Assembly (NCBI GenBank): GCA_013824085.1
Contig: PNNF01000002.1
Location: forward strand, 62,001-126,000
DNA: 64,000 bases
Source: Chlorobiaceae bacterium
GTDB lineage: Bacteria; Bacteroidota; Ignavibacteria; Ignavibacteriales; Ignavibacteriaceae
Direction of reading: 5' to 3'
The position numbers were made by a program, and so were the translations under genes. A model generated the notes under the pieces. It made no database searches and was not told the origin of the DNA. It saw nothing but the letters and a program-made list of their open reading frames with translations. This document shows positions 1-64,000 of the stretch, in pieces. The first letter of the stretch is position 1. Every line of letters starts with the position of its first letter.

Positions 1-1
1 A

Positions 2-100
2 AAATTTCCCGACTACAATTTAGAAGATTGGGAAATTATGAATGAAGATGAAAAGGAAAAATTTACGATTAAGTATTTTCAGCGACGGAATAAAATATGA
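2..100 (+). CDS. C-terminal end of an unidentified protein (cut by window start)
   Basis: An open frame runs from the first bases to a TGA at 98-100 with no internal stop. It gives a charged 32-residue tail that contains EDWEIMNEDEKEKF and ends in RRNKI. The stop overlaps the mutL start as ATGA, so the two genes are very likely co-transcribed and translationally coupled. The fragment is too short to assign a family. Confidence 0.55.
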   Translation, partial: KFPDYNLEDWEIMNEDEKEKFTIKYFQRRNKI

Positions 101-1950
101 GTAAAATAAATATTTTGCCTGAACATCTCGCAAATAAAATTGCTGCAGGTGAAGTAGTTCAACGTCCCGAATCAGTAGTAAAAGAATTACTTGAAAATGC
201 AATCGATGCAAAATCACAAAATATTTCTGTCTTTATCAAACGAGCGGGAAAAATTTTAATTCAAGTTTCTGACGATGGCGAAGGTATGTCTGAAGAGGAC
301 GCAATACTTTCAATCCACAAACACGCTACGAGTAAAATAAATAAGTTCGAAGATTTAGAAGCACTGCATACGCTTGGATTCAGGGGCGAAGCTCTTAGCT
401 CTATTGTTGCAGTTAGTCAATTTGAACTCAAGACTGAACGTTACGAAGATGACTTGGGAACTCACATCAGATTTGATGATTCACAAAATATAATTGTTGA
501 AAAAGGATCTTTCGCTAAAGGAACTTCTGTAATTGTAAAAAATCTTTTTTTCAATACACCCGCACGCAGAAATTTTCTTCGCTCAGACTCAACTGAACTA
601 AAACATATCGTCGATACTTTTAATAAAATTGCATTGAGTCACTACAATATTGGATTTAAATTATTTATCGATGATGATCTTAGCTGTGATTATAAAGGCG
701 GAACTCTCGTCGACAGAATTGAAAAAATATTTGCCGACAATATGCTCGACGCTTTAATAAAGGTTGAAGAGCGTACTGAATTAATTTCAATAAATGGATA
801 TATCAGTAAACCAACATTCTTAAAAAAGAGTAAACAGGATCAATATCTTTTTCTGAATCAGCGATTTGTTCTTAATAAACAGATCAATCACGCAGTCTTT
901 AATTCTTATGACGATCTTTTAGATAAAGGAGATTATCCATTTTTTGTTCTCTTCCTTGATATAGATCCCAAACAAGTTGATGTAAATATTCATCCTTCTA
1001 AACTCGAAGTTCGTTTTGATGATGACAGAGGAATTTACAATTTTGTAAAAGCTGTAATCAAAAAAAGTTTGAGTTCATTCGATCTTGTTCCAAACCTTTC
1101 ATTCAATGATAATGGTATCACAAATCATTTTTCTGATGAGAGAATGCAAATCGGGAAAGCACAACAAAACTTGAAAGGTGATTTTTCTGATCGTCCTCCA
1201 TCGCTTGCAAAAACTATTCGATATAGCGATGATGAGATAGAAAAAATATTTGGCACTTTGGATAATTTAATAGAGAAAACTTCTAACGAAGATAATAACT
1301 ATTTATCTGCAAGTGAGCAGGGAAATGATTCTAAAACTGAAATATCTAATCAGAAAATAAAAACTACTCCTTCAACTTTTCATAGTTTTATTATTCAACT
1401 TCACGACAAATATATTTTATCGCAGATAAAAAGTGGTATGATGATTATTGATCAACACGCTGCACACGAAAGAATACTTTATGAAAAAGCGTTAAATCTT
1501 TTTGATGCAAATCTTCCATTTTCTCAGATGTTAGTTTTTCCCAAAACATTGGAGTTCGATCCCGCAAAGTTTTTGATTATTAAAGAACTTGATATTTTTC
1601 TTTCAAAACTTGGATTCACAATAAAATTTTTTTCAAAGAATACAATTGTAATTGAGGGCGTTCCGAACGATGTAAAACAAGGCGAAGAGGAATCTATCTT
1701 ATTGGAAATTCTTGAAGAATATTTTACGAATCAAAGAGAAAAAAAAATAATTGATAAGAAAGATAATCTCGCAAAATCTTTCTCTTGTCGGACAGCAATA
1801 AAAGCAGGCGATAGACTGAGTGAAAATGAGATGAGAATTTTGATTGATCAACTTTTTGCTACTTCTATGCCTTACGTTTGTCCACACGGAAGACCAATCG
1901 TAATAAAAATATCGATTGAAGAGTTCGACAAGCGATTTGGAAGAACTTGA
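97..1950 (+). CDS. mutL: DNA mismatch repair protein MutL
   Basis: MutL couples MutS mismatch recognition to strand removal. The N-terminal GHKL ATPase is complete: the catalytic glutamate is expected at E30 and the Mg-binding asparagine at N34 (KELLENAIDA), followed by DDGEGM, HATSKI and LGFRGEAL. A poorly conserved linker covers about residues 340-430. The C-terminal dimerisation domain carries the endonuclease metal motif DQHA-x2-E-x4-E at residues 452-463, plus SCRTAIKAGD and CPHGRPI. This is therefore the nicking type of MutL, found in organisms without MutH, and not the E. coli type. At 617 residues it is of normal length. The start overlaps the upstream stop by four bases. Confidence 0.97.
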   Translation: MSKINILPEHLANKIAAGEVVQRPESVVKELLENAIDAKSQNISVFIKRAGKILIQVSDDGEGMSEEDAILSIHKHATSKINKFEDLEALHTLGFRGEALSSIVAVSQFELKTERYEDDLGTHIRFDDSQNIIVEKGSFAKGTSVIVKNLFFNTPARRNFLRSDSTELKHIVDTFNKIALSHYNIGFKLFIDDDLSCDYKGGTLVDRIEKIFADNMLDALIKVEERTELISINGYISKPTFLKKSKQDQYLFLNQRFVLNKQINHAVFNSYDDLLDKGDYPFFVLFLDIDPKQVDVNIHPSKLEVRFDDDRGIYNFVKAVIKKSLSSFDLVPNLSFNDNGITNHFSDERMQIGKAQQNLKGDFSDRPPSLAKTIRYSDDEIEKIFGTLDNLIEKTSNEDNNYLSASEQGNDSKTEISNQKIKTTPSTFHSFIIQLHDKYILSQIKSGMMIIDQHAAHERILYEKALNLFDANLPFSQMLVFPKTLEFDPAKFLIIKELDIFLSKLGFTIKFFSKNTIVIEGVPNDVKQGEEESILLEILEEYFTNQREKKIIDKKDNLAKSFSCRTAIKAGDRLSENEMRILIDQLFATSMPYVCPHGRPIVIKISIEEFDKRFGRT

Positions 1951-1988
1951 TTATTGTTTAATTTATAAATCAAAAAAAAAGGTATTAA

Positions 1989-3641
1989 ATGTCTGAAGAT
2001 TATAAGAGTTCCCGAAAATTATTTGAAGAAAAATCTAAATCTTTAAAAACTAATGGAATGAAATTCACTACTGTTAGTGGAACTCCGATTGAAAATTTTT
2101 ATGGACCTGATGATGTCGAAAATATTAATTATTTATCTGACATTGGATTCCCAGGCGAGTATCCTTACACTCGTGGAATTCATGCAAATAATTATCGTGG
2201 CAAAATTTGGACGATGAGACAATTTGCGGGATTCGGTTCACCTGAAGATACCAACGAAAGATTTCATTATTTATTGAACAATGGTCAGACAGGTTTATCA
2301 GTTGCATTTGATTTACCAACACTCATGGGCTGGGATGCAGATTCTGAATTTAGTAAAGGAGAAGTTGGAATTTGTGGTGTCTCAATTTCTTCACTTGAAG
2401 ATATGCACATTTTGTTTAACAAAATTCCTCTCGATAAAGTATCAACTTCGATGACAATTAATTCTCCTGCGGCGATGATCTTCGCATTTTATTTAGCCGA
2501 AGCCCAAAGGCAAAATGTTTCGTTTAAGGACTTACGTGGAACATTGCAGAATGATATTTTAAAAGAATATATAGCACAAAAAGAATTTATCTATCCGCCT
2601 ATTCCTTCGATGCGAATAATAGTTGATATGATTGAGTATTGTACAAAAGAAGTTCCACAATTTAATCCTGTTTCAGTTAGTGGTTATCATATTCGTGAAG
2701 CAGGCTCAACTGCAGTTCAGGAACTCGCATACACACTTGCAGATGGCTTTGCATACATTGAAGCCTGTATTGAAAGGGGTCTTGACGTTGATGATTTTGC
2801 TCCAAGGATTTCTTTTTTCTTCAACTCACATTTAGATTTTTTTGAAGAGATTGCAAAGTTCAGAGCGGCGCGAAGAATTTATGCTCGAAGAATGAAAGAA
2901 AAATATAAAGCTAAAAATCCACGTTCTTGGTGGTTACGATTTCATACACAAACTGCGGGATGCACACTAACTGCGCAGCAACCAGAAAATAATATTGTGA
3001 GAACTGCATATCAGGCATTGGCTGCAGTGCTTGGCGGGACTCAATCATTGCACACAAATTCAATGGATGAAACACTCGCACTTCCAAGTGAAAAAGCAGT
3101 TAAGATTGCACTTCGCACTCAACAATTAATTGCGTATGAAACTGGAGTTATCAATACTGTTGATCCGCTTGGGGGAAGCTATTTTATTGAAGCTCTTACA
3201 GATAAGATGGAAAAAGAAGCAAACAAAATTTTTGATCAAATTGATGCCTTCGGTGGTGTGATTAACGCGATTGAGAATGGCTATTTCCAAAAAGAAATTT
3301 CGGATGCTGCTTACAGATACCAAATGGAAATTGAGAGAAAAGAAAAATTTATTGTTGGAATAAATGAATTTGTAGAGACGGGTGAAAAAATTGATATTCC
3401 GATTCTAACGGTTTCGCCTGAAGTTGAAAGAATGCAAGTAGAGCGTTTAACGAAATTTAAAAATAATAGAAATATTGAATCGCTTAATGAATCGTTGAAA
3501 GAGATAAAATATGCCGCAGAGAATGGTTATAATTTGATGCCTGTATTCATTAAAGCTGCTCACAATAATGTTACACTTGAAGAAATGATTTGTGAGCTTA
3601 AAGAAGTTTTTGGGATTTATGTAGAAACAGCAATTTTTTAA
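1989..3641 (+). CDS. methylmalonyl-CoA mutase, catalytic (large/alpha) subunit
   Basis: This enzyme interconverts methylmalonyl-CoA and succinyl-CoA, using adenosylcobalamin, in propionate metabolism. The 550 residues show the TIM-barrel substrate domain: [15 protein letters not shown] near the N-terminus, [58 protein letters not shown] and [13 protein letters not shown]. It ends after this domain and lacks the C-terminal B12-binding domain (DxHxxG). It therefore matches the split-subunit form found in archaea and many bacteria, and the small subunit must be encoded elsewhere. It lies 38 bp after mutL and 2 bp before the UbiA-family gene. Mutases acting on isobutyryl-CoA or ethylmalonyl-CoA share this fold, so substrate identity is somewhat less certain than the family. 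Confidence 0.9.
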
Positions 3642-3643
3642 TT

Positions 3644-4519
3644 ATGTCAAAATATTTTCGTCTTTTAAGAGTAATTCAGTGGATAAAAAATAGTTTTGTT
3701 TTTGTTCCATTAGTTTTTTCTCGAAATCTTTTTGATTATGAACTTGCTTCATTATCTGTTCTCGCATTTATTTCCTTCTGTTTAATTTCGAGCACAGTTT
3801 ATATCATCAATGACATCAACGACATTGAAGCTGATAGTTCTCATCCAGTTAAAAAATTACGACCAATTGCTGCAGGTGAGATATCGATTTCAACCGCTCT
3901 AATTATAGCTGCAGTGCTGATGATACTAAATGGATTTATTTTCCTTCAACTAAATTCCTATTTTATTATCAGTGCACTTGTCTTTTTTCTGATAAATATT
4001 TTTTACACTTTTTCGTTCAAGTATGTTGTGATACTCGATATCTTTTCGATTGCTGCTGGATTTGTAATGAGAGTTATAGCTGGTGCGGTTGCGATAGATG
4101 TTGAAATATCAAGTTGGTTGATGCTTACAACAATGTTCCTCTCGCTTTTCTTGGCGGTGATGAAGAGAAGATCTGAATTAGAAATTGTGAAGGTTGAAGA
4201 TATTCAGAAAACAAGAAAAGTTCTCCAAAATTATTCCATTGCATTCATTGACCAAATGGCAACTGTCGCTGCTGCTGGTGTGATTATCTGCTATGCACTT
4301 TATACTGTTTCTGATAGGACTGTATTTATTTTTCAAACTGAATATTTAATCTACACAACGCCATTTGTAGTTTATGGAATTTTTAGATATATGTTCCTTG
4401 TGATCAATAATCAGAAGGGGGAAAATACTTCTGAAATAATGATGACAGATCTTTCATTGATTGTAACTCTCTTTTTATATTTCATCACAACAATTGCGAT
4501 TGTCTATCATGTTTTATAA
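3644..4519 (+). CDS. UbiA-family prenyltransferase, decaprenyl-phosphate phosphoribosyltransferase-like
   Basis: This is an integral membrane UbiA-superfamily protein of 291 residues with about eight hydrophobic segments. The first aspartate motif is NDINDIEAD (N56, D57, D60, D64), followed by HPVKKLRPIAAG. That spacing (NDxxDxxxDxxHPxKxxRPIA) is the signature of the branch that moves phosphoribose from PRPP to polyprenyl phosphate. The family thus suggests a sugar-lipid precursor enzyme and not quinone biosynthesis. A second polar loop (SFKYVVILDIFSIAAGFVMRVIAG) matches the second motif region. It starts 2 bp after the mutase gene and its end overlaps the following lipoprotein gene. Substrate is inferred from the motif only. 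Confidence 0.82.
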   Translation: MSKYFRLLRVIQWIKNSFVFVPLVFSRNLFDYELASLSVLAFISFCLISSTVYIINDINDIEADSSHPVKKLRPIAAGEISISTALIIAAVLMILNGFIFLQLNSYFIISALVFFLINIFYTFSFKYVVILDIFSIAAGFVMRVIAGAVAIDVEISSWLMLTTMFLSLFLAVMKRRSELEIVKVEDIQKTRKVLQNYSIAFIDQMATVAAAGVIICYALYTVSDRTVFIFQTEYLIYTTPFVVYGIFRYMFLVINNQKGENTSEIMMTDLSLIVTLFLYFITTIAIVYHVL

Positions 4520-4967
4520 ACTTCAAAAATATTATTTGTTACTTCTGTTTTTTTCGATTTCAATTTTTATTTCTGGCTGCTATAAATGTGATCGTGTAAT
4601 GAAGGATTCACCGATAGTCTCCAATGGTAAAGCTGATGTTTGGATAAATCTGATGCCCGGCGGTGAAGCAAAAATTTATTACTCAGCCGAATTTGAGCTG
4701 AATGTTCCAAAAGATTTTGATGAAAGTAAAATGAATGTTGAAGAATTAATTATACAACAAAATGATTTTTATTTAGAGACAAAGTTTAGATACGAGTTCT
4801 TATCCAAAGATCAGAATAAAATTAAATTTCTCGTCAATTCTGATGGAGGAATTGATCCTAAAAATTTTCAAATAGAAAAAAATGTAAAACTCAAAATGAA
4901 AATGAAGATAGATAAGCATCTGATTGAATCAACAATTGATAATTTGAAAATTGAAAAAGTGTTTTAA
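4509..4967 (+). CDS. small predicted lipoprotein of unknown function
   Basis: The protein starts with a lysine-containing n-region, a hydrophobic stretch and a lipobox ending ISGC (Cys24), so it should be lipid-modified and anchored in the envelope. The mature part, about 130 residues, is charged and probably beta-rich. I recognise no family. I chose the ATG at 4509, inside the end of the prenyltransferase gene with an 11-bp overlap. The upstream in-frame TTG at 4494 would only add a few residues before the signal. It is followed after 2 bp by the CBS membrane protein gene, so it belongs to the same run of genes. Confidence 0.75.
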   Translation: MFYKLQKYYLLLLFFSISIFISGCYKCDRVMKDSPIVSNGKADVWINLMPGGEAKIYYSAEFELNVPKDFDESKMNVEELIIQQNDFYLETKFRYEFLSKDQNKIKFLVNSDGGIDPKNFQIEKNVKLKMKMKIDKHLIESTIDNLKIEKVF

Positions 4968-4969
4968 TA

Positions 4970-6190
4970 ATGTTAAACGATTTTCTTCTAATAATAATTT
5001 TGTTGATTCTCAGTTCATTGATTTCCGCAGCTGAAGTCTCTTTTTTTCTTTCAAAAAAAATTAAATTAGAGATCAAAGCAAAGAAAGAAAATATTGGAGC
5101 AAAGTATGCTCTCTTTTTTTTGGATAATCCTTCTCAATTTTTTTCAACTCTACTGATTGCGAATGTTTTTGTTTTAGTAGCACTTTTTGCTTTATCATCA
5201 ACTTTTATTTTTGAATTATATCATTTCGATCAACTCAAAATCGTAATAATTTTATCTCTTTTCGTCCTCTTTTTTTCAATTCTTTTTCCAAAATATTTAG
5301 CAGTAGAAGTAGCAGAAAAATATTTTATCATCGCATCACCTTTGATAAAAATTACAAATTATATTTTAAGACCGTTAGTCGTTCTAACAAAAAAAATATT
5401 GAACTGGGAAAATTTTATTTTAGACAATAAAGAAAGAGTAGTTAATTCATTTATTAAAGAAAAATCTAAAAGTGGAATGGACGATATTGCAGGCGGAGAT
5501 GACTCATCAAGGAGTGATCAAAAAATTATAAGTAAAGTTTTTGAATTTAAGAATCTTCGTGTTTATGATGCAATGCGACCGCGAACTGAAATTATTGGTG
5601 TGGAAATAAATACAAATATTAAAGAAGTGCTTAACACATTTATCGAATATGAATTTTCTAAACTAATCGTTTACGATGAAAATCTTGATAACATTAAAGG
5701 ATTTGTTTTTTCTTACGACTTATTTAATTCTCCAAAAAACCTGAACGAGATTACTAGAGAGATTTTGTTCATTCCAGAAACAAAAAAAATTGTCGATTTA
5801 CTCGACGATTTGCTTGAGAAAAGAATTTCAATTGCAGTTGTTGTTGATGAGTTCGGAGGTACTGCAGGCATCATTACTGTTGAAGATATTATCGAGGAAC
5901 TTTTCGGTGAAATAAAAGATGAGTATGATGATGAAGAGCACGTTTGTAAGAAAATTTCAGACAATACTTATTTGATAAATGGACAAGTTGAAATTGATCA
6001 TGTAAATGAAAAATTTAGCTTAGACTTACCAATTGGAGATTACGAAACGGTTGCCGGTTTACTAATAAATTATTTGAGAAAAATTCCTTCTAAAGATGAA
6101 ATTGTTAAAGTCAAAAATTACGTCTTCCAAATTGTAAGGGCTAATCAAGTAAAGATAGAATTGATTAAGCTAACTGTTGAACAGGATTGA
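4970..6190 (+). CDS. CNNM/CorB-type membrane protein with CBS pair and CorC/HlyC domain
   Basis: The 406-residue protein has the hemolysin-C/CNNM layout. Residues 1 to about 165 form a DUF21-type membrane domain with several helices (ISAAEVSFFLS at the start). A CBS pair follows at about 195-320 (VYDAMRPRTEIIGV; VVVDEFGGTAGIITVEDIIEELFGE), then a CorC_HlyC domain (YLINGQVEIDHVN, PIGDYETVAGLLI). Relatives are linked to magnesium or cobalt efflux and ion homeostasis, and the name hemolysin is historical. The CBS pair normally binds adenine nucleotides. It sits 2 bp behind the lipoprotein gene and 3 bp ahead of the DCC-family gene. The transported ion cannot be read from the sequence. Confidence 0.9.
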   Translation: MLNDFLLIIILLILSSLISAAEVSFFLSKKIKLEIKAKKENIGAKYALFFLDNPSQFFSTLLIANVFVLVALFALSSTFIFELYHFDQLKIVIILSLFVLFFSILFPKYLAVEVAEKYFIIASPLIKITNYILRPLVVLTKKILNWENFILDNKERVVNSFIKEKSKSGMDDIAGGDDSSRSDQKIISKVFEFKNLRVYDAMRPRTEIIGVEINTNIKEVLNTFIEYEFSKLIVYDENLDNIKGFVFSYDLFNSPKNLNEITREILFIPETKKIVDLLDDLLEKRISIAVVVDEFGGTAGIITVEDIIEELFGEIKDEYDDEEHVCKKISDNTYLINGQVEIDHVNEKFSLDLPIGDYETVAGLLINYLRKIPSKDEIVKVKNYVFQIVRANQVKIELIKLTVEQD

Positions 6191-6193
6191 GTT

Positions 6194-6565
6194 ATGAAAA
6201 TGATCCTTTATGATCATAAATGTAATTTATGTAATTCAATAATAAGTTTTATTTTAAAACATGATTCTAATAAAAAATTTATTTACATTTCGCTCTGGTC
6301 TGATGAAAGCAAAATAATAATGGAATCAGTAACAAAGCAAACGTTATCATTCGATACTTTTTATTTAATTGATGCGAAGGTGGTTTACAGTAGATCAACT
6401 GCGTTTTTTCATGTGCTCAAAGAACTTAAAACTCCTTGGAAATTATTACTCTTCTTCCAATTCTTACCAACAAAAGTTCTAGATTTTATTTATGATTTTG
6501 TAGCACAGAACCGATACAGATTTAATAAAAAACAGCACTCTTGTAACATAAATTCAAATTTATAA
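6194..6565 (+). CDS. DCC-family thiol-disulfide oxidoreductase-like protein (DUF393)
   Basis: A 123-residue protein beginning with the family signature YDHKCNLCNSIISF: the D-x2-C-x2-C motif of the DCC/DUF393 group, here D7, C10 and C13. It continues with the usual segments around SRSTAFFHVLKEL. Members have a thioredoxin-like fold and are presumed redox proteins, but their substrates are not defined. It lies 3 bp after the CBS protein gene and 41 bp before a peroxiredoxin gene, a neighbourhood consistent with thiol redox chemistry. The CNSCNIN-like end near residues 115-120 has one further cysteine (KKQHSCNIN). The family call is firm and the function is not. Confidence 0.82.
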   Translation: MKMILYDHKCNLCNSIISFILKHDSNKKFIYISLWSDESKIIMESVTKQTLSFDTFYLIDAKVVYSRSTAFFHVLKELKTPWKLLLFFQFLPTKVLDFIYDFVAQNRYRFNKKQHSCNINSNL

Positions 6566-6606
6566 ATTAGTTTTTAATAATTTATTTAAGTATGAAAAGA
6601 GACTTT

Positions 6607-7086
6607 ATGGAATTAAAAATTGGTGATGAGGCATCTGACTTTTCTTTAGTGAATACTTCGGGAGAAAAAACTTCGTTAAGTTTATTTCGGAATAAAAACG
6701 TTGTAATTCTTTTTTTCCCGTTTGCGTATTCATCGGTTTGCACGAGAGAGATGTGCACAATTCAAAATGATTTATCAAAATATAATGAGCTTGATGCAGT
6801 TGTAATTGGAATAAGTGTTGATAGCCATTTCACGTTGAAAATGTGGGCTGAAACGCACAATCTTAATTTTCCTCTGTTTAGTGATTTCAATAAAACAGTT
6901 TCTGCAAAATATGGTGTGTTGAACGAATTATTTGCTCCGGGTAAGTTTGATTATTTTGGAGTTTCTAAGCGAGCAGCTTTTGTTGTTGATAAAGCTGGTT
7001 TCATCCAATACGCCGAAGTGATTGTAACTCCAGATACTGAGCCAAATTATATTGAGATCAAAAAAACACTTGAAAATCTTAGATAA
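6607..7086 (+). CDS. peroxiredoxin (AhpC/TSA superfamily, AhpE-like)
   Basis: This is a thiol peroxidase that reduces peroxides through a peroxidatic cysteine. The active-site segment is PFAYSSVCTREMC: the cysteine of SSVCT is peroxidatic, with serine where most family members have threonine (PxxxTxxC). A second cysteine sits five residues later, the spacing of the resolving cysteine in the BCP/PrxQ group, although the rest resembles AhpE (FPLFSDF, AAFVVDKAGFIQYAEV). I prefer the ATG at 6607, giving MELKIGDEASDFSL, the normal peroxiredoxin beginning. An in-frame ATG at 6592 would add five residues and has no ribosome-binding site. It ends the first gene run. Confidence 0.88.
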   Translation: MELKIGDEASDFSLVNTSGEKTSLSLFRNKNVVILFFPFAYSSVCTREMCTIQNDLSKYNELDAVVIGISVDSHFTLKMWAETHNLNFPLFSDFNKTVSAKYGVLNELFAPGKFDYFGVSKRAAFVVDKAGFIQYAEVIVTPDTEPNYIEIKKTLENLR

Positions 7087-7102
7087 AAATAATTTGGTTT
7101 TT

Positions 7103-7131
7103 TTTACATTTTTTATTTAACATCTTATCAT
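7103..7131 (+). promoter_or_regulatory. candidate sigma-70-type promoter
   Basis: TTTACA at 7103-7108 and TATCAT at 7126-7131 are separated by 17 bp, each one base off the sigma-70 consensus. The element is in the 200-bp gap before the BCP/pterin operon and is followed by about 150 bp of leader. The surrounding DNA is very AT-rich, so a chance match is possible. Confidence 0.4.
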
Positions 7132-7171
7132 TTCTAAAAACTATGTTATTGTGATTTGATATCATTATTAC

Positions 7172-7238
7172 TCAGTCGCTAAAAATTGTGGGAGTAAAAG
7201 AATCTCCCGCTGATCATCCCGAAAACATTTGGGACTGA
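7172..7238 (+). promoter_or_regulatory. possible structured 5' leader RNA
   Basis: TCAGTC (7172-7177) can pair with GACTGA (7233-7238). Inside this lies a perfect GC-rich hairpin, GGGAG (7190-7194) with CTCCC (7204-7208). A third pairing, TCCC (7217-7220) with GGGA (7231-7234), would compete with the outer stem. This is the only GC-rich stretch in an otherwise AT-rich gap. I could not match it to a known riboswitch class. Confidence 0.3.
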
Positions 7239-7286
7239 AAAAGTTTTAAGAAATTACTGTTAGTAAAATATTTTGAAAGGTTTATG

Positions 7287-7751
7287 ATGCTCGAAATTGG
7301 AATGAAAGTCTCTGACATTAAATTATTTGATCAGAATGGAATCTCAAAATCGCTTCAAGATTTTGAAGGAAAAAAAATTGTTCTGTTTTTTTATCCTAAG
7401 GATAATACTCCGGGATGCACTAAGGAAGCTTGTAGTTTCAGAGATGAAATAAAAGTAATTGAAGAAGAAAACGCTGTTGTTATTGGTGTTAGTGCTGACT
7501 CGATTAAATCGCACAAAAATTTTTCTGAAAAATTTAATTTACCTTTCACACTATTGAGTGATGAGAAGAAAGAATTTCTTCAAGCATTTGGAGTGTGGAA
7601 AGAAAAAAGTATGTATGGAAAAAAATATATGGGAATTGAGAGAACGACGTTTATTATTGATGAGAATGGAATCATCAAACATATTTTTTCTAAAGTAAAA
7701 GTTGATAATCATTCCGAAGAAGTAATAAAATTATTGAGAGAATTATCATGA
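7287..7751 (+). CDS. bcp: thioredoxin-dependent thiol peroxidase, BCP/PrxQ type
   Basis: This is a cytoplasmic peroxiredoxin that removes hydrogen peroxide and organic peroxides with electrons from thioredoxin. It carries the diagnostic BCP motif YPKDNTPGCTKEACSFRD, with peroxidatic cysteine and resolving cysteine five residues apart (positions 44 and 49 from this start). PFTLLSDE and RTTFIIDENG follow as usual. Length (about 154 residues) is normal. GAAAGG at 7275-7280 is six bases before the ATG at 7287 but only three before the adjacent ATG at 7284, so I chose the second. The stop overlaps the PTPS start by four bases (ATGA), joining it to the pterin genes. Confidence 0.95.
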   Translation: MLEIGMKVSDIKLFDQNGISKSLQDFEGKKIVLFFYPKDNTPGCTKEACSFRDEIKVIEEENAVVIGVSADSIKSHKNFSEKFNLPFTLLSDEKKEFLQAFGVWKEKSMYGKKYMGIERTTFIIDENGIIKHIFSKVKVDNHSEEVIKLLRELS

Positions 7752-8155
7752 TTTACGTTACAAGGCGAGAAGTTTTTGCTGCGTCTCATCGGCTTTACAA
7801 TCCCAAATTATCCGAAGCAGAAAATTTTGAAATCTATGACAAGTGCTCCAGCCCCAATGGACACGGGCATAATTTCACTTTGGAAGTAATGGTGGCGGGA
7901 GAGATTGATAAAAAAACGGGATACTTAATTGATCTAAAAGAATTGAAAAATATTATTAGAAAATATATTATCGATAAAGTTGATCACAAACATTTAAACT
8001 TCGATGTAGAATTTCTTAGAGGAATAATTCCAACTGCCGAAAATCTTGCTATTGCTTTTTGGGATCAATTGAAAGATAAAATTACAAATGGAAAACTTTA
8101 TTCAGTTAAAATATATGAAACTGAAAATAATTATACAGAGTATAGAGGTGAATAA
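7748..8155 (+). CDS. 6-pyruvoyl-tetrahydropterin synthase family protein (PTPS-II-like)
   Basis: PTPS enzymes convert dihydroneopterin triphosphate, the FolE product, using a zinc site and a Cys/Asp/His relay. Visible here are zinc ligands H14, H39 and H41 (ASH; NGHGHN), catalytic C33, the D79-H80 pair in VDHKHLN, PTAENLA, and the substrate glutamate in YETENN. The cysteine motif is C-x5-HGH (CSSPNGHGH). That is the arrangement of 6-pyruvoyl-forming PTPS-II enzymes, unlike the C-x3-HGH of QueD or the E-x2-HGH of PTPS-III. It overlaps bcp upstream and abuts folE downstream, and two reductases follow. Biopterin-type synthesis is therefore more likely than queuosine synthesis. QueC and QueE are absent nearby. 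Confidence 0.87.
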   Translation: MIYVTRREVFAASHRLYNPKLSEAENFEIYDKCSSPNGHGHNFTLEVMVAGEIDKKTGYLIDLKELKNIIRKYIIDKVDHKHLNFDVEFLRGIIPTAENLAIAFWDQLKDKITNGKLYSVKIYETENNYTEYRGE

Positions 8156-8725
8156 ATGGATTTAGAAAAAGTAAAAGGATTAGTAAAAAATATTTTGACC
8201 GAGATAGGAGAGGATCCTCAAAGAGAAGGATTATTGAACACTCCGAAACGTGTTGCTAAAGCTTATGAATATTTAACTTCGGGCTATCATAAAAGTATCG
8301 ACAAAGTTTTGAATGGAGCAATCTTCAACGAAAATTATGATGAGATGGTTCTAGTAAAAAACATTGATTTTTATAGTCTCTGCGAACATCATCTTTTACC
8401 ATTTTATGGAAAAATACATGTGGCTTACATTCCCGATGGAAAAATAATTGGTCTAAGTAAAATCCCAAGATTGGTTGAAGTTTTTGCGCGAAGGTTACAA
8501 GTGCAAGAGCGAATGACTAAGCAACTCTCAGAAACTATCGAAGAATATTTACAACCCAAAGGAGTTGCAGTTGTTGCTGAAGGTTATCATATGTGTATGA
8601 TGATGCGTGGAGTAGAAAAACAAAATTCCTATGCAATCACAAGTGCAGTGCGAGGATTATTTAGAGATGACGCAAGAGCAAGAAATGAATTTTTTAATTT
8701 AATAAATACTTATAAACCAATCTGA
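8156..8725 (+). CDS. folE: GTP cyclohydrolase I
   Basis: FolE converts GTP to 7,8-dihydroneopterin triphosphate, the first step of folate and tetrahydrobiopterin synthesis. The zinc ligands are C76 and H79 in [10 protein letters not shown] and C147 in YHMCMMMRG. The C76-C147 distance equals that of the E. coli enzyme. Other family blocks present are [47 protein letters not shown] and AVRGLFRDD. At 189 residues it is a compact, complete enzyme. It begins directly after the PTPS stop, and its own TGA shares a base with the ATG of the following reductase (TGATG), so all are in one operon. Confidence 0.97.
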
Positions 8726-9438
8726 TGAAAGATAAAAAAATAGTTTGGATCACTGGTGCAAGCTCTGGTATTGGAAGAGCCGCAGCAATTGAGTTTTCTA
8801 ATAATGGATTTCATGTCTTCGCTTCTTCAAGAAAATTAGCAAATCTTGAAAGTTTAAAAAATGAAATTGATGCGAAGAATAATTTAATTGAAATATTTGA
8901 GTGTGATGTTTCCTCATCAACAGATGTTGAGAAATGTGTAAAAATTATTTTTGAGAAGACTAATAGAATTGATTGCTTAATAAACAATGCAGGAATTACA
9001 TCATTCAAGAGTGCAGCGCAAAATTCAGTAAATGAAATAGATGAAATAATTTCTACAAATTTATTGGGATCAATTTACTCGGTGAAATCTGTTTTGCCGA
9101 AAATGATAGAACAGAAAGAAGGATTGATAATAAATATTCTTTCAGTCGTTGTAAAAAAAACATTTCAATACAGCAGTGTTTATGCGGCTTCTAAATCTGG
9201 CTTGTTGGCTTACTCAAATGTACTACGCGAAGAGAATCGCAAACATGGAATAAGAGTTGTGAATGTAATTCCGGGAGCTACTGACACTCCAATCTGGTCT
9301 GATGAAAAACGAAAAGAGTTTTCTAATAGAATGATGAAACCAGAAAATATTGCAAAAATATTAGTTGATGTAACTACAGAAAAAAATAATATTGTTCAAG
9401 AAGAAATTGTACTTAGACCAATTGAAGGAGATTTATAA
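8725..9438 (+). CDS. short-chain dehydrogenase/reductase, first of a pair
   Basis: Classical SDR of 237 residues. It has the nucleotide-binding TGASSGIG near the N-terminus with SSRK following the second strand (an arginine that favours NADP(H)), then NNAGI, a serine in NILSVV, the YAASK catalytic pair and PGATDTP. Substrate cannot be read from the sequence. Position argues for a role in pterin reduction: it follows PTPS and folE with a one-base overlap and is followed by a second SDR with a one-base overlap. Sepiapterin reductase, which completes tetrahydrobiopterin synthesis, belongs to this superfamily. It could also be an unrelated ketoreductase. Confidence 0.85.
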   Translation: MKDKKIVWITGASSGIGRAAAIEFSNNGFHVFASSRKLANLESLKNEIDAKNNLIEIFECDVSSSTDVEKCVKIIFEKTNRIDCLINNAGITSFKSAAQNSVNEIDEIISTNLLGSIYSVKSVLPKMIEQKEGLIINILSVVVKKTFQYSSVYAASKSGLLAYSNVLREENRKHGIRVVNVIPGATDTPIWSDEKRKEFSNRMMKPENIAKILVDVTTEKNNIVQEEIVLRPIEGDL

Positions 9439-10145
9439 TGGCTCAAGTTTCGATCATTACAGGCGCTAGTAGAGGCATCGGAAAAGCAATCGCAAAAAAA
9501 TTCGCGTCTGAAAATCATTACACCGTATTAGTTGGACGAAATGAAAATTTACTTAAAGAAGTTCAGAGTGAATTAAAGTCATTCGGTAAAGAAAATTTAT
9601 ATTTTGTTGGAGATGTTGCAGATCCAAATTTTGCAAAAAAATGTGTTGAGTTAACTTTAGAAAAATATGGAAAGATTGATCATCTAATAAATAATGCGGG
9701 TATTCTGATTGTCAAAAAATTTATCGATTCAGATCTTTCGGAATTTCAAGAACAGATAAATACAAATTTGATTGGAGTTTATAATTTTACCAAAGCTGCG
9801 CTTCCATCTATGATTGAAAAAAAATCCGGGAGCATAATAAATATCTCATCACTCGCTGGAAAAAATACTTTTGTTGGTGGCACAATGTACGCAGCTACAA
9901 AACATGCTTTAATGGCTTTTAGTGGATGTTTAATGCTCGAAGTAAGAGAACATAATATTCGAGTTGCTGTTGTTTGTCCCGGTTCGGTTGCGACAGATAT
10001 GATTTTCCAAAGTAGTATGGCGCCGGCAAATCCAGATAAAATTTTAGATCCAAGTGATGTAGCTGAAATTGTTTCTACAATAATTAAGTTGCCCGCGAGA
10101 GCATTGATGAGTGAAGTTGAAATTAGACCGACTAATCCGAAATAA
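9438..10145 (+). CDS. short-chain dehydrogenase/reductase, second of a pair
   Basis: A second classical SDR, 235 residues, beginning with ITGASRGIGKAIAKKF, then VGRN after the second strand, NNAGIL, the serine in INISSLAG, YAATKHALMAFSG and PGSVATDM. It resembles general 3-oxoacyl-reductase/sepiapterin-reductase-type SDRs. Its ATG overlaps the stop of the preceding SDR (TAATG), and it ends just before a strong hairpin at 10148. It is therefore the last gene of the bcp-PTPS-folE-SDR-SDR operon. The two SDRs share the fold but differ clearly in sequence, so they probably do different steps. Confidence 0.85.
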   Translation: MAQVSIITGASRGIGKAIAKKFASENHYTVLVGRNENLLKEVQSELKSFGKENLYFVGDVADPNFAKKCVELTLEKYGKIDHLINNAGILIVKKFIDSDLSEFQEQINTNLIGVYNFTKAALPSMIEKKSGSIINISSLAGKNTFVGGTMYAATKHALMAFSGCLMLEVREHNIRVAVVCPGSVATDMIFQSSMAPANPDKILDPSDVAEIVSTIIKLPARALMSEVEIRPTNPK

Positions 10146-10147
10146 AA

Positions 10148-10168
10148 AACCCCGAATAAATCGGGGTT
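10148..10168. terminator. bidirectional intrinsic terminator
   Basis: A perfect 8-bp stem, AACCCCGA (10148-10155) with TCGGGGTT (10161-10168), and a five-base loop. Read on the - strand it is followed by a clean run of Ts, from the A run at 10144-10149. On the + strand the tail TTAAATAATTT is weaker. It sits between convergent genes, so it can stop both the pterin operon and the - strand Spy-like gene. Confidence 0.88.
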
Positions 10169-10175
10169 AAATAAT

Positions 10176-10625
10176 TTACCAGAACCAGGATTTTTTTCGC
10201 TTTTCGCAGCGATTCTTATCTTTATCGAATTTTTTGTAGAGTTTGTATTCTTTAAATAATTCTTTTTGTTTGTCAGTCAATGACTGTTGAATATTTAAGA
10301 TTACCGTTGCTTTCGATATTGCAATTTTATTCTTTGCTGCATTGATTTCACCAACTTTATTTAATACGGCTTCTCTATTAATGTTAACCTCATTAAATAA
10401 TTTTTTCTGGTCCATTTTTAATTTCTTTAGATTTGCTTTTAAGTCGATCATCGCTCTTTTATGCTCATCTTTGAAATTCTCAATTTTTCCTTTTTGTTCT
10501 TGTGTTAATTCTAGTTTGTCCCATTTTTTACCTTTTGATTTTCCAGATTTATCACCTGACAAAAGAGTTGATGGTACAAAAAATAGAAGTGCTAATGTGG
10601 CGAGTGTGAAAATGTAACTTCGCAT
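10176..10625 (-). CDS. periplasmic Spy/CpxP-like protein
   Basis: A 149-residue protein with a signal peptide (hydrophobic LATLALLFFVPSTLLSG), then a lysine-rich helical region with two LTxxQ-like motifs, LTQEQKGKIENF and LTDKQKELFKEY. These are the hallmark of the Spy/CpxP group of periplasmic stress chaperones and sensors. It ends in a basic, aromatic tail. It is divergent from the ECF sigma gene, and its upstream region (10665-10692, - strand) carries the same promoter element as the sigma gene, so it is probably part of the sigma regulon. AAAGGAA precedes the start at a good distance. Function is inferred from motif and context. Confidence 0.8.
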   Translation of the reverse strand: MRSYIFTLATLALLFFVPSTLLSGDKSGKSKGKKWDKLELTQEQKGKIENFKDEHKRAMIDLKANLKKLKMDQKKLFNEVNINREAVLNKVGEINAAKNKIAISKATVILNIQQSLTDKQKELFKEYKLYKKFDKDKNRCEKRKKSWFW

Positions 10626-10664
10626 AACGTATTCCTTTCATTTAATCGATTGATTTGAGGATTG

Positions 10665-10692
10665 GACAATAATCATTTATTTTTGGTTTAAA
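10665..10692 (-). promoter_or_regulatory. predicted ECF-sigma promoter of the Spy-like gene
   Basis: Read on the - strand: TTTAAACC (10692-10685), 17 bases, then GTC (10667-10665) within GTCCAATC. AAC-type -35 and GTC-type -10 boxes are typical of ECF sigma promoters. The same boxes at the same spacing lie upstream of the sigma gene on the other strand. Confidence 0.68.
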
Positions 10693-10730
10693 CAAATTTT
10701 GTATTAAAAAAAATGACCTTTTCTTCAATA

Positions 10731-10758
10731 TTTAAACCTATTCCATTTAATTAATGTC
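10731..10758 (+). promoter_or_regulatory. predicted autoregulated ECF-sigma promoter
   Basis: TTTAAACC (10731-10738), 17 bases, then GTC (10756-10758) within GTCAAATC. Box sequences and spacing match the opposing promoter at 10665-10692. The ECF gene starts at 10783, leaving a short leader. The likely reader is the sigma factor encoded directly downstream. Confidence 0.7.
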
Positions 10759-10782
10759 AAATCGTTAAGAAACTACTAAAAG

Positions 10783-11340
10783 ATGGTTGATAAAACAGAT
10801 AAACAGCTTGTTGAAAATTTTTTAAATGGTGATGAATCGGCCTTCAATATTTTGATTTCGCGTTACCAACAAAAAATTTATTGGCATGCAAGAAGAATGA
10901 CAGGAAACCATCTTGACGCTGATGAAATTGTGCAAGAAGTTCTTTTAGTGATTTTTAGAAAGATTAATGAATTCAAGTTTGAGTCGTCTCTTTATACTTG
11001 GATTTATAAAATCACTTCAACAAGGAGCATTAACTACTTGAATAAAAAAAAACTTTATAAGTTTTTTTCAATCGATGATGATGTTTCTTATAATGAAATT
11101 GGAAGCAGTGAGGACATTGAACAAAATATTTTGTCCAAAGAAAAACTTGAATTGCTCGACAAAGCTTTGGCAAAGCTGCCAATTAAACAGCGAGAAGTAT
11201 TTGTGATGAGACATACTGAAAATATGAGCTACGAGGAAATTGCCGCAATCACTGGCAAAAGTGTTGGCGGATTGAAGGCAAATTATTTTCACGCATTGAG
11301 TAAGGTAATGGAATTAATGAAAGGAAAACTAAATGATTGA
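10783..11340 (+). CDS. ECF RNA polymerase sigma factor
   Basis: A 185-residue sigma-70-family factor of the extracytoplasmic-function group. Region 2 (about residues 20-90) shows FNILISRYQQKIYWHARRM, DADEIVQEVLLVIFRKI and YTWIYKITSTRSINYL. Region 4 (about 125-180) shows LPIKQREVFVMRH, MSYEEIAAITGKSVGGLKA and the helix-turn-helix end. There is no region 1.1 or 3. It would direct RNA polymerase to envelope-stress promoters. Its stop lies inside the following membrane-protein gene (8-bp overlap), the usual sigma/anti-sigma arrangement. A Spy/CpxP-like gene follows and another is divergent. Paired promoter elements at 10665-10692 and 10731-10758 suggest autoregulation. Confidence 0.95.
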   Translation: MVDKTDKQLVENFLNGDESAFNILISRYQQKIYWHARRMTGNHLDADEIVQEVLLVIFRKINEFKFESSLYTWIYKITSTRSINYLNKKKLYKFFSIDDDVSYNEIGSSEDIEQNILSKEKLELLDKALAKLPIKQREVFVMRHTENMSYEEIAAITGKSVGGLKANYFHALSKVMELMKGKLND

Positions 11341-11941
11341 TGATTTTATTCGTTATCATGAAAATATGATGAATGTGGAAGATAAAATTAATTTTGAAAA
11401 AAAATTAGAGTCAGATTTAGATTTAAAAAACGAATACAATTCTTTCGTTTTGAATCTAAGTTTTTTGAATGAATTAAATAAACCTCTTATTCCATCAGGT
11501 TATTCCGAAACTCTGATTCCTCGATTTAGACAAAAGCTTGAATCGAAGAATAAATTTTATAGTTTCACTTCTCAATTTGCTTTTGGTTTATCAACATTTG
11601 TTGTTGCGACAATTGTTTTTTTATTTTACAATATTAATCCCTCATTCAATTTCAGCGAACAATCAGATGGGTTCCAAAATATTTCTCAGCTCGAGAAGGA
11701 AGAATTATTTGAAGATTATTTTTCTTCATCGACAAATATAGATTATGAATCTGTTCAGAATGAGATTGAACTGATTGACAAAATTGCAAATAACAAATTG
11801 AATGAAATTTTAATTCTATCTCACGAAGAGAGAATGAATATAATCAGACAAAAAGACTTAAATGAGGAACTATTAATGAGCATTAGTGATGAAGAAGCTG
11901 ATGCCATTTATCAAGAAATTATTACAAAGAAAATTCTTTAA
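11333..11941 (+). CDS. probable membrane anti-sigma factor
   Basis: A 202-residue protein whose gene overlaps the ECF sigma gene by 8 bp. The N-terminal ~80 residues are charged and helical (FIRYHENMMNVEDKINFEKK resembles the start of zinc-less anti-sigma domains). One membrane segment follows at about residues 84-101 (FGLSTFVVATIVFLFY), then an acidic periplasmic part containing LSHEERMNIIRQ and ISDEEADAIY. Layout, gene order and overlap are those of a transmembrane anti-sigma factor that holds the sigma factor until released by envelope stress. No HxxxCxxC zinc motif is present. Assignment rests mainly on context and topology. Confidence 0.72.
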   Translation: MIDDFIRYHENMMNVEDKINFEKKLESDLDLKNEYNSFVLNLSFLNELNKPLIPSGYSETLIPRFRQKLESKNKFYSFTSQFAFGLSTFVVATIVFLFYNINPSFNFSEQSDGFQNISQLEKEELFEDYFSSSTNIDYESVQNEIELIDKIANNKLNEILILSHEERMNIIRQKDLNEELLMSISDEEADAIYQEIITKKIL

Positions 11942-11949
11942 AGGTTAAT

Positions 11950-12429
11950 ATGAAAAAAATATTTTTCTTAATATTTATAATTATTTTCGCTACTGTTTCG
12001 GTTGAAGCACAGCAGAATAGAAAAAAACAGCAGAAAGAAGGATTGCGAAAAATTGAAGAACTTGAAAAAATAAGATTAATTGAAAATCTAAATCTTAGCG
12101 AAGAAAATGCGATTAGATTTTTTTCAAGAAGAAATGATCACCAAGACAAAATTAGAGAGATGAATAATCAGATTCAAGATTTACTTCTAGAGATGAAATC
12201 TGAAATCGATGATGGCAAAACTTCAAATCTTAAAAAACTTACTGATGATTATTTAAAGATGAATAGTGCAATTCAAAAGGAGAGAGAGAACTTTATTCTT
12301 TCGCTTTCCGATATCTTGACTCAAGAGCAAGTTGCAAAATTTTTAATATTCCAAAAAAAATTCAGAGATGAGATCCAAGAGCTGCTACTTAAAAACCGTA
12401 AAAAAGAGAGAAGACAATTTCAAGAATAA
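11950..12429 (+). CDS. periplasmic Spy/CpxP-like stress protein
   Basis: A 159-residue protein with a clear signal peptide (KKIFFLIFIIIFATVSVEAQ) followed by a highly charged helical body with LNLSEENAIRFF and, near the end, LTQEQVAKFLIFQ. This is the paired LTxxQ layout of the Spy/CpxP group, repeated in the divergent gene at 10176-10625. It starts 8 bp after the anti-sigma gene and probably forms a three-gene operon with it and the sigma factor. It may act as a periplasmic chaperone or as a sensor that feeds back on the anti-sigma factor. Which of the two cannot be told from sequence. Confidence 0.8.
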   Translation: MKKIFFLIFIIIFATVSVEAQQNRKKQQKEGLRKIEELEKIRLIENLNLSEENAIRFFSRRNDHQDKIREMNNQIQDLLLEMKSEIDDGKTSNLKKLTDDYLKMNSAIQKERENFILSLSDILTQEQVAKFLIFQKKFRDEIQELLLKNRKKERRQFQE

Positions 12430-12484
12430 AATTGAAAAATTTTGTTTTTTACTTCTAAAGAACTAATTTTGTGTTTTCTTTTTT

Positions 12485-12566
12485 GCGGAGGTGGCGTAAT
12501 TGGTAGCCGCGCACGTTTGAGGGGCGTGTGAGGAAACTCGTACGGGTTCAAGTCCCGTTCTCCGCA
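12485..12566 (+). tRNA. tRNA-Leu (anticodon GAG)
   Basis: A complete cloverleaf of 82 bases: acceptor GCGGAGG with TCTCCGC (one G-T pair), a 5-bp anticodon stem CACGT/GCGTG closing the loop TTGAGGG with anticodon GAG, and the long variable arm TGAGGAAACTCGT expected for leucine. The T arm is ACGGG-TTCAAGT-CCCGT and the discriminator is A. CCA is not encoded. A strong terminator follows. Confidence 0.96.
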
Positions 12567-12577
12567 CTCTATATCTT

Positions 12578-12609
12578 CCCCTCGCGCTTTGCGGGGGTTT
12601 TTATTTTTT
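12578..12609 (+). terminator. intrinsic terminator after tRNA-Leu
   Basis: CCCC-T-CGC (12578-12585) pairs with GCGGGGG (12591-12597), with one bulged T and a short loop, followed by TTTTTATTTTTTT. It is a strong rho-independent terminator just 12 bp beyond the tRNA. Confidence 0.9.
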
Positions 12610-12649
12610 TCATTAATAAGTTTTCAATCTGACTATTACTGATTACATA

Positions 12650-14104
12650 TTGTCTGTTATTATTGTTTTAATTTTGCTCCTATCAATTTATTTGTTTGAA
12701 TATTTTTCAATAAAAAAATTACTACCGAAAGAAATCTCAAGAAAATTTTTGCACATTATAGCGGGAACAGTTGCGCTCGTTGCAATAAATTTAATTAACG
12801 ATTACTCTTTTTTGATTGCTGCAGGACTGATAGCTTCTCTCTCAACTTTTTACGCAATTAAAAAAAATCTGATTTCTGGAATAGAAATACAACACCGAAA
12901 AAGTTGGGGAATTTTTTATTTCTGTCTTTCATTCACTCTGCTTATAATTTTTTGGTTTGAAAAAAATTATTGGATAATAAATGTTGCTTTTGCGCTTATG
13001 GTTTATGCAGATTCGTTAGCAGCGATTGTCGGGACCATCTCAGGAAAAAAATCTTATAGACTCTCGAGCGATCCCAAGACATATCTCGGTTCATTCGTCT
13101 TTTTTATTGTATCAATTATCATTCTCGCGATTTTTGCAAAAAATTTATCTTATCAATTATTTTTTACTTTCGATGCAATTACAATTTTACTCATTATTAG
13201 TGTTGCTTTTACGCTGACTATAGTTGAAGCAATATCATCAAAGGGATTTGATAATTTCTCAGTTCCAATTATTGCGTCAATACTGATTTATTTTTTGTTT
13301 TTTATCGGTTCAGAGGAATTGATAATTTATTTTATAATTGCTGTTGGATTAGGAATTGCAATTTCTCTCATTTCGTTAAAATTTAAGTTTTTGAAGAAGA
13401 GTGGAGCTGCAGCTACATTTTTGCTCGCAACTTTTGTATTTGGATTTGGTGGATTCAAATGGACAATTCCAATTTTAACTTTTTTTGTTCTTTCAAGTCT
13501 GATTTCAAAAATCAGAAAAAAAAATAATTCGACTGCTATCGATCATTTTGAAAAATCCTCTGAGCGGGATTATTTACAAGTTCTTGCAAATGGCGGAATG
13601 ATAGGACTACTCGTCGTTGTTGATCAATTTTATCCTAATCAAATATTTTTTTATCTCGCGGTTACGTATGTAGCTGCTGCTTGTTCAGATACTTGGAGCA
13701 CCGAGATTGGAACTTTGAGGAATTTTAAGACATATAATATTTTGACATTCAAAAAAATTGAGCAAGGAGTTTCGGGTGGAGTTTCATTGATGGGCTCAAT
13801 CGGTGGGCTTCTCGGAGCTATTGTTATTGCTGCTGTCTCAATCTTTTGGATTAACGATACAAATATTTTATACTTGATTGTGATTGCCGCATTATTTGGA
13901 AATTTCTCCGACAGCATAATTGGTGCTACAATTCAAGTGAAATATAAATGCAAAGTATGCAAAAAAATTACTGAGAAGAGGAGACACTGCGATTCTGAGA
14001 CGCTCTATAACAATGGCGTGAAATTTGTTAATAATGACTTGGTAAATATTTTGGGAGGAATTTCTTCGATGCTATTTTTTAATTTTATAAAATTACTATT
14101 TTAA
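12650..14104 (+). CDS. fused isoprenoid-alcohol kinase and DUF92 isoprenyl-phosphate kinase (VTE5-VTE6-like)
   Basis: A 484-residue, strongly hydrophobic protein with two domains. Residues 1 to about 220 resemble the CTP-dependent phytol/dolichol kinase family (ISRKFLHIIAG, VYADSLAAIVGTISGKKSY). Residues about 230-484 are a DUF92/TMEM19 domain (ANGGMIGLL, AACSDTWSTEIG, EQGVSGGVSLMGSIGG, GNFSDSIIGATIQ), with a CKVCKK...RRHCDSE cysteine insertion. In plants and cyanobacteria the separate homologues VTE5 and VTE6 phosphorylate phytol and then phytyl phosphate to salvage the diphosphate. One chain could thus turn an isoprenoid alcohol into its diphosphate. No ATG lies between the in-frame stop at 12617 and the conserved region. 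TTG at 12650 is the best start, with no clear ribosome-binding site. Confidence 0.85.
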   Translation: MSVIIVLILLLSIYLFEYFSIKKLLPKEISRKFLHIIAGTVALVAINLINDYSFLIAAGLIASLSTFYAIKKNLISGIEIQHRKSWGIFYFCLSFTLLIIFWFEKNYWIINVAFALMVYADSLAAIVGTISGKKSYRLSSDPKTYLGSFVFFIVSIIILAIFAKNLSYQLFFTFDAITILLIISVAFTLTIVEAISSKGFDNFSVPIIASILIYFLFFIGSEELIIYFIIAVGLGIAISLISLKFKFLKKSGAAATFLLATFVFGFGGFKWTIPILTFFVLSSLISKIRKKNNSTAIDHFEKSSERDYLQVLANGGMIGLLVVVDQFYPNQIFFYLAVTYVAAACSDTWSTEIGTLRNFKTYNILTFKKIEQGVSGGVSLMGSIGGLLGAIVIAAVSIFWINDTNILYLIVIAALFGNFSDSIIGATIQVKYKCKVCKKITEKRRHCDSETLYNNGVKFVNNDLVNILGGISSMLFFNFIKLLF

Positions 14105-14108
14105 ATTA

Positions 14109-17087
14109 ATGATTAAAACAAAAAACATATTACTAACTTTTTTTCTCTTTGTAAATTCATTTTCTTTTGCGCAGAATATTTCGGAAAATTTTTCTGAAGG
14201 AATGAAAGAATTTAATTCTGCCAATTACTTAAAAAGCGTTGAAATATTTTCTGATATTTTAAAAAATGAAGATCTTAATGATGAACTATTTGCTTCAACA
14301 AATTATTACCTTGCTGAATCATACTTTAATCTGAAAAATTTTCAAGAAGCTTCTGCTCGTCATGAATTTATTGTGAATAATCTTAAACTCAATAATCTTA
14401 GAGAAAAATCTTTATTCAGACTCGGGAATATTTATTTTGATGCTAATGAGATTGACAAAAGCAGAGAGAGATTTTTAACTCTCCTCTCAGACTATCCGCA
14501 GAGCGATTATGTTGGTTCTGCTTATTATTTGATTGGTGAAATATTTACGAGACAAAATAAATTAGATGAAGCTATAATATTTTTTGAAAATGTAGTTCAG
14601 ACAAGAAAAAATATTAGATTCATTGATTATGCGATTTACACTCTTGCAACTATTTATGAAAAATTGGGAGACTACACTTCAGCAGTTGGCTATTATGATC
14701 AACTTCTATCTTTCCACAAAGAGAGTGAACTTGCACCTTTTGCTCAAATACGAATTGGAATTAGTTATTTTAAGTTGCAAGAATATGACAGCACAATTCT
14801 TGAATTATCGAATCCCAAAATCACAAATCTTCCACTTGAAAAAAGAGCCGAAGCTTTATTCCTTTTGGGAAATTCTCACTATCGTGTTTCTGAATTTCAA
14901 AATGCAATAAAAATTTATCAAGATTTATTATCGAGATATCCGCTATCAATATATGAACGTAAAGCTCGCTATTCTGTTGCTTGGAGTTACTTTCAACTGA
15001 AAAAATTTAATGATGCATTCAATCATTTTCATTCACTCTCGAGTGGCGAAGATTCGATTGCAGTTAAATCAGCGTTTTGGAAAGCTGAAGCTAAACGATA
15101 TTCTGGTGCAGAAGATGAAGCGATGGCGCTGCATAATGATTTCATAAAACTTTTTCCAACTTCTGAATTAGCATATAATTCTCAATTCAATATTGGTGCA
15201 ATTTATTTTTTATCAAAGAATTTGAATCTCGCTGAGACTTATTTAAATATCGCTGCAAATACTTCTGATGAGGAGTTGAAATCAAAAGCATTTTTATTTC
15301 TTGGAGCGATTAATCTTGAAAGAAAAAATTATCAAGCAGCAGAGAAAAATTTTAATGGTGTTTTAAATCTTGAGTTAATAGATGAGCAAACAAAGTACAG
15401 AGCAATGCTTGGCTCTGCAGTTGCAAATTTTCATTTGAACGCTCTTGATAAATCTTTAAGCATTCTTCAAAGACTCGAAAATGAATCACCATTTTTCGAA
15501 TCAAGTAAAGTTAGTTTTTACATAGCCGAAATTTATATGTTAAAAGAAGAATATATTTTTGCGCTAAAATATTATTCAACTGTTAATACTGAAGAACTTG
15601 ATTTCCTCGCCAAAGTGTTGTACGGCAGAGGTTATGCTTACTATAACTTAAAAGATTATGAAAATGCTTCGTATCAATTTTTAGATTTTATTGCAAAATT
15701 TCCGAAACACGAAAAAATAAATGAAGTTAGATTAAGAGTAGCTGATGGTTTTTTCGTGGACAAAAAATATGATTCAGCAATTAGAGTTTATCAAGAGTTG
15801 CTTGACTCAAGACAAAAAATCTCCAATCGCGATTACATCCAATTTCAATTGGCGCTCTCGCATTTTAGAGCTGGTAGAACTGAGAGAGCAATTCAAGAAC
15901 TGAATGAGATAAAAAATAAATTCAGAGGATCTGCTTATTTCGACAACGCCCTTTATTTAATTGGTTGGATTCATTTTCAAAAAAGAGATTACAATAGTGC
16001 GATTGAATATTATAGAGATGTACTTGCATTTTCAAAAAACGATAGAACAATTTCTACTGCGTTGTATTCAATTGGAGATGCATATTTTAATTTAGGAATT
16101 CACGATTCAGCAATTGTTTACTATTCAAAAATATTGGAGCGATTTCCAAATTCACCAAATGTATTTGATGCAATCAACGGAATTCAGTATAGCTATGTTG
16201 CTAAAGGTGAATCTTTAAAAGCAATTCAACTGATAGATAATTTTGTTCTTCGCAATATTAATCTCCCTTTCGCTGATCAGCTATTTTTGAAAAAAGGAGA
16301 AATATTTTATAGCGAGTTGGATTATGTAAGAGCGAAGCAAGGCTACAAAGAATTTATTTCTTACTTCCCGAAGAGCATTTATTTGGCTGATGCATATTAT
16401 TGGATTGGTAAGTCGGCAGAAAATTTAGGCGAGTTTGAGGAAGCAATTATTAATTTTAATATCGTCTTTGATCGTTTCCCAAATAGCGAAATAGCGCAAG
16501 CAGCTGTTGTAGAATTAGGAAAAATTTTCAATGAACAAAAAAGATTTGATGATGCAATTAAGCTCTTCGATAGAGCTGTTGCAAAATTTCAAGAATCAAA
16601 TCGAAGAGCAGAAATTATATTTATGAAAGGCGAGACCTTCATAAACAAAGGCGATATCTCAAATGCATATGATACTTTTGATGAAGTTCTTTTGTATCAC
16701 GATGGAGGATTGTTTGCAGATAAAGCCCGACTTGAGCTGGGTAAATTAGAATTAAATTCAAAAAGATATGAGAGAGCCGAAACTTTTTTAAGAGAATTAA
16801 TTCAGAGAAGAACCGATGACATTGGAGCTGAAGCACAATTTTTAATTGGCGAAATATTTTTTAATCAGTCCAAATGGAACGAAGCTATCACTGCTTATGT
16901 AAGAGTATTGAATTTATTTGGCTCGTATGATGAATGGGTCGCACGTGCTTATTTGAAACTTGGAGATAGTTATCTAAAAAAGAATGATAAAAGAAAAGCA
17001 CAAGAAATGTTCAGAACAGTTTTGTCCAAACATAAAGGCGATGAGTTTGGAATTGAAGCTCAAAAAAAATTGAGAGAAATTAGATGA
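14109..17087 (+). CDS. large secreted TPR-repeat protein
   Basis: A 992-residue protein with a signal peptide (ILLTFFLFVNSFSFAQ) and then tandem tetratricopeptide repeats almost end to end. Typical units read YYLAESYFNLKNFQEA, AYYLIGEIFTRQNKLDEA, AYYWIGKSAENLGEFEEA and AQFLIGEIFFNQSKWNEA. It should be a periplasmic or outer-membrane-associated scaffold. Repeats of this kind with an FPNSxxxxxA ending resemble CpoB/YbgF and BamD-like proteins, which work beside Tol-Pal and BAM. Its stop overlaps the next gene by four bases, and the genes that follow encode a beta-barrel, HU-SPOR, ExbB, ExbD and TonB proteins. It probably scaffolds that envelope system. The exact partner is unknown. Confidence 0.88.
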   Translation: MIKTKNILLTFFLFVNSFSFAQNISENFSEGMKEFNSANYLKSVEIFSDILKNEDLNDELFASTNYYLAESYFNLKNFQEASARHEFIVNNLKLNNLREKSLFRLGNIYFDANEIDKSRERFLTLLSDYPQSDYVGSAYYLIGEIFTRQNKLDEAIIFFENVVQTRKNIRFIDYAIYTLATIYEKLGDYTSAVGYYDQLLSFHKESELAPFAQIRIGISYFKLQEYDSTILELSNPKITNLPLEKRAEALFLLGNSHYRVSEFQNAIKIYQDLLSRYPLSIYERKARYSVAWSYFQLKKFNDAFNHFHSLSSGEDSIAVKSAFWKAEAKRYSGAEDEAMALHNDFIKLFPTSELAYNSQFNIGAIYFLSKNLNLAETYLNIAANTSDEELKSKAFLFLGAINLERKNYQAAEKNFNGVLNLELIDEQTKYRAMLGSAVANFHLNALDKSLSILQRLENESPFFESSKVSFYIAEIYMLKEEYIFALKYYSTVNTEELDFLAKVLYGRGYAYYNLKDYENASYQFLDFIAKFPKHEKINEVRLRVADGFFVDKKYDSAIRVYQELLDSRQKISNRDYIQFQLALSHFRAGRTERAIQELNEIKNKFRGSAYFDNALYLIGWIHFQKRDYNSAIEYYRDVLAFSKNDRTISTALYSIGDAYFNLGIHDSAIVYYSKILERFPNSPNVFDAINGIQYSYVAKGESLKAIQLIDNFVLRNINLPFADQLFLKKGEIFYSELDYVRAKQGYKEFISYFPKSIYLADAYYWIGKSAENLGEFEEAIINFNIVFDRFPNSEIAQAAVVELGKIFNEQKRFDDAIKLFDRAVAKFQESNRRAEIIFMKGETFINKGDISNAYDTFDEVLLYHDGGLFADKARLELGKLELNSKRYERAETFLRELIQRRTDDIGAEAQFLIGEIFFNQSKWNEAITAYVRVLNLFGSYDEWVARAYLKLGDSYLKKNDKRKAQEMFRTVLSKHKGDEFGIEAQKKLREIR

Positions 17088-18670
17088 AAATATTAATCTT
17101 ATTTTTTGTTACAAGTTTGTTACTCTTCTCTCAGGATGAACCTGCAAGACAAAATGTAGAGTTGCCTGAATTTGTAATTACAGGACGCGATGCATTTGAA
17201 TTGCCAACAGTCGTTAAAGACAAACCTGATCCAATTTCACTTTTAAATGAAAGTTTTTTAAAACCAAATTTTCCCTTAGATGTGATTGATGTTGATGAAT
17301 TTTCAGATCCGCTTGCGAAAAATTTTGCGAAAGAAGATTCATTCTATTTCCATCAAGGTAAAGTAGATTTTTATTTGGGATACAATACAATTCCAAAAAT
17401 ATCTTCTAATTATTTTTATCAATTCGGAAGGAGTAAATTATCATTTTTCGCAGATGCAAATCAGCTGCGTGCTTATGAGAATAATTCTAACCGATTTAAT
17501 TTATCGTCACTTGTAAAATTTGATAATAATTTTGCAATGGATAATAGATATTTACCCGGAGTTGATTTGTCATTGACTGGTGGATATAACTTAGATCAAT
17601 TTAGAATGTTCGCTTCCGCTGATCCAACTTATCGCCGAAGCATCACGTCGGTTGATGGAAAATTTAATGTAAAAAATATTCGGAGTAGTAATTTTATCTA
17701 TTCTTTTTCAGCCGAAAATAATTACTCACAAATAAGCGCCGATTCCTTTAGCGAAAATCTTTTTTCAGTTTCTGGACTAACTAAATTTTTGTTTCCTAAC
17801 TTTGAAATAATTAGTTCAGTGATGTTCCAATCGCAGAGCCTTGATAATGTTTTCATACAAAATAAAACTAACAATTTTTTGGAAATTAATTCTGATTTAG
17901 GATTAACTCTTTATTCATTAATGAAAATTAGATTCGGTTTTGAGTTTTCAAGAGTTGATACAAATACTCGTTTTACTCCTACATTAGAAGCTACAATTGC
18001 AATTGACAAAGGATTAAATGCATTCGTAAAGTATAAACCTGAATCGGAATTTTTGAGCGTAAAAAATATTTTGAATAAAAATAGATTTTTTGATGTAAAT
18101 AGTTTAGGATATTTTTTCAATAAAAAAAGTAGTTATTTATCATTCGGTGTTAAGTATGAATATCAAACGATGTTTGAAGTCAGTGGCGGCTTTTTTTCAT
18201 ATTCATCTCTTAATTATCCTTATTTCACTGATGTTAAACGAAAAGGATTTTTTGAAATTCTCAATACTGATGCTTCGAATGCTGGTTTGCTTTTGAATTT
18301 CCATTTTCATCCATCAAAATTTGGTTCGCTTTACACTGAATTAAAAATTGAAGATGTTCGTGATACTGCTAACAATAAAGTTCCATACAATCCAGCTTTT
18401 ATGAGCAAAATATTTTATTCATTAAGTCCAAATGAGAAATGGAAATTTGATGTTGGGATGAAATATTTCAGTAGCAGTTATGCCGATATAAAAAATGAAG
18501 TAGAGATTTCTGGATTTACAAATTTATTTATTAATGTATATTATAATTTCGCAAATAATTTAGAAGCTATGATTAAACTCAATAACTTGCTAAATCAAAA
18601 AATATATTTTTATAAGGATTACCGAGAAGAACCATTTGATATACTACTCGGAGTAAGATACACTTTATAA
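17084..18670 (+). CDS. outer-membrane beta-barrel protein, TonB-dependent-receptor-like
   Basis: A 528-residue protein with a signal peptide (MKILILFFVTSLLLFSQ) and then ELPEFVITGRDA, which resembles the TonB-box region at the start of TonB-dependent receptors. The rest is a long series of alternating-polarity strands (YFYQFGRSKLSFFADAN, YLSFGVKYEYQTMFEVSGG). It ends with the receptor-like NNLLNQKIYFYKDY and LLGVRYTL. I see no complete plug domain, and it is shorter than a normal receptor (600-1000 residues). It starts inside the end of the TPR gene (ATGA) and precedes HU-SPOR, ExbB, ExbD and TonB genes, so energy coupling from that complex is plausible. Confidence 0.75.
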   Translation: MKILILFFVTSLLLFSQDEPARQNVELPEFVITGRDAFELPTVVKDKPDPISLLNESFLKPNFPLDVIDVDEFSDPLAKNFAKEDSFYFHQGKVDFYLGYNTIPKISSNYFYQFGRSKLSFFADANQLRAYENNSNRFNLSSLVKFDNNFAMDNRYLPGVDLSLTGGYNLDQFRMFASADPTYRRSITSVDGKFNVKNIRSSNFIYSFSAENNYSQISADSFSENLFSVSGLTKFLFPNFEIISSVMFQSQSLDNVFIQNKTNNFLEINSDLGLTLYSLMKIRFGFEFSRVDTNTRFTPTLEATIAIDKGLNAFVKYKPESEFLSVKNILNKNRFFDVNSLGYFFNKKSSYLSFGVKYEYQTMFEVSGGFFSYSSLNYPYFTDVKRKGFFEILNTDASNAGLLLNFHFHPSKFGSLYTELKIEDVRDTANNKVPYNPAFMSKIFYSLSPNEKWKFDVGMKYFSSSYADIKNEVEISGFTNLFINVYYNFANNLEAMIKLNNLLNQKIYFYKDYREEPFDILLGVRYTL

Positions 18671-18671
18671 T

Positions 18672-20516
18672 ATGACAAGAACTGAATTAATAAATAGAAT
18701 AATGACGATAGCTAGTGTGAAAGATTATCACACTAAGCAATTCATTGAATTATTTTTATCAAAATTGTTCAACACTATTTCAATGGGTGAGTTTTTTGAA
18801 ATTCCTTCACTTGGATATTTCAGAATAAAAAACTTAAAGAAGAGTGAATTTTCTTCGCCGAAAGAAACTACGACTGTAATTTTATATTCAGATAGCACAG
18901 CTTCATCAGCATCAAAAATTGGATTTAGTCTTCCATCAAGAGAATTAAAATCTGTATCTCCAGTTGATAATTATTTTTCAATAAGTTTTGGAAAACCAAT
19001 TATTGGAAAGGGAAGTTACTCCTCAGAAGAGTTAGAGCTTATTTCATCGACAGAACAAAGACGATATCTCGAAATGAAAGCAGATGTTTTGATTGCAACT
19101 GGTAGAAAATTTAATACTGCTGCTTCTTTCTCGAGTGATGAATTAAACTCATCTGTATTTGGCGATGGTGAATCATCAGTAAATAAGCAAGGCGCAAGTA
19201 GTGGTGATGAATCAGATAATGAAAATGTTCCGTGGAATTTTGGCGGAAATTGGGTTCGTGAATTTGAAGCTGAAAAAATATTATCGGAGGATACTTTACT
19301 CAATGAGAGTGATTTGATAAAAATTGATTCATTTCAAAATGAACCAAGTGACCTCTCCTGGGATTTTGTTGAGACTGATAAAATAAAGATTACTAATATC
19401 GATTTACCAGACAAAAAATTGAGTGCTATGGAGGATATTGAAAATAGTACTCCAGAAGATTCCTTTGTTGAAGTAAAGTCTAAAACTAAAGAATTAAAAT
19501 TAGATCTAAGTGAATTATATAAAGTTACTGAAGCATCAGAGAATGATTTTGACGATGAATTAACTCCTGAACAAGAAGCGTTTTTAAAAAAATTTGATAG
19601 AGTAAAAAAAGTCGTAGTTGATGAAAATGAAAATGATGTAGCGGCTTATTCCTTAAAAGATATTTATGAAAAGAAGGAAGTAATTCCTGAAGAAAAAAAA
19701 GTAATAGTTGAAGAGCCGATTGATGAAGAAGAGCTACAACTATCAGTCGAAAAAATGAAAGAGCAAAAGACTTCAAAAAAAACTCATAAATCTTCAAAAA
19801 AAAATTCTAAAGTTTTTTGGTCAGTTGGAATATTGTTTTCACTATTGCTGATAGGACTCTTTGCATATTATCGTTTTTATGGAATTCCAAATTCGGTGGC
19901 GGTGTTTGCTGGCTTAGAGGAAAAAACATTTGCAAAAAAATCTAACCCAACAATTATTGAAAGAGATTTTTTAATTCCTGTTAATTTTCCATATCAAGCA
20001 AGAATTGATACAGCAGCACTCGGGATGAATAACAATATAGATACTTCAACAGTGGCGACGACAGAGTCAAGCACTCAAGCAAATGAAACAAGAAATTATT
20101 CACCTCATTCAGAGCTTGATGCATCAGATATTTTTTCTAAAAGAAATCCGATAAATCAGATTGGACGAGGGGCAAGCTCTGAACAGCAGAGAGCTCCCGA
20201 AGTAAAATCTGAACCAATAAAAATTGAACAAGAAAAAACTGATGAAGTGAAAAGAAGCAGAACTCAAGAAAGGGAAGTAAGTTTGTTGCCTGATCAACTT
20301 GAGGGAGATGATACAAAAGGATATTCAGTTCAAATTTCTTCTTGGCAAAGTAAAAATCTTGCTGAAAGGGAAGTTCAAAAATTTAAGAATAGAGGCTACG
20401 CTGCCTTTATTATTCCAGTTCGCATTCCGCAAAAAGGTGGAATGTGGTATAGAGTTAGAGTGGGCGGATTCAAGTCAGTTGATGAAGCAAAAGATTTTTT
20501 GAAAAAAAATAAGTAA
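18672..20516 (+). CDS. HU-domain membrane protein with C-terminal SPOR domain
   Basis: A 614-residue protein with an unusual order. Residues 1 to about 95 are a HU/IHF-like fold (TRTELINRIMTIASVKDYHT...FFEIPSLGYFRIKN). A long acidic region (about 110-360) follows, then a lysine-rich stretch, one membrane helix at about 382-400 (WSVGILFSLLLIGLFAYY), a Ser/Thr-rich periplasmic linker, and a SPOR domain (about 547-614: YSVQISSWQSK, FIIPVRIPQKGGMWYRVRVGGF). The HU part faces the cytoplasm. SPOR domains bind denuded peptidoglycan glycan strands, often at division sites. HU-SPOR proteins occur in Bacteroidetes, but the ligand of the HU part is unknown. The gene is flanked by the barrel gene (1 bp) and exbB (10 bp). 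Confidence 0.88.
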   Translation: MTRTELINRIMTIASVKDYHTKQFIELFLSKLFNTISMGEFFEIPSLGYFRIKNLKKSEFSSPKETTTVILYSDSTASSASKIGFSLPSRELKSVSPVDNYFSISFGKPIIGKGSYSSEELELISSTEQRRYLEMKADVLIATGRKFNTAASFSSDELNSSVFGDGESSVNKQGASSGDESDNENVPWNFGGNWVREFEAEKILSEDTLLNESDLIKIDSFQNEPSDLSWDFVETDKIKITNIDLPDKKLSAMEDIENSTPEDSFVEVKSKTKELKLDLSELYKVTEASENDFDDELTPEQEAFLKKFDRVKKVVVDENENDVAAYSLKDIYEKKEVIPEEKKVIVEEPIDEEELQLSVEKMKEQKTSKKTHKSSKKNSKVFWSVGILFSLLLIGLFAYYRFYGIPNSVAVFAGLEEKTFAKKSNPTIIERDFLIPVNFPYQARIDTAALGMNNNIDTSTVATTESSTQANETRNYSPHSELDASDIFSKRNPINQIGRGASSEQQRAPEVKSEPIKIEQEKTDEVKRSRTQEREVSLLPDQLEGDDTKGYSVQISSWQSKNLAEREVQKFKNRGYAAFIIPVRIPQKGGMWYRVRVGGFKSVDEAKDFLKKNK

Positions 20517-20526
20517 AGGAAAAAAG

Positions 20527-21177
20527 ATGGATTTATTTTCGGTATTCCTGAAAGGTGGAGTTATAATGTGGGCAATATTAGTTGCTTCCATTATTGGTGT
20601 TACTCTCGTAATTGATCGTTATCTCGTTTTGAAAAAAGCAAAAACAAATACTGTAACTTTTTTGATTAAGATAAAAAGTCTTTTAAAGAAAAAAGATGTT
20701 GACGGTGCAATTTCTTTTTGTATGGAAGAAAGAACTCCCGCTGCGAATATTATAAAAAAAGGTTTGAAGAAATTTAGATTTGGTCACTCAAGAGTGAGAG
20801 AAGCTATTGAGGACGCAGGTCGTCAAGAAATAACAAAACTCGAACGAGGACTCTCGACACTCGCGACTATATCTGGAGTTGCTCCAATGCTTGGATTTTT
20901 AGGAACAGTAACAGGAATGGTGACCGCATTCGCAACTATACAAGATCTTCAAGGTGCTGCTAATCCAGCGGATTTAGCGGGTGGAATTTGGGAAGCACTA
21001 ATCACTACTGTTTTCGGTTTGATAGTTGGAATTATTATGTTGACAGCTTATAATTATTTTATCTCGGCAATAAAAAAACTTGTTTCAGAAATGGAATCAC
21101 TTTCGATTGAAGTTGTTGACACTGTTGAGGAAATAAATTCTGGTAAGCCTGTTACAGATAATTTCGATGAGGATTAA
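20527..21177 (+). CDS. ExbB/TolQ/MotA-family proton channel
   Basis: A 216-residue inner-membrane protein with three helices: one near the N-terminus (VIMWAILVASIIGVTLVIDRYLVL), and two in the C-terminal half around GVAPMLGFLGTVTGMVTAF and GGIWEALITTVFGLIVGI. The GLLGTVxGM-like loop and the ALxTTxxGL segment are the core ExbB/TolQ motifs. With ExbD it forms the proton-driven motor that energises TonB or TolA. AAAGGAAAAAAG gives a good ribosome-binding site before the ATG. It is followed after 5 bp by exbD and then by a tonB-like gene, so the motor and its transducer are complete in this operon. Confidence 0.95.
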   Translation: MDLFSVFLKGGVIMWAILVASIIGVTLVIDRYLVLKKAKTNTVTFLIKIKSLLKKKDVDGAISFCMEERTPAANIIKKGLKKFRFGHSRVREAIEDAGRQEITKLERGLSTLATISGVAPMLGFLGTVTGMVTAFATIQDLQGAANPADLAGGIWEALITTVFGLIVGIIMLTAYNYFISAIKKLVSEMESLSIEVVDTVEEINSGKPVTDNFDED

Positions 21178-21182
21178 TCAAT

Positions 21183-21587
21183 ATGAAATTTCAAACATCG
21201 AATCAACCAATCTCTTCATTCAGTCATTCATCATTGACTGATATAGTGATGTTGTTGTTGATATTTTTTCTGCTGACTTCGCAGTTTGTAATTCAAACAG
21301 GAGTAAAAGTAAAATTACCTGCTTCAAAAACAAATGAGCAAGCTGGCAGAGCTAATTTGATTGTAACGATTACGAGCGACAGTGGAATTTACTTGGGGAC
21401 TGAAACTGTTTCGCTTGAAGAATTATCAGCAAGAATTTATCAAGCAAAAACTGCAACACCCGAAACTGATTTAATAATTCGAGCTGACAGAGTTGTTGGG
21501 ATTGAGTTGGTAATTAAAGTAATTGATGCAGCACGAGGCGCTGGGATTGAAAAATTTGTTATCGAAACTGAACAAGAAGTTTTATAA
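21183..21587 (+). CDS. ExbD/TolR-family protein
   Basis: A 134-residue protein with one N-terminal membrane helix (LTDIVMLLLIFFLLTSQFV) carrying the essential aspartate (D20), which passes protons through the ExbB-ExbD motor. The periplasmic part (ANLIVTITSDSGIYL, TDLIIRADRVVGIELVIKVIDAARGAGI) has the ExbD/TolR peptidoglycan-proximal fold. The cytoplasmic tail is short. It sits 5 bp after exbB and 2 bp before the TonB-like gene. Whether this is an Exb or a Tol version cannot be decided from this gene alone. The TonB-type partner favours Exb. Confidence 0.95.
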   Translation: MKFQTSNQPISSFSHSSLTDIVMLLLIFFLLTSQFVIQTGVKVKLPASKTNEQAGRANLIVTITSDSGIYLGTETVSLEELSARIYQAKTATPETDLIIRADRVVGIELVIKVIDAARGAGIEKFVIETEQEVL

Positions 21588-21589
21588 AA

Positions 21590-22252
21590 ATGACATCAGC
21601 TAAATCAAAAAGAATTTCTTTTGCCTCATCTTTCCTTATTCATATTCTGATTTTGGTTCTTCTCTATTTTATCAAATGGAATATTGAGTATCCTGCTCCT
21701 GAGTATGTAGAAATTGGTTTTGGCGGCGGCGGTGGAAAGGGATCGCAAGGAGCAATTGGAAGGGAGTTAATCGAAACTCAAAAAGCAACTGAAACTTTGA
21801 CTCAAGAAGAGATTGCTAAAAAAGAGAATTTGCAAAATATTGATTTGACTAAAACTGTTCACGAGTTTGATGGACCTAATGTTGCAAAGACAGAAAAAAA
21901 AGAGACTCCAAAAAATGAAGAAACTAAAAGAGAATCGATTGGAAATTTAACTGAAGGCGAAGGTTCATTTGGCTATTCAATTGATTGGGGAGGAACGAGT
22001 AAGAGAAGAATTTTTAGTTATACAATTCCTGAATATCCAAGCGGTGTTTATAAAGAGATAGATATTCGATTACGATTTTCAATATTGCCTGATGGAACTG
22101 TTGGGCGAATTCTTCCCGTTACAAAAGCAGATACGAGATTAGAAAATGCTGCAATAAATTCTTTGCGTCAATGGAAATTTGAACCATTACCCAAAAATGC
22201 TAAGCCGGGCGAACAGATTGCTATTATTGTCTTTCCATATCGACTTCAGTAA
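21590..22252 (+). CDS. TonB-like energy transducer
   Basis: A 220-residue protein with an N-terminal membrane anchor (ASSFLIHILILVLLYFIKW), then a glycine run (FGGGGGKGSQGA), a charged linker of about 90 residues, and a C-terminal TonB domain at about 145-220 (YTIPEYPSGVYKEIDIRLRF, ILPDGTVGRILPV, NAAINSLRQWKFEPLP). It should cross the periplasm and transmit ExbB/ExbD motion to an outer-membrane partner. The likely partner is the barrel encoded at 17084-18670. The typical proline-rich spacer is missing and the linker is short. Its last 29 bp overlap, tail to tail, the end of the - strand gene at 22224-22523. Confidence 0.9.
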   Translation: MTSAKSKRISFASSFLIHILILVLLYFIKWNIEYPAPEYVEIGFGGGGGKGSQGAIGRELIETQKATETLTQEEIAKKENLQNIDLTKTVHEFDGPNVAKTEKKETPKNEETKRESIGNLTEGEGSFGYSIDWGGTSKRRIFSYTIPEYPSGVYKEIDIRLRFSILPDGTVGRILPVTKADTRLENAAINSLRQWKFEPLPKNAKPGEQIAIIVFPYRLQ

Positions 22253-22523
22253 AGAGCCCTCTGTAATACATCCGATAAAAAAAATATTCTGCAATCGATA
22301 ATATTATCAATGAAAATGCATCTCGATCTAAGTAGATTCCAAAACCTTCTGGCTCCATAAGTAGTTTGGATATTATTCCCGTAACAACCCAACCAACAGA
22401 AAAAAGAATTGCAATCAATGCAACATTTTGAAATGCACTTGAGAGATTTTCATCTTGCATTTTTTTTGTAAAAATTATTAGACTAAAAAAAAGATGTCCG
22501 AAAAAAATTATTGATGTAATCAT
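22224..22523 (-). CDS. small hydrophobic membrane protein, unknown
   Basis: A 99-residue protein with about three hydrophobic segments (ITSIIFFGHLFFSLIIF, VALIAILFSVGWVVTGII, FSLIILSIAEYFFY). I recognise no family. It begins 3 bp after the preceding - strand gene ends, which supports it as the last member of that operon. Its final 29 bp overlap the end of the TonB-like gene on the opposite strand, so the two transcripts are convergent with no terminator between them. Confidence 0.6.
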   Translation of the reverse strand: MITSIIFFGHLFFSLIIFTKKMQDENLSSAFQNVALIAILFSVGWVVTGIISKLLMEPEGFGIYLDRDAFSLIILSIAEYFFYRMYYRGLFTEVDMERQ

Positions 22524-22526
22524 TCT

Positions 22527-23045
22527 TTAATTATTGCTTGGTTTCTTAAAATATTTTGTATTGATAAAACTCATTCCAATCAGTCCGCCAATAATTCCGA
22601 AAACAGAATTTATCACAAAATTATTTATTAACATGAAAAAAGTATAGACCGAAGAAAATCCAGTTGCAATAATTTCAGTCTCCATAAATTCGATAAGTTT
22701 TATTGCCTCATCGGCTGCATCACCCATATTTAATTGAGCTAATGCAACTTTCAAATCAGGAATTGATCTTATCAAATCATTAGTTTTTAAAATGTAAGTT
22801 ATAAAAACATCGAGTGTTGACATCATAAAAGTTGCGTAAAGTCCCATCACGAAACCAAATTTTATTGCGTGTTTAAAAGAGATTCTATATTCGAAGCGTG
22901 TTAGCTTTTGGTCGATGAATAGAGCCGCTATTGAAGCCATTGGAACGAATAAGCAACAAGTAAAATTTTTAAATCCGGGAATAATGGAAATTACTGAAAC
23001 TCCAAAGGCACAGACCAATGCAGGGAAATATTTATTTGATGTCAT
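22527..23045 (-). CDS. membrane protein, DUF4199-like
   Basis: A 172-residue protein with about four membrane helices (FPALVCAFGVSVISIIPGF, CCLFVPMASIAALFI, AIKFGFVMGLYATFMMSTLDVFITYIL, NSVFGIIGGLIGMSFI) and a polar central segment (DLKVALAQLNMGDAADEA). The layout, with a short amphipathic insert between helix pairs, resembles the DUF4199 family common in Bacteroidetes. The assignment is tentative and function unknown. Its start overlaps the DUF2085 gene by 14 bp, and a small membrane protein gene follows, so all are in one operon. Confidence 0.6.
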   Translation of the reverse strand: MTSNKYFPALVCAFGVSVISIIPGFKNFTCCLFVPMASIAALFIDQKLTRFEYRISFKHAIKFGFVMGLYATFMMSTLDVFITYILKTNDLIRSIPDLKVALAQLNMGDAADEAIKLIEFMETEIIATGFSSVYTFFMLINNFVINSVFGIIGGLIGMSFINTKYFKKPSNN

Positions 23046-23523
23046 AACTCTCTTTTTTAAAATAGTTAATTGAAAAAAGTGAAATTAAAAATGCGAAAAT
23101 AAAACCAGAAATAAATGCGCTAATCTTAAAATAATTAGTTAAAAAATAATTATTGACAAGAACATCTAACAACAAGATAAAAACAGCCAAGTAAATTATC
23201 ATTAACATTTTTTTAGAAAATTTTTTTGAAACAAATAATGAAATTATGAGCGAGAAAAAAACACCGATGTAAATTCCTGTGCATCTCGAACAAACTAATA
23301 ACTGATCAACACCAAGCATAAATGATTTATGATCGGCTTGATGACAAACTTTAGAATATAAAAAACTGAGATAAAAATTTGCTAACAAACCGAATGAACT
23401 TTCACCTAAGATAGAAGAACTAAAAATTCCGAATAACCAAACAGCAGAAATAATAGATAACAGAACGAGTAGAATTTTATTTTTGCTTTCAATTCTTAAA
23501 TTACTAAAAAAATTATTCTGCAT
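23032..23523 (-). CDS. DUF2085 membrane protein
   Basis: A protein of about 163 residues with several membrane helices and the DUF2085 signature: VCHQADHKSFMLGVDQLLVC followed by SRCTGIYIG. Three conserved cysteines and a histidine lie at a membrane boundary and could bind a metal or form disulfides, but no biochemical role is established. I chose the ATG at 23523, which overlaps the stop of the upstream propeller gene by 11 bp. An in-frame TTG three codons earlier is less likely. It is the second gene of a four-gene - strand operon. Confidence 0.85.
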   Translation of the reverse strand: MQNNFFSNLRIESKNKILLVLLSIISAVWLFGIFSSSILGESSFGLLANFYLSFLYSKVCHQADHKSFMLGVDQLLVCSRCTGIYIGVFFSLIISLFVSKKFSKKMLMIIYLAVFILLLDVLVNNYFLTNYFKISAFISGFIFAFLISLFSINYFKKESYDIK

Positions 23524-24352
23524 TAAAAACAAGAATATTATTTGATGTTAAAAGATATAATTTGTTATTAAAGCTCAATGCTGAGATGAACTCAGTGTTT
23601 TCAAAATCTCCGCTAAGATCAAGTTTGATTAAGTGAATTTCATTAGCGACAATTTTTCCCAAATAAATTGCATCATCCGAAGTTAGTAATAGATTGTCAG
23701 CAATTGTTTTTACCGAATTGAATTTTTTGGGAAGAGGAATTTTTATAATTCCTGTACCAAATGTATCAAAGAATAATAAATTTTTTTCATCGAGAACGAC
23801 TAAAATATTTTGTTTAGAAAAAGTAAAATCTTTTGGCTTATTGATGGCGAAACTTCCTGATTCAAATCCTCCAAAATTCATTGAGTAATTAGCAAGCGCA
23901 TCGAACTTCACAATTCTCATCGCTTCTGAATCAATAACAAAAATATCTCCCTGCGAAGAAGCGACACAATCAATTGGGTATCCAAAAGCTTCCTCGTTGT
24001 TGCGTGAATCTTTTGTTTTTATAAACGTCAAAAAATTTAATTCTCTATCAAAGATTTGTATTCGATGATTATTCTGATCAGTTACATAAACTCTCAGTCC
24101 ATCAGCATAGACATTGATTGGATTGTCGAATTGACTCTGATCCCAACCAAATCCACCAATCTCTTTAAGAAAATTTCCAAGAGTATCGAGAGCATAAACC
24201 TCACTGTTTCCGCTATCAGTAACGTATAAAATACCAAGTGGACTCATAGAGAAGTTAGTTGCAAAATTAAATTCTCCAAATTCTCTTTCGTAATAAAATT
24301 TTTGGGAATAGATTAATGTTGGTAAAAGAAATATTAAAAGATATTTTATCAT
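23513..24352 (-). CDS. secreted NHL-type beta-propeller protein
   Basis: A 279-residue protein with a signal peptide (IKYLLIFLLPTLIYSQ) and repeated NHL-like blades: GILYVTDSGNSEVYALD, LRVYVTDQNNHRIQIFD and GDIFVIDSEAMRIVKFD. It is predicted to form a periplasmic or surface six-bladed propeller, usually a protein- or ligand-binding platform. It is the first gene of the - strand operon with the DUF2085 and DUF4199-like membrane proteins. Its promoter must lie in the gap 24353-24459, opposite the tRNA-Gln promoter. Binding partner unknown. Confidence 0.8.
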   Translation of the reverse strand: MIKYLLIFLLPTLIYSQKFYYEREFGEFNFATNFSMSPLGILYVTDSGNSEVYALDTLGNFLKEIGGFGWDQSQFDNPINVYADGLRVYVTDQNNHRIQIFDRELNFLTFIKTKDSRNNEEAFGYPIDCVASSQGDIFVIDSEAMRIVKFDALANYSMNFGGFESGSFAINKPKDFTFSKQNILVVLDEKNLLFFDTFGTGIIKIPLPKKFNSVKTIADNLLLTSDDAIYLGKIVANEIHLIKLDLSGDFENTEFISALSFNNKLYLLTSNNILVFNAE

Positions 24353-24410
24353 AATTCAATTTTTAAAAAATAATTTATGCAAAGATATTAAAAAAAACTT
24401 CTTTATTTGT

Positions 24411-24439
24411 TTGGACAAAAGAGTTTGATATTTTAGTTA
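24411..24439 (+). promoter_or_regulatory. candidate promoter of tRNA-Gln
   Basis: TTGGAC (24411-24416) and TAGTTA (24434-24439) with a 17-bp spacer lie about 20 bp before the tRNA. The -10 box is a weak match to consensus. I rely mainly on its position. Confidence 0.35.
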
Positions 24440-24459
24440 TCTTAAATTGAAAAAGAAAT

Positions 24460-24532
24460 TGCCCCGTGGTGTAATTGGCAACACGTCTGATTCTGGATCA
24501 GAAAAGTTCAGGTTCGACCCCTGACGGGGCAG
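24460..24532 (+). tRNA. tRNA-Gln (anticodon CTG)
   Basis: A cloverleaf of 73 bases. The acceptor TGCCCCG pairs with CGGGGCA, T8 and G9 follow, the anticodon stem TCTGA/TCAGA closes loop TTCTGGA with anticodon CTG, and the T arm is TCAGG-TTCGACC-CCTGA. The U1-A72 pair and discriminator G73 are the known identity features of tRNA-Gln. CCA is not encoded. The 135 bp between it and the next tRNA hold nothing I can name beyond a weak AGATT/AATCT hairpin. Confidence 0.95.
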
Positions 24533-24667
24533 CGATTACACTTTTATTTGCATTGAGATTTTTTAATCTTACTTGATGAATTTTTCTAAAAATAATTTTT
24601 TATGTAGTAGCTTTGTCACTGAATTTTTAAAAAGTTTTCTTGTTCTTTAAATATTTTATTTAATATA

Positions 24668-24741
24668 GGCGCGTTCGTCTAGAGGCTTAGGACGCCGCCC
24701 TCTCAAGGCGGAGATCACGGGTTCGAATCCCGTACGCGCTA
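24668..24741 (+). tRNA. tRNA-Glu (anticodon CTC)
   Basis: A cloverleaf of 74 bases. The acceptor GGCGCGT pairs with ACGCGCT (first pair G-T), the D arm CGTCTAGAGGCTTAGGAC is typical of tRNA-Glu, the anticodon stem CCGCC/GGCGG closes loop CTCTCAA with anticodon CTC, and the T arm is ACGGG-TTCGAAT-CCCGT. CCA is not encoded. It reads GAG codons, a minority choice in this AT-rich genome. Confidence 0.94.
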
Positions 24742-24821
24742 CAAAAATAAATTTTCTAATTTTGTAAGCTGTAATTTATTTGTACTCTCAATATTTATAA
24801 ATTAAAAAAATCCTAAATATT

Positions 24822-25166
24822 ATGAAGCGTTTTGAAAAACATCTTTTCATCTGTGAAAACAAAAGACCCGATGACAATCCAAGAGGTTGCTGTATGTCAA
24901 AAGGTGGAAGTTTAATCAGAGAAAAATTTAGAATGAGATTAAAAGAACTTGGTTTAAACTCAACTGTCAGAACAAATACTTCTGGATGCCTTGACGCGTG
25001 TGAATTTGGCGCAGTCGTTCTGATTTATCCCGAGCAAATCTGGTACGGAAATGTTAAGGAAGAAGACGTCGAAGAGATTATTCAGAGCCATATTATTGGT
25101 AATAAACCAGTCGAGAGATTAATGATTAAAGAAAAAAAATTTAATCTTGATGCAATCGAAAACTGA
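24822..25166 (+). CDS. thioredoxin-like [2Fe-2S] ferredoxin
   Basis: A 114-residue protein of the thioredoxin-fold ferredoxin family (related to the NuoE C-terminal domain). The cluster cysteines are C11 (HLFICEN), C23 or C24 (PRGCCMSKGG), and C56 and C60 (SGCLDACEFGAVV). YPEQIWYGNVKEEDVEEII matches the conserved C-terminal part. It would be a small soluble electron carrier. Its end overlaps the endonuclease III gene by 17 bp, with an HD-domain gene next, so it heads a three-gene operon. The redox partner is unknown. Confidence 0.92.
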   Translation: MKRFEKHLFICENKRPDDNPRGCCMSKGGSLIREKFRMRLKELGLNSTVRTNTSGCLDACEFGAVVLIYPEQIWYGNVKEEDVEEIIQSHIIGNKPVERLMIKEKKFNLDAIEN

Positions 25167-25800
25167 AAAAGCGAGAGCAAAAAAAATTTTTTCAATTTTG
25201 AAATCAGAATATTCTGAAGCAAAAATTGCTCTGAATTTTTCAAACCCATTCGAACTTCTAATTGCAACTATTCTTTCTGCGCAATGCACAGATGAGAGAG
25301 TTAATATCGTAACAAAAGAATTATTCAAGAAATACAATACTCCTGAAAAATTTATTTCAGTTGATTCTACAATTATTGAAAAAGAAATTTTTTCAACTGG
25401 CTTTTATAAACAGAAAGCAAAAAGCATTCAGGAATGCTGTAAACAATTGATTGAAAAGCATAACGGAGAAATTCCGAAAAATTTTGATGAGCTTACTAAT
25501 CTTTCTGGAGTTGGTAGAAAAACTGCTTCAGTCGTGTTGGGAAATGCTTTTGGAATTCCTTCAATTGCAGTTGATACGCACGTAAAGCGATTATCTAATC
25601 TACTCGGATTTGTTCAAACTGATGATGCTGATAAAATTGAAATTGAATTAAAAAAAATTTATGATGAATCAGAATGGATAATGCTCAGTCATTACTTGAT
25701 TAATCACGGAAGAAAAATTTGTATTGCAAGAAGACCAAAATGTGTTGAGTGTAAAATTTCTGTTTATTGTCCAAGTGTCAATCTGAGAGAAAAAAAATGA
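25150..25800 (+). CDS. nth: endonuclease III (DNA glycosylase/AP lyase)
   Basis: Nth removes oxidised pyrimidines and cuts the resulting abasic site in base-excision repair. The helix-hairpin-helix LSGVGRKTASV holds the catalytic lysine (K124), and VDTHVKR holds the catalytic aspartate (D142). The iron-sulphur loop is C-x6-C-x2-C-x5-C (CIARRPKCVECKISVYC), the canonical spacing. At about 216 residues it is full length. I chose the ATG at 25150, since the codon just before it is TTG. It overlaps the ferredoxin gene by 17 bp and the next gene by four (ATGA). Confidence 0.97.
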   Translation: MQSKTEKARAKKIFSILKSEYSEAKIALNFSNPFELLIATILSAQCTDERVNIVTKELFKKYNTPEKFISVDSTIIEKEIFSTGFYKQKAKSIQECCKQLIEKHNGEIPKNFDELTNLSGVGRKTASVVLGNAFGIPSIAVDTHVKRLSNLLGFVQTDDADKIEIELKKIYDESEWIMLSHYLINHGRKICIARRPKCVECKISVYCPSVNLREKK

Positions 25801-26363
25801 ATGATCAATTGAGAGACAGAAGTTATTGCTTGAGCTTACTGTACGAGTTTACAAAATCAGAAAGTTTACGGAAGCACGCATACGCTGTTGAAATATGTGT
25901 GAGAGCTTATGCAATAAAATTTTCTGAAGATGTTGACTATTGGGGAAATGTGGCTCTGCTTCATGATTTTGATTATGAAAAATTTCCAATTGAATCTGAA
26001 CATCCTTTTAAGGGAGCAGAAATTTTGCGATTAAAAGGATTCGATGAAAATTTTATAAACGCAATTTTATCTCACGCAGATTACACAAAAGTTCCGCGAG
26101 AAAGTCTTTTGCAAAAAACACTTTTTGCTTGTGACGAGTTAGCGGGCTTTATTACTGCTTGTGCTTATGTTAGACCAAATAGAACTGTTGATGAAGTAGA
26201 AGTTAAATCAGTTCTGAAAAAATTAAAAGATAAAGCATTTGCCAGAGCAGTTAATCGTGATGATATTTACAATGGTGCAAATGAATTAGGAGTTGAGCTA
26301 ACTGACCATATTCAATTTTGCATTGATGCACTGCGAGAAAACAAAACGCAAATAGATTTGTGA
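25797..26363 (+). CDS. HD-domain protein, probable phosphohydrolase
   Basis: A 188-residue protein with an HD superfamily core. LRKHAYAVEICVRAYA gives the first histidine, VALLHDFDYEKFP the HD pair and ILSHADY a further histidine, with LFACDELAGFITACAYVRP following. This matches the short HDIG-type hydrolases often annotated only as HD-domain protein. The substrate is not known, and nucleotides are a common possibility. The ATG at 25797 overlaps the nth stop as ATGA. A longer reading inside nth is unlikely. It is the last gene of the ferredoxin-nth operon. Confidence 0.83.
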   Translation: MNDQLRDRSYCLSLLYEFTKSESLRKHAYAVEICVRAYAIKFSEDVDYWGNVALLHDFDYEKFPIESEHPFKGAEILRLKGFDENFINAILSHADYTKVPRESLLQKTLFACDELAGFITACAYVRPNRTVDEVEVKSVLKKLKDKAFARAVNRDDIYNGANELGVELTDHIQFCIDALRENKTQIDL

Positions 26364-26390
26364 TTCAAAATTGTAAGTGTTACTTTTGCC

Positions 26391-26420
26391 TTGACATATA
26401 AAATAGTTCTTAACTATATT
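26391..26420 (+). promoter_or_regulatory. sigma-70-type promoter of the porU operon
   Basis: A perfect TTGACA (26391-26396) and TATATT (26415-26420) with an 18-bp spacer lie in the 147-bp gap before porU. They leave a leader of about 80 bases. This is the best general promoter in the window. It follows the classical form and not the TTTG/TAnnTTTG form of true Bacteroidetes. Confidence 0.68.
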
Positions 26421-26510
26421 AATATTAAAAAAAACGGAGAAATGCTCGAGATAATTGCTACATTTGAAATTGAAAATTAATTTAATCAGTTAGTAGTAAG
26501 AATATTTTAA

Positions 26511-29500
26511 ATGTTTAGATTTATCACGAGAATCTTATCGTCGCTTCTAGCCATTACGCCGCTATTAATTGCACAATCAGACTATAAAGTTCTTTCTTCC
26601 GATAGAACTTCTGTGACTATTTCATTCAGACCAGATTATACCGATTCATCTTTCAAGTTGCTTGACGGTAATAATTTTAGAAACGTCTCTTTTAAGAATG
26701 AAATTCATGAAGATAGATATCAGTTCGGAAAAAAAATTAATCCGTTGAGAAAATTTTTAGTCGGAGTGCCTTCTGAATTTGGAAATACTATTCAAGTAAT
26801 AAGTTCATCGTTTAAGGAAATTGAAGGTGACTTAAATATTTATCCAACACCAATTAAAGTATCTGGTAGAACAGAATTTAAGTTTGTTGATGAATCAAGA
26901 AATCAGGACGAAATTCAATTCGATGAAATTGTTCGCTTTGGTAAATTTGGAATTACTCGTGGACTCCAAATTCAGGACATAGATGTTTTCCCAATTAAAT
27001 ATTTTAGAGGTGGAAAAAATATTCGGCTCTTGACCGAAGTAGTTTTTAAGATAAATTTTGCGAACGGATTTGAAACTAATTCAATAATTGTTCCTGACGA
27101 GTTGACAAAAAATTTAGTAGTGAATTATGATGTCGCAAAAAATTGGAAGCAAATTTCAGATTCCAGATTTAGAAAAGTTGCAAACAATTCTTTACTCTCA
27201 ACGGGAAGATGGTATAGATTTGAAGCACCTGACGAAGGCATTTATCGAATTACTCGTGCAATGCTCTCAAGCTATGGAATTAATCCAGCAACAGTTGATC
27301 CACGCACAATAAAAATTTATAATAATGGCGGAATGGTATTGCCTGAAGCAAATTCTTCTGCTGTTCCATTGGATTTAGTAGAGATTGCAATATCGGTTGT
27401 TGGCGAAAGTGACGGCGTGTTTAATGAGAATGATTATATTTTATTTTACGGACGTGGGGTTAATTTTTGGAATCCAGATACGGTGATAAATAGAGTTACA
27501 CGAGTAAAACATCCATACTCAAAAGAAAATTATTTTTGGATTACTGTTGGAACTACACCCGGTAAAAGAATTGCAAACAAAGTTAGTTTAAATGTAGTTA
27601 ATCCAATTGTTAAAAATACTTCGCAAGCATTTGTTTTTTTTGAAGAAGATATAATTAATATTGGTAACACTGGCAGAATGTTTTTGGGAGATGAGTTTAA
27701 TCCAAATTCAAGATCAAGAACTTATATGAATAAATTAGAATCATATAAACCCGCCTCTGAAATTATTTATCGCTATCAAGTTGTGAACGCATCATCAAAT
27801 GATTTTTTAATGACTATCGAAGAATCTGGTAGAACAATTCTCTCGAGAAATTTGTGGGGCTTTGGAACTTATCAGTATAGTCACGGGCTTTCAGACTCGA
27901 TGACTTTTAGAAATAACGTAACGATAGCTGGCGACCGAAGTACATTAAGATTTACATTTAACGCATCAGCATCAAACGATAGAGCATTTTTAGATTTTTT
28001 TGAAATATTTTATCAAAGAATGTTAAGCTATGATAACGCTCCTTATACTTTCTATTCAGATAGAACCGCAGGAGTAGTTGAATATCAACTGAATAATTTT
28101 CCATCGAGCAATGTGAGAGTTTTTGATCTTACAGATTATGCAAATGTGAAATTGATTTCTAATCCTACAATGCAAAGCGGTGGCGAATTTCGATTTCAAG
28201 TAGTTGAATCAGCAAACAAAATTTCAAAATATTTTGCAATTGAAGGTGAAAACTTTTTAACTCCAAAAAATCCTGTTGAGATTAAAAATCAAAATCTAAA
28301 AGGAAATATTACTGGAGCAAGATATATAATCATTACAAGCAAAGAATTTTTAACTCAAGCCAATCGATTAAAAAATTATCGACAAAATGATTCACCTCGT
28401 AAATTGTCAAGTTTAGTGTTTGATGTCGAAGAGATTTTTAATGAATTTAACGCGGGCATTCGAGATGTTTCAGCGATAAGAAATTTTTTACGATTTGCTT
28501 ATTCTAATTGGACAATCAAACCTGACTATGTTCTTCTTTTTGGAGATGGAAATTATGATTACAGAAATATTGAAGGACAAGGGAAAAATTTTGTAATCCC
28601 TTATCAAACTCAAGAATCGCTTGACCAAATATCATCTTACGTAACTGATGATTTTTTTGTTGCTGTTCACGGAGATGATATTAAGGTAGATCTTATTTCT
28701 GGGCGAATAAATGTTCAGACCAATACTGATGCGGTTAGTGTCGTTGATAAAATAATTAAATATGAAAACAGTACTGATCGTGGAACGTGGAGAAATTTAA
28801 TTACACTCGTTGCAGATGATGGAAAAACATCTTACGGTGATGACGGAGCAGTCCATACAAATCAATCTGAAGATATTAGTGCTTTGATCCCTCAATCATT
28901 TGACAGAAACAAAATTTATTTGGCTGCATATCCAACTGTCATAACTTCTCTTGGAAGAAGAAAACCCGCAGTAAATAACGCTTTAGTCGATGCAATAAAC
29001 GAAGGCACAGTGATTGTAAATTATTTCGGTCACGGAAGTCCTGAACTTTGGGCACACGAGCAAGTTTTTGTTCAGTCTGTTTCAATTCCACAATTAGTGA
29101 ATGATAGATATACTTTTATTAGTGCGGCTACTTGCGATTTCGCTTATTACGATCGTACTTCAACACAAAGCTCAACTGAAGAATTAATTAATAAACCGAA
29201 CTCAGGTGCAATTGGTGTTATCACTGCATCGCGAGCAGTTTATTCTTTTCAGAACTATGAATTGGCTTCGTCATTTTTTAGAAATTTATTTTTTTCTCCA
29301 AGAGATTCATTGAATTTTCCAATCTCTGTGGGAAAAGCAATATTTGAAACCAAGCAAGATTTGATGACTGAAAATGATCAGAAATTTCATCTCTTCGGAG
29401 ATCCTGCGATCAGGCTTGCTATTCCTGAATACAATGCCAATATTGATACGATTAATGGAGTCGTTCCAACATCTGCAGTTCAAGTTAAAGCGTTAGGTCA

Positions 29501-30497
29501 ATTAAGAATTAATGGTACTGTTCGCAAAGCTGATGGAACGCATTGGAATAATTTTAATGGTGAAGGAATTCTAACTGTTTTTGATTCACGCCGAAGAATT
29601 CCGCTCCCTGAATTGAGTTTTAATGCAAAGATGGAACTTCAAGGAGGAATTTTATTTCGCGGAAGAGTTTCAATAACTAATGGCTCATTCTCAAATTCAT
29701 TTTTTGTTCCAAAAGATATTTCTTATGAAAATGAAAATGGGAAAATTGTCCTTTACTTTTATAATGATCAAGTTGATGGCATTGCGTTTAGTGATAAAAT
29801 AATTGTCGGCGGAACTGATACTACAACAGTGAATGATAACAAAGGACCGATGATTGATATAACTTTTGATAATGCTGATTACGATAATGTTTTTCTGGTT
29901 AATTCAAATTCTACTCTTATTGTAAAATTAAATGATGAGACAGGAATCAATACTACTGGATTAGGAATTGGGCACAAGCTTGAAGGTTATCTTAATGATG
30001 ATGAAATAAATCCGATTGATTTTACAAATTATTTTACTGGTGATTTAGATGCTGGTGGAAGATCTGGAAAAATTAATTACAGATTTAATAACCTAAAATC
30101 GGGTGAACAAAAAATTTCAGTTCGTGCTTGGGATGTCTTTAATAATCCGACAAACTCCTTTGCATATTTTAAAGTTGTTGATCAAAATAGACTTAGTGTT
30201 GAATATGTGATGAATTATCCAAATCCATTTTCAGAAAATACAACTTTTACATTTCAACATAATTTATCTGATGCAATAAATGTTCGAGTAAAAATTTATA
30301 CAGTTGCGGGAAGATTAATTCAAGATCTCGAAAGAAGAAATATTACTACAGAAAGATTTGTAAAAATAAATTGGGATGGCAGAGACAGAGATGCAAATAA
30401 AATTGCCAATGGAACATATCTATATAAATTAATTGTTGAAAGTACCGATGGAACATTTAAGGAAAGTGTACTCGGAAAACTTACAGTAGTGAAATAA
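26511..30497 (+). CDS. porU: type IX secretion system sortase PorU (C25 peptidase)
   Basis: PorU is the surface transpeptidase of T9SS: it cuts the C-terminal signal from cargo and links cargo to lipopolysaccharide. The 1328 residues begin with a signal peptide (LLAITPLLIAQ). An N-terminal propeptide-like region is followed by the gingipain-type C25 domain, with the catalytic histidine H841 in NYFGHGSPELW and cysteine C875 in SAATCDFAYYD. The 34-residue spacing is close to that of gingipains. GAIGVITASRAVY follows. The last 90 residues (NYPNPFSENTTF, VKIYTVAGRLI, GTYLYKLIV) form a FlgD-like sorting domain. PorV follows after 56 bp, and PorU-PorV work as a pair in the attachment complex. Confidence 0.95.
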   Translation: MFRFITRILSSLLAITPLLIAQSDYKVLSSDRTSVTISFRPDYTDSSFKLLDGNNFRNVSFKNEIHEDRYQFGKKINPLRKFLVGVPSEFGNTIQVISSSFKEIEGDLNIYPTPIKVSGRTEFKFVDESRNQDEIQFDEIVRFGKFGITRGLQIQDIDVFPIKYFRGGKNIRLLTEVVFKINFANGFETNSIIVPDELTKNLVVNYDVAKNWKQISDSRFRKVANNSLLSTGRWYRFEAPDEGIYRITRAMLSSYGINPATVDPRTIKIYNNGGMVLPEANSSAVPLDLVEIAISVVGESDGVFNENDYILFYGRGVNFWNPDTVINRVTRVKHPYSKENYFWITVGTTPGKRIANKVSLNVVNPIVKNTSQAFVFFEEDIINIGNTGRMFLGDEFNPNSRSRTYMNKLESYKPASEIIYRYQVVNASSNDFLMTIEESGRTILSRNLWGFGTYQYSHGLSDSMTFRNNVTIAGDRSTLRFTFNASASNDRAFLDFFEIFYQRMLSYDNAPYTFYSDRTAGVVEYQLNNFPSSNVRVFDLTDYANVKLISNPTMQSGGEFRFQVVESANKISKYFAIEGENFLTPKNPVEIKNQNLKGNITGARYIIITSKEFLTQANRLKNYRQNDSPRKLSSLVFDVEEIFNEFNAGIRDVSAIRNFLRFAYSNWTIKPDYVLLFGDGNYDYRNIEGQGKNFVIPYQTQESLDQISSYVTDDFFVAVHGDDIKVDLISGRINVQTNTDAVSVVDKIIKYENSTDRGTWRNLITLVADDGKTSYGDDGAVHTNQSEDISALIPQSFDRNKIYLAAYPTVITSLGRRKPAVNNALVDAINEGTVIVNYFGHGSPELWAHEQVFVQSVSIPQLVNDRYTFISAATCDFAYYDRTSTQSSTEELINKPNSGAIGVITASRAVYSFQNYELASSFFRNLFFSPRDSLNFPISVGKAIFETKQDLMTENDQKFHLFGDPAIRLAIPEYNANIDTINGVVPTSAVQVKALGQLRINGTVRKADGTHWNNFNGEGILTVFDSRRRIPLPELSFNAKMELQGGILFRGRVSITNGSFSNSFFVPKDISYENENGKIVLYFYNDQVDGIAFSDKIIVGGTDTTTVNDNKGPMIDITFDNADYDNVFLVNSNSTLIVKLNDETGINTTGLGIGHKLEGYLNDDEINPIDFTNYFTGDLDAGGRSGKINYRFNNLKSGEQKISVRAWDVFNNPTNSFAYFKVVDQNRLSVEYVMNYPNPFSENTTFTFQHNLSDAINVRVKIYTVAGRLIQDLERRNITTERFVKINWDGRDRDANKIANGTYLYKLIVESTDGTFKESVLGKLTVVK

Positions 30498-30553
30498 TAA
30501 ATAATAAATTTTATAAAATGATTTTTAACGAATTACACAACGGAGGCATATAA

Positions 30554-31714
30554 ATGAATATGATCAAAAGCATTTTTGGTATAGGGCTAATGGTCTTAAT
30601 GTTAGGGACAAATATTAAAGCTCAAGGAGAAGCTGCAGTACCATTTTTGTTACTCGCACCTGACTCTCGCTTTAGTTCAATTGGTGAATCTGGAACGGGC
30701 TTAGCTGATAACTCAGCAGCAATTTTTTGGAATCCTGCAGGTCTCGCTTTTTTAACGGGACAAGAATTTAGTTTTACACATAGCAATTGGCTACCACAAT
30801 TTAAGCTCGATCTTTTTTATGATTATGCAACTTATAGAAATTACATCGAAGACTTAGCGGGAACAGTTTCAGCGAGTATTACATATATGAATTATGGTGA
30901 GTTCATCAGAACAGGCGAAGGCGGACCAGAAGAATTAGGTAGATTTAAAGCATTCGATGCAGCTCTAACTGTTGGATACGCAACTAAACTCTCAACTGAT
31001 TGGGGAGTCGGATTTAATTTTAGATTGATTCATTCTAATTTATCTGATCAACCTGTTGGTGCCGAACAAGGAAAAGGCGTTGCTACAACTGTAAGTTTTG
31101 ATCTTGGTACAATGTGGCGTCCAACCAATTTACCGCTACCATTAGTCGGCGGAAATCTTGGAGGAAAATTTAGTGTCGGAATGAATATCTCTAACATCGG
31201 ACCGAAAATATTTTATATCGATAAAGCACAAGCAGATCCAATCCCAACAAATTTGAGACTTGGTTTCGCTTACAGAATTCTTGAAGATGAATTTAATTCA
31301 CTCACTTATACTTTAGATTTTTCTAAATTACTTGTTGATAAAGATACTGCAGGTATGAGTCAAAAATTTTATCGTGCAATGTTCACAACTTGGACAAGCA
31401 AGCCGATGTCAGAAGTTATGAGAGAGATTGTAACTACAATGGGATTTGAATATTGGTATGGGAAAAAAGAAGATTTTGCATTTGCTCTTAGAACTGGTTT
31501 TTTCTATGAAGATCCCGCTTTTGGAAATAGAAAATTCTTAACGTTTGGTGCAGGAATTCGTTACGATATTTATGGATTTGATTTCGGTTATATAACAACT
31601 TCAGTATTTAGAGGTGGTGAAAATCATCCGCTCTCTGATACGTTAAGATTTACATTGTTAGTTGGGTGGGGCACTGTTGCTGAATCAACCAGAGGATTAC
31701 CAAGAGGGATTTAA
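30554..31714 (+). CDS. porV: type IX secretion system outer-membrane protein PorV
   Basis: PorV (LptO) is the outer-membrane barrel that picks up cargo from the T9SS translocon and delivers it to PorU. The 386-residue protein has a signal peptide (LMVLMLGTNIKAQ). It then shows the PorV hallmarks VPFLLLAPDSRFSSIGES, NSAAIFWNPAGLAF, FSFTHSNWLPQF and, further on, SVGMNISNIGPKI and PIPTNLRLGFAY, ending in barrel strands. GGAGG at a proper distance precedes the ATG. It lies directly between porU and an M6-like cargo protein. Confidence 0.96.
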   Translation: MNMIKSIFGIGLMVLMLGTNIKAQGEAAVPFLLLAPDSRFSSIGESGTGLADNSAAIFWNPAGLAFLTGQEFSFTHSNWLPQFKLDLFYDYATYRNYIEDLAGTVSASITYMNYGEFIRTGEGGPEELGRFKAFDAALTVGYATKLSTDWGVGFNFRLIHSNLSDQPVGAEQGKGVATTVSFDLGTMWRPTNLPLPLVGGNLGGKFSVGMNISNIGPKIFYIDKAQADPIPTNLRLGFAYRILEDEFNSLTYTLDFSKLLVDKDTAGMSQKFYRAMFTTWTSKPMSEVMREIVTTMGFEYWYGKKEDFAFALRTGFFYEDPAFGNRKFLTFGAGIRYDIYGFDFGYITTSVFRGGENHPLSDTLRFTLLVGWGTVAESTRGLPRGI

Positions 31715-31719
31715 TTTTA

Positions 31720-34700
31720 ATGAAAAACTTTTTTGCATCTTTTATTTTAGTAATTTTTTGTTTGGGTAGTTTATCTGCCCAAACTTTTTTTAAAAACTCC
31801 CCACAAAATTTGTCGCTACAAACTGTGAACATCGATACAGTAAAAATATTGGCTGTGATGGTTCAATATCAAAAAGATAATGATGTTACCACAGTAGGCA
31901 ACGGTCAGTTCGATTCAATTTATACAAAAGAATATGGCGACTCGATTATTGATCCGCTTCCACACAATCGACAATATTTTGAAGCTCATCTAGAATTTGC
32001 AAAAAATTATTATAGAAAAGTTTCCAACAATAAAGTTGTTGTTTCTTATCTTGTTCTTGACTCAGTCTTTACACTTTCAAAACAAATGAGAAATTATTCG
32101 CCTCCAATAAAATCAAATGATTTCTCTTTGATGGGTGAAATGACAAAGGAGACATGGCAATTAGTAGAATCAAAATATCCGAACTTAAGATTTTCTGATT
32201 TTAATAAATTTGTAATTTTTCATGCGGGAGTTGGAAGAGACGTAACTCTGCCGGGTAGCTTAGGAAATGAGAGAGATATTCCATCTGTCTTTTTGAGTCT
32301 AAGTTCTTTGAGAAATATTTATGGACCTACATTTGCGGGATTTCCTGTGCAGAATGGAAATTTCAATATTACAAACTCTGCAATCTTGCCACAAACTCAG
32401 AATAGGGAAGTGAGTTCTTTTGCGGGAACTTATCTTTTAGAATTAACAATTAATGGATTGATAGTTTCAGGTATCGGTAGTTTTTTAGGATTGCCTGATC
32501 TGTTCGACACCAAGACAGGTTTAACTGCTATTGGAAGATTAGGATTGATGGATGGGCAAGCTATATTTGCTTACAACGGACTTTTTCCTCCAGCACCTTC
32601 AGCGTGGGAGCGAATCTTTTTAGGTTGGGAAATTCCAAAAGTATTGTCTCCTAATGATACGGGTGTTGTAAGTTTAGCTGTTAGAAATAAAACTCTTCCA
32701 CTTGAATCATCAATAATAAAAATTCCAATTTCATCGAGCGAATATTTTTTGATTGAGAATAGGCAAAGAGATGCTAACGGTGATAAAGCAAATATTACGA
32801 TGTGGGTGAATGGGAGAATCATTCAAAGAAATTTTCAAAAAGATACGACAGGTTTTTATAGTTTCGATATTGACTCACTTCAAGGCGTGGTTATTGATGT
32901 AGATGAATTTGATTGGGCTTTACCCGGAAGTGGAATTTTAATCTGGCACATTGATGAAAATATTATTAATCAAAATTTATTGACAAATAAAGTTAATGCA
33001 GATATTAATAATCGCGGAATAAAACTTATTGAAGCTGATGGAATAAAAGATATCGGTGTAAAATTTAGAACAATATTTGGCGATGAGTTAGTCGGTGAAG
33101 GTACGCAAGAAGATTTTTGGTATAGAGGGAATGAAGCAGATTTATTTAAGAATGTTTTGGATGATGAGTCAAGACCAAATTCAAATTCAAATTCTGGAGC
33201 GAGAAGTTTAATTTCATTGAAGAATTTTTCTGAGAATTCAAATAGGATGACATTTAATTTTTCTGTAGGTAATGAATCGCTTGCTCTGCTTAGTTCAACT
33301 CAACTTCCCAATTTTGTAAAAGCTGCAAATGTTTCTTCAGCTAATCATCCTTCAAACAATAGTTACTACATTACTGATGAAATTAATTCTAAAGTGTATC
33401 AATTAAATCAGGGTGGCACAATTGTTAACACCTTTGATTTATCAGGGCAAAAACCACTTTCATTTTCTTCGGAAAATTTACTAGGTGAAATTGTAAACTA
33501 TTTGATTGGTTCGAAGAATAACAGAATTCAAATGTTTGCAAGAAAAGTTTCTGGATTATCAACAAGTTTTTTTGACGCAGCAAGTCGAGTTACAACTTCA
33601 CCAATAATTACAAGTCAGAACGTTGATTCAACAAATTTTATTGTTGGTTTAGAAAATGGAGAAATTTTAAAATTTACTATTACAAGAGCTCGTGACACAG
33701 TTTTGGCTGCAAGAGGACTTCTAAAAAATATTTCTTCGGAAGTAAATTTTATTAATTATAACCAAAATTATTATTCAGTAGTTTCTCAAAACAAAATTTT
33801 TGGCTCAGACAATTCTACAATAACCTTACCGAATAATATTATTCAATCAGCATTAACAGTGGATGCTGAGAATAATTTTGTAACAGTTGTTTTGGATAGT
33901 GAAGGAAAAATTTATTGCATTTCTGATGGTAAAATATTTTCAGAATTCAGAGTTGGAAAGAAAGATGAAGTTTCAACATTTTCGATTGCAGATATTCGAG
34001 CAGATGGAAACAATTATATCATCTACAATAAATTGAATAACATTGAAGCGAAAAATTTGAGTGGAGTTAATGCAGATAACTTTCCATACACTTATTTTGG
34101 TAATGCTAATTTTATTGGTCAACCATTAGTTGGAAATATACTTAGCGGCTCGAACAATAAAATTATTTCTACTACTGATGATGGGCAAGTTTATGTGATT
34201 GATCCACAAAATGGAAAAAGCATCGCTCCATTTCCGATCTCTTCAAGTAAGATTATTCCAAATACTTTGATGATAACAAATAATTCTAACACAGGAAAGA
34301 AGACACTTTCAGCAGTTACACAAGAAAACTTTTTTTCTATTTGGGATTTGAAAAAATTATCTTCAGTAAGTTGGAGTGAGAGATTAGGAAATCAATTTAA
34401 TAATTCGTTCATTCCAAAAGCAACTGGAAGAATATCGCAACTTGAGTTTTTCCCGCAAGCTCTAACATACAATTGGCCTAATCCAGTCTATGAAAATAAA
34501 ACTTATATCAGATATTTTGTTTCCGAAGATTCAAAAATTGATATTAAAATTTTTGATATAACTGGAAACCTTATTCATCAAATGAATGCAAATGCAATTG
34601 GCGGAATGGATAATGAATCTGTTTGGGATGTATCGAATGTCCAAAGTGGAGTTTATCTAACGAGAGTTGAAGCCGTTGCAAATTCAGGCGAGAAAAAATC

Positions 34701-34731
34701 TCACATAATTAAAATTGCTGTAATCAAATAA
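31720..34731 (+). CDS. secreted M6-like pseudoprotease with T9SS sorting domain
   Basis: A 1003-residue protein with a signal peptide (FFASFILVIFCLGSLSAQ). Its first ~420 residues follow the M6 (immune-inhibitor-A) peptidase pattern: LGLPDLFD (256-263), then GRLGLMDGQA and PSAWERIFLGW. In active members HExxH precedes GLPDLYD. Here the equivalent residues are S250-G251-x2-S254 (SGIGSFLGLPD), so both zinc histidines and the catalytic glutamate are missing. A propeller-like region (about 530-890) follows. The C-terminus (NWPNPVYENKTYIRYF, IKIFDITGNLI, SGVYLTRVEA) is a T9SS type A sorting domain. It starts 5 bp after porV. It is probably exported by T9SS and acts by binding and not by proteolysis. 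Confidence 0.82.
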   Translation: MKNFFASFILVIFCLGSLSAQTFFKNSPQNLSLQTVNIDTVKILAVMVQYQKDNDVTTVGNGQFDSIYTKEYGDSIIDPLPHNRQYFEAHLEFAKNYYRKVSNNKVVVSYLVLDSVFTLSKQMRNYSPPIKSNDFSLMGEMTKETWQLVESKYPNLRFSDFNKFVIFHAGVGRDVTLPGSLGNERDIPSVFLSLSSLRNIYGPTFAGFPVQNGNFNITNSAILPQTQNREVSSFAGTYLLELTINGLIVSGIGSFLGLPDLFDTKTGLTAIGRLGLMDGQAIFAYNGLFPPAPSAWERIFLGWEIPKVLSPNDTGVVSLAVRNKTLPLESSIIKIPISSSEYFLIENRQRDANGDKANITMWVNGRIIQRNFQKDTTGFYSFDIDSLQGVVIDVDEFDWALPGSGILIWHIDENIINQNLLTNKVNADINNRGIKLIEADGIKDIGVKFRTIFGDELVGEGTQEDFWYRGNEADLFKNVLDDESRPNSNSNSGARSLISLKNFSENSNRMTFNFSVGNESLALLSSTQLPNFVKAANVSSANHPSNNSYYITDEINSKVYQLNQGGTIVNTFDLSGQKPLSFSSENLLGEIVNYLIGSKNNRIQMFARKVSGLSTSFFDAASRVTTSPIITSQNVDSTNFIVGLENGEILKFTITRARDTVLAARGLLKNISSEVNFINYNQNYYSVVSQNKIFGSDNSTITLPNNIIQSALTVDAENNFVTVVLDSEGKIYCISDGKIFSEFRVGKKDEVSTFSIADIRADGNNYIIYNKLNNIEAKNLSGVNADNFPYTYFGNANFIGQPLVGNILSGSNNKIISTTDDGQVYVIDPQNGKSIAPFPISSSKIIPNTLMITNNSNTGKKTLSAVTQENFFSIWDLKKLSSVSWSERLGNQFNNSFIPKATGRISQLEFFPQALTYNWPNPVYENKTYIRYFVSEDSKIDIKIFDITGNLIHQMNANAIGGMDNESVWDVSNVQSGVYLTRVEAVANSGEKKSHIIKIAVIK

Positions 34732-34757
34732 GTTTTTAGTATATCGAAAAATCCTAA

Positions 34758-37700
34758 ATGAAAAAAATATTTTTGTTCGCTTTTATTTTAGTTAACGCTA
34801 ATCTCTATTCACAGTTCACTGATTTTCATCCTGAATTTAATTGGTACACGATTAAAGGGAAAAATATTGAAGTTCATTTTCATGCAGAAGCAGAGCGAAC
34901 CGCGAGAATAGTGGCTAAAATTGCTGAAGAAGTTTGGGCACCAATCACATCACTTTATCAATATGAACCAGAAACTGTGCATTACGTTATAAAAGATATC
35001 GATGATTACTCGAACGGAGCTGCATTTTTCTTTGACAATAAAATTGAAATATGGACGAGTGCACTTGATTTCGATTTACGTGGAACGCACAATTGGCTGC
35101 GTAATGTTATTACACACGAGTTCACGCATATGGTGCAAATACAAGCGTCGTTAAAGATGTCACGCCGAGTTCCCGCTTTCTATCTGCAATGGCTTAATTA
35201 TGAAGATGAACGAAGACCCGATATTCTCTATGGATTTCCGAATTTCATAATGTCATATCCAATTCCCGGAATTAATATGCCCGCGTGGTTTGCAGAAGGA
35301 ACTGCACAATACATGAGACCTGAGTTTGATTATGATAATTGGGATTCGCATCGAGATATGATTTTGAGAAGTTATGTGCTTGATGGAAATATGTTGACTT
35401 GGAATCAAATGGGAGTTTTCGGAAAAAGTAGTTTGGGGAATGAATCTGTTTATAATTCTGGATTTGCTTTAACACGTTACATCGCACAAAAATATGGTGA
35501 ACCTAAGTTAAGAGAAATTACAAAAGCTCTCGGAAACAAGTTTAATTTTACAATTGACGCGGCTTTTGAAGATGTGCTTGGAAAAGATGGAAATCAAATT
35601 TATGATGAATGGAAATTATTTTTAACAAAATCGTATTCGGATAGAATTTCTGAAGTAAAAGAAAATTTAGTTGTTGGTGATACTATTGCAAATATTGGCT
35701 TCGGCAATTTCTATCCAACATTTTCTGCTGATGGAAAAAAGGCAATTTATCTTTCAAATAAAACTGCAGACTATTTTGGATTAACTTCTCTTTTTATTTT
35801 GGACTTAGAAACTAAAAAAGAAAAATTAATTGTTACGGGAGTTAGATCAACTTTTAGTTTTATTTCGAATACTAACAAAATTATTTACGCAAAACTTTCT
35901 GACAAAAATAAAAATAGTTATAACATTCACGATTTATATGTTTATGACATCGATTTAGAAAAAGAGACTCGCCTAACTTTTGGTATGCGTGCCAACAGTC
36001 CAAATGTCTCAAAGAGTGGAGACAAAATTATTTTTCTTTTTCAACGGGATGGAACTGCAAATTTAGGAATGGTTGATATCGATGGAAAAAATTTTTTGCA
36101 ACTAACTTTTTTCCAAAATGGAGAACAAGTTTACAATCCAAAATTTTCTAGTGACGATAGTTTTATAGTCTTTGATTATTCATATCATCACACAAGAGAT
36201 GTTGCAAAAATAAAAACTGATGGAAGTGGTTTTGAATTTATTATTCAAGAAGGAAGTGATGACAGAAATCCAATTATTGATTTTAATGGAGAATTAATTT
36301 TTTCTTCAGACAGAACGGGAATTTTTAATCTTTACAGAAAAAATCTTTCGTCAGGAAAAATAACTCAACTTTCAAATGTTATCGGTGGTGCATTCATGCC
36401 TTCAATCGATAGCGTTGGAAATATTTTGTATGCGGGTTATACTTCAACTGGTTACAAAATATTTAAGATAAATGCTGAAACTCAGAGTCGTGTAATTGAT
36501 GGAAATGATTACGTCTGGCTTGCAAATCCACCACTCGAACAAAATAATTTGAACGGAGATATGCAGAATTTCAATATCAAAGAGTTACGATTTTTTAATG
36601 ATAAAGAAGTTCCAAATGTTGCGAAACAAGAATACGATGGTGTTTTTACAAAAATGAGTTTCTTTCCATTTTTAAGATTCGACAATTATAACACTTCAAA
36701 TAAAGTTTTAGATAAGATGAAACCGGGTTTATATTTAACTTCATCTGATATTCTTAATAGATACTCGCTCTTTGCAGGAGCGTCAATAAATGCAAGGTTA
36801 GAACGTGATCTCTTTTTTATGTTCGAGTATAAAGAAAAACTTCCAATACTTTTTAGCTTAGGATTAAAGCCCGACTTAGCTTTAGAAATTTTTAATATCT
36901 CAAGAAAAGCTGATGTCGATATTTTAATTGAAGAGTTTAGTCCGATTCAAACTGATGTTACTTACAGTTTATTTGAAGTTGCACTCTCAGCAAAGCACAG
37001 ATTATTTAGTAGAAATCATAATATTGAATTTAGATATAGTTACAGTTCATACACAGCAACGTTGGGAAGTTTTGTTTTTCCCGGAACGACATCGCTTTAT
37101 CCAGCATTTAGTGATAAATATTTCATCGGAAATAATTTTCAAATTAAATATGATTATCAATTCCAATATCCATATAAGCATTCCGAAATTAATCCGATCC
37201 AAACTGCAGTTGAACTAAAATATAATCATGAGTTGAATAAATATAATCCAGATGGTAGTTACTCGCTTGAAGAGGGAATTTTAGTTCCTGAGTATAAAGA
37301 TTATTCACTTCACAGATTTGAATTGAACACGAAATATGGATTTCAAACTTTTGATAATCACTCATTAACAACAAGACTACGAGTAGGCACAATTCTTGGT
37401 CCAACCGTTCCAGACTTTTTTGATTTTTATGTTGCAGGATTAATTGGAATAAAAGCTTATCCGTTTTATTCGATGAGTGGTAATGAAGCTTTGTGGTTAA
37501 ATTTAACTTATCGTTTTCCTCTCATAACAAATATTGATGCGAGATTCGGACACCTTTATCTCGATAAAATCTTTTTATCAGTTTTTGGTGATGTTGCAAA
37601 TGCGTGGAATGGAAAAGAAGTAAAGCTAAATCAATTTAAGCGAGGAGCAGGAGCAGAATTAAGATTTGCACTCAATTCATTTTATCTTTTCCCAACATCT

Positions 37701-37823
37701 GTTTTCGTGAATGCTTCTTATGGCTTTGATAAGTTTGATAGAACTACAAGAAGAGATGAAGTTGTTTCTTATGGCGGAGAGTGGAAATTTTACGGTGGAA
37801 TTTTATTTGGTTTTGATATTTAA
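34758..37823 (+). CDS. envelope protein with metalloprotease, TolB-like propeller and beta-barrel domains
   Basis: A 1021-residue protein with a signal peptide (KIFLFAFILVNANLYSQ). Residues about 20-290 form a gluzincin peptidase with HEFTH (H120, E121, H124) and WFAEGTAQY giving the third ligand E180. About residues 310-590 are TolB/PD40-type blades (YPTFSADGKKAIYLS, NPKFSSDDSFIVFD). The last ~350 residues alternate like an outer-membrane barrel and end like surface-antigen/BamA C-termini (GFDKFDRT, GILFGFDI). The annotation Tol biopolymer transporter is sometimes given to such proteins on the propeller alone. It lies 26 bp after the M6-like gene. All active-site residues are intact here, in contrast to its neighbour. 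Confidence 0.82.
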   Translation: MKKIFLFAFILVNANLYSQFTDFHPEFNWYTIKGKNIEVHFHAEAERTARIVAKIAEEVWAPITSLYQYEPETVHYVIKDIDDYSNGAAFFFDNKIEIWTSALDFDLRGTHNWLRNVITHEFTHMVQIQASLKMSRRVPAFYLQWLNYEDERRPDILYGFPNFIMSYPIPGINMPAWFAEGTAQYMRPEFDYDNWDSHRDMILRSYVLDGNMLTWNQMGVFGKSSLGNESVYNSGFALTRYIAQKYGEPKLREITKALGNKFNFTIDAAFEDVLGKDGNQIYDEWKLFLTKSYSDRISEVKENLVVGDTIANIGFGNFYPTFSADGKKAIYLSNKTADYFGLTSLFILDLETKKEKLIVTGVRSTFSFISNTNKIIYAKLSDKNKNSYNIHDLYVYDIDLEKETRLTFGMRANSPNVSKSGDKIIFLFQRDGTANLGMVDIDGKNFLQLTFFQNGEQVYNPKFSSDDSFIVFDYSYHHTRDVAKIKTDGSGFEFIIQEGSDDRNPIIDFNGELIFSSDRTGIFNLYRKNLSSGKITQLSNVIGGAFMPSIDSVGNILYAGYTSTGYKIFKINAETQSRVIDGNDYVWLANPPLEQNNLNGDMQNFNIKELRFFNDKEVPNVAKQEYDGVFTKMSFFPFLRFDNYNTSNKVLDKMKPGLYLTSSDILNRYSLFAGASINARLERDLFFMFEYKEKLPILFSLGLKPDLALEIFNISRKADVDILIEEFSPIQTDVTYSLFEVALSAKHRLFSRNHNIEFRYSYSSYTATLGSFVFPGTTSLYPAFSDKYFIGNNFQIKYDYQFQYPYKHSEINPIQTAVELKYNHELNKYNPDGSYSLEEGILVPEYKDYSLHRFELNTKYGFQTFDNHSLTTRLRVGTILGPTVPDFFDFYVAGLIGIKAYPFYSMSGNEALWLNLTYRFPLITNIDARFGHLYLDKIFLSVFGDVANAWNGKEVKLNQFKRGAGAELRFALNSFYLFPTSVFVNASYGFDKFDRTTRRDEVVSYGGEWKFYGGILFGFDI

Positions 37824-37837
37824 TCGAAGGTAACAAA

Positions 37838-38728
37838 ATGTTAAAAAATATTTTTTTCTTTTTCTTATTTAGCACTGTGATATTTTCACAAGAATTAAAT
37901 GATGAAATTAAACTTGTGGGATCGCTTTCGACTGATTCTAAAATTTTATCAAAATCATTTCAGAATACTCAGGTTAATTATGAAATTAGTTTTGAACAGC
38001 AAAAAAAAATTAACCCAATGTTCGCGGGCTTGTTGTCATTGATTGTTCCGGGTGCGGGAGATATTTATGTTGGAAATTATTGGCGTGGTGTTGCTTTCTT
38101 AGCAATTGAAGCAGCTACTATTTCTGTTGCGTTGATTTATGAAAATAAAGGTGACGATAAAACTACTGAGTTTCAAAATTATGCAGACCAAAATTGGAGC
38201 GTTGTGCGTTACGCAAAATTTCTTAACGAACATGTTTCAGGAAGTCGCATTCCAATTAGCGTTGATGAAAATTTAGCACCTTGGCTCAGAGTAAATTGGG
38301 ATAGCTTAAATGCAGTCGAGTCAAAAACCAGAATTCACGGAGCAAGCTTTTCGCACAAACTTCATCCTCACGGCGAGCAACAATATTATGAATTGATTGG
38401 AAAGTATCATCAGTATCAATTTGGTTGGAGCACTTATCCATTAGATGCAAATGGAGTTCCCGTTGACAATCCAAATTACTTAGCTACAATTCCGCAGCAG
38501 ATGAGAGACTATGCAGCTCAACGAGGCAATGCGAATAGCTATTATAATGTTGCATCTAAGGCAATCATCGGAATTTATGTAAATCATTTTCTTAGTTCAA
38601 TTTCAGCAATTTTATCTGCGGCAGCATTTAATAAAAATTTAGCGTTAAATTTACAACTTGAAAGACGTGATATTACGCTTTATGAATCAACTTATTCTCC
38701 AAAATTTTCTTTGAAGTATGCTTTTTAA
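37838..38728 (+). CDS. membrane protein, DUF5683-like
   Basis: A 296-residue protein with a signal peptide (FFFFLFSTVIFSQ), then NPMFAGLLSLIVPGAGDIYVG and NYWRGVAFLAIEA. This Gly/Pro turn between two hydrophobic segments is typical of DUF5683 and related TM2-like proteins. A large polar insert (about 115-235) follows, then another hydrophobic pair (IIGIYVNHFLSSISAILSAAAF). Function is unknown. It is 14 bp after the protease-barrel gene and closes the porU-porV run. A small hairpin follows its stop. Confidence 0.7.
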   Translation: MLKNIFFFFLFSTVIFSQELNDEIKLVGSLSTDSKILSKSFQNTQVNYEISFEQQKKINPMFAGLLSLIVPGAGDIYVGNYWRGVAFLAIEAATISVALIYENKGDDKTTEFQNYADQNWSVVRYAKFLNEHVSGSRIPISVDENLAPWLRVNWDSLNAVESKTRIHGASFSHKLHPHGEQQYYELIGKYHQYQFGWSTYPLDANGVPVDNPNYLATIPQQMRDYAAQRGNANSYYNVASKAIIGIYVNHFLSSISAILSAAAFNKNLALNLQLERRDITLYESTYSPKFSLKYAF

Positions 38729-38733
38729 AAAAT

Positions 38734-38749
38734 AGTTGAGAAATCAACT
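38734..38749 (+). terminator. weak hairpin after the porU operon
   Basis: AGTTGA (38734-38739), a GAAA tetraloop and TCAACT (38744-38749) form a perfect 6-bp stem five bases after the stop codon. Only a broken T tract (TTTTATT) follows some bases later. It may end or attenuate transcription before der. Confidence 0.35.
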
Positions 38750-38817
38750 CAGCATTTTATTCAAGATTTTGGGGGTAAGAATTTTTTTCTTTTTCGATTA
38801 AACTTATTTTAGAAGAT

Positions 38818-40128
38818 ATGAAAACTCCATTAGTAGTAATTGTTGGCAGACCCAACGTAGGAAAATCCACTTTGTTCAATAGACTTATTGGACACAAAGA
38901 AGCAATAGTAGATGATCAATCAGGTGTTACAAGAGATCGGAACTATGGCGAAGCAGATTGGAACAATAAAAAATATCGATTGATCGATACAGGTGGTTAT
39001 GTTCCAAACTCAAAAGAACTTTTTGAAACCGCTATTCGAGAGCAAGTTGATCTTGCAATTGAAGAAGCGGATGTAATTTTATTTGTCGTCGATAGCCGCG
39101 CGGGGATTACTCCAGTTGATGTTGCGATTGCAAAAAAACTTCGCAACTCAAATAAAAAATTTTTTCTCTTGGCGAATAAAATTGACTCGCACAACACTGA
39201 CCAATTAGTTTATGAATTTCACTCGCTTGGTGTTGGTGAGCCTTTCGCAGTCTCTGGAATGGTTGGGAGAGGACTTGGAGATTTTCTTGATCTGTTAACA
39301 GGAGAATTTCCCGAGATAACTAATTATGATGAAGATAAGAGATTGAAAATCGCAATCGTTGGAAGACCAAATGTTGGAAAATCTTCTTTGACTAATGCGT
39401 TACTTGGTTATGACAGAAGCATCGTTACTGATATTCCCGGAACTACTCGTGACAGTGTTGATTCGGTCTTGAGATATCACGGCGAAGAAATAATTCTGAT
39501 TGACACTGCAGGGTTGAGAAAAAAAAGTAAGATTGATGGTGGAATAGAATTTTATTCTACTGTAAGAACGTTGAGAGCAATAGGTGAATGCGATGTTGCA
39601 ATAATTCTGCTCGATTCAATTTTAGGTCTTGAAAATCAAGATCAAAAAATTATTGATGAAGCTGTTCAAAGAAGGAAGGGAATTATTCTTGCAGTAAACA
39701 AGTGGGATTTAGTTGATAAAGATACTCACACTGCAAAAATTTATACTGATCAATTAAATTCTAAATTGGGAAATTTAGATTATCTCCCAATAACTTTTGT
39801 TTCCGCTTTAACTAAACAAAGAATTTTTAAATTGATAGAACAAGCTAAAGAGATTGAGGCTGAACGAAAGAAAAGAATTCCAACGAGCGAGCTGAATGAA
39901 TTTCTACAAGAAGAAATTTCTAAACTTCCTCCGCCTTCAACACACACAGGAAGAGAAGTAAAAATAAAATATATGACTCAAGTTGGAGAAAAATATCCTG
40001 TGTTTTTATTTTTTACAAATTATCCAAAATCAGTTAATGATAATTATAAACGCTATCTCGAAAAAGCAATTCGAAAAAGATTTGGTTACTTCGGAGTTCC
40101 TTTTACAATGAGCTTTAAGGAAAAATGA
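38818..40128 (+). CDS. der: ribosome-assembly GTPase Der (EngA)
   Basis: Der is an essential GTPase with two tandem G domains that helps mature the 50S subunit. The 436 residues show two complete sets: GRPNVGKST, DTGGY and NKID in the first, and GRPNVGKSS, DTAGLR and NKWD in the second. A KH-like C-terminal domain follows (KIKYMTQVGEKYPVFLFF, YKRYLEKAIRKRFGYFGVP). Length is normal. It starts after a 89-bp gap and overlaps the next gene by four bases (ATGA). Confidence 0.98.
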   Translation: MKTPLVVIVGRPNVGKSTLFNRLIGHKEAIVDDQSGVTRDRNYGEADWNNKKYRLIDTGGYVPNSKELFETAIREQVDLAIEEADVILFVVDSRAGITPVDVAIAKKLRNSNKKFFLLANKIDSHNTDQLVYEFHSLGVGEPFAVSGMVGRGLGDFLDLLTGEFPEITNYDEDKRLKIAIVGRPNVGKSSLTNALLGYDRSIVTDIPGTTRDSVDSVLRYHGEEIILIDTAGLRKKSKIDGGIEFYSTVRTLRAIGECDVAIILLDSILGLENQDQKIIDEAVQRRKGIILAVNKWDLVDKDTHTAKIYTDQLNSKLGNLDYLPITFVSALTKQRIFKLIEQAKEIEAERKKRIPTSELNEFLQEEISKLPPPSTHTGREVKIKYMTQVGEKYPVFLFFTNYPKSVNDNYKRYLEKAIRKRFGYFGVPFTMSFKEK

Positions 40129-41480
40129 TTAGCAATGAGAAAATAATTGTAGTTGGAGGTAATGCTGCTGGATGCGCTGCTGCAGCCAAAGCTAAACGTG
40201 TTAATCCTAATGCTGTCGTTACTTTGTTTGAAGCCTCTCAGTTTATTTCTACCGGAACTTGCGAAATCCCTTATGTACTTTCAGGATTAATTGACGATTA
40301 CAAAAAAATAATTTTTTTCGATGAAGTGAAATTTAAAGAAGAAAAAAATGTCAATGTTTATACTTCACACTTGGTCGAATCTATTGATAAAAAAAATAAA
40401 AATGTTTTAGTAAGAAATTTATCTACTGATGTTCGTTACAATTTTAGTTATGATAAAATTATTTTAGCCACAGGGTCAGTAGCCAACAGAATTTCTGCAA
40501 TAAATAATTATCAAAATGTTTTTACACTCAAGAATGTAAATGATTTATTAGGCGTTCAAAATTTTATTAAAAATAATAAGAGCAAAAGAGCGTTAGTAAT
40601 TGGAGCGGGATACATTGGGATTGAAATTTCTGAAGCTTTGAATTTGCTTGGATTGGAAGTAACTCTCATTGATAAAGAAAAAAATCCACTTCCAAATAGC
40701 GAAATAGAAATTCAGTTAATAGTTAAGCAGATATTGAATGCTAAGTCTATTGAGTTTTTTCAATGTGAAGACTTTCCTCGATTTATTTCGTCTGATAATA
40801 AAATAAATTCTTTCATAATTGATGGACGAAAAAAAGAATTTGATATTGTAATTCAATCTTTAGGGTTTTCCCCAAACATTCAATTAGGAATACAAAGTAA
40901 ACTCGAGCTTGATAATAATGGAGCGATTAAAGTAAATCAGAAATTACAAACATCGTGCACTAATATTTTTGCAGCGGGAGATTTAATTTCTGTAATAGAA
41001 TTTCGGACGAATAAACAAATTTATTTACCGCTCGCTTCATTGGCGCATAGTTACGGGCACATTGCAGGCGAAAATGCTGCTGGTGGAAATGTTTACGCAA
41101 AACCAATCGTGAAAAATATTTCGCTAAAAATATTTAATAAATTTTTTACCTCTGTTGGATTAACTTCAGATGAAGCAGCAAAGCATAAAATAAATTTCAA
41201 TTCTGTTGAAGAGATTTCCTCGAACTTAGTTAAAGTCATGCCGAATTCAACATCTGTTTACGGAAAATTAATTTTTGAAAAAAGATGTGGAAAAATTATC
41301 GGAGCAAGTTTTTTTGGCGATAAAGAAGTAAGTGGTTATTCAGATCTTATTTCGGCCTTAATAAAACTGCGTGGTACTGTCGATAACTTATCTGAAATAG
41401 ATTATAATTACACTCCACCACTTTCACCATTTTTAAATATTTTATCCGGGTTAGGAAGAAAAGCGAGAAAGATAAAATGA
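40125..41480 (+). CDS. FAD-dependent pyridine nucleotide-disulfide oxidoreductase, CoA-disulfide reductase-like
   Basis: A 451-residue flavoprotein with an FAD-binding start (IIVVGGNAAGCAAAAKAKR) and a single active-site cysteine C46 in STGTCEIPYVLSG. That corresponds to the C-x-(L/I)PY site of CoA-disulfide reductase/NADH oxidase. An NAD(P)-binding block (ALVIGAGYIGIEISEALN), the second FAD motif (CTNIFAAGDLI) and a dimerisation domain (VKVMPNSTSVYGKLIFEKR...IIGASFFGDKEV) follow. It probably reduces a thiol disulfide, a persulfide or oxygen at the expense of NAD(P)H. The exact substrate cannot be told. It overlaps der and upp by four bases each, so all three are co-translated. Confidence 0.87.
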   Translation: MISNEKIIVVGGNAAGCAAAAKAKRVNPNAVVTLFEASQFISTGTCEIPYVLSGLIDDYKKIIFFDEVKFKEEKNVNVYTSHLVESIDKKNKNVLVRNLSTDVRYNFSYDKIILATGSVANRISAINNYQNVFTLKNVNDLLGVQNFIKNNKSKRALVIGAGYIGIEISEALNLLGLEVTLIDKEKNPLPNSEIEIQLIVKQILNAKSIEFFQCEDFPRFISSDNKINSFIIDGRKKEFDIVIQSLGFSPNIQLGIQSKLELDNNGAIKVNQKLQTSCTNIFAAGDLISVIEFRTNKQIYLPLASLAHSYGHIAGENAAGGNVYAKPIVKNISLKIFNKFFTSVGLTSDEAAKHKINFNSVEEISSNLVKVMPNSTSVYGKLIFEKRCGKIIGASFFGDKEVSGYSDLISALIKLRGTVDNLSEIDYNYTPPLSPFLNILSGLGRKARKIK

Positions 41481-42109
41481 AGAATAAAAATTTTCTACTT
41501 GTCGATCATCCATTAATTAAAAAAGATGTTTCAATTATTCGTGATAAAAATACAAATCCAGAATTTTTTCGTGCAGCAGTAAAACGAATAAGCATAATAC
41601 TTGCAGCAGAGATTTGTAAAAAATTGGATCTGATTGAGTATGATGTTGAAACACCTTTAGAAATTACCAAAGGACATAAATTAAATCAGGACATTGTTCT
41701 CGTACCTGTATTAAGAGCTGGGTTGGGAATGGTGAGTGGATTTCTTGAAATTATTCCTGATGCAAAAGTTGGTCACATTGGATTGAAGCGAAACGAAGAG
41801 ACGTTAAGACCTGTTGAATATTATTATAAAACTCCCAAAGATTTAGAAAAATCGAAAGTGATTTTGATTGACCCGATGCTTGCAACTGGTGGCTCTGCTT
41901 CTGAAGCGATTCGGTTCTTAAAAAATAGAGGTGGAATTGATTGCGTCTTTGCTTGTCTCGTGGCTTCTCCACAAGGTGTAAGCAAAATTGAAGCTGATCA
42001 TGGCGATATAAAAATATTTTGTGCTTCACTTGATCGCGAATTAAATGAAAAAGGTTACATAGTCCCAGGTTTAGGAGATGCAGGAGATAGAACATTTGGA
42101 ACGTTATAA
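41477..42109 (+). CDS. upp: uracil phosphoribosyltransferase
   Basis: Upp salvages uracil to UMP with PRPP. The 210-residue protein has the PRPP-binding motif DPMLATGGSASEAI, the family start LVDHPLIKKDVSIIRD, VPVLRAGLGMVSGF, HIGLKRNEETLRPVEYY and the C-terminal GLGDAGDRTFGT that closes over uracil. All expected blocks are present and length is normal. It overlaps the upstream oxidoreductase by four bases. Its last 32 bases overlap the start of the next gene. Confidence 0.98.
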   Translation: MKNKNFLLVDHPLIKKDVSIIRDKNTNPEFFRAAVKRISIILAAEICKKLDLIEYDVETPLEITKGHKLNQDIVLVPVLRAGLGMVSGFLEIIPDAKVGHIGLKRNEETLRPVEYYYKTPKDLEKSKVILIDPMLATGGSASEAIRFLKNRGGIDCVFACLVASPQGVSKIEADHGDIKIFCASLDRELNEKGYIVPGLGDAGDRTFGTL

Positions 42110-43127
42110 TTTTTTTTTTCAAATATTTTTATTTTTAGTTTTTCTTTCATCGCTAAATTTTTCACAACGTTTTCCATTTGCTAAAGTTGATGAACTTCTG
42201 ACGAATGGGATCGCAAGCATGAATAGAGGGGATTACTCACTTGCAGAAAAATATTTTTTAGAATTAAGAAAAGATTATGCGAATCTACCTTTTGGAGATG
42301 TTTATCTGGCAGCTGTCGAAATTACTCGTGCATCAGATTTTGGTATTGAGATTAATAAAAATAAAATCAACAACTACTTAGAAAGTGCTACTCAAAAAGC
42401 TAAGGCACTTTATGAACAGAATGAGAATGACCTTTGGAATCGCTACGCTATGGCATTGACAGAAGGATATTGGGCATACTTTGAGGCACTTCAAAAAGAT
42501 TGGATAGATGCTTTTGCTAAAGGGACTTCATCGATAAATTATTTTGAAGAATGTCTTGAAATAAATAAAAATTTTTCAGAAGCATTTATTGCACTTGGTA
42601 CTTATAAATATTGGCGTAGTAGAAAAACGGAATCACTAACTTGGTTGCCATTTATTAATGATGAACGCAAAGAAGGAATTGAATTTTTAGAAAAAGCTTC
42701 ACGAAAAAATTCATACAATAGAGTACTTGCAATTAATTCATTGATTTGGATTTATGTCGATAGAAAAGAAAATGCTAAGGCGGAGCAATTAGCTAATGAG
42801 GCAGTAAAATTATTTCCCGGAAATAGATTTCTGCTTTGGGCAGCTGCAAGAGTTTATGAAGCGAGTGACCCAACAAGATCGATCGCAATCTATAATGATT
42901 TACTAAGAGAATATTCTGAACTAAAATTAGAGTCACGAGTTAGACCAATAATTGCACGCCACAAAATTGCACAAATGCATTTTCGACTTGGCAATAAAAT
43001 TGAGGCGATGAATAACCTTAATGAAATTCCTCCTACAATTGAATTGACTGAGAATGAAAAAAAAGTTCTTGGGTCAAGATTAGAACGGATTGAAAATTTT
43101 AGGACTAAAGTTGAAAGTTCAGAATAA
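42078..43127 (+). CDS. secreted or membrane-anchored TPR-like protein
   Basis: About 349 residues: a hydrophobic leader (FFFQIFLFLVFLSSLNFSQ), then helical repeats resembling TPRs (ASMNRGDYSLAEKYFLELRK, LANEAVKLFPGNRFLLWAAARVYEA, AIYNDLLREY). It is predicted to be periplasmic or lipid-bilayer anchored, with an unknown partner. Two starts are possible: ATG at 42078 inside upp, or TTG at 42096, which leaves a more usual short n-region. A run of ten Ts (42110-42119) lies within the leader, right after the upp stop. Confidence 0.75.
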   Translation: MQEIEHLERYNFFFQIFLFLVFLSSLNFSQRFPFAKVDELLTNGIASMNRGDYSLAEKYFLELRKDYANLPFGDVYLAAVEITRASDFGIEINKNKINNYLESATQKAKALYEQNENDLWNRYAMALTEGYWAYFEALQKDWIDAFAKGTSSINYFEECLEINKNFSEAFIALGTYKYWRSRKTESLTWLPFINDERKEGIEFLEKASRKNSYNRVLAINSLIWIYVDRKENAKAEQLANEAVKLFPGNRFLLWAAARVYEASDPTRSIAIYNDLLREYSELKLESRVRPIIARHKIAQMHFRLGNKIEAMNNLNEIPPTIELTENEKKVLGSRLERIENFRTKVESSE

Positions 43128-43181
43128 AAGTATTTTAATTATCAGAAAAGTTTCTTTAATTCGAATTAAAAAAAATATTAG

Positions 43182-45365
43182 ATGAGTATTGCAGCAGCTA
43201 CGAATAAATTTATGTTGGAAGAACTTCTTACTAACTGCAGAAAGAATCTTTCCAAGCCGCGTCTCGATTTAATCGAGAAGGCATTTGACTTTGCTTCAAT
43301 TGCTCATGAAAATGATACTAGAGCTTCCAACGAACCTTATATTACTCATCCTTTTGCTGTTGCCAATATTCTTGCTACTGAAATTCCCTTCGATGATGTT
43401 TCCGTTGTCTGCGGTTTGTTGCACGATGTAGTTGAAGATAATGCTGAATATACAAGCGATTCTATCAAGAAACATTTTGGTGAAGATATTTCAATAATAG
43501 TTGATGGCTTGACAAAAATCAAAAACCTTTTTAAAGGGGCTGATATAAATCAAGGCGAAAACTACAGAAAACTTTTAATGTCAATCTCAAAAGACGTGCG
43601 AGTAATAATAGTAAAGTTTGCTGATCGTCTCCACAATATGCGAACAATTGAATATCTTAATCCTGATAAAAGAAAACGAGTTGCAAAAGAGACGCTAGAA
43701 CTTTATGCTCCACTCGCCCATAGATTTGGACTCGGTAAACTAAAATGGGAGTTAGAAGATTTAGCATTTAAGGAATTGAACAAACAAGCCTACGAAGACA
43801 TTAAGAAAAAAATTAATAGCAAACGACAAGAGAGAGAAAAATATATTCAGAAATTTTCTGAACCATTAATTCAAAAGCTGAATGAACAAAATTATAAATT
43901 TGAAATTAGTGGAAGACCAAAACATCTCTATTCGATTTATAAAAAAATGATAAAGCGTCACAAACCTTTTGAGGAAATTTATGATCTTTTTGCTTTTAGA
44001 ATAATTATTGATACAGACGATTCGAGTCAATGTTATCATACGTTGGGATTTATTAATCAAATTTATTTACCTGTTCCTGACAGATTTAAAGATTACGTTG
44101 CAATACCAAAGTCGAATAATTATCAATCAATTCATACTACCGTAGTTGGTCCGGATGGAATTCTTGTTGAAGTTCAAATCCGAACAAGAAAAATGCATGA
44201 GATTGCGGAGCAAGGTGTTGCTGCTCATTGGAAATATAAAGAAGGAAAAGTTGCTCCTGAAAGAACTATTGATGGCTATGTCGGTTGGATTAGAGAACTG
44301 CTTGAAAACACTGGCGGAGAAGATCTAAGAAAAAGTATCATTGATAATTTCAAGTTAAATTTATATTCAGATGAAATTTATATCTTCACTCCAAAAGGTG
44401 AGTTGAGAAGATTACCACAAAAAGCTACACCGATTGATTTCGCTTTCGAAATTCATTCCAAAGTTGGATTTCATTGTCTTGGAGCAAAAGTAAATCAAAG
44501 AATTGTTCCAATTGATACTGTGCTGCAGTCGGGTGATCAAGTAGAAATTCTTACTTCAAAAAATCAGAAACCAAATAAAAGCTGGTTAAAATTTGTAGTA
44601 ACACAAAAAGCGAAATCAGAAATAAAAAAATTCTTGAATAGGGAAGAAGAAATTTTTGTTATTCAGGGAAAAGAATTATTTGAAAAGAAAATTAAAAAAT
44701 TAAAATTAGTTTTTAATTCTGACGAAGTTAATAAGCTCGCTAACAATGCTAAGTATGATAACTCTCGACAATTGTATAAAGAAATTGCGCAAGGCAAAGT
44801 AAATTTAGATGAACTGCTTACAGTTCAAACTGAAAAAGATGATAAAAAAGTTTTTGATGTGAATTTAGAATTTGAAACATTTCAAAACTATGCGAGAACG
44901 ACGGGAGGCTCACTTGTAGTTGATGGTGAGTCATCACAGATGCTCTATTCTTATTCAAAGTGTTGCAATCCAATTCCCGGCGATCCTGTTGTTGGATTTG
45001 TAACCGTTGGCGAAGGTGTGAAAATACATCGAAAAAATTGTAAGAATTTAATTTCTATTTTAGAAAAAGAGCCAGAAAAAATCCAAACCATCCAGTGGCC
45101 AAAAATTGAAAGTTCATCTTTCATAGTTGCACTCACAATTAGAGGTTCTGATTCGCCAGGAATATTGCATGAAATCACAAACACTATTGTTACATACAAA
45201 AATACTAACATCAAATCGGTGAACATCGATTCTAAACACTCGGGCTTTGCTGGCTTCATCAGTCTTTACGTAACGGATCTTGAGCATCTACAAAGAATAA
45301 TTGATCGATTGAAAAAATTGAAAGGCGTCTCTCACGTAGCACGCTTAGAGAGTGTGATTAATTGA
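43182..45365 (+). CDS. bifunctional (p)ppGpp synthetase/hydrolase, Rel/SpoT type
   Basis: A 727-residue RelA/SpoT homologue that makes and degrades (p)ppGpp in the stringent response. The hydrolase HD domain is intact: HDVVED at residues 81-86 with ITHPFAVANIL before it. The synthetase domain shows GRPKHLYSIYKKM and YDLFAFRII and carries RFKD (301-304), the RxKD form typical of bifunctional enzymes. TGS (IYIFTPKGELRRLPQKATPIDFA), zinc-finger-like (YSKCCNPIPGDPVVGFV) and ACT (VALTIRGSDSPGILHEI) domains complete it. As the only long RSH protein seen here it is probably the main alarmone enzyme. The ruvX start shares a base with its stop. Confidence 0.96.
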   Translation: MSIAAATNKFMLEELLTNCRKNLSKPRLDLIEKAFDFASIAHENDTRASNEPYITHPFAVANILATEIPFDDVSVVCGLLHDVVEDNAEYTSDSIKKHFGEDISIIVDGLTKIKNLFKGADINQGENYRKLLMSISKDVRVIIVKFADRLHNMRTIEYLNPDKRKRVAKETLELYAPLAHRFGLGKLKWELEDLAFKELNKQAYEDIKKKINSKRQEREKYIQKFSEPLIQKLNEQNYKFEISGRPKHLYSIYKKMIKRHKPFEEIYDLFAFRIIIDTDDSSQCYHTLGFINQIYLPVPDRFKDYVAIPKSNNYQSIHTTVVGPDGILVEVQIRTRKMHEIAEQGVAAHWKYKEGKVAPERTIDGYVGWIRELLENTGGEDLRKSIIDNFKLNLYSDEIYIFTPKGELRRLPQKATPIDFAFEIHSKVGFHCLGAKVNQRIVPIDTVLQSGDQVEILTSKNQKPNKSWLKFVVTQKAKSEIKKFLNREEEIFVIQGKELFEKKIKKLKLVFNSDEVNKLANNAKYDNSRQLYKEIAQGKVNLDELLTVQTEKDDKKVFDVNLEFETFQNYARTTGGSLVVDGESSQMLYSYSKCCNPIPGDPVVGFVTVGEGVKIHRKNCKNLISILEKEPEKIQTIQWPKIESSSFIVALTIRGSDSPGILHEITNTIVTYKNTNIKSVNIDSKHSGFAGFISLYVTDLEHLQRIIDRLKKLKGVSHVARLESVIN

Positions 45366-45814
45366 TGTCAGAGACAAGATTTATGGCTATCGATTTTGGA
45401 CGCAAGCGAGTTGGATTAGCGATGAGTGATCCATTTAAAATTTTTGCTTCGCCATTAAAGACACTTCAGAATGATCAGTTTTTATTGAGTAGCATAATAA
45501 AAATAATTGAAAATTTGAATGTAGAATTAATTATTATTGGTTATCCAATTCGTGAAGATGGGAACAAAGGCGAATTGTGTGACGATATTGATAAATTTAA
45601 AAAAAAATTAAGTGCATTAACTAAAGTTCAAATTATTTATCGCGACGAGATGTACACATCTGAACTTGCGAAGAAAAAAGTATTTGAATCAGTAACAAAA
45701 AAATCGAAACGAAGAGAAAAAAGTTTGATTGATATGAATGCAGCAGCAATTTTGTTACAAGAATATTTAGATGATGGAGAAAAATTGGAATTTCTTGCTC
45801 CCCAACTGAAATAA
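45365..45814 (+). CDS. ruvX: YqgF/RuvX-family putative Holliday junction resolvase
   Basis: An RNase-H-fold nuclease family, linked to Holliday-junction resolution and 16S rRNA 5'-end processing. The ~149 residues show AIDFGRKRVGLAMSDP, with the first catalytic aspartate and the R-x-G core, then IIIGYPIREDGNKGELC, VQIIYRDEMYTSELAKK and SLIDMNAAAILLQEYLD with the final aspartate. I chose the ATG at 45365, one base overlapping the Rel stop (TGATG). A TTG one codon earlier is less likely. Confidence 0.92.
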   Translation: MSETRFMAIDFGRKRVGLAMSDPFKIFASPLKTLQNDQFLLSSIIKIIENLNVELIIIGYPIREDGNKGELCDDIDKFKKKLSALTKVQIIYRDEMYTSELAKKKVFESVTKKSKRREKSLIDMNAAAILLQEYLDDGEKLEFLAPQLK

Positions 45815-45841
45815 AATAAATAAAATAATTTCAGATTCCGT

Positions 45842-45868
45842 TTGACATTTGAGGGAGCACAGTATATT
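45842..45868 (+). promoter_or_regulatory. candidate promoter of the shell-protein genes
   Basis: TTGACA (45842-45847) and TATATT (45863-45868) lie in the 81-bp gap before the first shell gene. Both boxes are good, but the 15-bp spacer is short. They suggest that the two microcompartment genes have their own transcript. Confidence 0.45.
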
Positions 45869-45907
45869 TTTGAAGCTATAAATAACATTAAATAAATGGA
45901 GTATTAC

Positions 45908-46189
45908 ATGTCTCTTGACGCACTTGGAATGATAGAAACAAAAGGATTAATCGGTGCAATAGAAGCTGCCGATGCAATGGTAAAAGCAGCAAAAGTTGAA
46001 TTAATTGGAAAAGAAACAATTGGTGGTGGCTATGTTACCGTTATGGTCCGTGGCGACGTTGGCGCAGTGAAAGCAGCTACAGATGCCGGAGCAGCAGCAG
46101 CACAAAGAGTTGGTGAATTAGTTTCAGTTCATGTAATTCCACGACCACATTCAGAAGTAGAATCTATACTTCCGAAAAAAGTAAAGTAA
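45908..46189 (+). CDS. bacterial microcompartment shell protein, single BMC domain (hexamer type)
   Basis: A 93-residue BMC-H protein, the tile from which the flat facets of bacterial microcompartments are built. It shows the whole domain: [58 protein letters not shown] and [12 protein letters not shown]. The pore loop equivalent carries IGGGYV. I chose the ATG at 45908, since GGAG at 45898-45901 is six bases before it. The earlier ATG at 45896 has no such site. A second shell gene follows after 11 bp. No pentameric vertex protein (EutN/CcmL type), signature enzyme or encapsulation-peptide enzyme is visible in this window. Confidence 0.96.
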
Positions 46190-46200
46190 ATTGATTTAAT

Positions 46201-47205
46201 ATGCCGCAAGCACTTGGTTTAGTTGAAACTAAAGGCTTGGTGGGAGCAATTGAGGCCGCCGACGCTATGCTGAAGGCGGCTAATGTTAAGCTTATTCGCA
46301 AGGAAAAGATTAATCCCGCTTTAGTTACTATTCAAATTATTGGCGATGTTGCCGCCGTTAAATCAGCCGTTGATGCCGGTGCCGCCGCTGCTCAACGGGT
46401 GGGACAATTAGTCTCTACTCATGTTATTCCTCAACCCGATTCTCAACTCATCGAAATTATTCCTGAATTAGATGAACCGCTCTACTCAAGCAAAAAGAAA
46501 AATAATAAAATTGATAACTCGCCTGAGAGCAATATTATTACTGAAGTAAAAGAAGAGACGGTTTTAAGTGAAGAAAAAGTTGAAGTAATAGAAGATGAAA
46601 AAGTTGAAGTAATAGATGAAGAAATAATCACAGAAGAAGAGATTAAAACTTCAGAAATAATTGAAATTGAAACTGCAAAAAAAAATGAAGTAGAAACTTT
46701 TGAAAATATTGTAGTAGAGATTGCAGAGAAGATTGAAGAAAAAATTCCTGAAGCTGAAGAAGAAAAAATTGTTGAGAATGTTTCCGAAGAAAAAATAGAA
46801 GAAACTCCTGATTTAAAAATTGAAAAAAAAATTAAAAATTCTTCTGTGAAAAAAGAGAAAAAAAATGGCAACTCTAAATTTTTCGAACCTGAAAGCGAAG
46901 AGGAAATTGGGTATGATCTTTTTTCTCATGCTCGATTGCATAGCAAAGATGTGATTGCAAGATTAAGAGAAGAAGCACTGAAAGAAGTTCAAAGAGAACA
47001 GGAAGAAGTGACAAGCGAAAGTCAAGATATAGAGACTTCTGAATCCAATATAGAGTTGGAAGAGTTAAAGAACTTAAAGCTTGAAGAGATGAACGTTCAT
47101 CAATTAAGAAAACTTGCACGTAGTACAAAAAATTTTCCGATACAAGGGAGACTAATTTCTAAAGCAAATAGAAAAGAACTTATAGAATATTTTTATAAGC
47201 TCTAA
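46201..47205 (+). CDS. BMC-domain shell protein with long acidic linker and Rho-N/SAP-like C-terminal domain
   Basis: A 334-residue protein. Residues 1 to about 87 are a BMC domain ([39 protein letters not shown]) closely related to the preceding gene product. Residues about 95-215 are very rich in Glu, Ile and Lys, with a tandem KVEVIEDE/KVEVIDEE repeat. A basic patch follows (SSVKKEKKNGNSK), then a helical charged part. The last ~45 residues (LKLEEMNVHQLRKLARST, SKANRKELIEYFYKL) resemble the Rho N-terminal/SAP fold, which binds nucleic acids. EutK and PduK are known shell proteins with appended domains, EutK with a helix-turn-helix. The first 255 bases are about 48% G+C by hand count, clearly above their surroundings. 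Confidence 0.85.
   Translation: MPQALGLVETKGLVGAIEAADAMLKAANVKLIRKEKINPALVTIQIIGDVAAVKSAVDAGAAAAQRVGQLVSTHVIPQPDSQLIEIIPELDEPLYSSKKKNNKIDNSPESNIITEVKEETVLSEEKVEVIEDEKVEVIDEEIITEEEIKTSEIIEIETAKKNEVETFENIVVEIAEKIEEKIPEAEEEKIVENVSEEKIEETPDLKIEKKIKNSSVKKEKKNGNSKFFEPESEEEIGYDLFSHARLHSKDVIARLREEALKEVQREQEEVTSESQDIETSESNIELEELKNLKLEEMNVHQLRKLARSTKNFPIQGRLISKANRKELIEYFYKL
46573..46620 (+). repeat. 24-bp tandem repeat inside the acidic linker
   Basis: Two adjacent 24-base copies (46573-46596 and 46597-46620), each beginning GAAAAAGTTGAAGTAATAGA, encode KVEVIEDE and KVEVIDEE. They differ only in the last few bases. The reading frame is kept, so linker length could vary by unit duplication. Confidence 0.75.
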
Positions 47206-47250
47206 TTATTTCTCCTTTTTTTTTAAGCTCATCATTCCATACTTTTAAGT

Positions 47251-48162
47251 GTGAAGAAAAAAATTATTTTAATAGTAGTCTCGTTTTTTTTATCGACCAT
47301 TATTTGGATCTCGATAAATCTTACCAATGAATATTACTACACATTAACTCTTCCTTTGAGAATTGTAAATCTCCAAGAAGGTTATTCGATTGCAAGTAAA
47401 ATTCCTGAGGAGATTGCTGTAAAAATTAAAACTAATGGATGGAAAATAATTGCTCTCTCTCTCAGCAACAAAAATGAATATCACGTTAGATATAGCCACG
47501 ACACTGCACGAACAAATATTAATCTCGCAAATTCGATTTCTGAAAATCCTTGGCTAACTTCTGATATACAATTTATCGATATCATTCCAAAAAATATTTA
47601 TTTAGCTTTAGACAAAAGAATTGAATCGAAGTTGCCCGTTAAACCTCTTCTCGATTTAACTTTCAGAGAGGGTTTTGGACTTTCACATCCAATCACATTT
47701 TCTCCAGTTTATCTTGCAGTTTATGGATCGCAAGCACTACTCCGAACTGTTGATACTATCTTTACAAGAAGAACTGTCTTGAGAGATCTTGAGGAGAGCA
47801 CAACAATAAATTTAGCAGTTAGACAAATAAATGGAATTGAGATTGAACCCGATTTTATTAGCGTTCATCTCGACGTCCAAAAAATTGTTGAAAAAGAGAT
47901 TCAAAATATTAGAGTAAAATTAACTAACGTTCCTATGGATAGAAGCGTCTTGCTAATTCCTTCTGAAATATCAGTAACAGTTAGAGGGGGAATAAATATT
48001 TTAGGAAGATTATCTTCTGATGATATTATTGCGTCGGTTGATTACAAAGATTTATATATTGATACTCTTGATTTTGTAACTCCAAATATTGTTCTTCCTC
48101 AAAATGTAGAACGTCTATTTTCCAAACCTGAATCAGTAAAATTTATTATTAAGAAATTCTAA
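47251..48162 (+). CDS. YbbR-like domain protein
   Basis: A 303-residue protein with one N-terminal membrane anchor (IILIVVSFFLSTIIWISI) and an extracytoplasmic part of repeated YbbR-type beta domains (LPLRIVNLQEGYSIASKIPEEIAVKIK, PVTFSPVYLAVYGSQALL-type segments, IRVKLTNVPMDRSVLLIPSEISVTVRG). In Firmicutes the YbbR protein CdaR regulates the c-di-AMP cyclase. No cyclase gene is adjacent here, so that role is not supported. The start codon is GTG at 47251. The tmk gene follows after 3 bp. Confidence 0.82.
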   Translation: MKKKIILIVVSFFLSTIIWISINLTNEYYYTLTLPLRIVNLQEGYSIASKIPEEIAVKIKTNGWKIIALSLSNKNEYHVRYSHDTARTNINLANSISENPWLTSDIQFIDIIPKNIYLALDKRIESKLPVKPLLDLTFREGFGLSHPITFSPVYLAVYGSQALLRTVDTIFTRRTVLRDLEESTTINLAVRQINGIEIEPDFISVHLDVQKIVEKEIQNIRVKLTNVPMDRSVLLIPSEISVTVRGGINILGRLSSDDIIASVDYKDLYIDTLDFVTPNIVLPQNVERLFSKPESVKFIIKKF

Positions 48163-48165
48163 TTT

Positions 48166-48786
48166 ATGTTTATAACATTCGAAGGTATAGATTTTTGTGG
48201 TAAGTCAACACAAGTAAAAATGTTGAAAGAATTTTTATTATCACAAAACAAAAATGTAAAAATTATTCGTGAGCCCGGCGGAACAGAAATTTCTGAACTC
48301 ATCAGAAATATTTTGCTCGATAAAAAAAATTTGATGATGTCGATTGAATCTGAAATATTTCTTTTCTCTGCTGCTCGTGCACAATTAGTTAATGAAGTAA
48401 TTATCCCCGAATTAAATAAAGGGACGTTTATTATTTCTGATAGGTTTCACGATTCAACTACTGCTTATCAAGGCTATGGCAGAGGCATTCCGCTCGATTT
48501 AGTAAACCAAATAAATTTATTTGCAATCGCAAAGAGATTACCTGATCTCACTTTCATTATTGATATCACAGTTGATGAAGGCGAGTTAAGAAAACAAAAT
48601 ACTAAAGGAATTGAGCTCGATAGAATGGAGATAGAAAAATTAGATTTTTTTAGAAGAGTTCGGAACGGCTATCTTCAGATGGCGAAAGATGAAAAGAGAT
48701 TTATTGTAATAGATGGGTCAAAGAGTGTTGAAGAAATTCACTCGTTAATTGTTGAGCATATAAAAAATTTTATCAAGGAAAAGTAG
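48166..48786 (+). CDS. tmk: thymidylate kinase
   Basis: Tmk phosphorylates dTMP to dTDP. The 206-residue protein has the P-loop EGIDFCGKSTQ, with Phe-Cys where most bacteria have Gly-(Ala/Ser). The rest is standard: IIREPGGTEISE, FLFSAARAQL, ISDRFHDSTTAYQGYGRG (the DR(Y/F) motif) and PDLTFIIDI. Length is normal. It lies 3 bp after the YbbR gene, and the next gene starts immediately after its stop. Confidence 0.95.
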   Translation: MFITFEGIDFCGKSTQVKMLKEFLLSQNKNVKIIREPGGTEISELIRNILLDKKNLMMSIESEIFLFSAARAQLVNEVIIPELNKGTFIISDRFHDSTTAYQGYGRGIPLDLVNQINLFAIAKRLPDLTFIIDITVDEGELRKQNTKGIELDRMEIEKLDFFRRVRNGYLQMAKDEKRFIVIDGSKSVEEIHSLIVEHIKNFIKEK

Positions 48787-50433
48787 ATGCACAAAAAAAA
48801 AATTAAATACATAGTTCTCTCATTATCTCTCGTTTTATTTTCTGGTTTCTTTTTTGTTACCAAAGATCTTTACTTCGAGATAGGGAAGAACATTGATATT
48901 TTCACTCGAGTATATAAAGAAATTACATTCAATTATGTAGATGAAATCGATCCAGAAAAATTTCTTCGTGCGGGAATTCAAGGAATGCTAAGCACACTCG
49001 ATCCTTACACCGTCTTCATTGACGAAAAAAGAAAAGATGATATTGACTTGATAACGACAGGAAAGTATGGTGGCATTGGAGTGTCGATTGGAATTCGTGA
49101 AAAGCAAGTTGTAATTGTTGAAGTGATGGATGGTCATTCTGCACAAAGGCAGGGAGTTCGTATTGGTGATGTGATAATCAAAGTGGATGATTTAAATGTT
49201 AGCGATGAAAATTTTGAAGAAGTCTCACCGCGTGTAAAAGGCGAGCCCGGAACTTATCTAAATTTAAAAGTAGTTCGCAATGAAGCTAATGACACAATTA
49301 ATTTTTCTTTAGTTCGCGAAGAGATTGCAATAAAAAATATTCCTTTCTATGGCTTCTATCCTGAAAACTCGAACAACGTTTACATTCGATTGATTGGATT
49401 TAATCGTTCTGCTGGTGCTGAATTAAGAAATGCTCTACAAGAATTAAAAGCTCAGAAAGAGATTAAAAGTATTGTGCTTGATTTACGTGGAAATCCCGGT
49501 GGGCTGTTGGATGTTGCAGTAGATATTTCAAATCAATTTTTGAAAAGTGGTGACTTAATCGTATCAACTAAAGGAAGAGACTCCGTATCGATTCGGCATT
49601 ATTACGCAACGCAGGAGCCATTGCTACAAAATAATCGTTTAGTAATTCTTGTTAATGAAGGCTCTGCTTCTGCATCTGAAATTGTGGCAGGTGCAATTCA
49701 AGATCATGATCGTGGTGTAATAGTTGGAACAAAATCTTTTGGTAAAGGATTAGTTCAAACAATTGTTCCATTGTCTTTTAATACTTCATTAAAAATAACT
49801 ACTTCAAAATATTTTACTCCGAGCGGAAGAAGTATTCAAAGAATTGATTACTCAAAAGAAAATAATGTGATAGTTAATCAAGACAGTATTATTCCAACTC
49901 CATTCTCTACTGATAACCATAGAAAAGTTTTTAGTGGCGGTGGAATTGCTCCAGATTCAGTAGTTAAACTAAATGACTATTCCGAAATAGTTAAAGATCT
50001 TTTGGCTAAAGGGATAATATTTAAGTTTGCAAATCAATTTTATGAAAGCAATACGGCAATAAATTTTTCTCAAATCAATGACGAAAAAATGTTTTTGGAA
50101 TTAGAGCAATTCTTGAAGAGAGAAAAATATCGATATGAATCTGACTTAGAGAAAAAAATAAATGAAGTTGCGGTTCTGACTGCTCAAAATAAAGTTTATT
50201 CAGAATTTAATTCGCGAATTAATTCTCTAAAAAATGATATTAAAGATTTGACTCAGGCTTATCTTAAAGAGAGCAAACAGGAAGTGATAAGAGAAATTAG
50301 AGAAGAGCTTGCGAGTAGATATTTAGGGACTGCAGGAAGAATTAAAGAGATTTTGTCAAGTGATAATCAATTTTTGATTGCGCTCGATATTTTGAAGTAT
50401 GAAAATATTTATAATAAAATTTTAAATAAGTAA
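48787..50433 (+). CDS. C-terminal processing peptidase, S41 family
   Basis: A 548-residue serine protease of the CtpA/Prc group with an N-terminal signal or anchor (YIVLSLSLVLFSGFFFV). A PDZ domain (about 85-170: GKYGGIGVSIG, SAQRQGVRIGDVIIKV) is followed by the S41 core. The expected nucleophile is S295 in GSASASE and the general-base lysine K320 in FGKGLVQ; their 25-residue spacing equals that of known CtpA enzymes. LDLRGNPGGLLDVAV and YFTPSGRSIQ are further family blocks. It acts in the periplasm, trimming or degrading proteins by their C-termini. The long C-terminal extension (about 400-548) is charged and helical. Confidence 0.95.
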   Translation: MHKKKIKYIVLSLSLVLFSGFFFVTKDLYFEIGKNIDIFTRVYKEITFNYVDEIDPEKFLRAGIQGMLSTLDPYTVFIDEKRKDDIDLITTGKYGGIGVSIGIREKQVVIVEVMDGHSAQRQGVRIGDVIIKVDDLNVSDENFEEVSPRVKGEPGTYLNLKVVRNEANDTINFSLVREEIAIKNIPFYGFYPENSNNVYIRLIGFNRSAGAELRNALQELKAQKEIKSIVLDLRGNPGGLLDVAVDISNQFLKSGDLIVSTKGRDSVSIRHYYATQEPLLQNNRLVILVNEGSASASEIVAGAIQDHDRGVIVGTKSFGKGLVQTIVPLSFNTSLKITTSKYFTPSGRSIQRIDYSKENNVIVNQDSIIPTPFSTDNHRKVFSGGGIAPDSVVKLNDYSEIVKDLLAKGIIFKFANQFYESNTAINFSQINDEKMFLELEQFLKREKYRYESDLEKKINEVAVLTAQNKVYSEFNSRINSLKNDIKDLTQAYLKESKQEVIREIREELASRYLGTAGRIKEILSSDNQFLIALDILKYENIYNKILNK

Positions 50434-50437
50434 TTTT

Positions 50438-51889
50438 ATGACACCATCAATTCTGGAGAAAATAAAATCAATTGTTGGAACGAAAAATTATTCCGATTCA
50501 ATTGAAGATAAAATTTGTTATTCGTATGATGGAACTCCAATCTTAAATACAAAACCTGAGGCAATTGTTTTTCCTGAAAATGAAGAACAGATTTCTCAGT
50601 TGATGCATTTGGCGAACCAAGAAAAATTTGCTATCGTTCCGCGGGGCGCTGGCACAGGTTTAAGCGGCGGCTCAGTACCAACTGAAAATTCAATTGTGTT
50701 GGTTATGACTAAATGGAAAAATATAATTGAAATTGATGAAGCAAATTTAACTGCACTCGTAGAGCCGGGAGTTATTACTGCTCAACTCCAAAAAGAAGTA
50801 GAGAAGAGAAATTTATTTTATCCTCCAGATCCCGGAAGTATGAATGTTTGCACAATCGGCGGCAATGTTGCTGAGAATGCTGGTGGTTTGCGTGGCTTGA
50901 AATATGGAGTTACAAAAAATTATCTTCTTGGACTTGAGATGGTTTTGCCAAATGGAGAACTTCTAAAAACCGGCGGAAAAAATATGAAAGATGTAGCCGG
51001 ATATAATCTGCGTGATTTTATTGTTGGCAGCGAAGGGACACTTGGAGTTTTCACAAAAATATTATTGAAGTTAGTTCCAAAGCCAACAGATTCAGTTACA
51101 ATGCTTGCTTACTTCGATAAATTAATTGATAGTGCAAAAGCTGTTTCAGATATTGTAGCCAATAGAATTACGCCTTGTATGATTGAGTTCCTCGACAACA
51201 CGACAATAAATTGCGTCGAAGAATATACAAAAATTGGATTGCCGATTAATTCAGAGGCGATATTATTGATTGAAGTCGATGGTCGCGGAAGCAGTGTAAA
51301 AGAAGATGCAGAAACTGTCCTCAATATCTTAAAGAAAAATAATGCATCAAATGTTCAAAGTACTTCTGATGAAGCTGAATCGATAATTTTAAAAACTGCA
51401 AGACGTAGTGCTTTCTCAGCATTAGCAAGAAGAAGACCCACAACTATATTGGAAGATATAACTGTCCCAAGAAGTGAACTCGCAATTATGATTGAGAAGG
51501 TTCAAGAAGCTTCAAAAAAATATGATGTTATGATTGGAAACTTTGGACACGCGGGAGATGGAAATCTTCATCCGACTTGTTTAACAGACGAACGCGACAA
51601 TAATGAGATTAACAAAGCTCACCTCGCAATTGATTTTATTTTTAATGAAGCAATAAAACTTGGTGGAACTATAACAGGTGAACATGGAATTGGTTTAGCA
51701 AAGAAAAATTATTTAGAGCAAGTCGCTGGAATTCCGGGAATTGAATTTATGAAAAAAATAAAAGCAGCTATTGATCCAAATAATATTTTAAATCCTGATA
51801 AAATTTTTTCGATGAAACCTCGTTGCGAGGGTTCACTTCCAAATAAGCAAAATCAAATTGGCGAGTTTACACATAGTCATAATCATTGA
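50438..51889 (+). CDS. FAD-linked oxidase, GlcD-type (glycolate/D-lactate dehydrogenase subunit)
   Basis: A 483-residue flavoprotein of the GlcD/D-lactate dehydrogenase family. The PCMH-type FAD domain shows PRGAGTGLSGGSVP, PDPGSMNVCTIGGNVAENAGG and VGSEGTLGVFTKI. The C-terminal substrate domain shows GNFGHAGDGNLHP and TGEHGIGLAKK. It oxidises a 2-hydroxy acid and passes electrons to the iron-sulphur partner encoded next. Substrate (glycolate, D-lactate or another) is not decidable. The end carries a His-rich tail (THSHNH). It overlaps the next gene by one base. Confidence 0.93.
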   Translation: MTPSILEKIKSIVGTKNYSDSIEDKICYSYDGTPILNTKPEAIVFPENEEQISQLMHLANQEKFAIVPRGAGTGLSGGSVPTENSIVLVMTKWKNIIEIDEANLTALVEPGVITAQLQKEVEKRNLFYPPDPGSMNVCTIGGNVAENAGGLRGLKYGVTKNYLLGLEMVLPNGELLKTGGKNMKDVAGYNLRDFIVGSEGTLGVFTKILLKLVPKPTDSVTMLAYFDKLIDSAKAVSDIVANRITPCMIEFLDNTTINCVEEYTKIGLPINSEAILLIEVDGRGSSVKEDAETVLNILKKNNASNVQSTSDEAESIILKTARRSAFSALARRRPTTILEDITVPRSELAIMIEKVQEASKKYDVMIGNFGHAGDGNLHPTCLTDERDNNEINKAHLAIDFIFNEAIKLGGTITGEHGIGLAKKNYLEQVAGIPGIEFMKKIKAAIDPNNILNPDKIFSMKPRCEGSLPNKQNQIGEFTHSHNH

Positions 51890-53202
51890 TGATGAACTCA
51901 ATCGACAAAAATAATCTTCTTGCGATCTTACCAAATGATGATGTTTTATCGCAATGTATGCACTGCGGAATGTGTTTGGCAACGTGTCCAACTTACGAAT
52001 TAACAATGCAAGAAAAATCATCTCCACGTGGAAGAATTAGATTAATAAAATCTGTTGCACGCGGTGAATTAGAAATAACACCAGCTTTCGTGAAAGAGAT
52101 GAGTTACTGTCTCGATTGTCAAGCTTGTGAAACTGCTTGTCCTGCAAGCGTAAAATATGGGTCAATGGTTGAAGCTGCGAGAGTTATGATTTCAAATGGT
52201 AAGAGTGGAAGAACTGTTGGAAATTATGTAAAGAAATTCGGAATGAATTTTATTATTGCAGAAAAAATATTTTTAAAAATCACTGCGAATATTTTAAAGT
52301 TTTATCAACGCTCAGGTATGCAAAAATTAATTCATAAATCTAAAGTGATGAATTTGTTTTCAAAAAATTTATCAGAGATTGATAAACTATCTCCCAGAAT
52401 ATCAGATGTTTTTTCCGATAAAATAATTAAAGAAATTAATATGCCTTATGGAGAAGTGAAACATAATGTTTTGTTTCTCTCTGGTTGTATAATGAATGTT
52501 GCTTTCTCTGAAATAAACCAAGACACTTTAGAAATTTTGCTTCAGAATAATTGCAAAGTGATTTGTCCGAAGGCGCAAGGTTGCTGTGGTTCTTTGCACG
52601 CTCATTATGGTGAATTACCAAAAGCTGTTGAACTTGCAAAACATAACTTAGAAATTTTTTCTAAATATGATTTTGATTTTCTTGTGTCTAACTCTGCGGG
52701 CTGCGGAGCATTTATGAAAGAATATGTTCACTTGTTTGAAAATGATCCGAAGTTAGCGGAGAAGGCGAAAATATTTTCTTCAAAAATTTTAGACATAACC
52801 CAATTTATTACTTCAATTGAACTCAATAAAAATATAGGGACAATAGATGTTCCTGTTACTTATCACGATGCATGTCATTTGTGTCATACACAAAAAATTA
52901 CAAAAGCTCCGAGAGATTTTCTAAAATTAATTCCGGGATTATCAATAATTCCGCTTGAAGAGTCGATGTGGTGCTGTGGTAGTGCAGGCATTTATAACGT
53001 TGTTGAATATGAAGACTCTATGAAAATATTAGAAAGAAAGATGAAGAATATTAGTTCAACAAAAGCAAAAATTGTTGTTACTGGAAATCCGGGATGCATT
53101 GGACAAATAAAATATGGTGCTGAAAAATTTAATGTAGATATCGAAGTTATTCATCCCGCAACTTTGATGAACAGAGCATATAAAAATTACAAAAGTTCTT
53201 AA
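51889..53202 (+). CDS. GlcF-type iron-sulphur oxidoreductase subunit
   Basis: About 437 residues. Two [4Fe-4S] motifs near the N-terminus, CMHCGMCLATCPTY and CLDCQACETACPAS, are followed by two CCG domains (CPKAQGCCGSLHAH and YHDACHLCHTQK...MWCCGSAG). This is the partner of GlcD-type dehydrogenases and carries electrons toward the quinone pool. Two ATGs stand in tandem (51889 and 51892), and the first overlaps the glcD stop by a base. An even earlier TTG is unlikely. A 235-bp gap follows, holding only a weak hairpin and the leader of the respiratory operon. Confidence 0.93.
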   Translation: MMNSIDKNNLLAILPNDDVLSQCMHCGMCLATCPTYELTMQEKSSPRGRIRLIKSVARGELEITPAFVKEMSYCLDCQACETACPASVKYGSMVEAARVMISNGKSGRTVGNYVKKFGMNFIIAEKIFLKITANILKFYQRSGMQKLIHKSKVMNLFSKNLSEIDKLSPRISDVFSDKIIKEINMPYGEVKHNVLFLSGCIMNVAFSEINQDTLEILLQNNCKVICPKAQGCCGSLHAHYGELPKAVELAKHNLEIFSKYDFDFLVSNSAGCGAFMKEYVHLFENDPKLAEKAKIFSSKILDITQFITSIELNKNIGTIDVPVTYHDACHLCHTQKITKAPRDFLKLIPGLSIIPLEESMWCCGSAGIYNVVEYEDSMKILERKMKNISSTKAKIVVTGNPGCIGQIKYGAEKFNVDIEVIHPATLMNRAYKNYKSS

Positions 53203-53204
53203 AC

Positions 53205-53231
53205 TCTCTTTTGGGTTGAATAATTAAGAGA
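53205..53231 (+). terminator. weak hairpin after glcF
   Basis: TCTCTT (53205-53210) and AAGAGA (53226-53231) with a 15-base loop, followed by ATATTTTTTTAT. The stem is AT-rich and the loop long, so this is only a possible terminator. I saw no convincing promoter boxes in the rest of the 235-bp gap before actA. Confidence 0.3.
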
Positions 53232-53437
53232 ATATTTTTTTATAAAATAATTTTCTTATTAAAAAGAATTTTTTAGATTGAATTAGAATTTTCAAGAAAT
53301 TTCGCAAAGTAATATTAAAATCTAAGAGGACAAAACGATTCCAATATTTACTACTTCTATAACATTATTTTTATTAAATAGTTTTCTCCGTATTCAGGGG
53401 AATCAAAAATCTTTTTAAGTTCACTTAAGGGCAAAAG

Positions 53438-54007
53438 ATGACAAATAGTTTTATTGATTACTTAATACGTGTTCGACTTCCAATAACAATTTTCGTTGCT
53501 ATATGTGCATTCGCTGTTACATATTTTGCGTCGAGAGCTGAACGAGATGGAGTTGGCTACACACCTGATCAACCAATTGCATTTTCACACAAATTGCATG
53601 CGGGACAATTAAAAATTGATTGTCAATACTGTCACACAACAGTTGAGAAATCTCGCTTCGCTTCAATTCCTTCTGCTTCTACTTGTATGAATTGTCACGT
53701 GGTTGCGAGAAAAGATAGACCTGAAATAATTAAATTAACAAAGATGTACAATGAAGGAAAACCTATTCTTTGGAATAGAATTCATAAAGTCCCGGACTAT
53801 GCGTACTTCAATCACTCGAAGCACGTCAACAAAGGCATTCAATGTCAAAGTTGTCATGGCAATGTTGAAGAGATGGAAAAAGTCGGACAGATGAATTCAT
53901 TCACAATGGGAGCTTGTTTGGATTGTCATAGAAATCCAGAAGCAAGAATGCCTTATTTGAAGAATGTAAAAAAAGGTCCCGACAATTGTTCAGCTTGTCA
54001 TAGATAA
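53438..54007 (+). CDS. actA: alternative complex III pentahaem cytochrome ActA
   Basis: A 189-residue protein with one N-terminal membrane anchor (ITIFVAICAFAVTYFASRA) and exactly five CxxCH haem motifs: CQYCH, CMNCH, CQSCH, CLDCH and CSACH. This is the ActA subunit of alternative complex III, which passes electrons from the ActB iron-sulphur clusters to the monohaem cytochrome. It is the first gene of the respiratory operon and is followed by a small ORF and actB. Confidence 0.96.
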   Translation: MTNSFIDYLIRVRLPITIFVAICAFAVTYFASRAERDGVGYTPDQPIAFSHKLHAGQLKIDCQYCHTTVEKSRFASIPSASTCMNCHVVARKDRPEIIKLTKMYNEGKPILWNRIHKVPDYAYFNHSKHVNKGIQCQSCHGNVEEMEKVGQMNSFTMGACLDCHRNPEARMPYLKNVKKGPDNCSACHR

Positions 54008-54031
54008 AAATAATTTGTAAATGAATAAATA

Positions 54032-54226
54032 ATGGCACAAACAAAGATGGAAAGAAAAAAATTTTTTTCAACAATTGGATTTTCGATACTTGGTTTATTT
54101 GCTCTCAAATCTTTTCCTTTTGGAAAATTATTTGCAAGAAATTCTAATACAAAAAAAAATAAAATTACTGTAAAAATTAACCCCGATGCAGTTAGCAGAA
54201 AATCAACAGGTGTTCAGAATGGCTGA
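54032..54226 (+). CDS. small Tat-like leader protein in the act operon
   Basis: A 64-residue ORF between actA and actB. ERKKFFSTIGFSILGLFALK resembles a twin-arginine-type or anchor sequence (Arg-Lys instead of Arg-Arg), followed by a basic tail ending NPDAVSRKSTG. Its last eight bases overlap the actB start. I recognise no family. Tight spacing and the leader favour a real gene, perhaps a small accessory subunit, but it may also be only a translational bridge. Confidence 0.5.
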   Translation: MAQTKMERKKFFSTIGFSILGLFALKSFPFGKLFARNSNTKKNKITVKINPDAVSRKSTGVQNG

Positions 54227-57200
54227 TAATAAAGATCAAAATCTCGATGTAAACTATTGGCGAAGTTTTGAAGAATTAAATGGTGATGTAAAATCACTTA
54301 AACTAAAACATGATGAATTTCATGAAGGCGTTACTGAAGACTTTGACCCTGAAAAAAATCTTTCTGGAATTTCACGAAGAAAATTTTTAGCACTTGTAGG
54401 CGCCTCTGCAGCACTGGCGGGAGCAGGTTGTTCTGATTACAGAGAAAAAGGTGAGATTGTTGCTTACAACAAAAAGCCCGAAGAAATTGTAATTGGAAAA
54501 GCAAATTATTATTCTTCAACTTGCTCGAGCTGTTCACTTGCTTGCGGTATATTAATTAAGACTCGCGAAGGACGTCCAATAAAAATTGATGGAAATCCAG
54601 ATCATCCAATCAATAAAGGAAAAATTTGCGCTAAAGGTCAAGCAAGTATTTTGAATCTTTATGATCCTTCAAGATATCAAAGACCAACAAAAGGAAATTT
54701 TGGATTTAGAAATGATATCGATTGGAAAACTGTTGACAAAGAAATTAAAAATATTTTAACTACAAATGATGGAAAAGAAATTGCCATCGTTCTGCATAAA
54801 GTAAATTCTCCTACTGCAATAAAAGTATTAGAAGAGTTTAAAAATAAATATCCAACTCTAAAATTTTATTATTATGATTTGTTTGACGATGGAGCTAAAC
54901 TTTCTGCTTTTAGAAAAACACATGGAGTCGCAGCATTACCTGTAATAAAATTTGAAGATGCAAAAATTATCTTAGCGTTAGAAGGTGATTTTTTAGGAGT
55001 TGATGGAAACAAATTAGAGCAAGGAAGAAAATTTGCTGAACGAAGAGATGTTGATGATACAAAAAACTTTAGTCGAGTCTATTCGGTAGAAGGAAATTTA
55101 AGCATAACTGGAATGAATTCAGATTACCGCTTAAGACTTAGCCCCGTTCATCAATACGAGTTTGTGGCTTCTTTACTGAACGAATTAATTTTAAAAAGAA
55201 ATATTGGCGGCATTGCTTTAGATGGTGTTGCAAGAGAAGTCGTCTCAAGCGTTTCACTTGATTCTTTTGCATCAAAACATGACTTAGACAAAAATGTTTT
55301 AAAAAGTTTAGCTGATGATCTTGCAAATCATAGAAGTGACGTATTAGTTTTTGCGGGAAGTATTCTAAATGAAGAAACTCACATTCTAGTAAATTTATTA
55401 AATGAAGTTTTAGGAAATTCAAAATTATTTTCTACTACTGAGATTAATGAAAACCTGCATGAATATTCATCAAAAACAGAAATTGAAAATTTAGTTCAAT
55501 CAATGAAAAACGGAAATGTAAAACTCCTAATTCATTTTGACTCCAATCCTGTTTATCATCTTTCAAAAGATTTTGATTATGAGAATGCACTAAAGAATGT
55601 TGCGAACACTGTAACACTCTGTATTGAAGAGAATGAAACTGCAGCGCTTAGCAATTATGTTTTACCAATAAATCATAATTTTGAATCTTGGGGTGATGCA
55701 TCAGTGCGTAACGGACTCTTTAGTTTGTTGCAACCAGTAATTTCCCCACTTTATGATACTCGTCAAAAAGAGGCGATTCTATTGCATTGGATGAATGATA
55801 ACGTCGATAACTTCGATGATAAACAATACCTAAATTTTCTGAAAAATAATTGGATGACAAATGTTTATCCAAAAATAAATAGTCCATTAACGTTCGATCG
55901 ATATTGGAATATTTCACTTCACGATGGTGTTTCGCAGGCAAAAAATAAGAGCCAAATAAATTATCAATTTAACAGAGCTGCACTTAACTCAATAAACAAG
56001 CCGAAAGTGAGTGGAAACTATTGTTTAACGCTAACCGAAAATCTTAATATCGCTGATGGAAGATTTGCAAACAACGGTTGGTTGCAAGAATTACCACATC
56101 CGATTTCAAAAGTTACTTGGGACAATTACGCAGCAATCTCTCATCAAACTGGAAAAAAAATAAATTTAAAAATCAACGATCTTGTTGAGATTAGCGTCCA
56201 TGGAAAAACAAAAATTTTCCCCGTTGTACTTCAGCCGGGCTTAGCAAATAATTTTATTAATATCGAATTGGGATTTGGTAGAACGCATTGTCCTGTGATT
56301 GCAGCCGATGTTGGAGTAAATGCAAATCATCTTTTGAGTAAAGAAAATTTTGGTTCATCTAATTTGTATGATAACGTAACTATCAAAAAAGTTGATGGAA
56401 AAGGAACAGTAGTTACAACTCAAGAGCATCATAATTACGATGAAGCATTGATTCAAGAAGCTCACAAAAAAAGATTTATTATTATTGAAGGAACTGTTAA
56501 TCAATATTTAAAAGATCCTAAGTTTGTTCAAACAAGACCGAGACACACTTTAAAAAATATTAACAAAGAACATGAATATAAAGATGTGAAATGGGCGATG
56601 TCCATTGATCTTAATAAATGTATTGGTTGCGGAGATTGTGTTGTTGGTTGTAATGTTGAAAATAATATTCCGATAGTTGGCAAAGACCAAGTTGGAAGAG
56701 GTCGCGAAATGCAATGGCTACGAATAGATAGATATTATTCGGGAACTCCAGAAAATCCAAAAATAAATGTTCAGCCAATGCTTTGTCAACACTGCGATCA
56801 AGCTCCGTGCGAAAATGTTTGTCCCGTAGTTGCTACTACGCACAGTCCTGATGGATTGAATCAGATGATTTATAATAGATGCGTTGGAACAAGATATTGT
56901 TCAAATAACTGTCCCTACAAAGTACGAAGATTTAATTTTTTCAATTTCAGAGACAATCTAAAAAATTCATACTATGAACAAGACTCAATCAGTCTGCTTC
57001 ATAATCCTGAAGTTACTGTAAGGTCGCGTGGAGTAATGGAGAAATGTACTTTTTGTATTCAAAGAATAATGGATGCAAGAGAAGAGGTGACAAGATCAGG
57101 AATTAAGTTAAAAGGAACTGATGTTAAGACTGCGTGTCAAGAAGCATGCAATACAAACGCAATCAAGTTTGGAGATATGAACGATCTTGAAAGTGAAATT

Positions 57201-57311
57201 AATAGATACAGAAATCATGATTTAGGATATGTAGTTTTAGAAGATACAAATGTTAGACCAAATGTTACATACATTGCTAAATTAAGAAATTCTCATTCGG
57301 AGGAAATGTAG
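54219..57311 (+). CDS. actB: alternative complex III iron-sulphur subunit ActB
   Basis: A 1030-residue fusion of a molybdopterin-oxidoreductase-like domain and a ferredoxin-like domain. It begins [20 protein letters not shown], then a Tat-type signal ([20 protein letters not shown]). A [4Fe-4S] motif ([11 protein letters not shown]...GKICAKGQ) precedes the large central domain. The last ~230 residues carry the other clusters ([44 protein letters not shown]). Family knowledge: ActB has lost the molybdenum cofactor and works as an electron wire. I chose ATG 54219; an in-frame ATG at 54186 would place 11 residues before the conserved start. Confidence 0.95.
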
Positions 57312-58684
57312 TGAGTATTGTCGATTATCGTCATGAGTTACCTGTAGTTGAGGGGCGTTTAACTGCTCGTCAAATTGAAGAGATTATTGTAAAACCTCTG
57401 GGTGAAAAACCTGACAAAAAATATTTTATAGCACTTGCAATTTCATTGACTGCTCTGGGAATCGGAGCGGTGAGTGTATTGTGGCTTCTACTAAAAGGAA
57501 CAGGAATTTGGGGTTTGAATCAGCCAGTTGGTTGGGCGTTTGATATTACTAACTTTGTTTTTTGGGTTGGTATTGGACACGCAGGAACATTGATCTCAGC
57601 GATTCTTTTTTTGCTTCGACAAAAGTGGCGAACAGGAATTGCAAGATTTGCCGAAGCAATGACAATTTTTGCTGTTATGACCGCATTGATTTTTCCCATT
57701 CTTCATACGGGTCGCCCTTGGTTAGCGGGTTATCTGATGCCTTATCCAAATCAGCACCAATTGTGGGTGAACTTCACTTCGCCACTTGTGTGGGATGTCT
57801 TTGCAGTATCAACATATTTTATAGTCTCTTTCGTTTTTTGGTATGTTGGATTGATTCCCGATTTTGCAACGTTGCGAGACAGAGCAACTTCACAATTAAA
57901 AAAAATCCTTTATACAGTTTTTAGTTTAGGTTGGAGAAATTCTCACAGAAACTGGCAACATTATGAAAAAGCATATATGTTATTAGCTGGATTCGCAACT
58001 CCACTTGTATTATCTGTTCATACAATTGTATCATTCGATTTTGCAGTCTCGATTATCCCCGGCTGGCACACAACTATATTCCCACCTTACTTTGTAGCAG
58101 GAGCAATTTTTTCTGGGTTCGCGATGGTGGTTACTGTATTGATATTTGTTCGTAAAATATTCAATATGGAAGAGATGATTACAATGAACACGCTGGAGAA
58201 GATGAATAAAATAATGCTCGCAACGGGCTTGATGGTTGGGTATGCTTACTCGATGGAGTTTTTCATTGCTTGGTATAGCGGAAATCCATTTGAACAATTT
58301 ATTTTTCTGAATAGAGCACTTGGTCCTTATGCTTGGGCATATTGGATAATGGTAAGTTGCAACGTTCTTTCACCGCAATTATTTTGGTTTAAGAAAATTA
58401 GAAGATCGATTCCTGCAATGTTTGTGATTTCAATATTAATCAATATAGGAATGTGGTTTGAGAGGTATGTTATTGTAGTTTCAAGTTTACATCGAGATTA
58501 TCTCCCTTCAAGTTGGGGATATTTTGTTCCAACAATTTATGATTTTGGAGTATTGATTGGAAGTTTCGGTTTATTTTTCACGTTGGTAATATTGTTTACT
58601 AAAGCATTACCAGTTATTTCGATATCAGAAGTGAAAGCAGTTGCTGATAACGCACAACCTTCGCATCATGGAGGAAACCACTAA
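57311..58684 (+). CDS. actC: alternative complex III membrane subunit ActC (NrfD-like)
   Basis: A 457-residue NrfD/PsrC-family protein with about ten membrane helices ([82 protein letters not shown]). This subunit forms a quinol-oxidation and probably proton-translocation site next to ActB. It starts with GTG directly at the actB stop (TAGTG) behind a GGAGG site. Its stop overlaps the next ATG. Confidence 0.95.
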
Positions 58685-59823
58685 TGAAACGTTCAGAAAA
58701 ACTCTATTCGGTTTCAGCAATTTTTAATTCACCTGATGATATAATTTCTGCTGCAAAAAAAACTGAAGCAGCGGGTTATAAAAATTGGGATGTTCATACT
58801 CCATATCCGATTCACGGAATGGATAACGCAATGAAACTAAAACCTTCTAAACTTGGATATGTTACTTTGACTTTCGGTTTAACAGGTGCGGTCGTAGCTT
58901 TATTATTTATGTATTGGGCTCTCTCAATAAATTATCCGATGAATATTGGCGGCAAACCATTTTTTGCGCTTCCCGCATTTATTCCTGTTACATTTGAAGT
59001 TACAGTATTGTTAGCAACTGTATGCACAGTGTTGGGAATGATAACATTCTTCTTCTGGTTTCCGAACAATTCGCATCCACTTCACGATACGCAGTATATG
59101 AAAACTGTCGCAGTCGATAAGTTTGGAATAACAATTGAAGCAAGCGATCCACAATTTGATGAAGCAAAAGTTTCAGAATTTCTTCGTTCAATCGGTTCAA
59201 CTTCTTTAGAAAAAATTTATTTCCCGATTGAAGAAAAACGAAAAGTATTTGAACCAAAATTTATTTTTTTCCTCGTCGCAATTACTTTTGTTGTTTCAGG
59301 CAGCACTTATTTTGCATTAAATAAATTGATGTACATGGATCCATTCAATTGGATGATGGAGCAGGATAGATTGAATCCACAACATTCAAGCGAAATGTTC
59401 AAAGATAATTTTGGAATGCGTCCACCAGTTGAAGGAACAGTTGCAAGAGGATATTTGCCTTATGAATTTAAGGGTAAACCCGAACCAACCGTACCACTTG
59501 TTAATCCAGTATTCCCAACAGAAAAAGCTTTGGCACTTGGAAAGAAAAAGTATGATACATTCTGTTCTTCTTGTCACGGTTGGTATGGAGATGGTGCAGC
59601 ACGATTAAATAATCAGTATCCAAATCCGCCAAGTTTCCATTCAGCAAAAGTAGTGAATTGGGCAGATGGAAATATTTATCACGTAATAGTTAATGGTCAA
59701 AACGTTATGTCTTCATATGCTGCATTGCTAACACCTGAAGAGAGATGGTCAGTCGTGTTATATATTCGTGCATTGCAACGAGCAAAGAATGCAACCGTAG
59801 AAGATATTAAGAAGATTAAGTAG
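58684..59823 (+). CDS. fused alternative complex III subunits ActD and ActE
   Basis: A 379-residue protein joining two subunits that are separate genes in the reference complexes. Residues 1 to about 175 are ActD: a soluble start (YSVSAIFNSPDDIISAAKK, WDVHTPYPIHGMD) and two membrane helices. Another helix (FIFFLVAITFVVSGSTYFAL) links to a C-terminal cytochrome c domain (about 255-379) with a single haem motif CSSCHGWYGDGA and the likely distal methionine in NVMSSYAALL. That second half is ActE. It starts by a one-base overlap with actC, and actF follows after 14 bp. Confidence 0.92.
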   Translation: MKRSEKLYSVSAIFNSPDDIISAAKKTEAAGYKNWDVHTPYPIHGMDNAMKLKPSKLGYVTLTFGLTGAVVALLFMYWALSINYPMNIGGKPFFALPAFIPVTFEVTVLLATVCTVLGMITFFFWFPNNSHPLHDTQYMKTVAVDKFGITIEASDPQFDEAKVSEFLRSIGSTSLEKIYFPIEEKRKVFEPKFIFFLVAITFVVSGSTYFALNKLMYMDPFNWMMEQDRLNPQHSSEMFKDNFGMRPPVEGTVARGYLPYEFKGKPEPTVPLVNPVFPTEKALALGKKKYDTFCSSCHGWYGDGAARLNNQYPNPPSFHSAKVVNWADGNIYHVIVNGQNVMSSYAALLTPEERWSVVLYIRALQRAKNATVEDIKKIK

Positions 59824-59837
59824 GAGTTTCTCGAAAA

Positions 59838-61028
59838 ATGGCTACAAAAAATCTAGAATATATTAAAAAAGAACTTCCTAAAAGTTTACAAAAGCTTGGA
59901 CTTACTCTTGTTTTAATTGGACTTGCAATCGGAATATTTTTATTCTTGCTGGATCCACAAAGAGCTACGTTCAGTTATTTGTTGACATTTATGTTTGTGA
60001 TGAGCATTGGGATTGGCGCACTTTTTCTTGTGGCACTCGAATATATTGCAGGGGCAGATTGGAGCACGCCAATAAGAAGAATAGTAGAATTTTTTGCCGG
60101 TGCAATTCCTCTTCTTTTGGTTTTGGTAATTCCTCTTTTGTTAAATATGAAAGAACTTTTTCTTTGGACAGACACTGAATTACTGAGGGCTGATTATATC
60201 ATGAGTGGAAAAGAAGCATACTTGAATGTTCCTTTTTTCATTATTAGAGTTGCTGTTGTGCTGGGTCTTTGGACACTTTTTTATTTTCTATTAACTAGAA
60301 ATTCTAGAAAGCAAGACTCAACAAAAGATCAATCACTCACAACAAAGAATATCAAAATCTCAGCAATCTTCATCCCGATTTTTGCAATTACAGTTACAAT
60401 TGCTGCAGTTGATTGGCTAATGACTCTTGAACCACTCTGGTTCTCAACAATTTTTGGAGTTTATTTTTTCTCTGGCTCTGTTGTTGTTACACTTTGTGTT
60501 GTAACTTTAGCCGTAGTGCTTTTAAGGGAGCATGGATATTTACATCCAAAGATGATAGATGATCATTATTATAGTTTGGGTGCGTTAATTTTTGCTTTCG
60601 TAAATTTTTGGGCTTACATCGCGTTCTCTCAATATCTTCTTATTTGGTATGCAAATTTACCAGAAGAAACTTTTTGGTTTATAAATCGGTGGAAGGGCGG
60701 ATGGGTTTTCGTCTCGTTGTTTTTAATCTTTACTCACTTCGTTGTTCCTTATGCAGTGCTACTGTCACAGCCCGCAAAGACGAATGCTAAGAAATTAAAA
60801 TTTATTTCGATATGGTTAATTTTTGCTCACGTAGTTGATCTTTATTGGTTGATAATGCCGCAGTTTAAAACAACCAATCATGCTTTTTATCTTTATCTTA
60901 TGGAATTTGGATTTCCAATAGCGGCAGTTGGATTTTTTATTCTGTTGATTTATTATAAATCGCAAAAAAATAATATGGTTCCAATTGGTGATCCTAAATT
61001 AGATCGCGGACTTAACTTTAGATTATAA
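59838..61028 (+). CDS. actF: alternative complex III membrane subunit ActF
   Basis: A 396-residue protein with about ten membrane helices, distantly related to ActC and often annotated as a second quinone-binding subunit. Typical segments are TFMFVMSIGIGALFLVALEYIAGADWSTPIRR, AAVDWLMTLEPLWFSTIFG and VDLYWLIMPQF (quoted in parts). It pairs with ActC in the membrane and may take part in proton movement. It lies between the fused actDE gene and the cytochrome c gene, the usual place in act operons. Confidence 0.94.
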   Translation: MATKNLEYIKKELPKSLQKLGLTLVLIGLAIGIFLFLLDPQRATFSYLLTFMFVMSIGIGALFLVALEYIAGADWSTPIRRIVEFFAGAIPLLLVLVIPLLLNMKELFLWTDTELLRADYIMSGKEAYLNVPFFIIRVAVVLGLWTLFYFLLTRNSRKQDSTKDQSLTTKNIKISAIFIPIFAITVTIAAVDWLMTLEPLWFSTIFGVYFFSGSVVVTLCVVTLAVVLLREHGYLHPKMIDDHYYSLGALIFAFVNFWAYIAFSQYLLIWYANLPEETFWFINRWKGGWVFVSLFLIFTHFVVPYAVLLSQPAKTNAKKLKFISIWLIFAHVVDLYWLIMPQFKTTNHAFYLYLMEFGFPIAAVGFFILLIYYKSQKNNMVPIGDPKLDRGLNFRL

Positions 61029-61048
61029 AAATTTAAAAAAAATATTTT

Positions 61049-61969
61049 ATGGATACAAAATTTTCTTTAACTGAATTATTGAAAAACCCTTTAGCTCAAT
61101 TAGCTTCGGCTTACTTTTTTATTTTGCTTGCGTTGGTGGGATTAGGATTTTTCTACATAAATCAAAATCCTGCAATAATGCAAAACAAAGTTCCTGCTGT
61201 TGTTAAGGATACTACAAATCTAATCGTTCCTTTGGAGGTTCAAGAGCCGAGAATTAATCCCGGCATCGATCTCAAATTATTGACTGTGCCTGACCAAGCA
61301 CTTCTCGACAAAGGGAAACAGTTGTACGATGCAAATTGTGCTTCGTGTCATGGTAGCACAGGAAGTGGAGATGGTGTTGCGGGTGCTGTGATGAATCCAA
61401 AACCAAGAAATTTTCGACTCGAAGCTGGTTGGAAAAATGGAAGAAAAGTTTCGGAAATTTATTATACGCTGCAGAGTGGACTAATAGCAACCGGAATGCC
61501 CGCGTATGATTATTTAGCTCCATACGATAGAATTGCAATGATAAAATATCTTCGTACTTTTATGACGAACGCACCTGTCGATACTGAATTTGATATTACT
61601 TCACTCGATCAAACTTATCTGTTAACGCAAGGAGCAAAAGTTGCTGGAACAATTCCTGTTGACGCTGCAATCAGATTAATGGCGACTGAAAATTCTGCTA
61701 AGTTGCAAAAAATTACTGAAGTACTCGATTTCTTAAACAGAACAAAAATTGAAAATGATAATGCAAAATTATTTTTTAAAATTACCAATAATCAAAAAAA
61801 TGCTGTAACAACGCTACTCAACTCAAACAAGTGGATGAACTCGCACAACGATTTTATTTCGTTAGTTTCAAGTTATATGATCAGCAATGGATTCAATGGA
61901 AAAATTGTAGAGCTTAGTGATGAAAAATCAGTTCAATTATTTCAATACTTAAAATCAATTTTGATGTAA
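61049..61969 (+). CDS. membrane-anchored monohaem cytochrome c
   Basis: A 306-residue protein with one N-terminal membrane helix (AYFFILLALVGLGFFYI), then a cytochrome c domain (about 85-180) with haem motif CASCHGSTGSGDG and methionine ligand in IATGMPAYDYL. The C-terminal ~120 residues are a helical tail without a haem motif that I cannot place. It is 20 bp after actF and one base before the Sco gene. It probably carries electrons from ActE to the oxidase, or belongs to the supercomplex. Confidence 0.9.
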   Translation: MDTKFSLTELLKNPLAQLASAYFFILLALVGLGFFYINQNPAIMQNKVPAVVKDTTNLIVPLEVQEPRINPGIDLKLLTVPDQALLDKGKQLYDANCASCHGSTGSGDGVAGAVMNPKPRNFRLEAGWKNGRKVSEIYYTLQSGLIATGMPAYDYLAPYDRIAMIKYLRTFMTNAPVDTEFDITSLDQTYLLTQGAKVAGTIPVDAAIRLMATENSAKLQKITEVLDFLNRTKIENDNAKLFFKITNNQKNAVTTLLNSNKWMNSHNDFISLVSSYMISNGFNGKIVELSDEKSVQLFQYLKSILM

Positions 61970-61970
61970 A

Positions 61971-62762
61971 ATGAAAAATTTATCTAAAATTATTTATCTC
62001 TTTTTTTTGATATTAATTCCGTTCAATGCTTACTCAAGCGAGCCAAAGAGAGTTGAGATTGGTATTGACGAGCATCTTGGTGATATGGTTCCGATGAACT
62101 TAAAATTTATCGATGAAAAAGGAAATACAGTTGAGCTAAAAGATATAATAACAAAACCAACATTATTGATGTTCGTTTATTTTGAATGTCCGAGCATTTG
62201 CAGTCCCTTGCTTTCAGAAGTTGCTCAAGAAATTTCGAGAATAAATTTGAAGCCCGGAATTGATTATCAAGTTGTCTCTATTTCCATTGACAGTGATGAA
62301 AATTTTTTATTAGCAGCAGACAAAAAAAAGAATTACATAAAATCCTTAAAAGATGAAACATTTCCCGAAGATGCTTGGCGCTTTTTAACAGGCGATAGTG
62401 CAAATATTTATTCGCTTACCAACTCAACTGGTTTTATGTTTAAGAAAGTTGATGATGAATTTATTCACGCTGGTGCATTGATATTTTTATCTCCTCAAGG
62501 AAAGATTACTCGATATCTTTTAGGAACGTCATTTCTGCCTTTTGATATTAAGATGGCATTGATTGAAGCTCAAGCGGGGAGGACTTCACCAACTGTTGCA
62601 AAATTTTTGAAGTTCTGTTTCAACTATGATCCTGAAGGACGAAAATATGTTTTGAACGTCACACAAATTGCGGGAACTTTGATTCTATTAGCAACTGTTG
62701 GATTTGTTCTTTTCTTAGTTATTAAACCGAAAAAAAAAGATAGCAAAGGTAAAAAAGTATGA
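61971..62762 (+). CDS. SCO1/SenC-family copper chaperone
   Basis: Sco proteins deliver copper to the CuA site of cytochrome oxidase subunit II. The 263-residue protein has a signal peptide ([14 protein letters not shown]), the copper motif CPSICSP (CxxxC) and the third ligand histidine in DEFIHAG. FEC-PSIC and VSISIDSDE blocks are normal. A C-terminal membrane helix ([20 protein letters not shown]) is an extension beyond the usual Sco fold. Its stop overlaps the oxidase subunit I start as ATGA. Confidence 0.94.
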
Positions 62763-64000
62763 GTAGTGATTCCTCACATAATGTAAGTTATCTCGATTAT
62801 AAAGGAAGGTGGAAAGGAAAAATTACTTCTTGGATTTTTTCTACTGATCATAAAAAAATCGGAGTTCTTTACCTCTTCTCGATGCTTATTTTATTCTCGA
62901 TAGGTGTCTTGTTCGGATTCCTGATGAGATTAGAATTAATCGCTCCCGGTAAAACTATAATGGAACCACAAATGTATAATTCCATCTTTACTTTGCATGG
63001 AATTATTATGATTTTTATGTTCATCATTCCCGGTTTACCAGCGATTTTTGGAAACTTCTTTTTGCCTTTATTGATAGGTGCGAAAGATGTTGCTTTCCCG
63101 AGATTGAATCTACTTTCGTGGTGGCTTTTCATGTTTGGAAGCTTGCTCGCAATTCTTTCTGTCTTTTTACCCGGCGGTCCTGTAGATACAGGTTGGACTT
63201 TTTACGTACCATATTCAGTCCGATCAACTACGAATGTTTTTCCCGCATTAATCGCAGCGTTCATTCTTGGATTCTCTTCCATTCTAACGGGATTAAATTT
63301 CATCACTACTATTCATAGAATGAGAGTGCAGGGAATGACGTGGTTCAGAATGCCTCTTTTTGTATGGAGTCTTTACGCAACTTCTTGGATTCAAATTTTA
63401 GCTACTCCAATTATTGGTATAACTTTACTTCTTGTCGTAATGGAAAGAGCTTTCAACATTGGAATTTTCGATCCTTCACTTGGTGGTGATCCTGTTCTTT
63501 TTCAACATCTCTTTTGGATTTATTCTCACCCCGCAGTTTATGTTATGATTATTCCTGCAATGGGAATTATTTCAGAAATTATTCCAGTCTTTGCAAGAAG
63601 AACAATTTTTGGTTATAAATTTATTGCTTTCTCTTCTATTGCTATTGCATTAATGGGTTCATTAGTTTGGGCACACCATATGTTTACTGTAGGTATGAGT
63701 CCAACTGCAATGATTATTTTTTCTGTATTAACTTTTCTTGTTGCAATTCCAAGTGCTATCAAAGTATTTAATTGGGTAGCGACATTGTATAAAGGTTCAA
63801 TTCAACTTGACCCGCCAATGTTGTACGCTCTCGGATTTATTTTTCTATTTTCGATTGGTGGATTTACGGGATTGATTCAAGGCGCACTTTCTGTTAATAT
63901 TCATATTCACGACACATCATTTATTGTTGCTCATTTTCATTATGTGATGTTTGGCGGAACGGGCTTTGGAATTTTTGCTGCACTTCATTATTGGTTTCCA
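62759..64000 (+). CDS. cytochrome c oxidase subunit I, A2 (YSHP) type; 3' end beyond window
   Basis: The first 414 codons of a haem-copper oxidase catalytic subunit. The low-spin haem ligand H80 lies in TLHGII. The CuB/Tyr motif is Y255-S256-H257-P258-A-V-Y261, CuB histidines are H306-H307 (WAHHMF), and the haem ligands H392 and H394 lie in [13 protein letters not shown]. The YSHPxVY motif, in place of XGHPEVY, marks the A2 group, where Tyr-Ser replace the glutamate of the D channel; Rhodothermus marinus caa3 oxidase is of this type. It reduces O2 to water and pumps protons. Start ATG overlaps the Sco stop. Subunits II and III are not in the window. Confidence 0.96.

Follow-up and report, generated by a model that had tools for sequence, protein, structure and literature searches.

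In an uncultivated member of the Ignavibacteriaceae, a Spy-like gene and an operon headed by an ECF sigma factor gene face away from each other across an intergenic region that carries two closely similar ECF-type promoter motifs. This arrangement raises the question of which factor reads both motifs, and which further genes are controlled through them. The initial annotation of the window (the whole stretch of 64,000 nucleotides analysed here) proposed that the sigma factor encoded next to the motifs does so, and that the motif would find its remaining targets. Here, this proposal is examined by comparison with relatives of the same family, order and class, and by searches of whole genomes with the promoter motif.

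Organisation of the locus

The features of the locus are collected in Table 1. The product of the divergent gene can be assigned by homology to the family of Spy and CpxP. All 22 of its 22 orthologues match LTXXQ (PF07813), and a profile built from these orthologues finds E. coli Spy (E=3e-9) and CpxP (E=1e-5) among the proteins of the PDB. The divergent protein is likely to be the chaperone output of an envelope-stress response.

Table 1. Features of the sigma/Spy locus, and a second divergent promoter pair elsewhere in the same genome. Positions refer to the window unless a contig is named.
Feature	Position	Strand	Remarks
Terminator-like hairpin	10148-10168	-	3' of the Spy-like gene
Spy/CpxP-family periplasmic protein, 149 aa	10176-10625	-	Pfam LTXXQ (PF07813), E=1.4e-6; predicted divergent target
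Promoter D, ECF-type	10660-10692	-	TTTAAACC-N17-GTCCAATC; core TTAAACC-N16-TGTCCAA at 10662-10691; 5' of the divergent Spy-like gene
Promoter F, ECF-type	10731-10763	+	TTTAAACC-N17-GTCAAATC; core TTAAACC-N16-TGTCAAA at 10732-10761; 5' of the sigma operon
ECF sigma factor, 185 aa	10783-11340	+	Pfam Sigma70_r2 (24-90) and Sigma70_r4_2 (123-174); TIGR02937 above cut-off
Predicted anti-sigma factor, 202 aa	11333-11941	+	Overlaps the end of the sigma gene; one hydrophobic segment, residues about 76-103
Putative second Spy-family helical-hairpin protein	11950-12429	+	Signal-like leader; predicted output or CnrX/CpxP-like regulator
tRNA	12485-12566		Directly 3' of the sigma operon
Terminator-like hairpin	12579-12597	+	After the sigma operon and the tRNA
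Second divergent pair, own genome (G000)	Contig C4:74228-74337 (L244:5229-5338)		Lipoprotein and outer-membrane β-barrel, divergent

The sigma protein consists of sigma2 and sigma4 domains only; sigma3 is absent. The protein encoded by the second gene of the operon gave no family match in a Pfam search, and no relative in a sequence search of the PDB. Its identity emerges from comparison with sister families. The profile of the window family aligns with that of positional orthologues in sister families over 193 columns (hhalign probability 99.1, E 9e-19), and several of these orthologues are recognisable as zf-HC2 anti-sigma factors. The zinc-ligand motif H-x3-C-x2-C is invariant in nine sister-family homologues, and the orthologues at L304-L313 retain it; its ligands are absent from the window protein and from its order. 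With the zinc ligands gone, the window protein is classed, by homology, as an anti-sigma factor by descent and not as a zinc-binding one, the loss having taken place in its order. As the tRNA is placed before the downstream hairpin, some transcripts of the operon could read into it.

The third gene of the operon

The family of the third protein is less readily recognised. Profile-profile comparison links it to the divergent Spy family (probability 98.3), and Pfam gives a weak match to Metal_resist; a sequence search of the PDB returned nothing usable. The best Foldseek matches of its AF2 model (pLDDT 91.5) are to CnrX (probability 0.98-1.00, E 0.12-0.3). In a second alignment, CnrX has Z values of 9.0-9.4, at which it is tied with unrelated helical hairpins and does not stand out from them.

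Two Spy/CpxP-like outputs had been proposed for the locus. Both proteins do belong to the Spy family, the third one by profile comparison, but for the latter the role of an output has a rival. The third protein may instead be a periplasmic sensor or feedback inhibitor, akin to CnrX or CpxP, which tunes the anti-sigma factor and leaves the divergent gene as the sole chaperone output. The third gene stays with the sigma and anti-sigma genes across the class, so that a part in sensing or feedback has to be taken seriously as an alternative: nearly all of the sister families examined co-transcribe it with these two genes, the divergent gene is missing from most of these families, and the product of the third gene is better conserved than either neighbour (mean column identity 45% vs 35 and 37%). 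The CnrX matches of the model point in the same direction, although the tie with unrelated hairpins weakens them, and the profile comparison connects the protein to the Spy family as well. The signal-like leader comes without a clear membrane anchor, and in Phocaeicola vulgatus, spy occupies the same operon position and is treated as a chaperone (PMC13114119). Taken as a whole, the sensor or feedback reading with a sole chaperone output is somewhat doubtful. The third protein may be an output or a regulator; that its gene keeps to the sigma operon throughout, and that it is the more conserved protein, speaks for some regulatory part.

The promoter pair and its conservation

The core motif of promoter D lies 36 bp from the ATG of the divergent gene, and promoter F about 20 bp from that of the sigma gene. 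The two promoters had been called identical, and were placed at 10665-10758. Their -35 boxes and spacer lengths match exactly; a single C/A difference in the -10 boxes makes "identical" a slight overstatement. Both sites are confirmed, but the range falls short by about 5 bp at both outer ends. General hallmarks of ECF systems are AAC at -35, CGT at -10, a co-transcribed anti-sigma factor and autoregulation (PMC8103513); the window motifs have AAC at -35 and CGT/GTC at -10, and precede the sigma gene itself.

The exact pattern occurs at only two places in the whole 2.65 Mb, namely D and F (control 0). Within the window, the core pattern with at most one mismatch gives three matches, two of them perfect, against 0.20 expected in shuffles, and none of 100 shuffles reaches three. 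When three mismatches are allowed across the genome, 78 matches are outnumbered by the 102 of the reversed pattern; such loose matches are therefore noise.

Of 80 genomes of the same family, roughly 66 encode a clear orthologue of the sigma factor, usually 53-68% identical, and the named relatives with the locus are Ignavibacteriaceae and other Ignavibacteriota MAGs. The four-gene layout is repeated at nearly every orthologous locus. For 40 distinct orthologous loci, sites were scored against TTAAACC-N14-18-TGTCAAA (maximum 14 positions). The best sigma-side site scores 12-14, with 13 or 14 in 34 loci, and the best divergent-side site 13-14 in 39 of the 40; on the same 14-position consensus, shuffled sequences score about 10 on average and 13 at most. 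N16 is by far the commonest spacer, and in all loci but one 14-26 bases separate the sigma-side site from the start codon; for both promoters, the inner spacing is fixed and the distance to the start codon varies little. Conservation in orthologous intergenic regions had been named as the check on the motif, and both boxes are indeed kept at nearly all 40 loci. The relatives sharpen the consensus to TTAAACC-N16-TGTCNAA. The base that follows TGTC in the -10 boxes showed no significant covariation between F and D (Fisher p=0.22).

The usual distance of 10-12 bp between the -35 boxes corresponds to about one helical turn. At seven loci (L033, L034, L038, L053, L103, L106 and L111) this gap has grown to 67-245 bp, and both promoters are retained.

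The other two families of the order have the promoter pair as well, as do two of three loci of a further family (f13). Among more distant families of the class, the three genes of the operon usually remain side by side, and the sigma promoter has drifted somewhat; the divergent Spy gene is mostly absent. Because the distant families keep the core mostly without this gene, the three-gene core appears to be older, with the divergent chaperone gene added later.

Predicted target genes

The expectation that the motif would serve as a search pattern for envelope genes is borne out in relatives. In 80 genomes of the family, TTAAACC-N15-17-TGTCAAA gives 112 matches, compared with 27 for the reversed pattern used as control; the variant TGTC[CGT]AA with N16 gives 70 against 21. 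A set of 73 sites was examined, the majority of which lie elsewhere than at the sigma locus, although a few from that locus passed the filter. Of the 73, 61 are intergenic and at most 150 bp from an ORF, most often 20-60 bp. An export-like hydrophobic N-terminus, called by a simple hydrophobicity rule and not a trained predictor, is present in 57 of these 61 downstream ORFs, compared with 69 among 158 background ORFs (p=1e-12). Of the control matches, 26 of 27 fall within genes, and not one precedes a gene.

Several classes recur among the predicted targets: outer-membrane β-barrel/TonB-receptor-like proteins with a CarboxypepD_reg domain (about 17 sites), CarboxypepD-repeat secreted proteins (about 7 sites), HlyD-type efflux adaptors (3 sites), Spy/LTXXQ proteins, lipoproteins and small sets of others.

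The window's own genome contains the perfect core four times, as two divergent pairs, and every copy is 5' of envelope genes or the sigma gene. The second pair (Table 1) separates a lipoprotein gene (EAEATEDAA...; no Pfam family) from that of an 846-aa outer-membrane β-barrel/TonB-receptor-like protein. Homologues of this lipoprotein in G057 and G058 are likewise preceded by the motif. Eight one-mismatch sites were considered as added targets and none is believable: seven are inside genes, and the one that lies 93 bp before an smpB-like gene is unconvincing.

Which factor reads the motif?

The picture that accounts best for these data is that of an autoregulated ECF sigma factor which very probably controls a small regulon of the cell envelope. 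That stress is involved is deduced from the homology to Spy/CpxP and from the kinds of predicted target, and comparative evidence suggests that it is the local sigma factor that reads D and F. Sigma-positive genomes of the order have on average 2.5 matches (0.39 in the control), whereas the four genomes of the order that lack a close sigma orthologue have almost none (0, 1, 0 and 0). The association of sigma presence with match number (p=0.002; 55 vs 4 genomes) is partly circular, since many of the matches are the sigma locus itself. In G032 and G035, the sigma gene is present and an exact site is absent.

The motif might instead be read by another of the ECF sigma factors encoded in the genome, with the local sigma gene just one target in a cascade. 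Such a reader is conceivable given about 11 ECF-like candidates found in the window's own genome by a loose look, and would fit G001, G040, G050 and G051, four incomplete assemblies that have target-type sites and in which the sigma orthologue was not found, although gaps in these assemblies may equally be the cause; in one relative (L167; G053:C81), the motif lies 108 bp 5' of another ECF sigma gene, a possible cascade. Against this, almost all genomes with the local sigma gene have the motif in front of it, the two remain associated in this sigma lineage in other families of the class, and genomes of the order without a close orthologue have hardly any matches. A cascade under another sigma factor is thus improbable.

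Most species have 9-12 bp between the -35 boxes; the gap widens to 40 bp in the window and to 53-245 bp in several other cases. As each motif remains whole whatever the length of the gap, D and F are taken as two independent promoters, and not as one palindrome. That GGTTTAA...TTAAACC should be the palindromic operator of a dimeric regulator of both divergent genes, as inverted -35 boxes one helical turn apart might suggest, is highly improbable and was rejected: the boxes lie anywhere between about 10 and 245 bp apart with both motifs intact, single copies with a TGTC box at N16 stand alone before other genes, and an operator would give the TGTC box at its fixed spacing no role.

Proposed mode of action

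For the favoured reading, in which the local sigma factor drives both promoters, the following course of events can be envisaged. At rest, the membrane-bound anti-sigma factor would hold the sigma factor; trouble in the envelope would inactivate the former and release the latter. Free sigma, together with RNA polymerase, would then start transcription at TTAAACC-N16-TGTCNAA, a step for which the conservation and position of the motif argue. Transcription from promoter F would yield more sigma and anti-sigma factor and the second Spy-like protein, providing feedback, and that from promoter D the Spy/CpxP chaperone. The same promoter elsewhere in the genome would add the lipoprotein and the TonB-type outer-membrane β-barrel; in relatives, the regulon may extend to further Spy-like proteins, lipoproteins, secreted repeat proteins and efflux adaptors.

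A more specific, and rather unlikely, version has the third protein as a sensor sitting on the periplasmic domain of the zinc-less anti-sigma factor, from which unfolded envelope proteins would titrate it away and so free the sigma factor. If this were true, the freed sigma factor would make both a new copy of the sensor and, via the back-to-back promoter, its chaperone paralogue. An ECF sigma factor would then be switched by chaperone titration, and a single protein family would supply both the sensor and the output.

Comparison with known systems

In CnrYXH of Cupriavidus metallidurans, an ECF sigma factor, a membrane anti-sigma factor and a periplasmic helical-hairpin protein are encoded together. 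The window operon also encodes a sigma factor, a predicted membrane anti-sigma factor and a periplasmic protein that is probably a helical hairpin, the fold evidence for the last being weak. Unlike in CnrYXH, the third protein has a leader and not an obvious anchor, and the comparison brought out no link to metal. The RpoE-RseA type shares with the window system a sigma factor with only sigma2 and sigma4, a single-pass anti-sigma factor, the AAC/GTC promoter logic and positive autoregulation, the latter being predicted here. The promoter consensus differs, the window anti-sigma factor is a zinc-less relative of zf-HC2 anti-sigma factors, and an RseB-like gene was not seen in the window operon.

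The divergent gene recalls the E. coli Cpx system in that it is a sequence homologue of Spy and CpxP. E. coli Spy and CpxP are stated to be regulated by the two-component systems CpxAR and BaeSR (PMC13114119), whereas the Spy-like gene of the window stands behind a predicted ECF sigma promoter.

The nearest published parallel is CirY/CirZ/Spy of P. vulgatus, an ECF sigma/anti-sigma pair co-transcribed with spy; deletion of the anti-sigma gene raises expression of sigma, spy and two neighbouring genes (PMC13114119). By its gene content, the window locus is a module of the same kind in another lineage. Both have an ECF sigma factor, an anti-sigma factor and a Spy-like gene in one operon, autoregulation and a small regulon, and Spy as an envelope chaperone, the last three being predictions for the window locus. 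The likeness is drawn at the level of operon and regulon. A divergent Spy gene and a promoter motif, both present in the window, are not described in the portions of the CirY/CirZ/Spy account considered. The targets differ as well: as reported there, they are two adjacent cell-wall genes in P. vulgatus, whereas the window system is predicted to serve a TonB-type outer-membrane protein, lipoproteins and others.

Biological significance

Searches of the literature on this little-cultivated phylum brought up no paper that deals with ECF regulation. The present analysis yields a sigma/anti-sigma pair together with its promoter consensus, and predicts targets in dozens of genomes. What it adds to modules of the CirYZ-Spy kind is a further Spy gene in divergent orientation, a promoter motif with a defined consensus and a wider set of predicted outer-membrane targets; it also provides a clear case of zinc-ligand loss within an anti-sigma lineage. 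Control of Spy-type chaperones by ECF sigma factors, recently shown in gut Bacteroidales, may thus be wider, and possibly old. For a little-studied phylum, the result is a testable map of a possible response to envelope damage.
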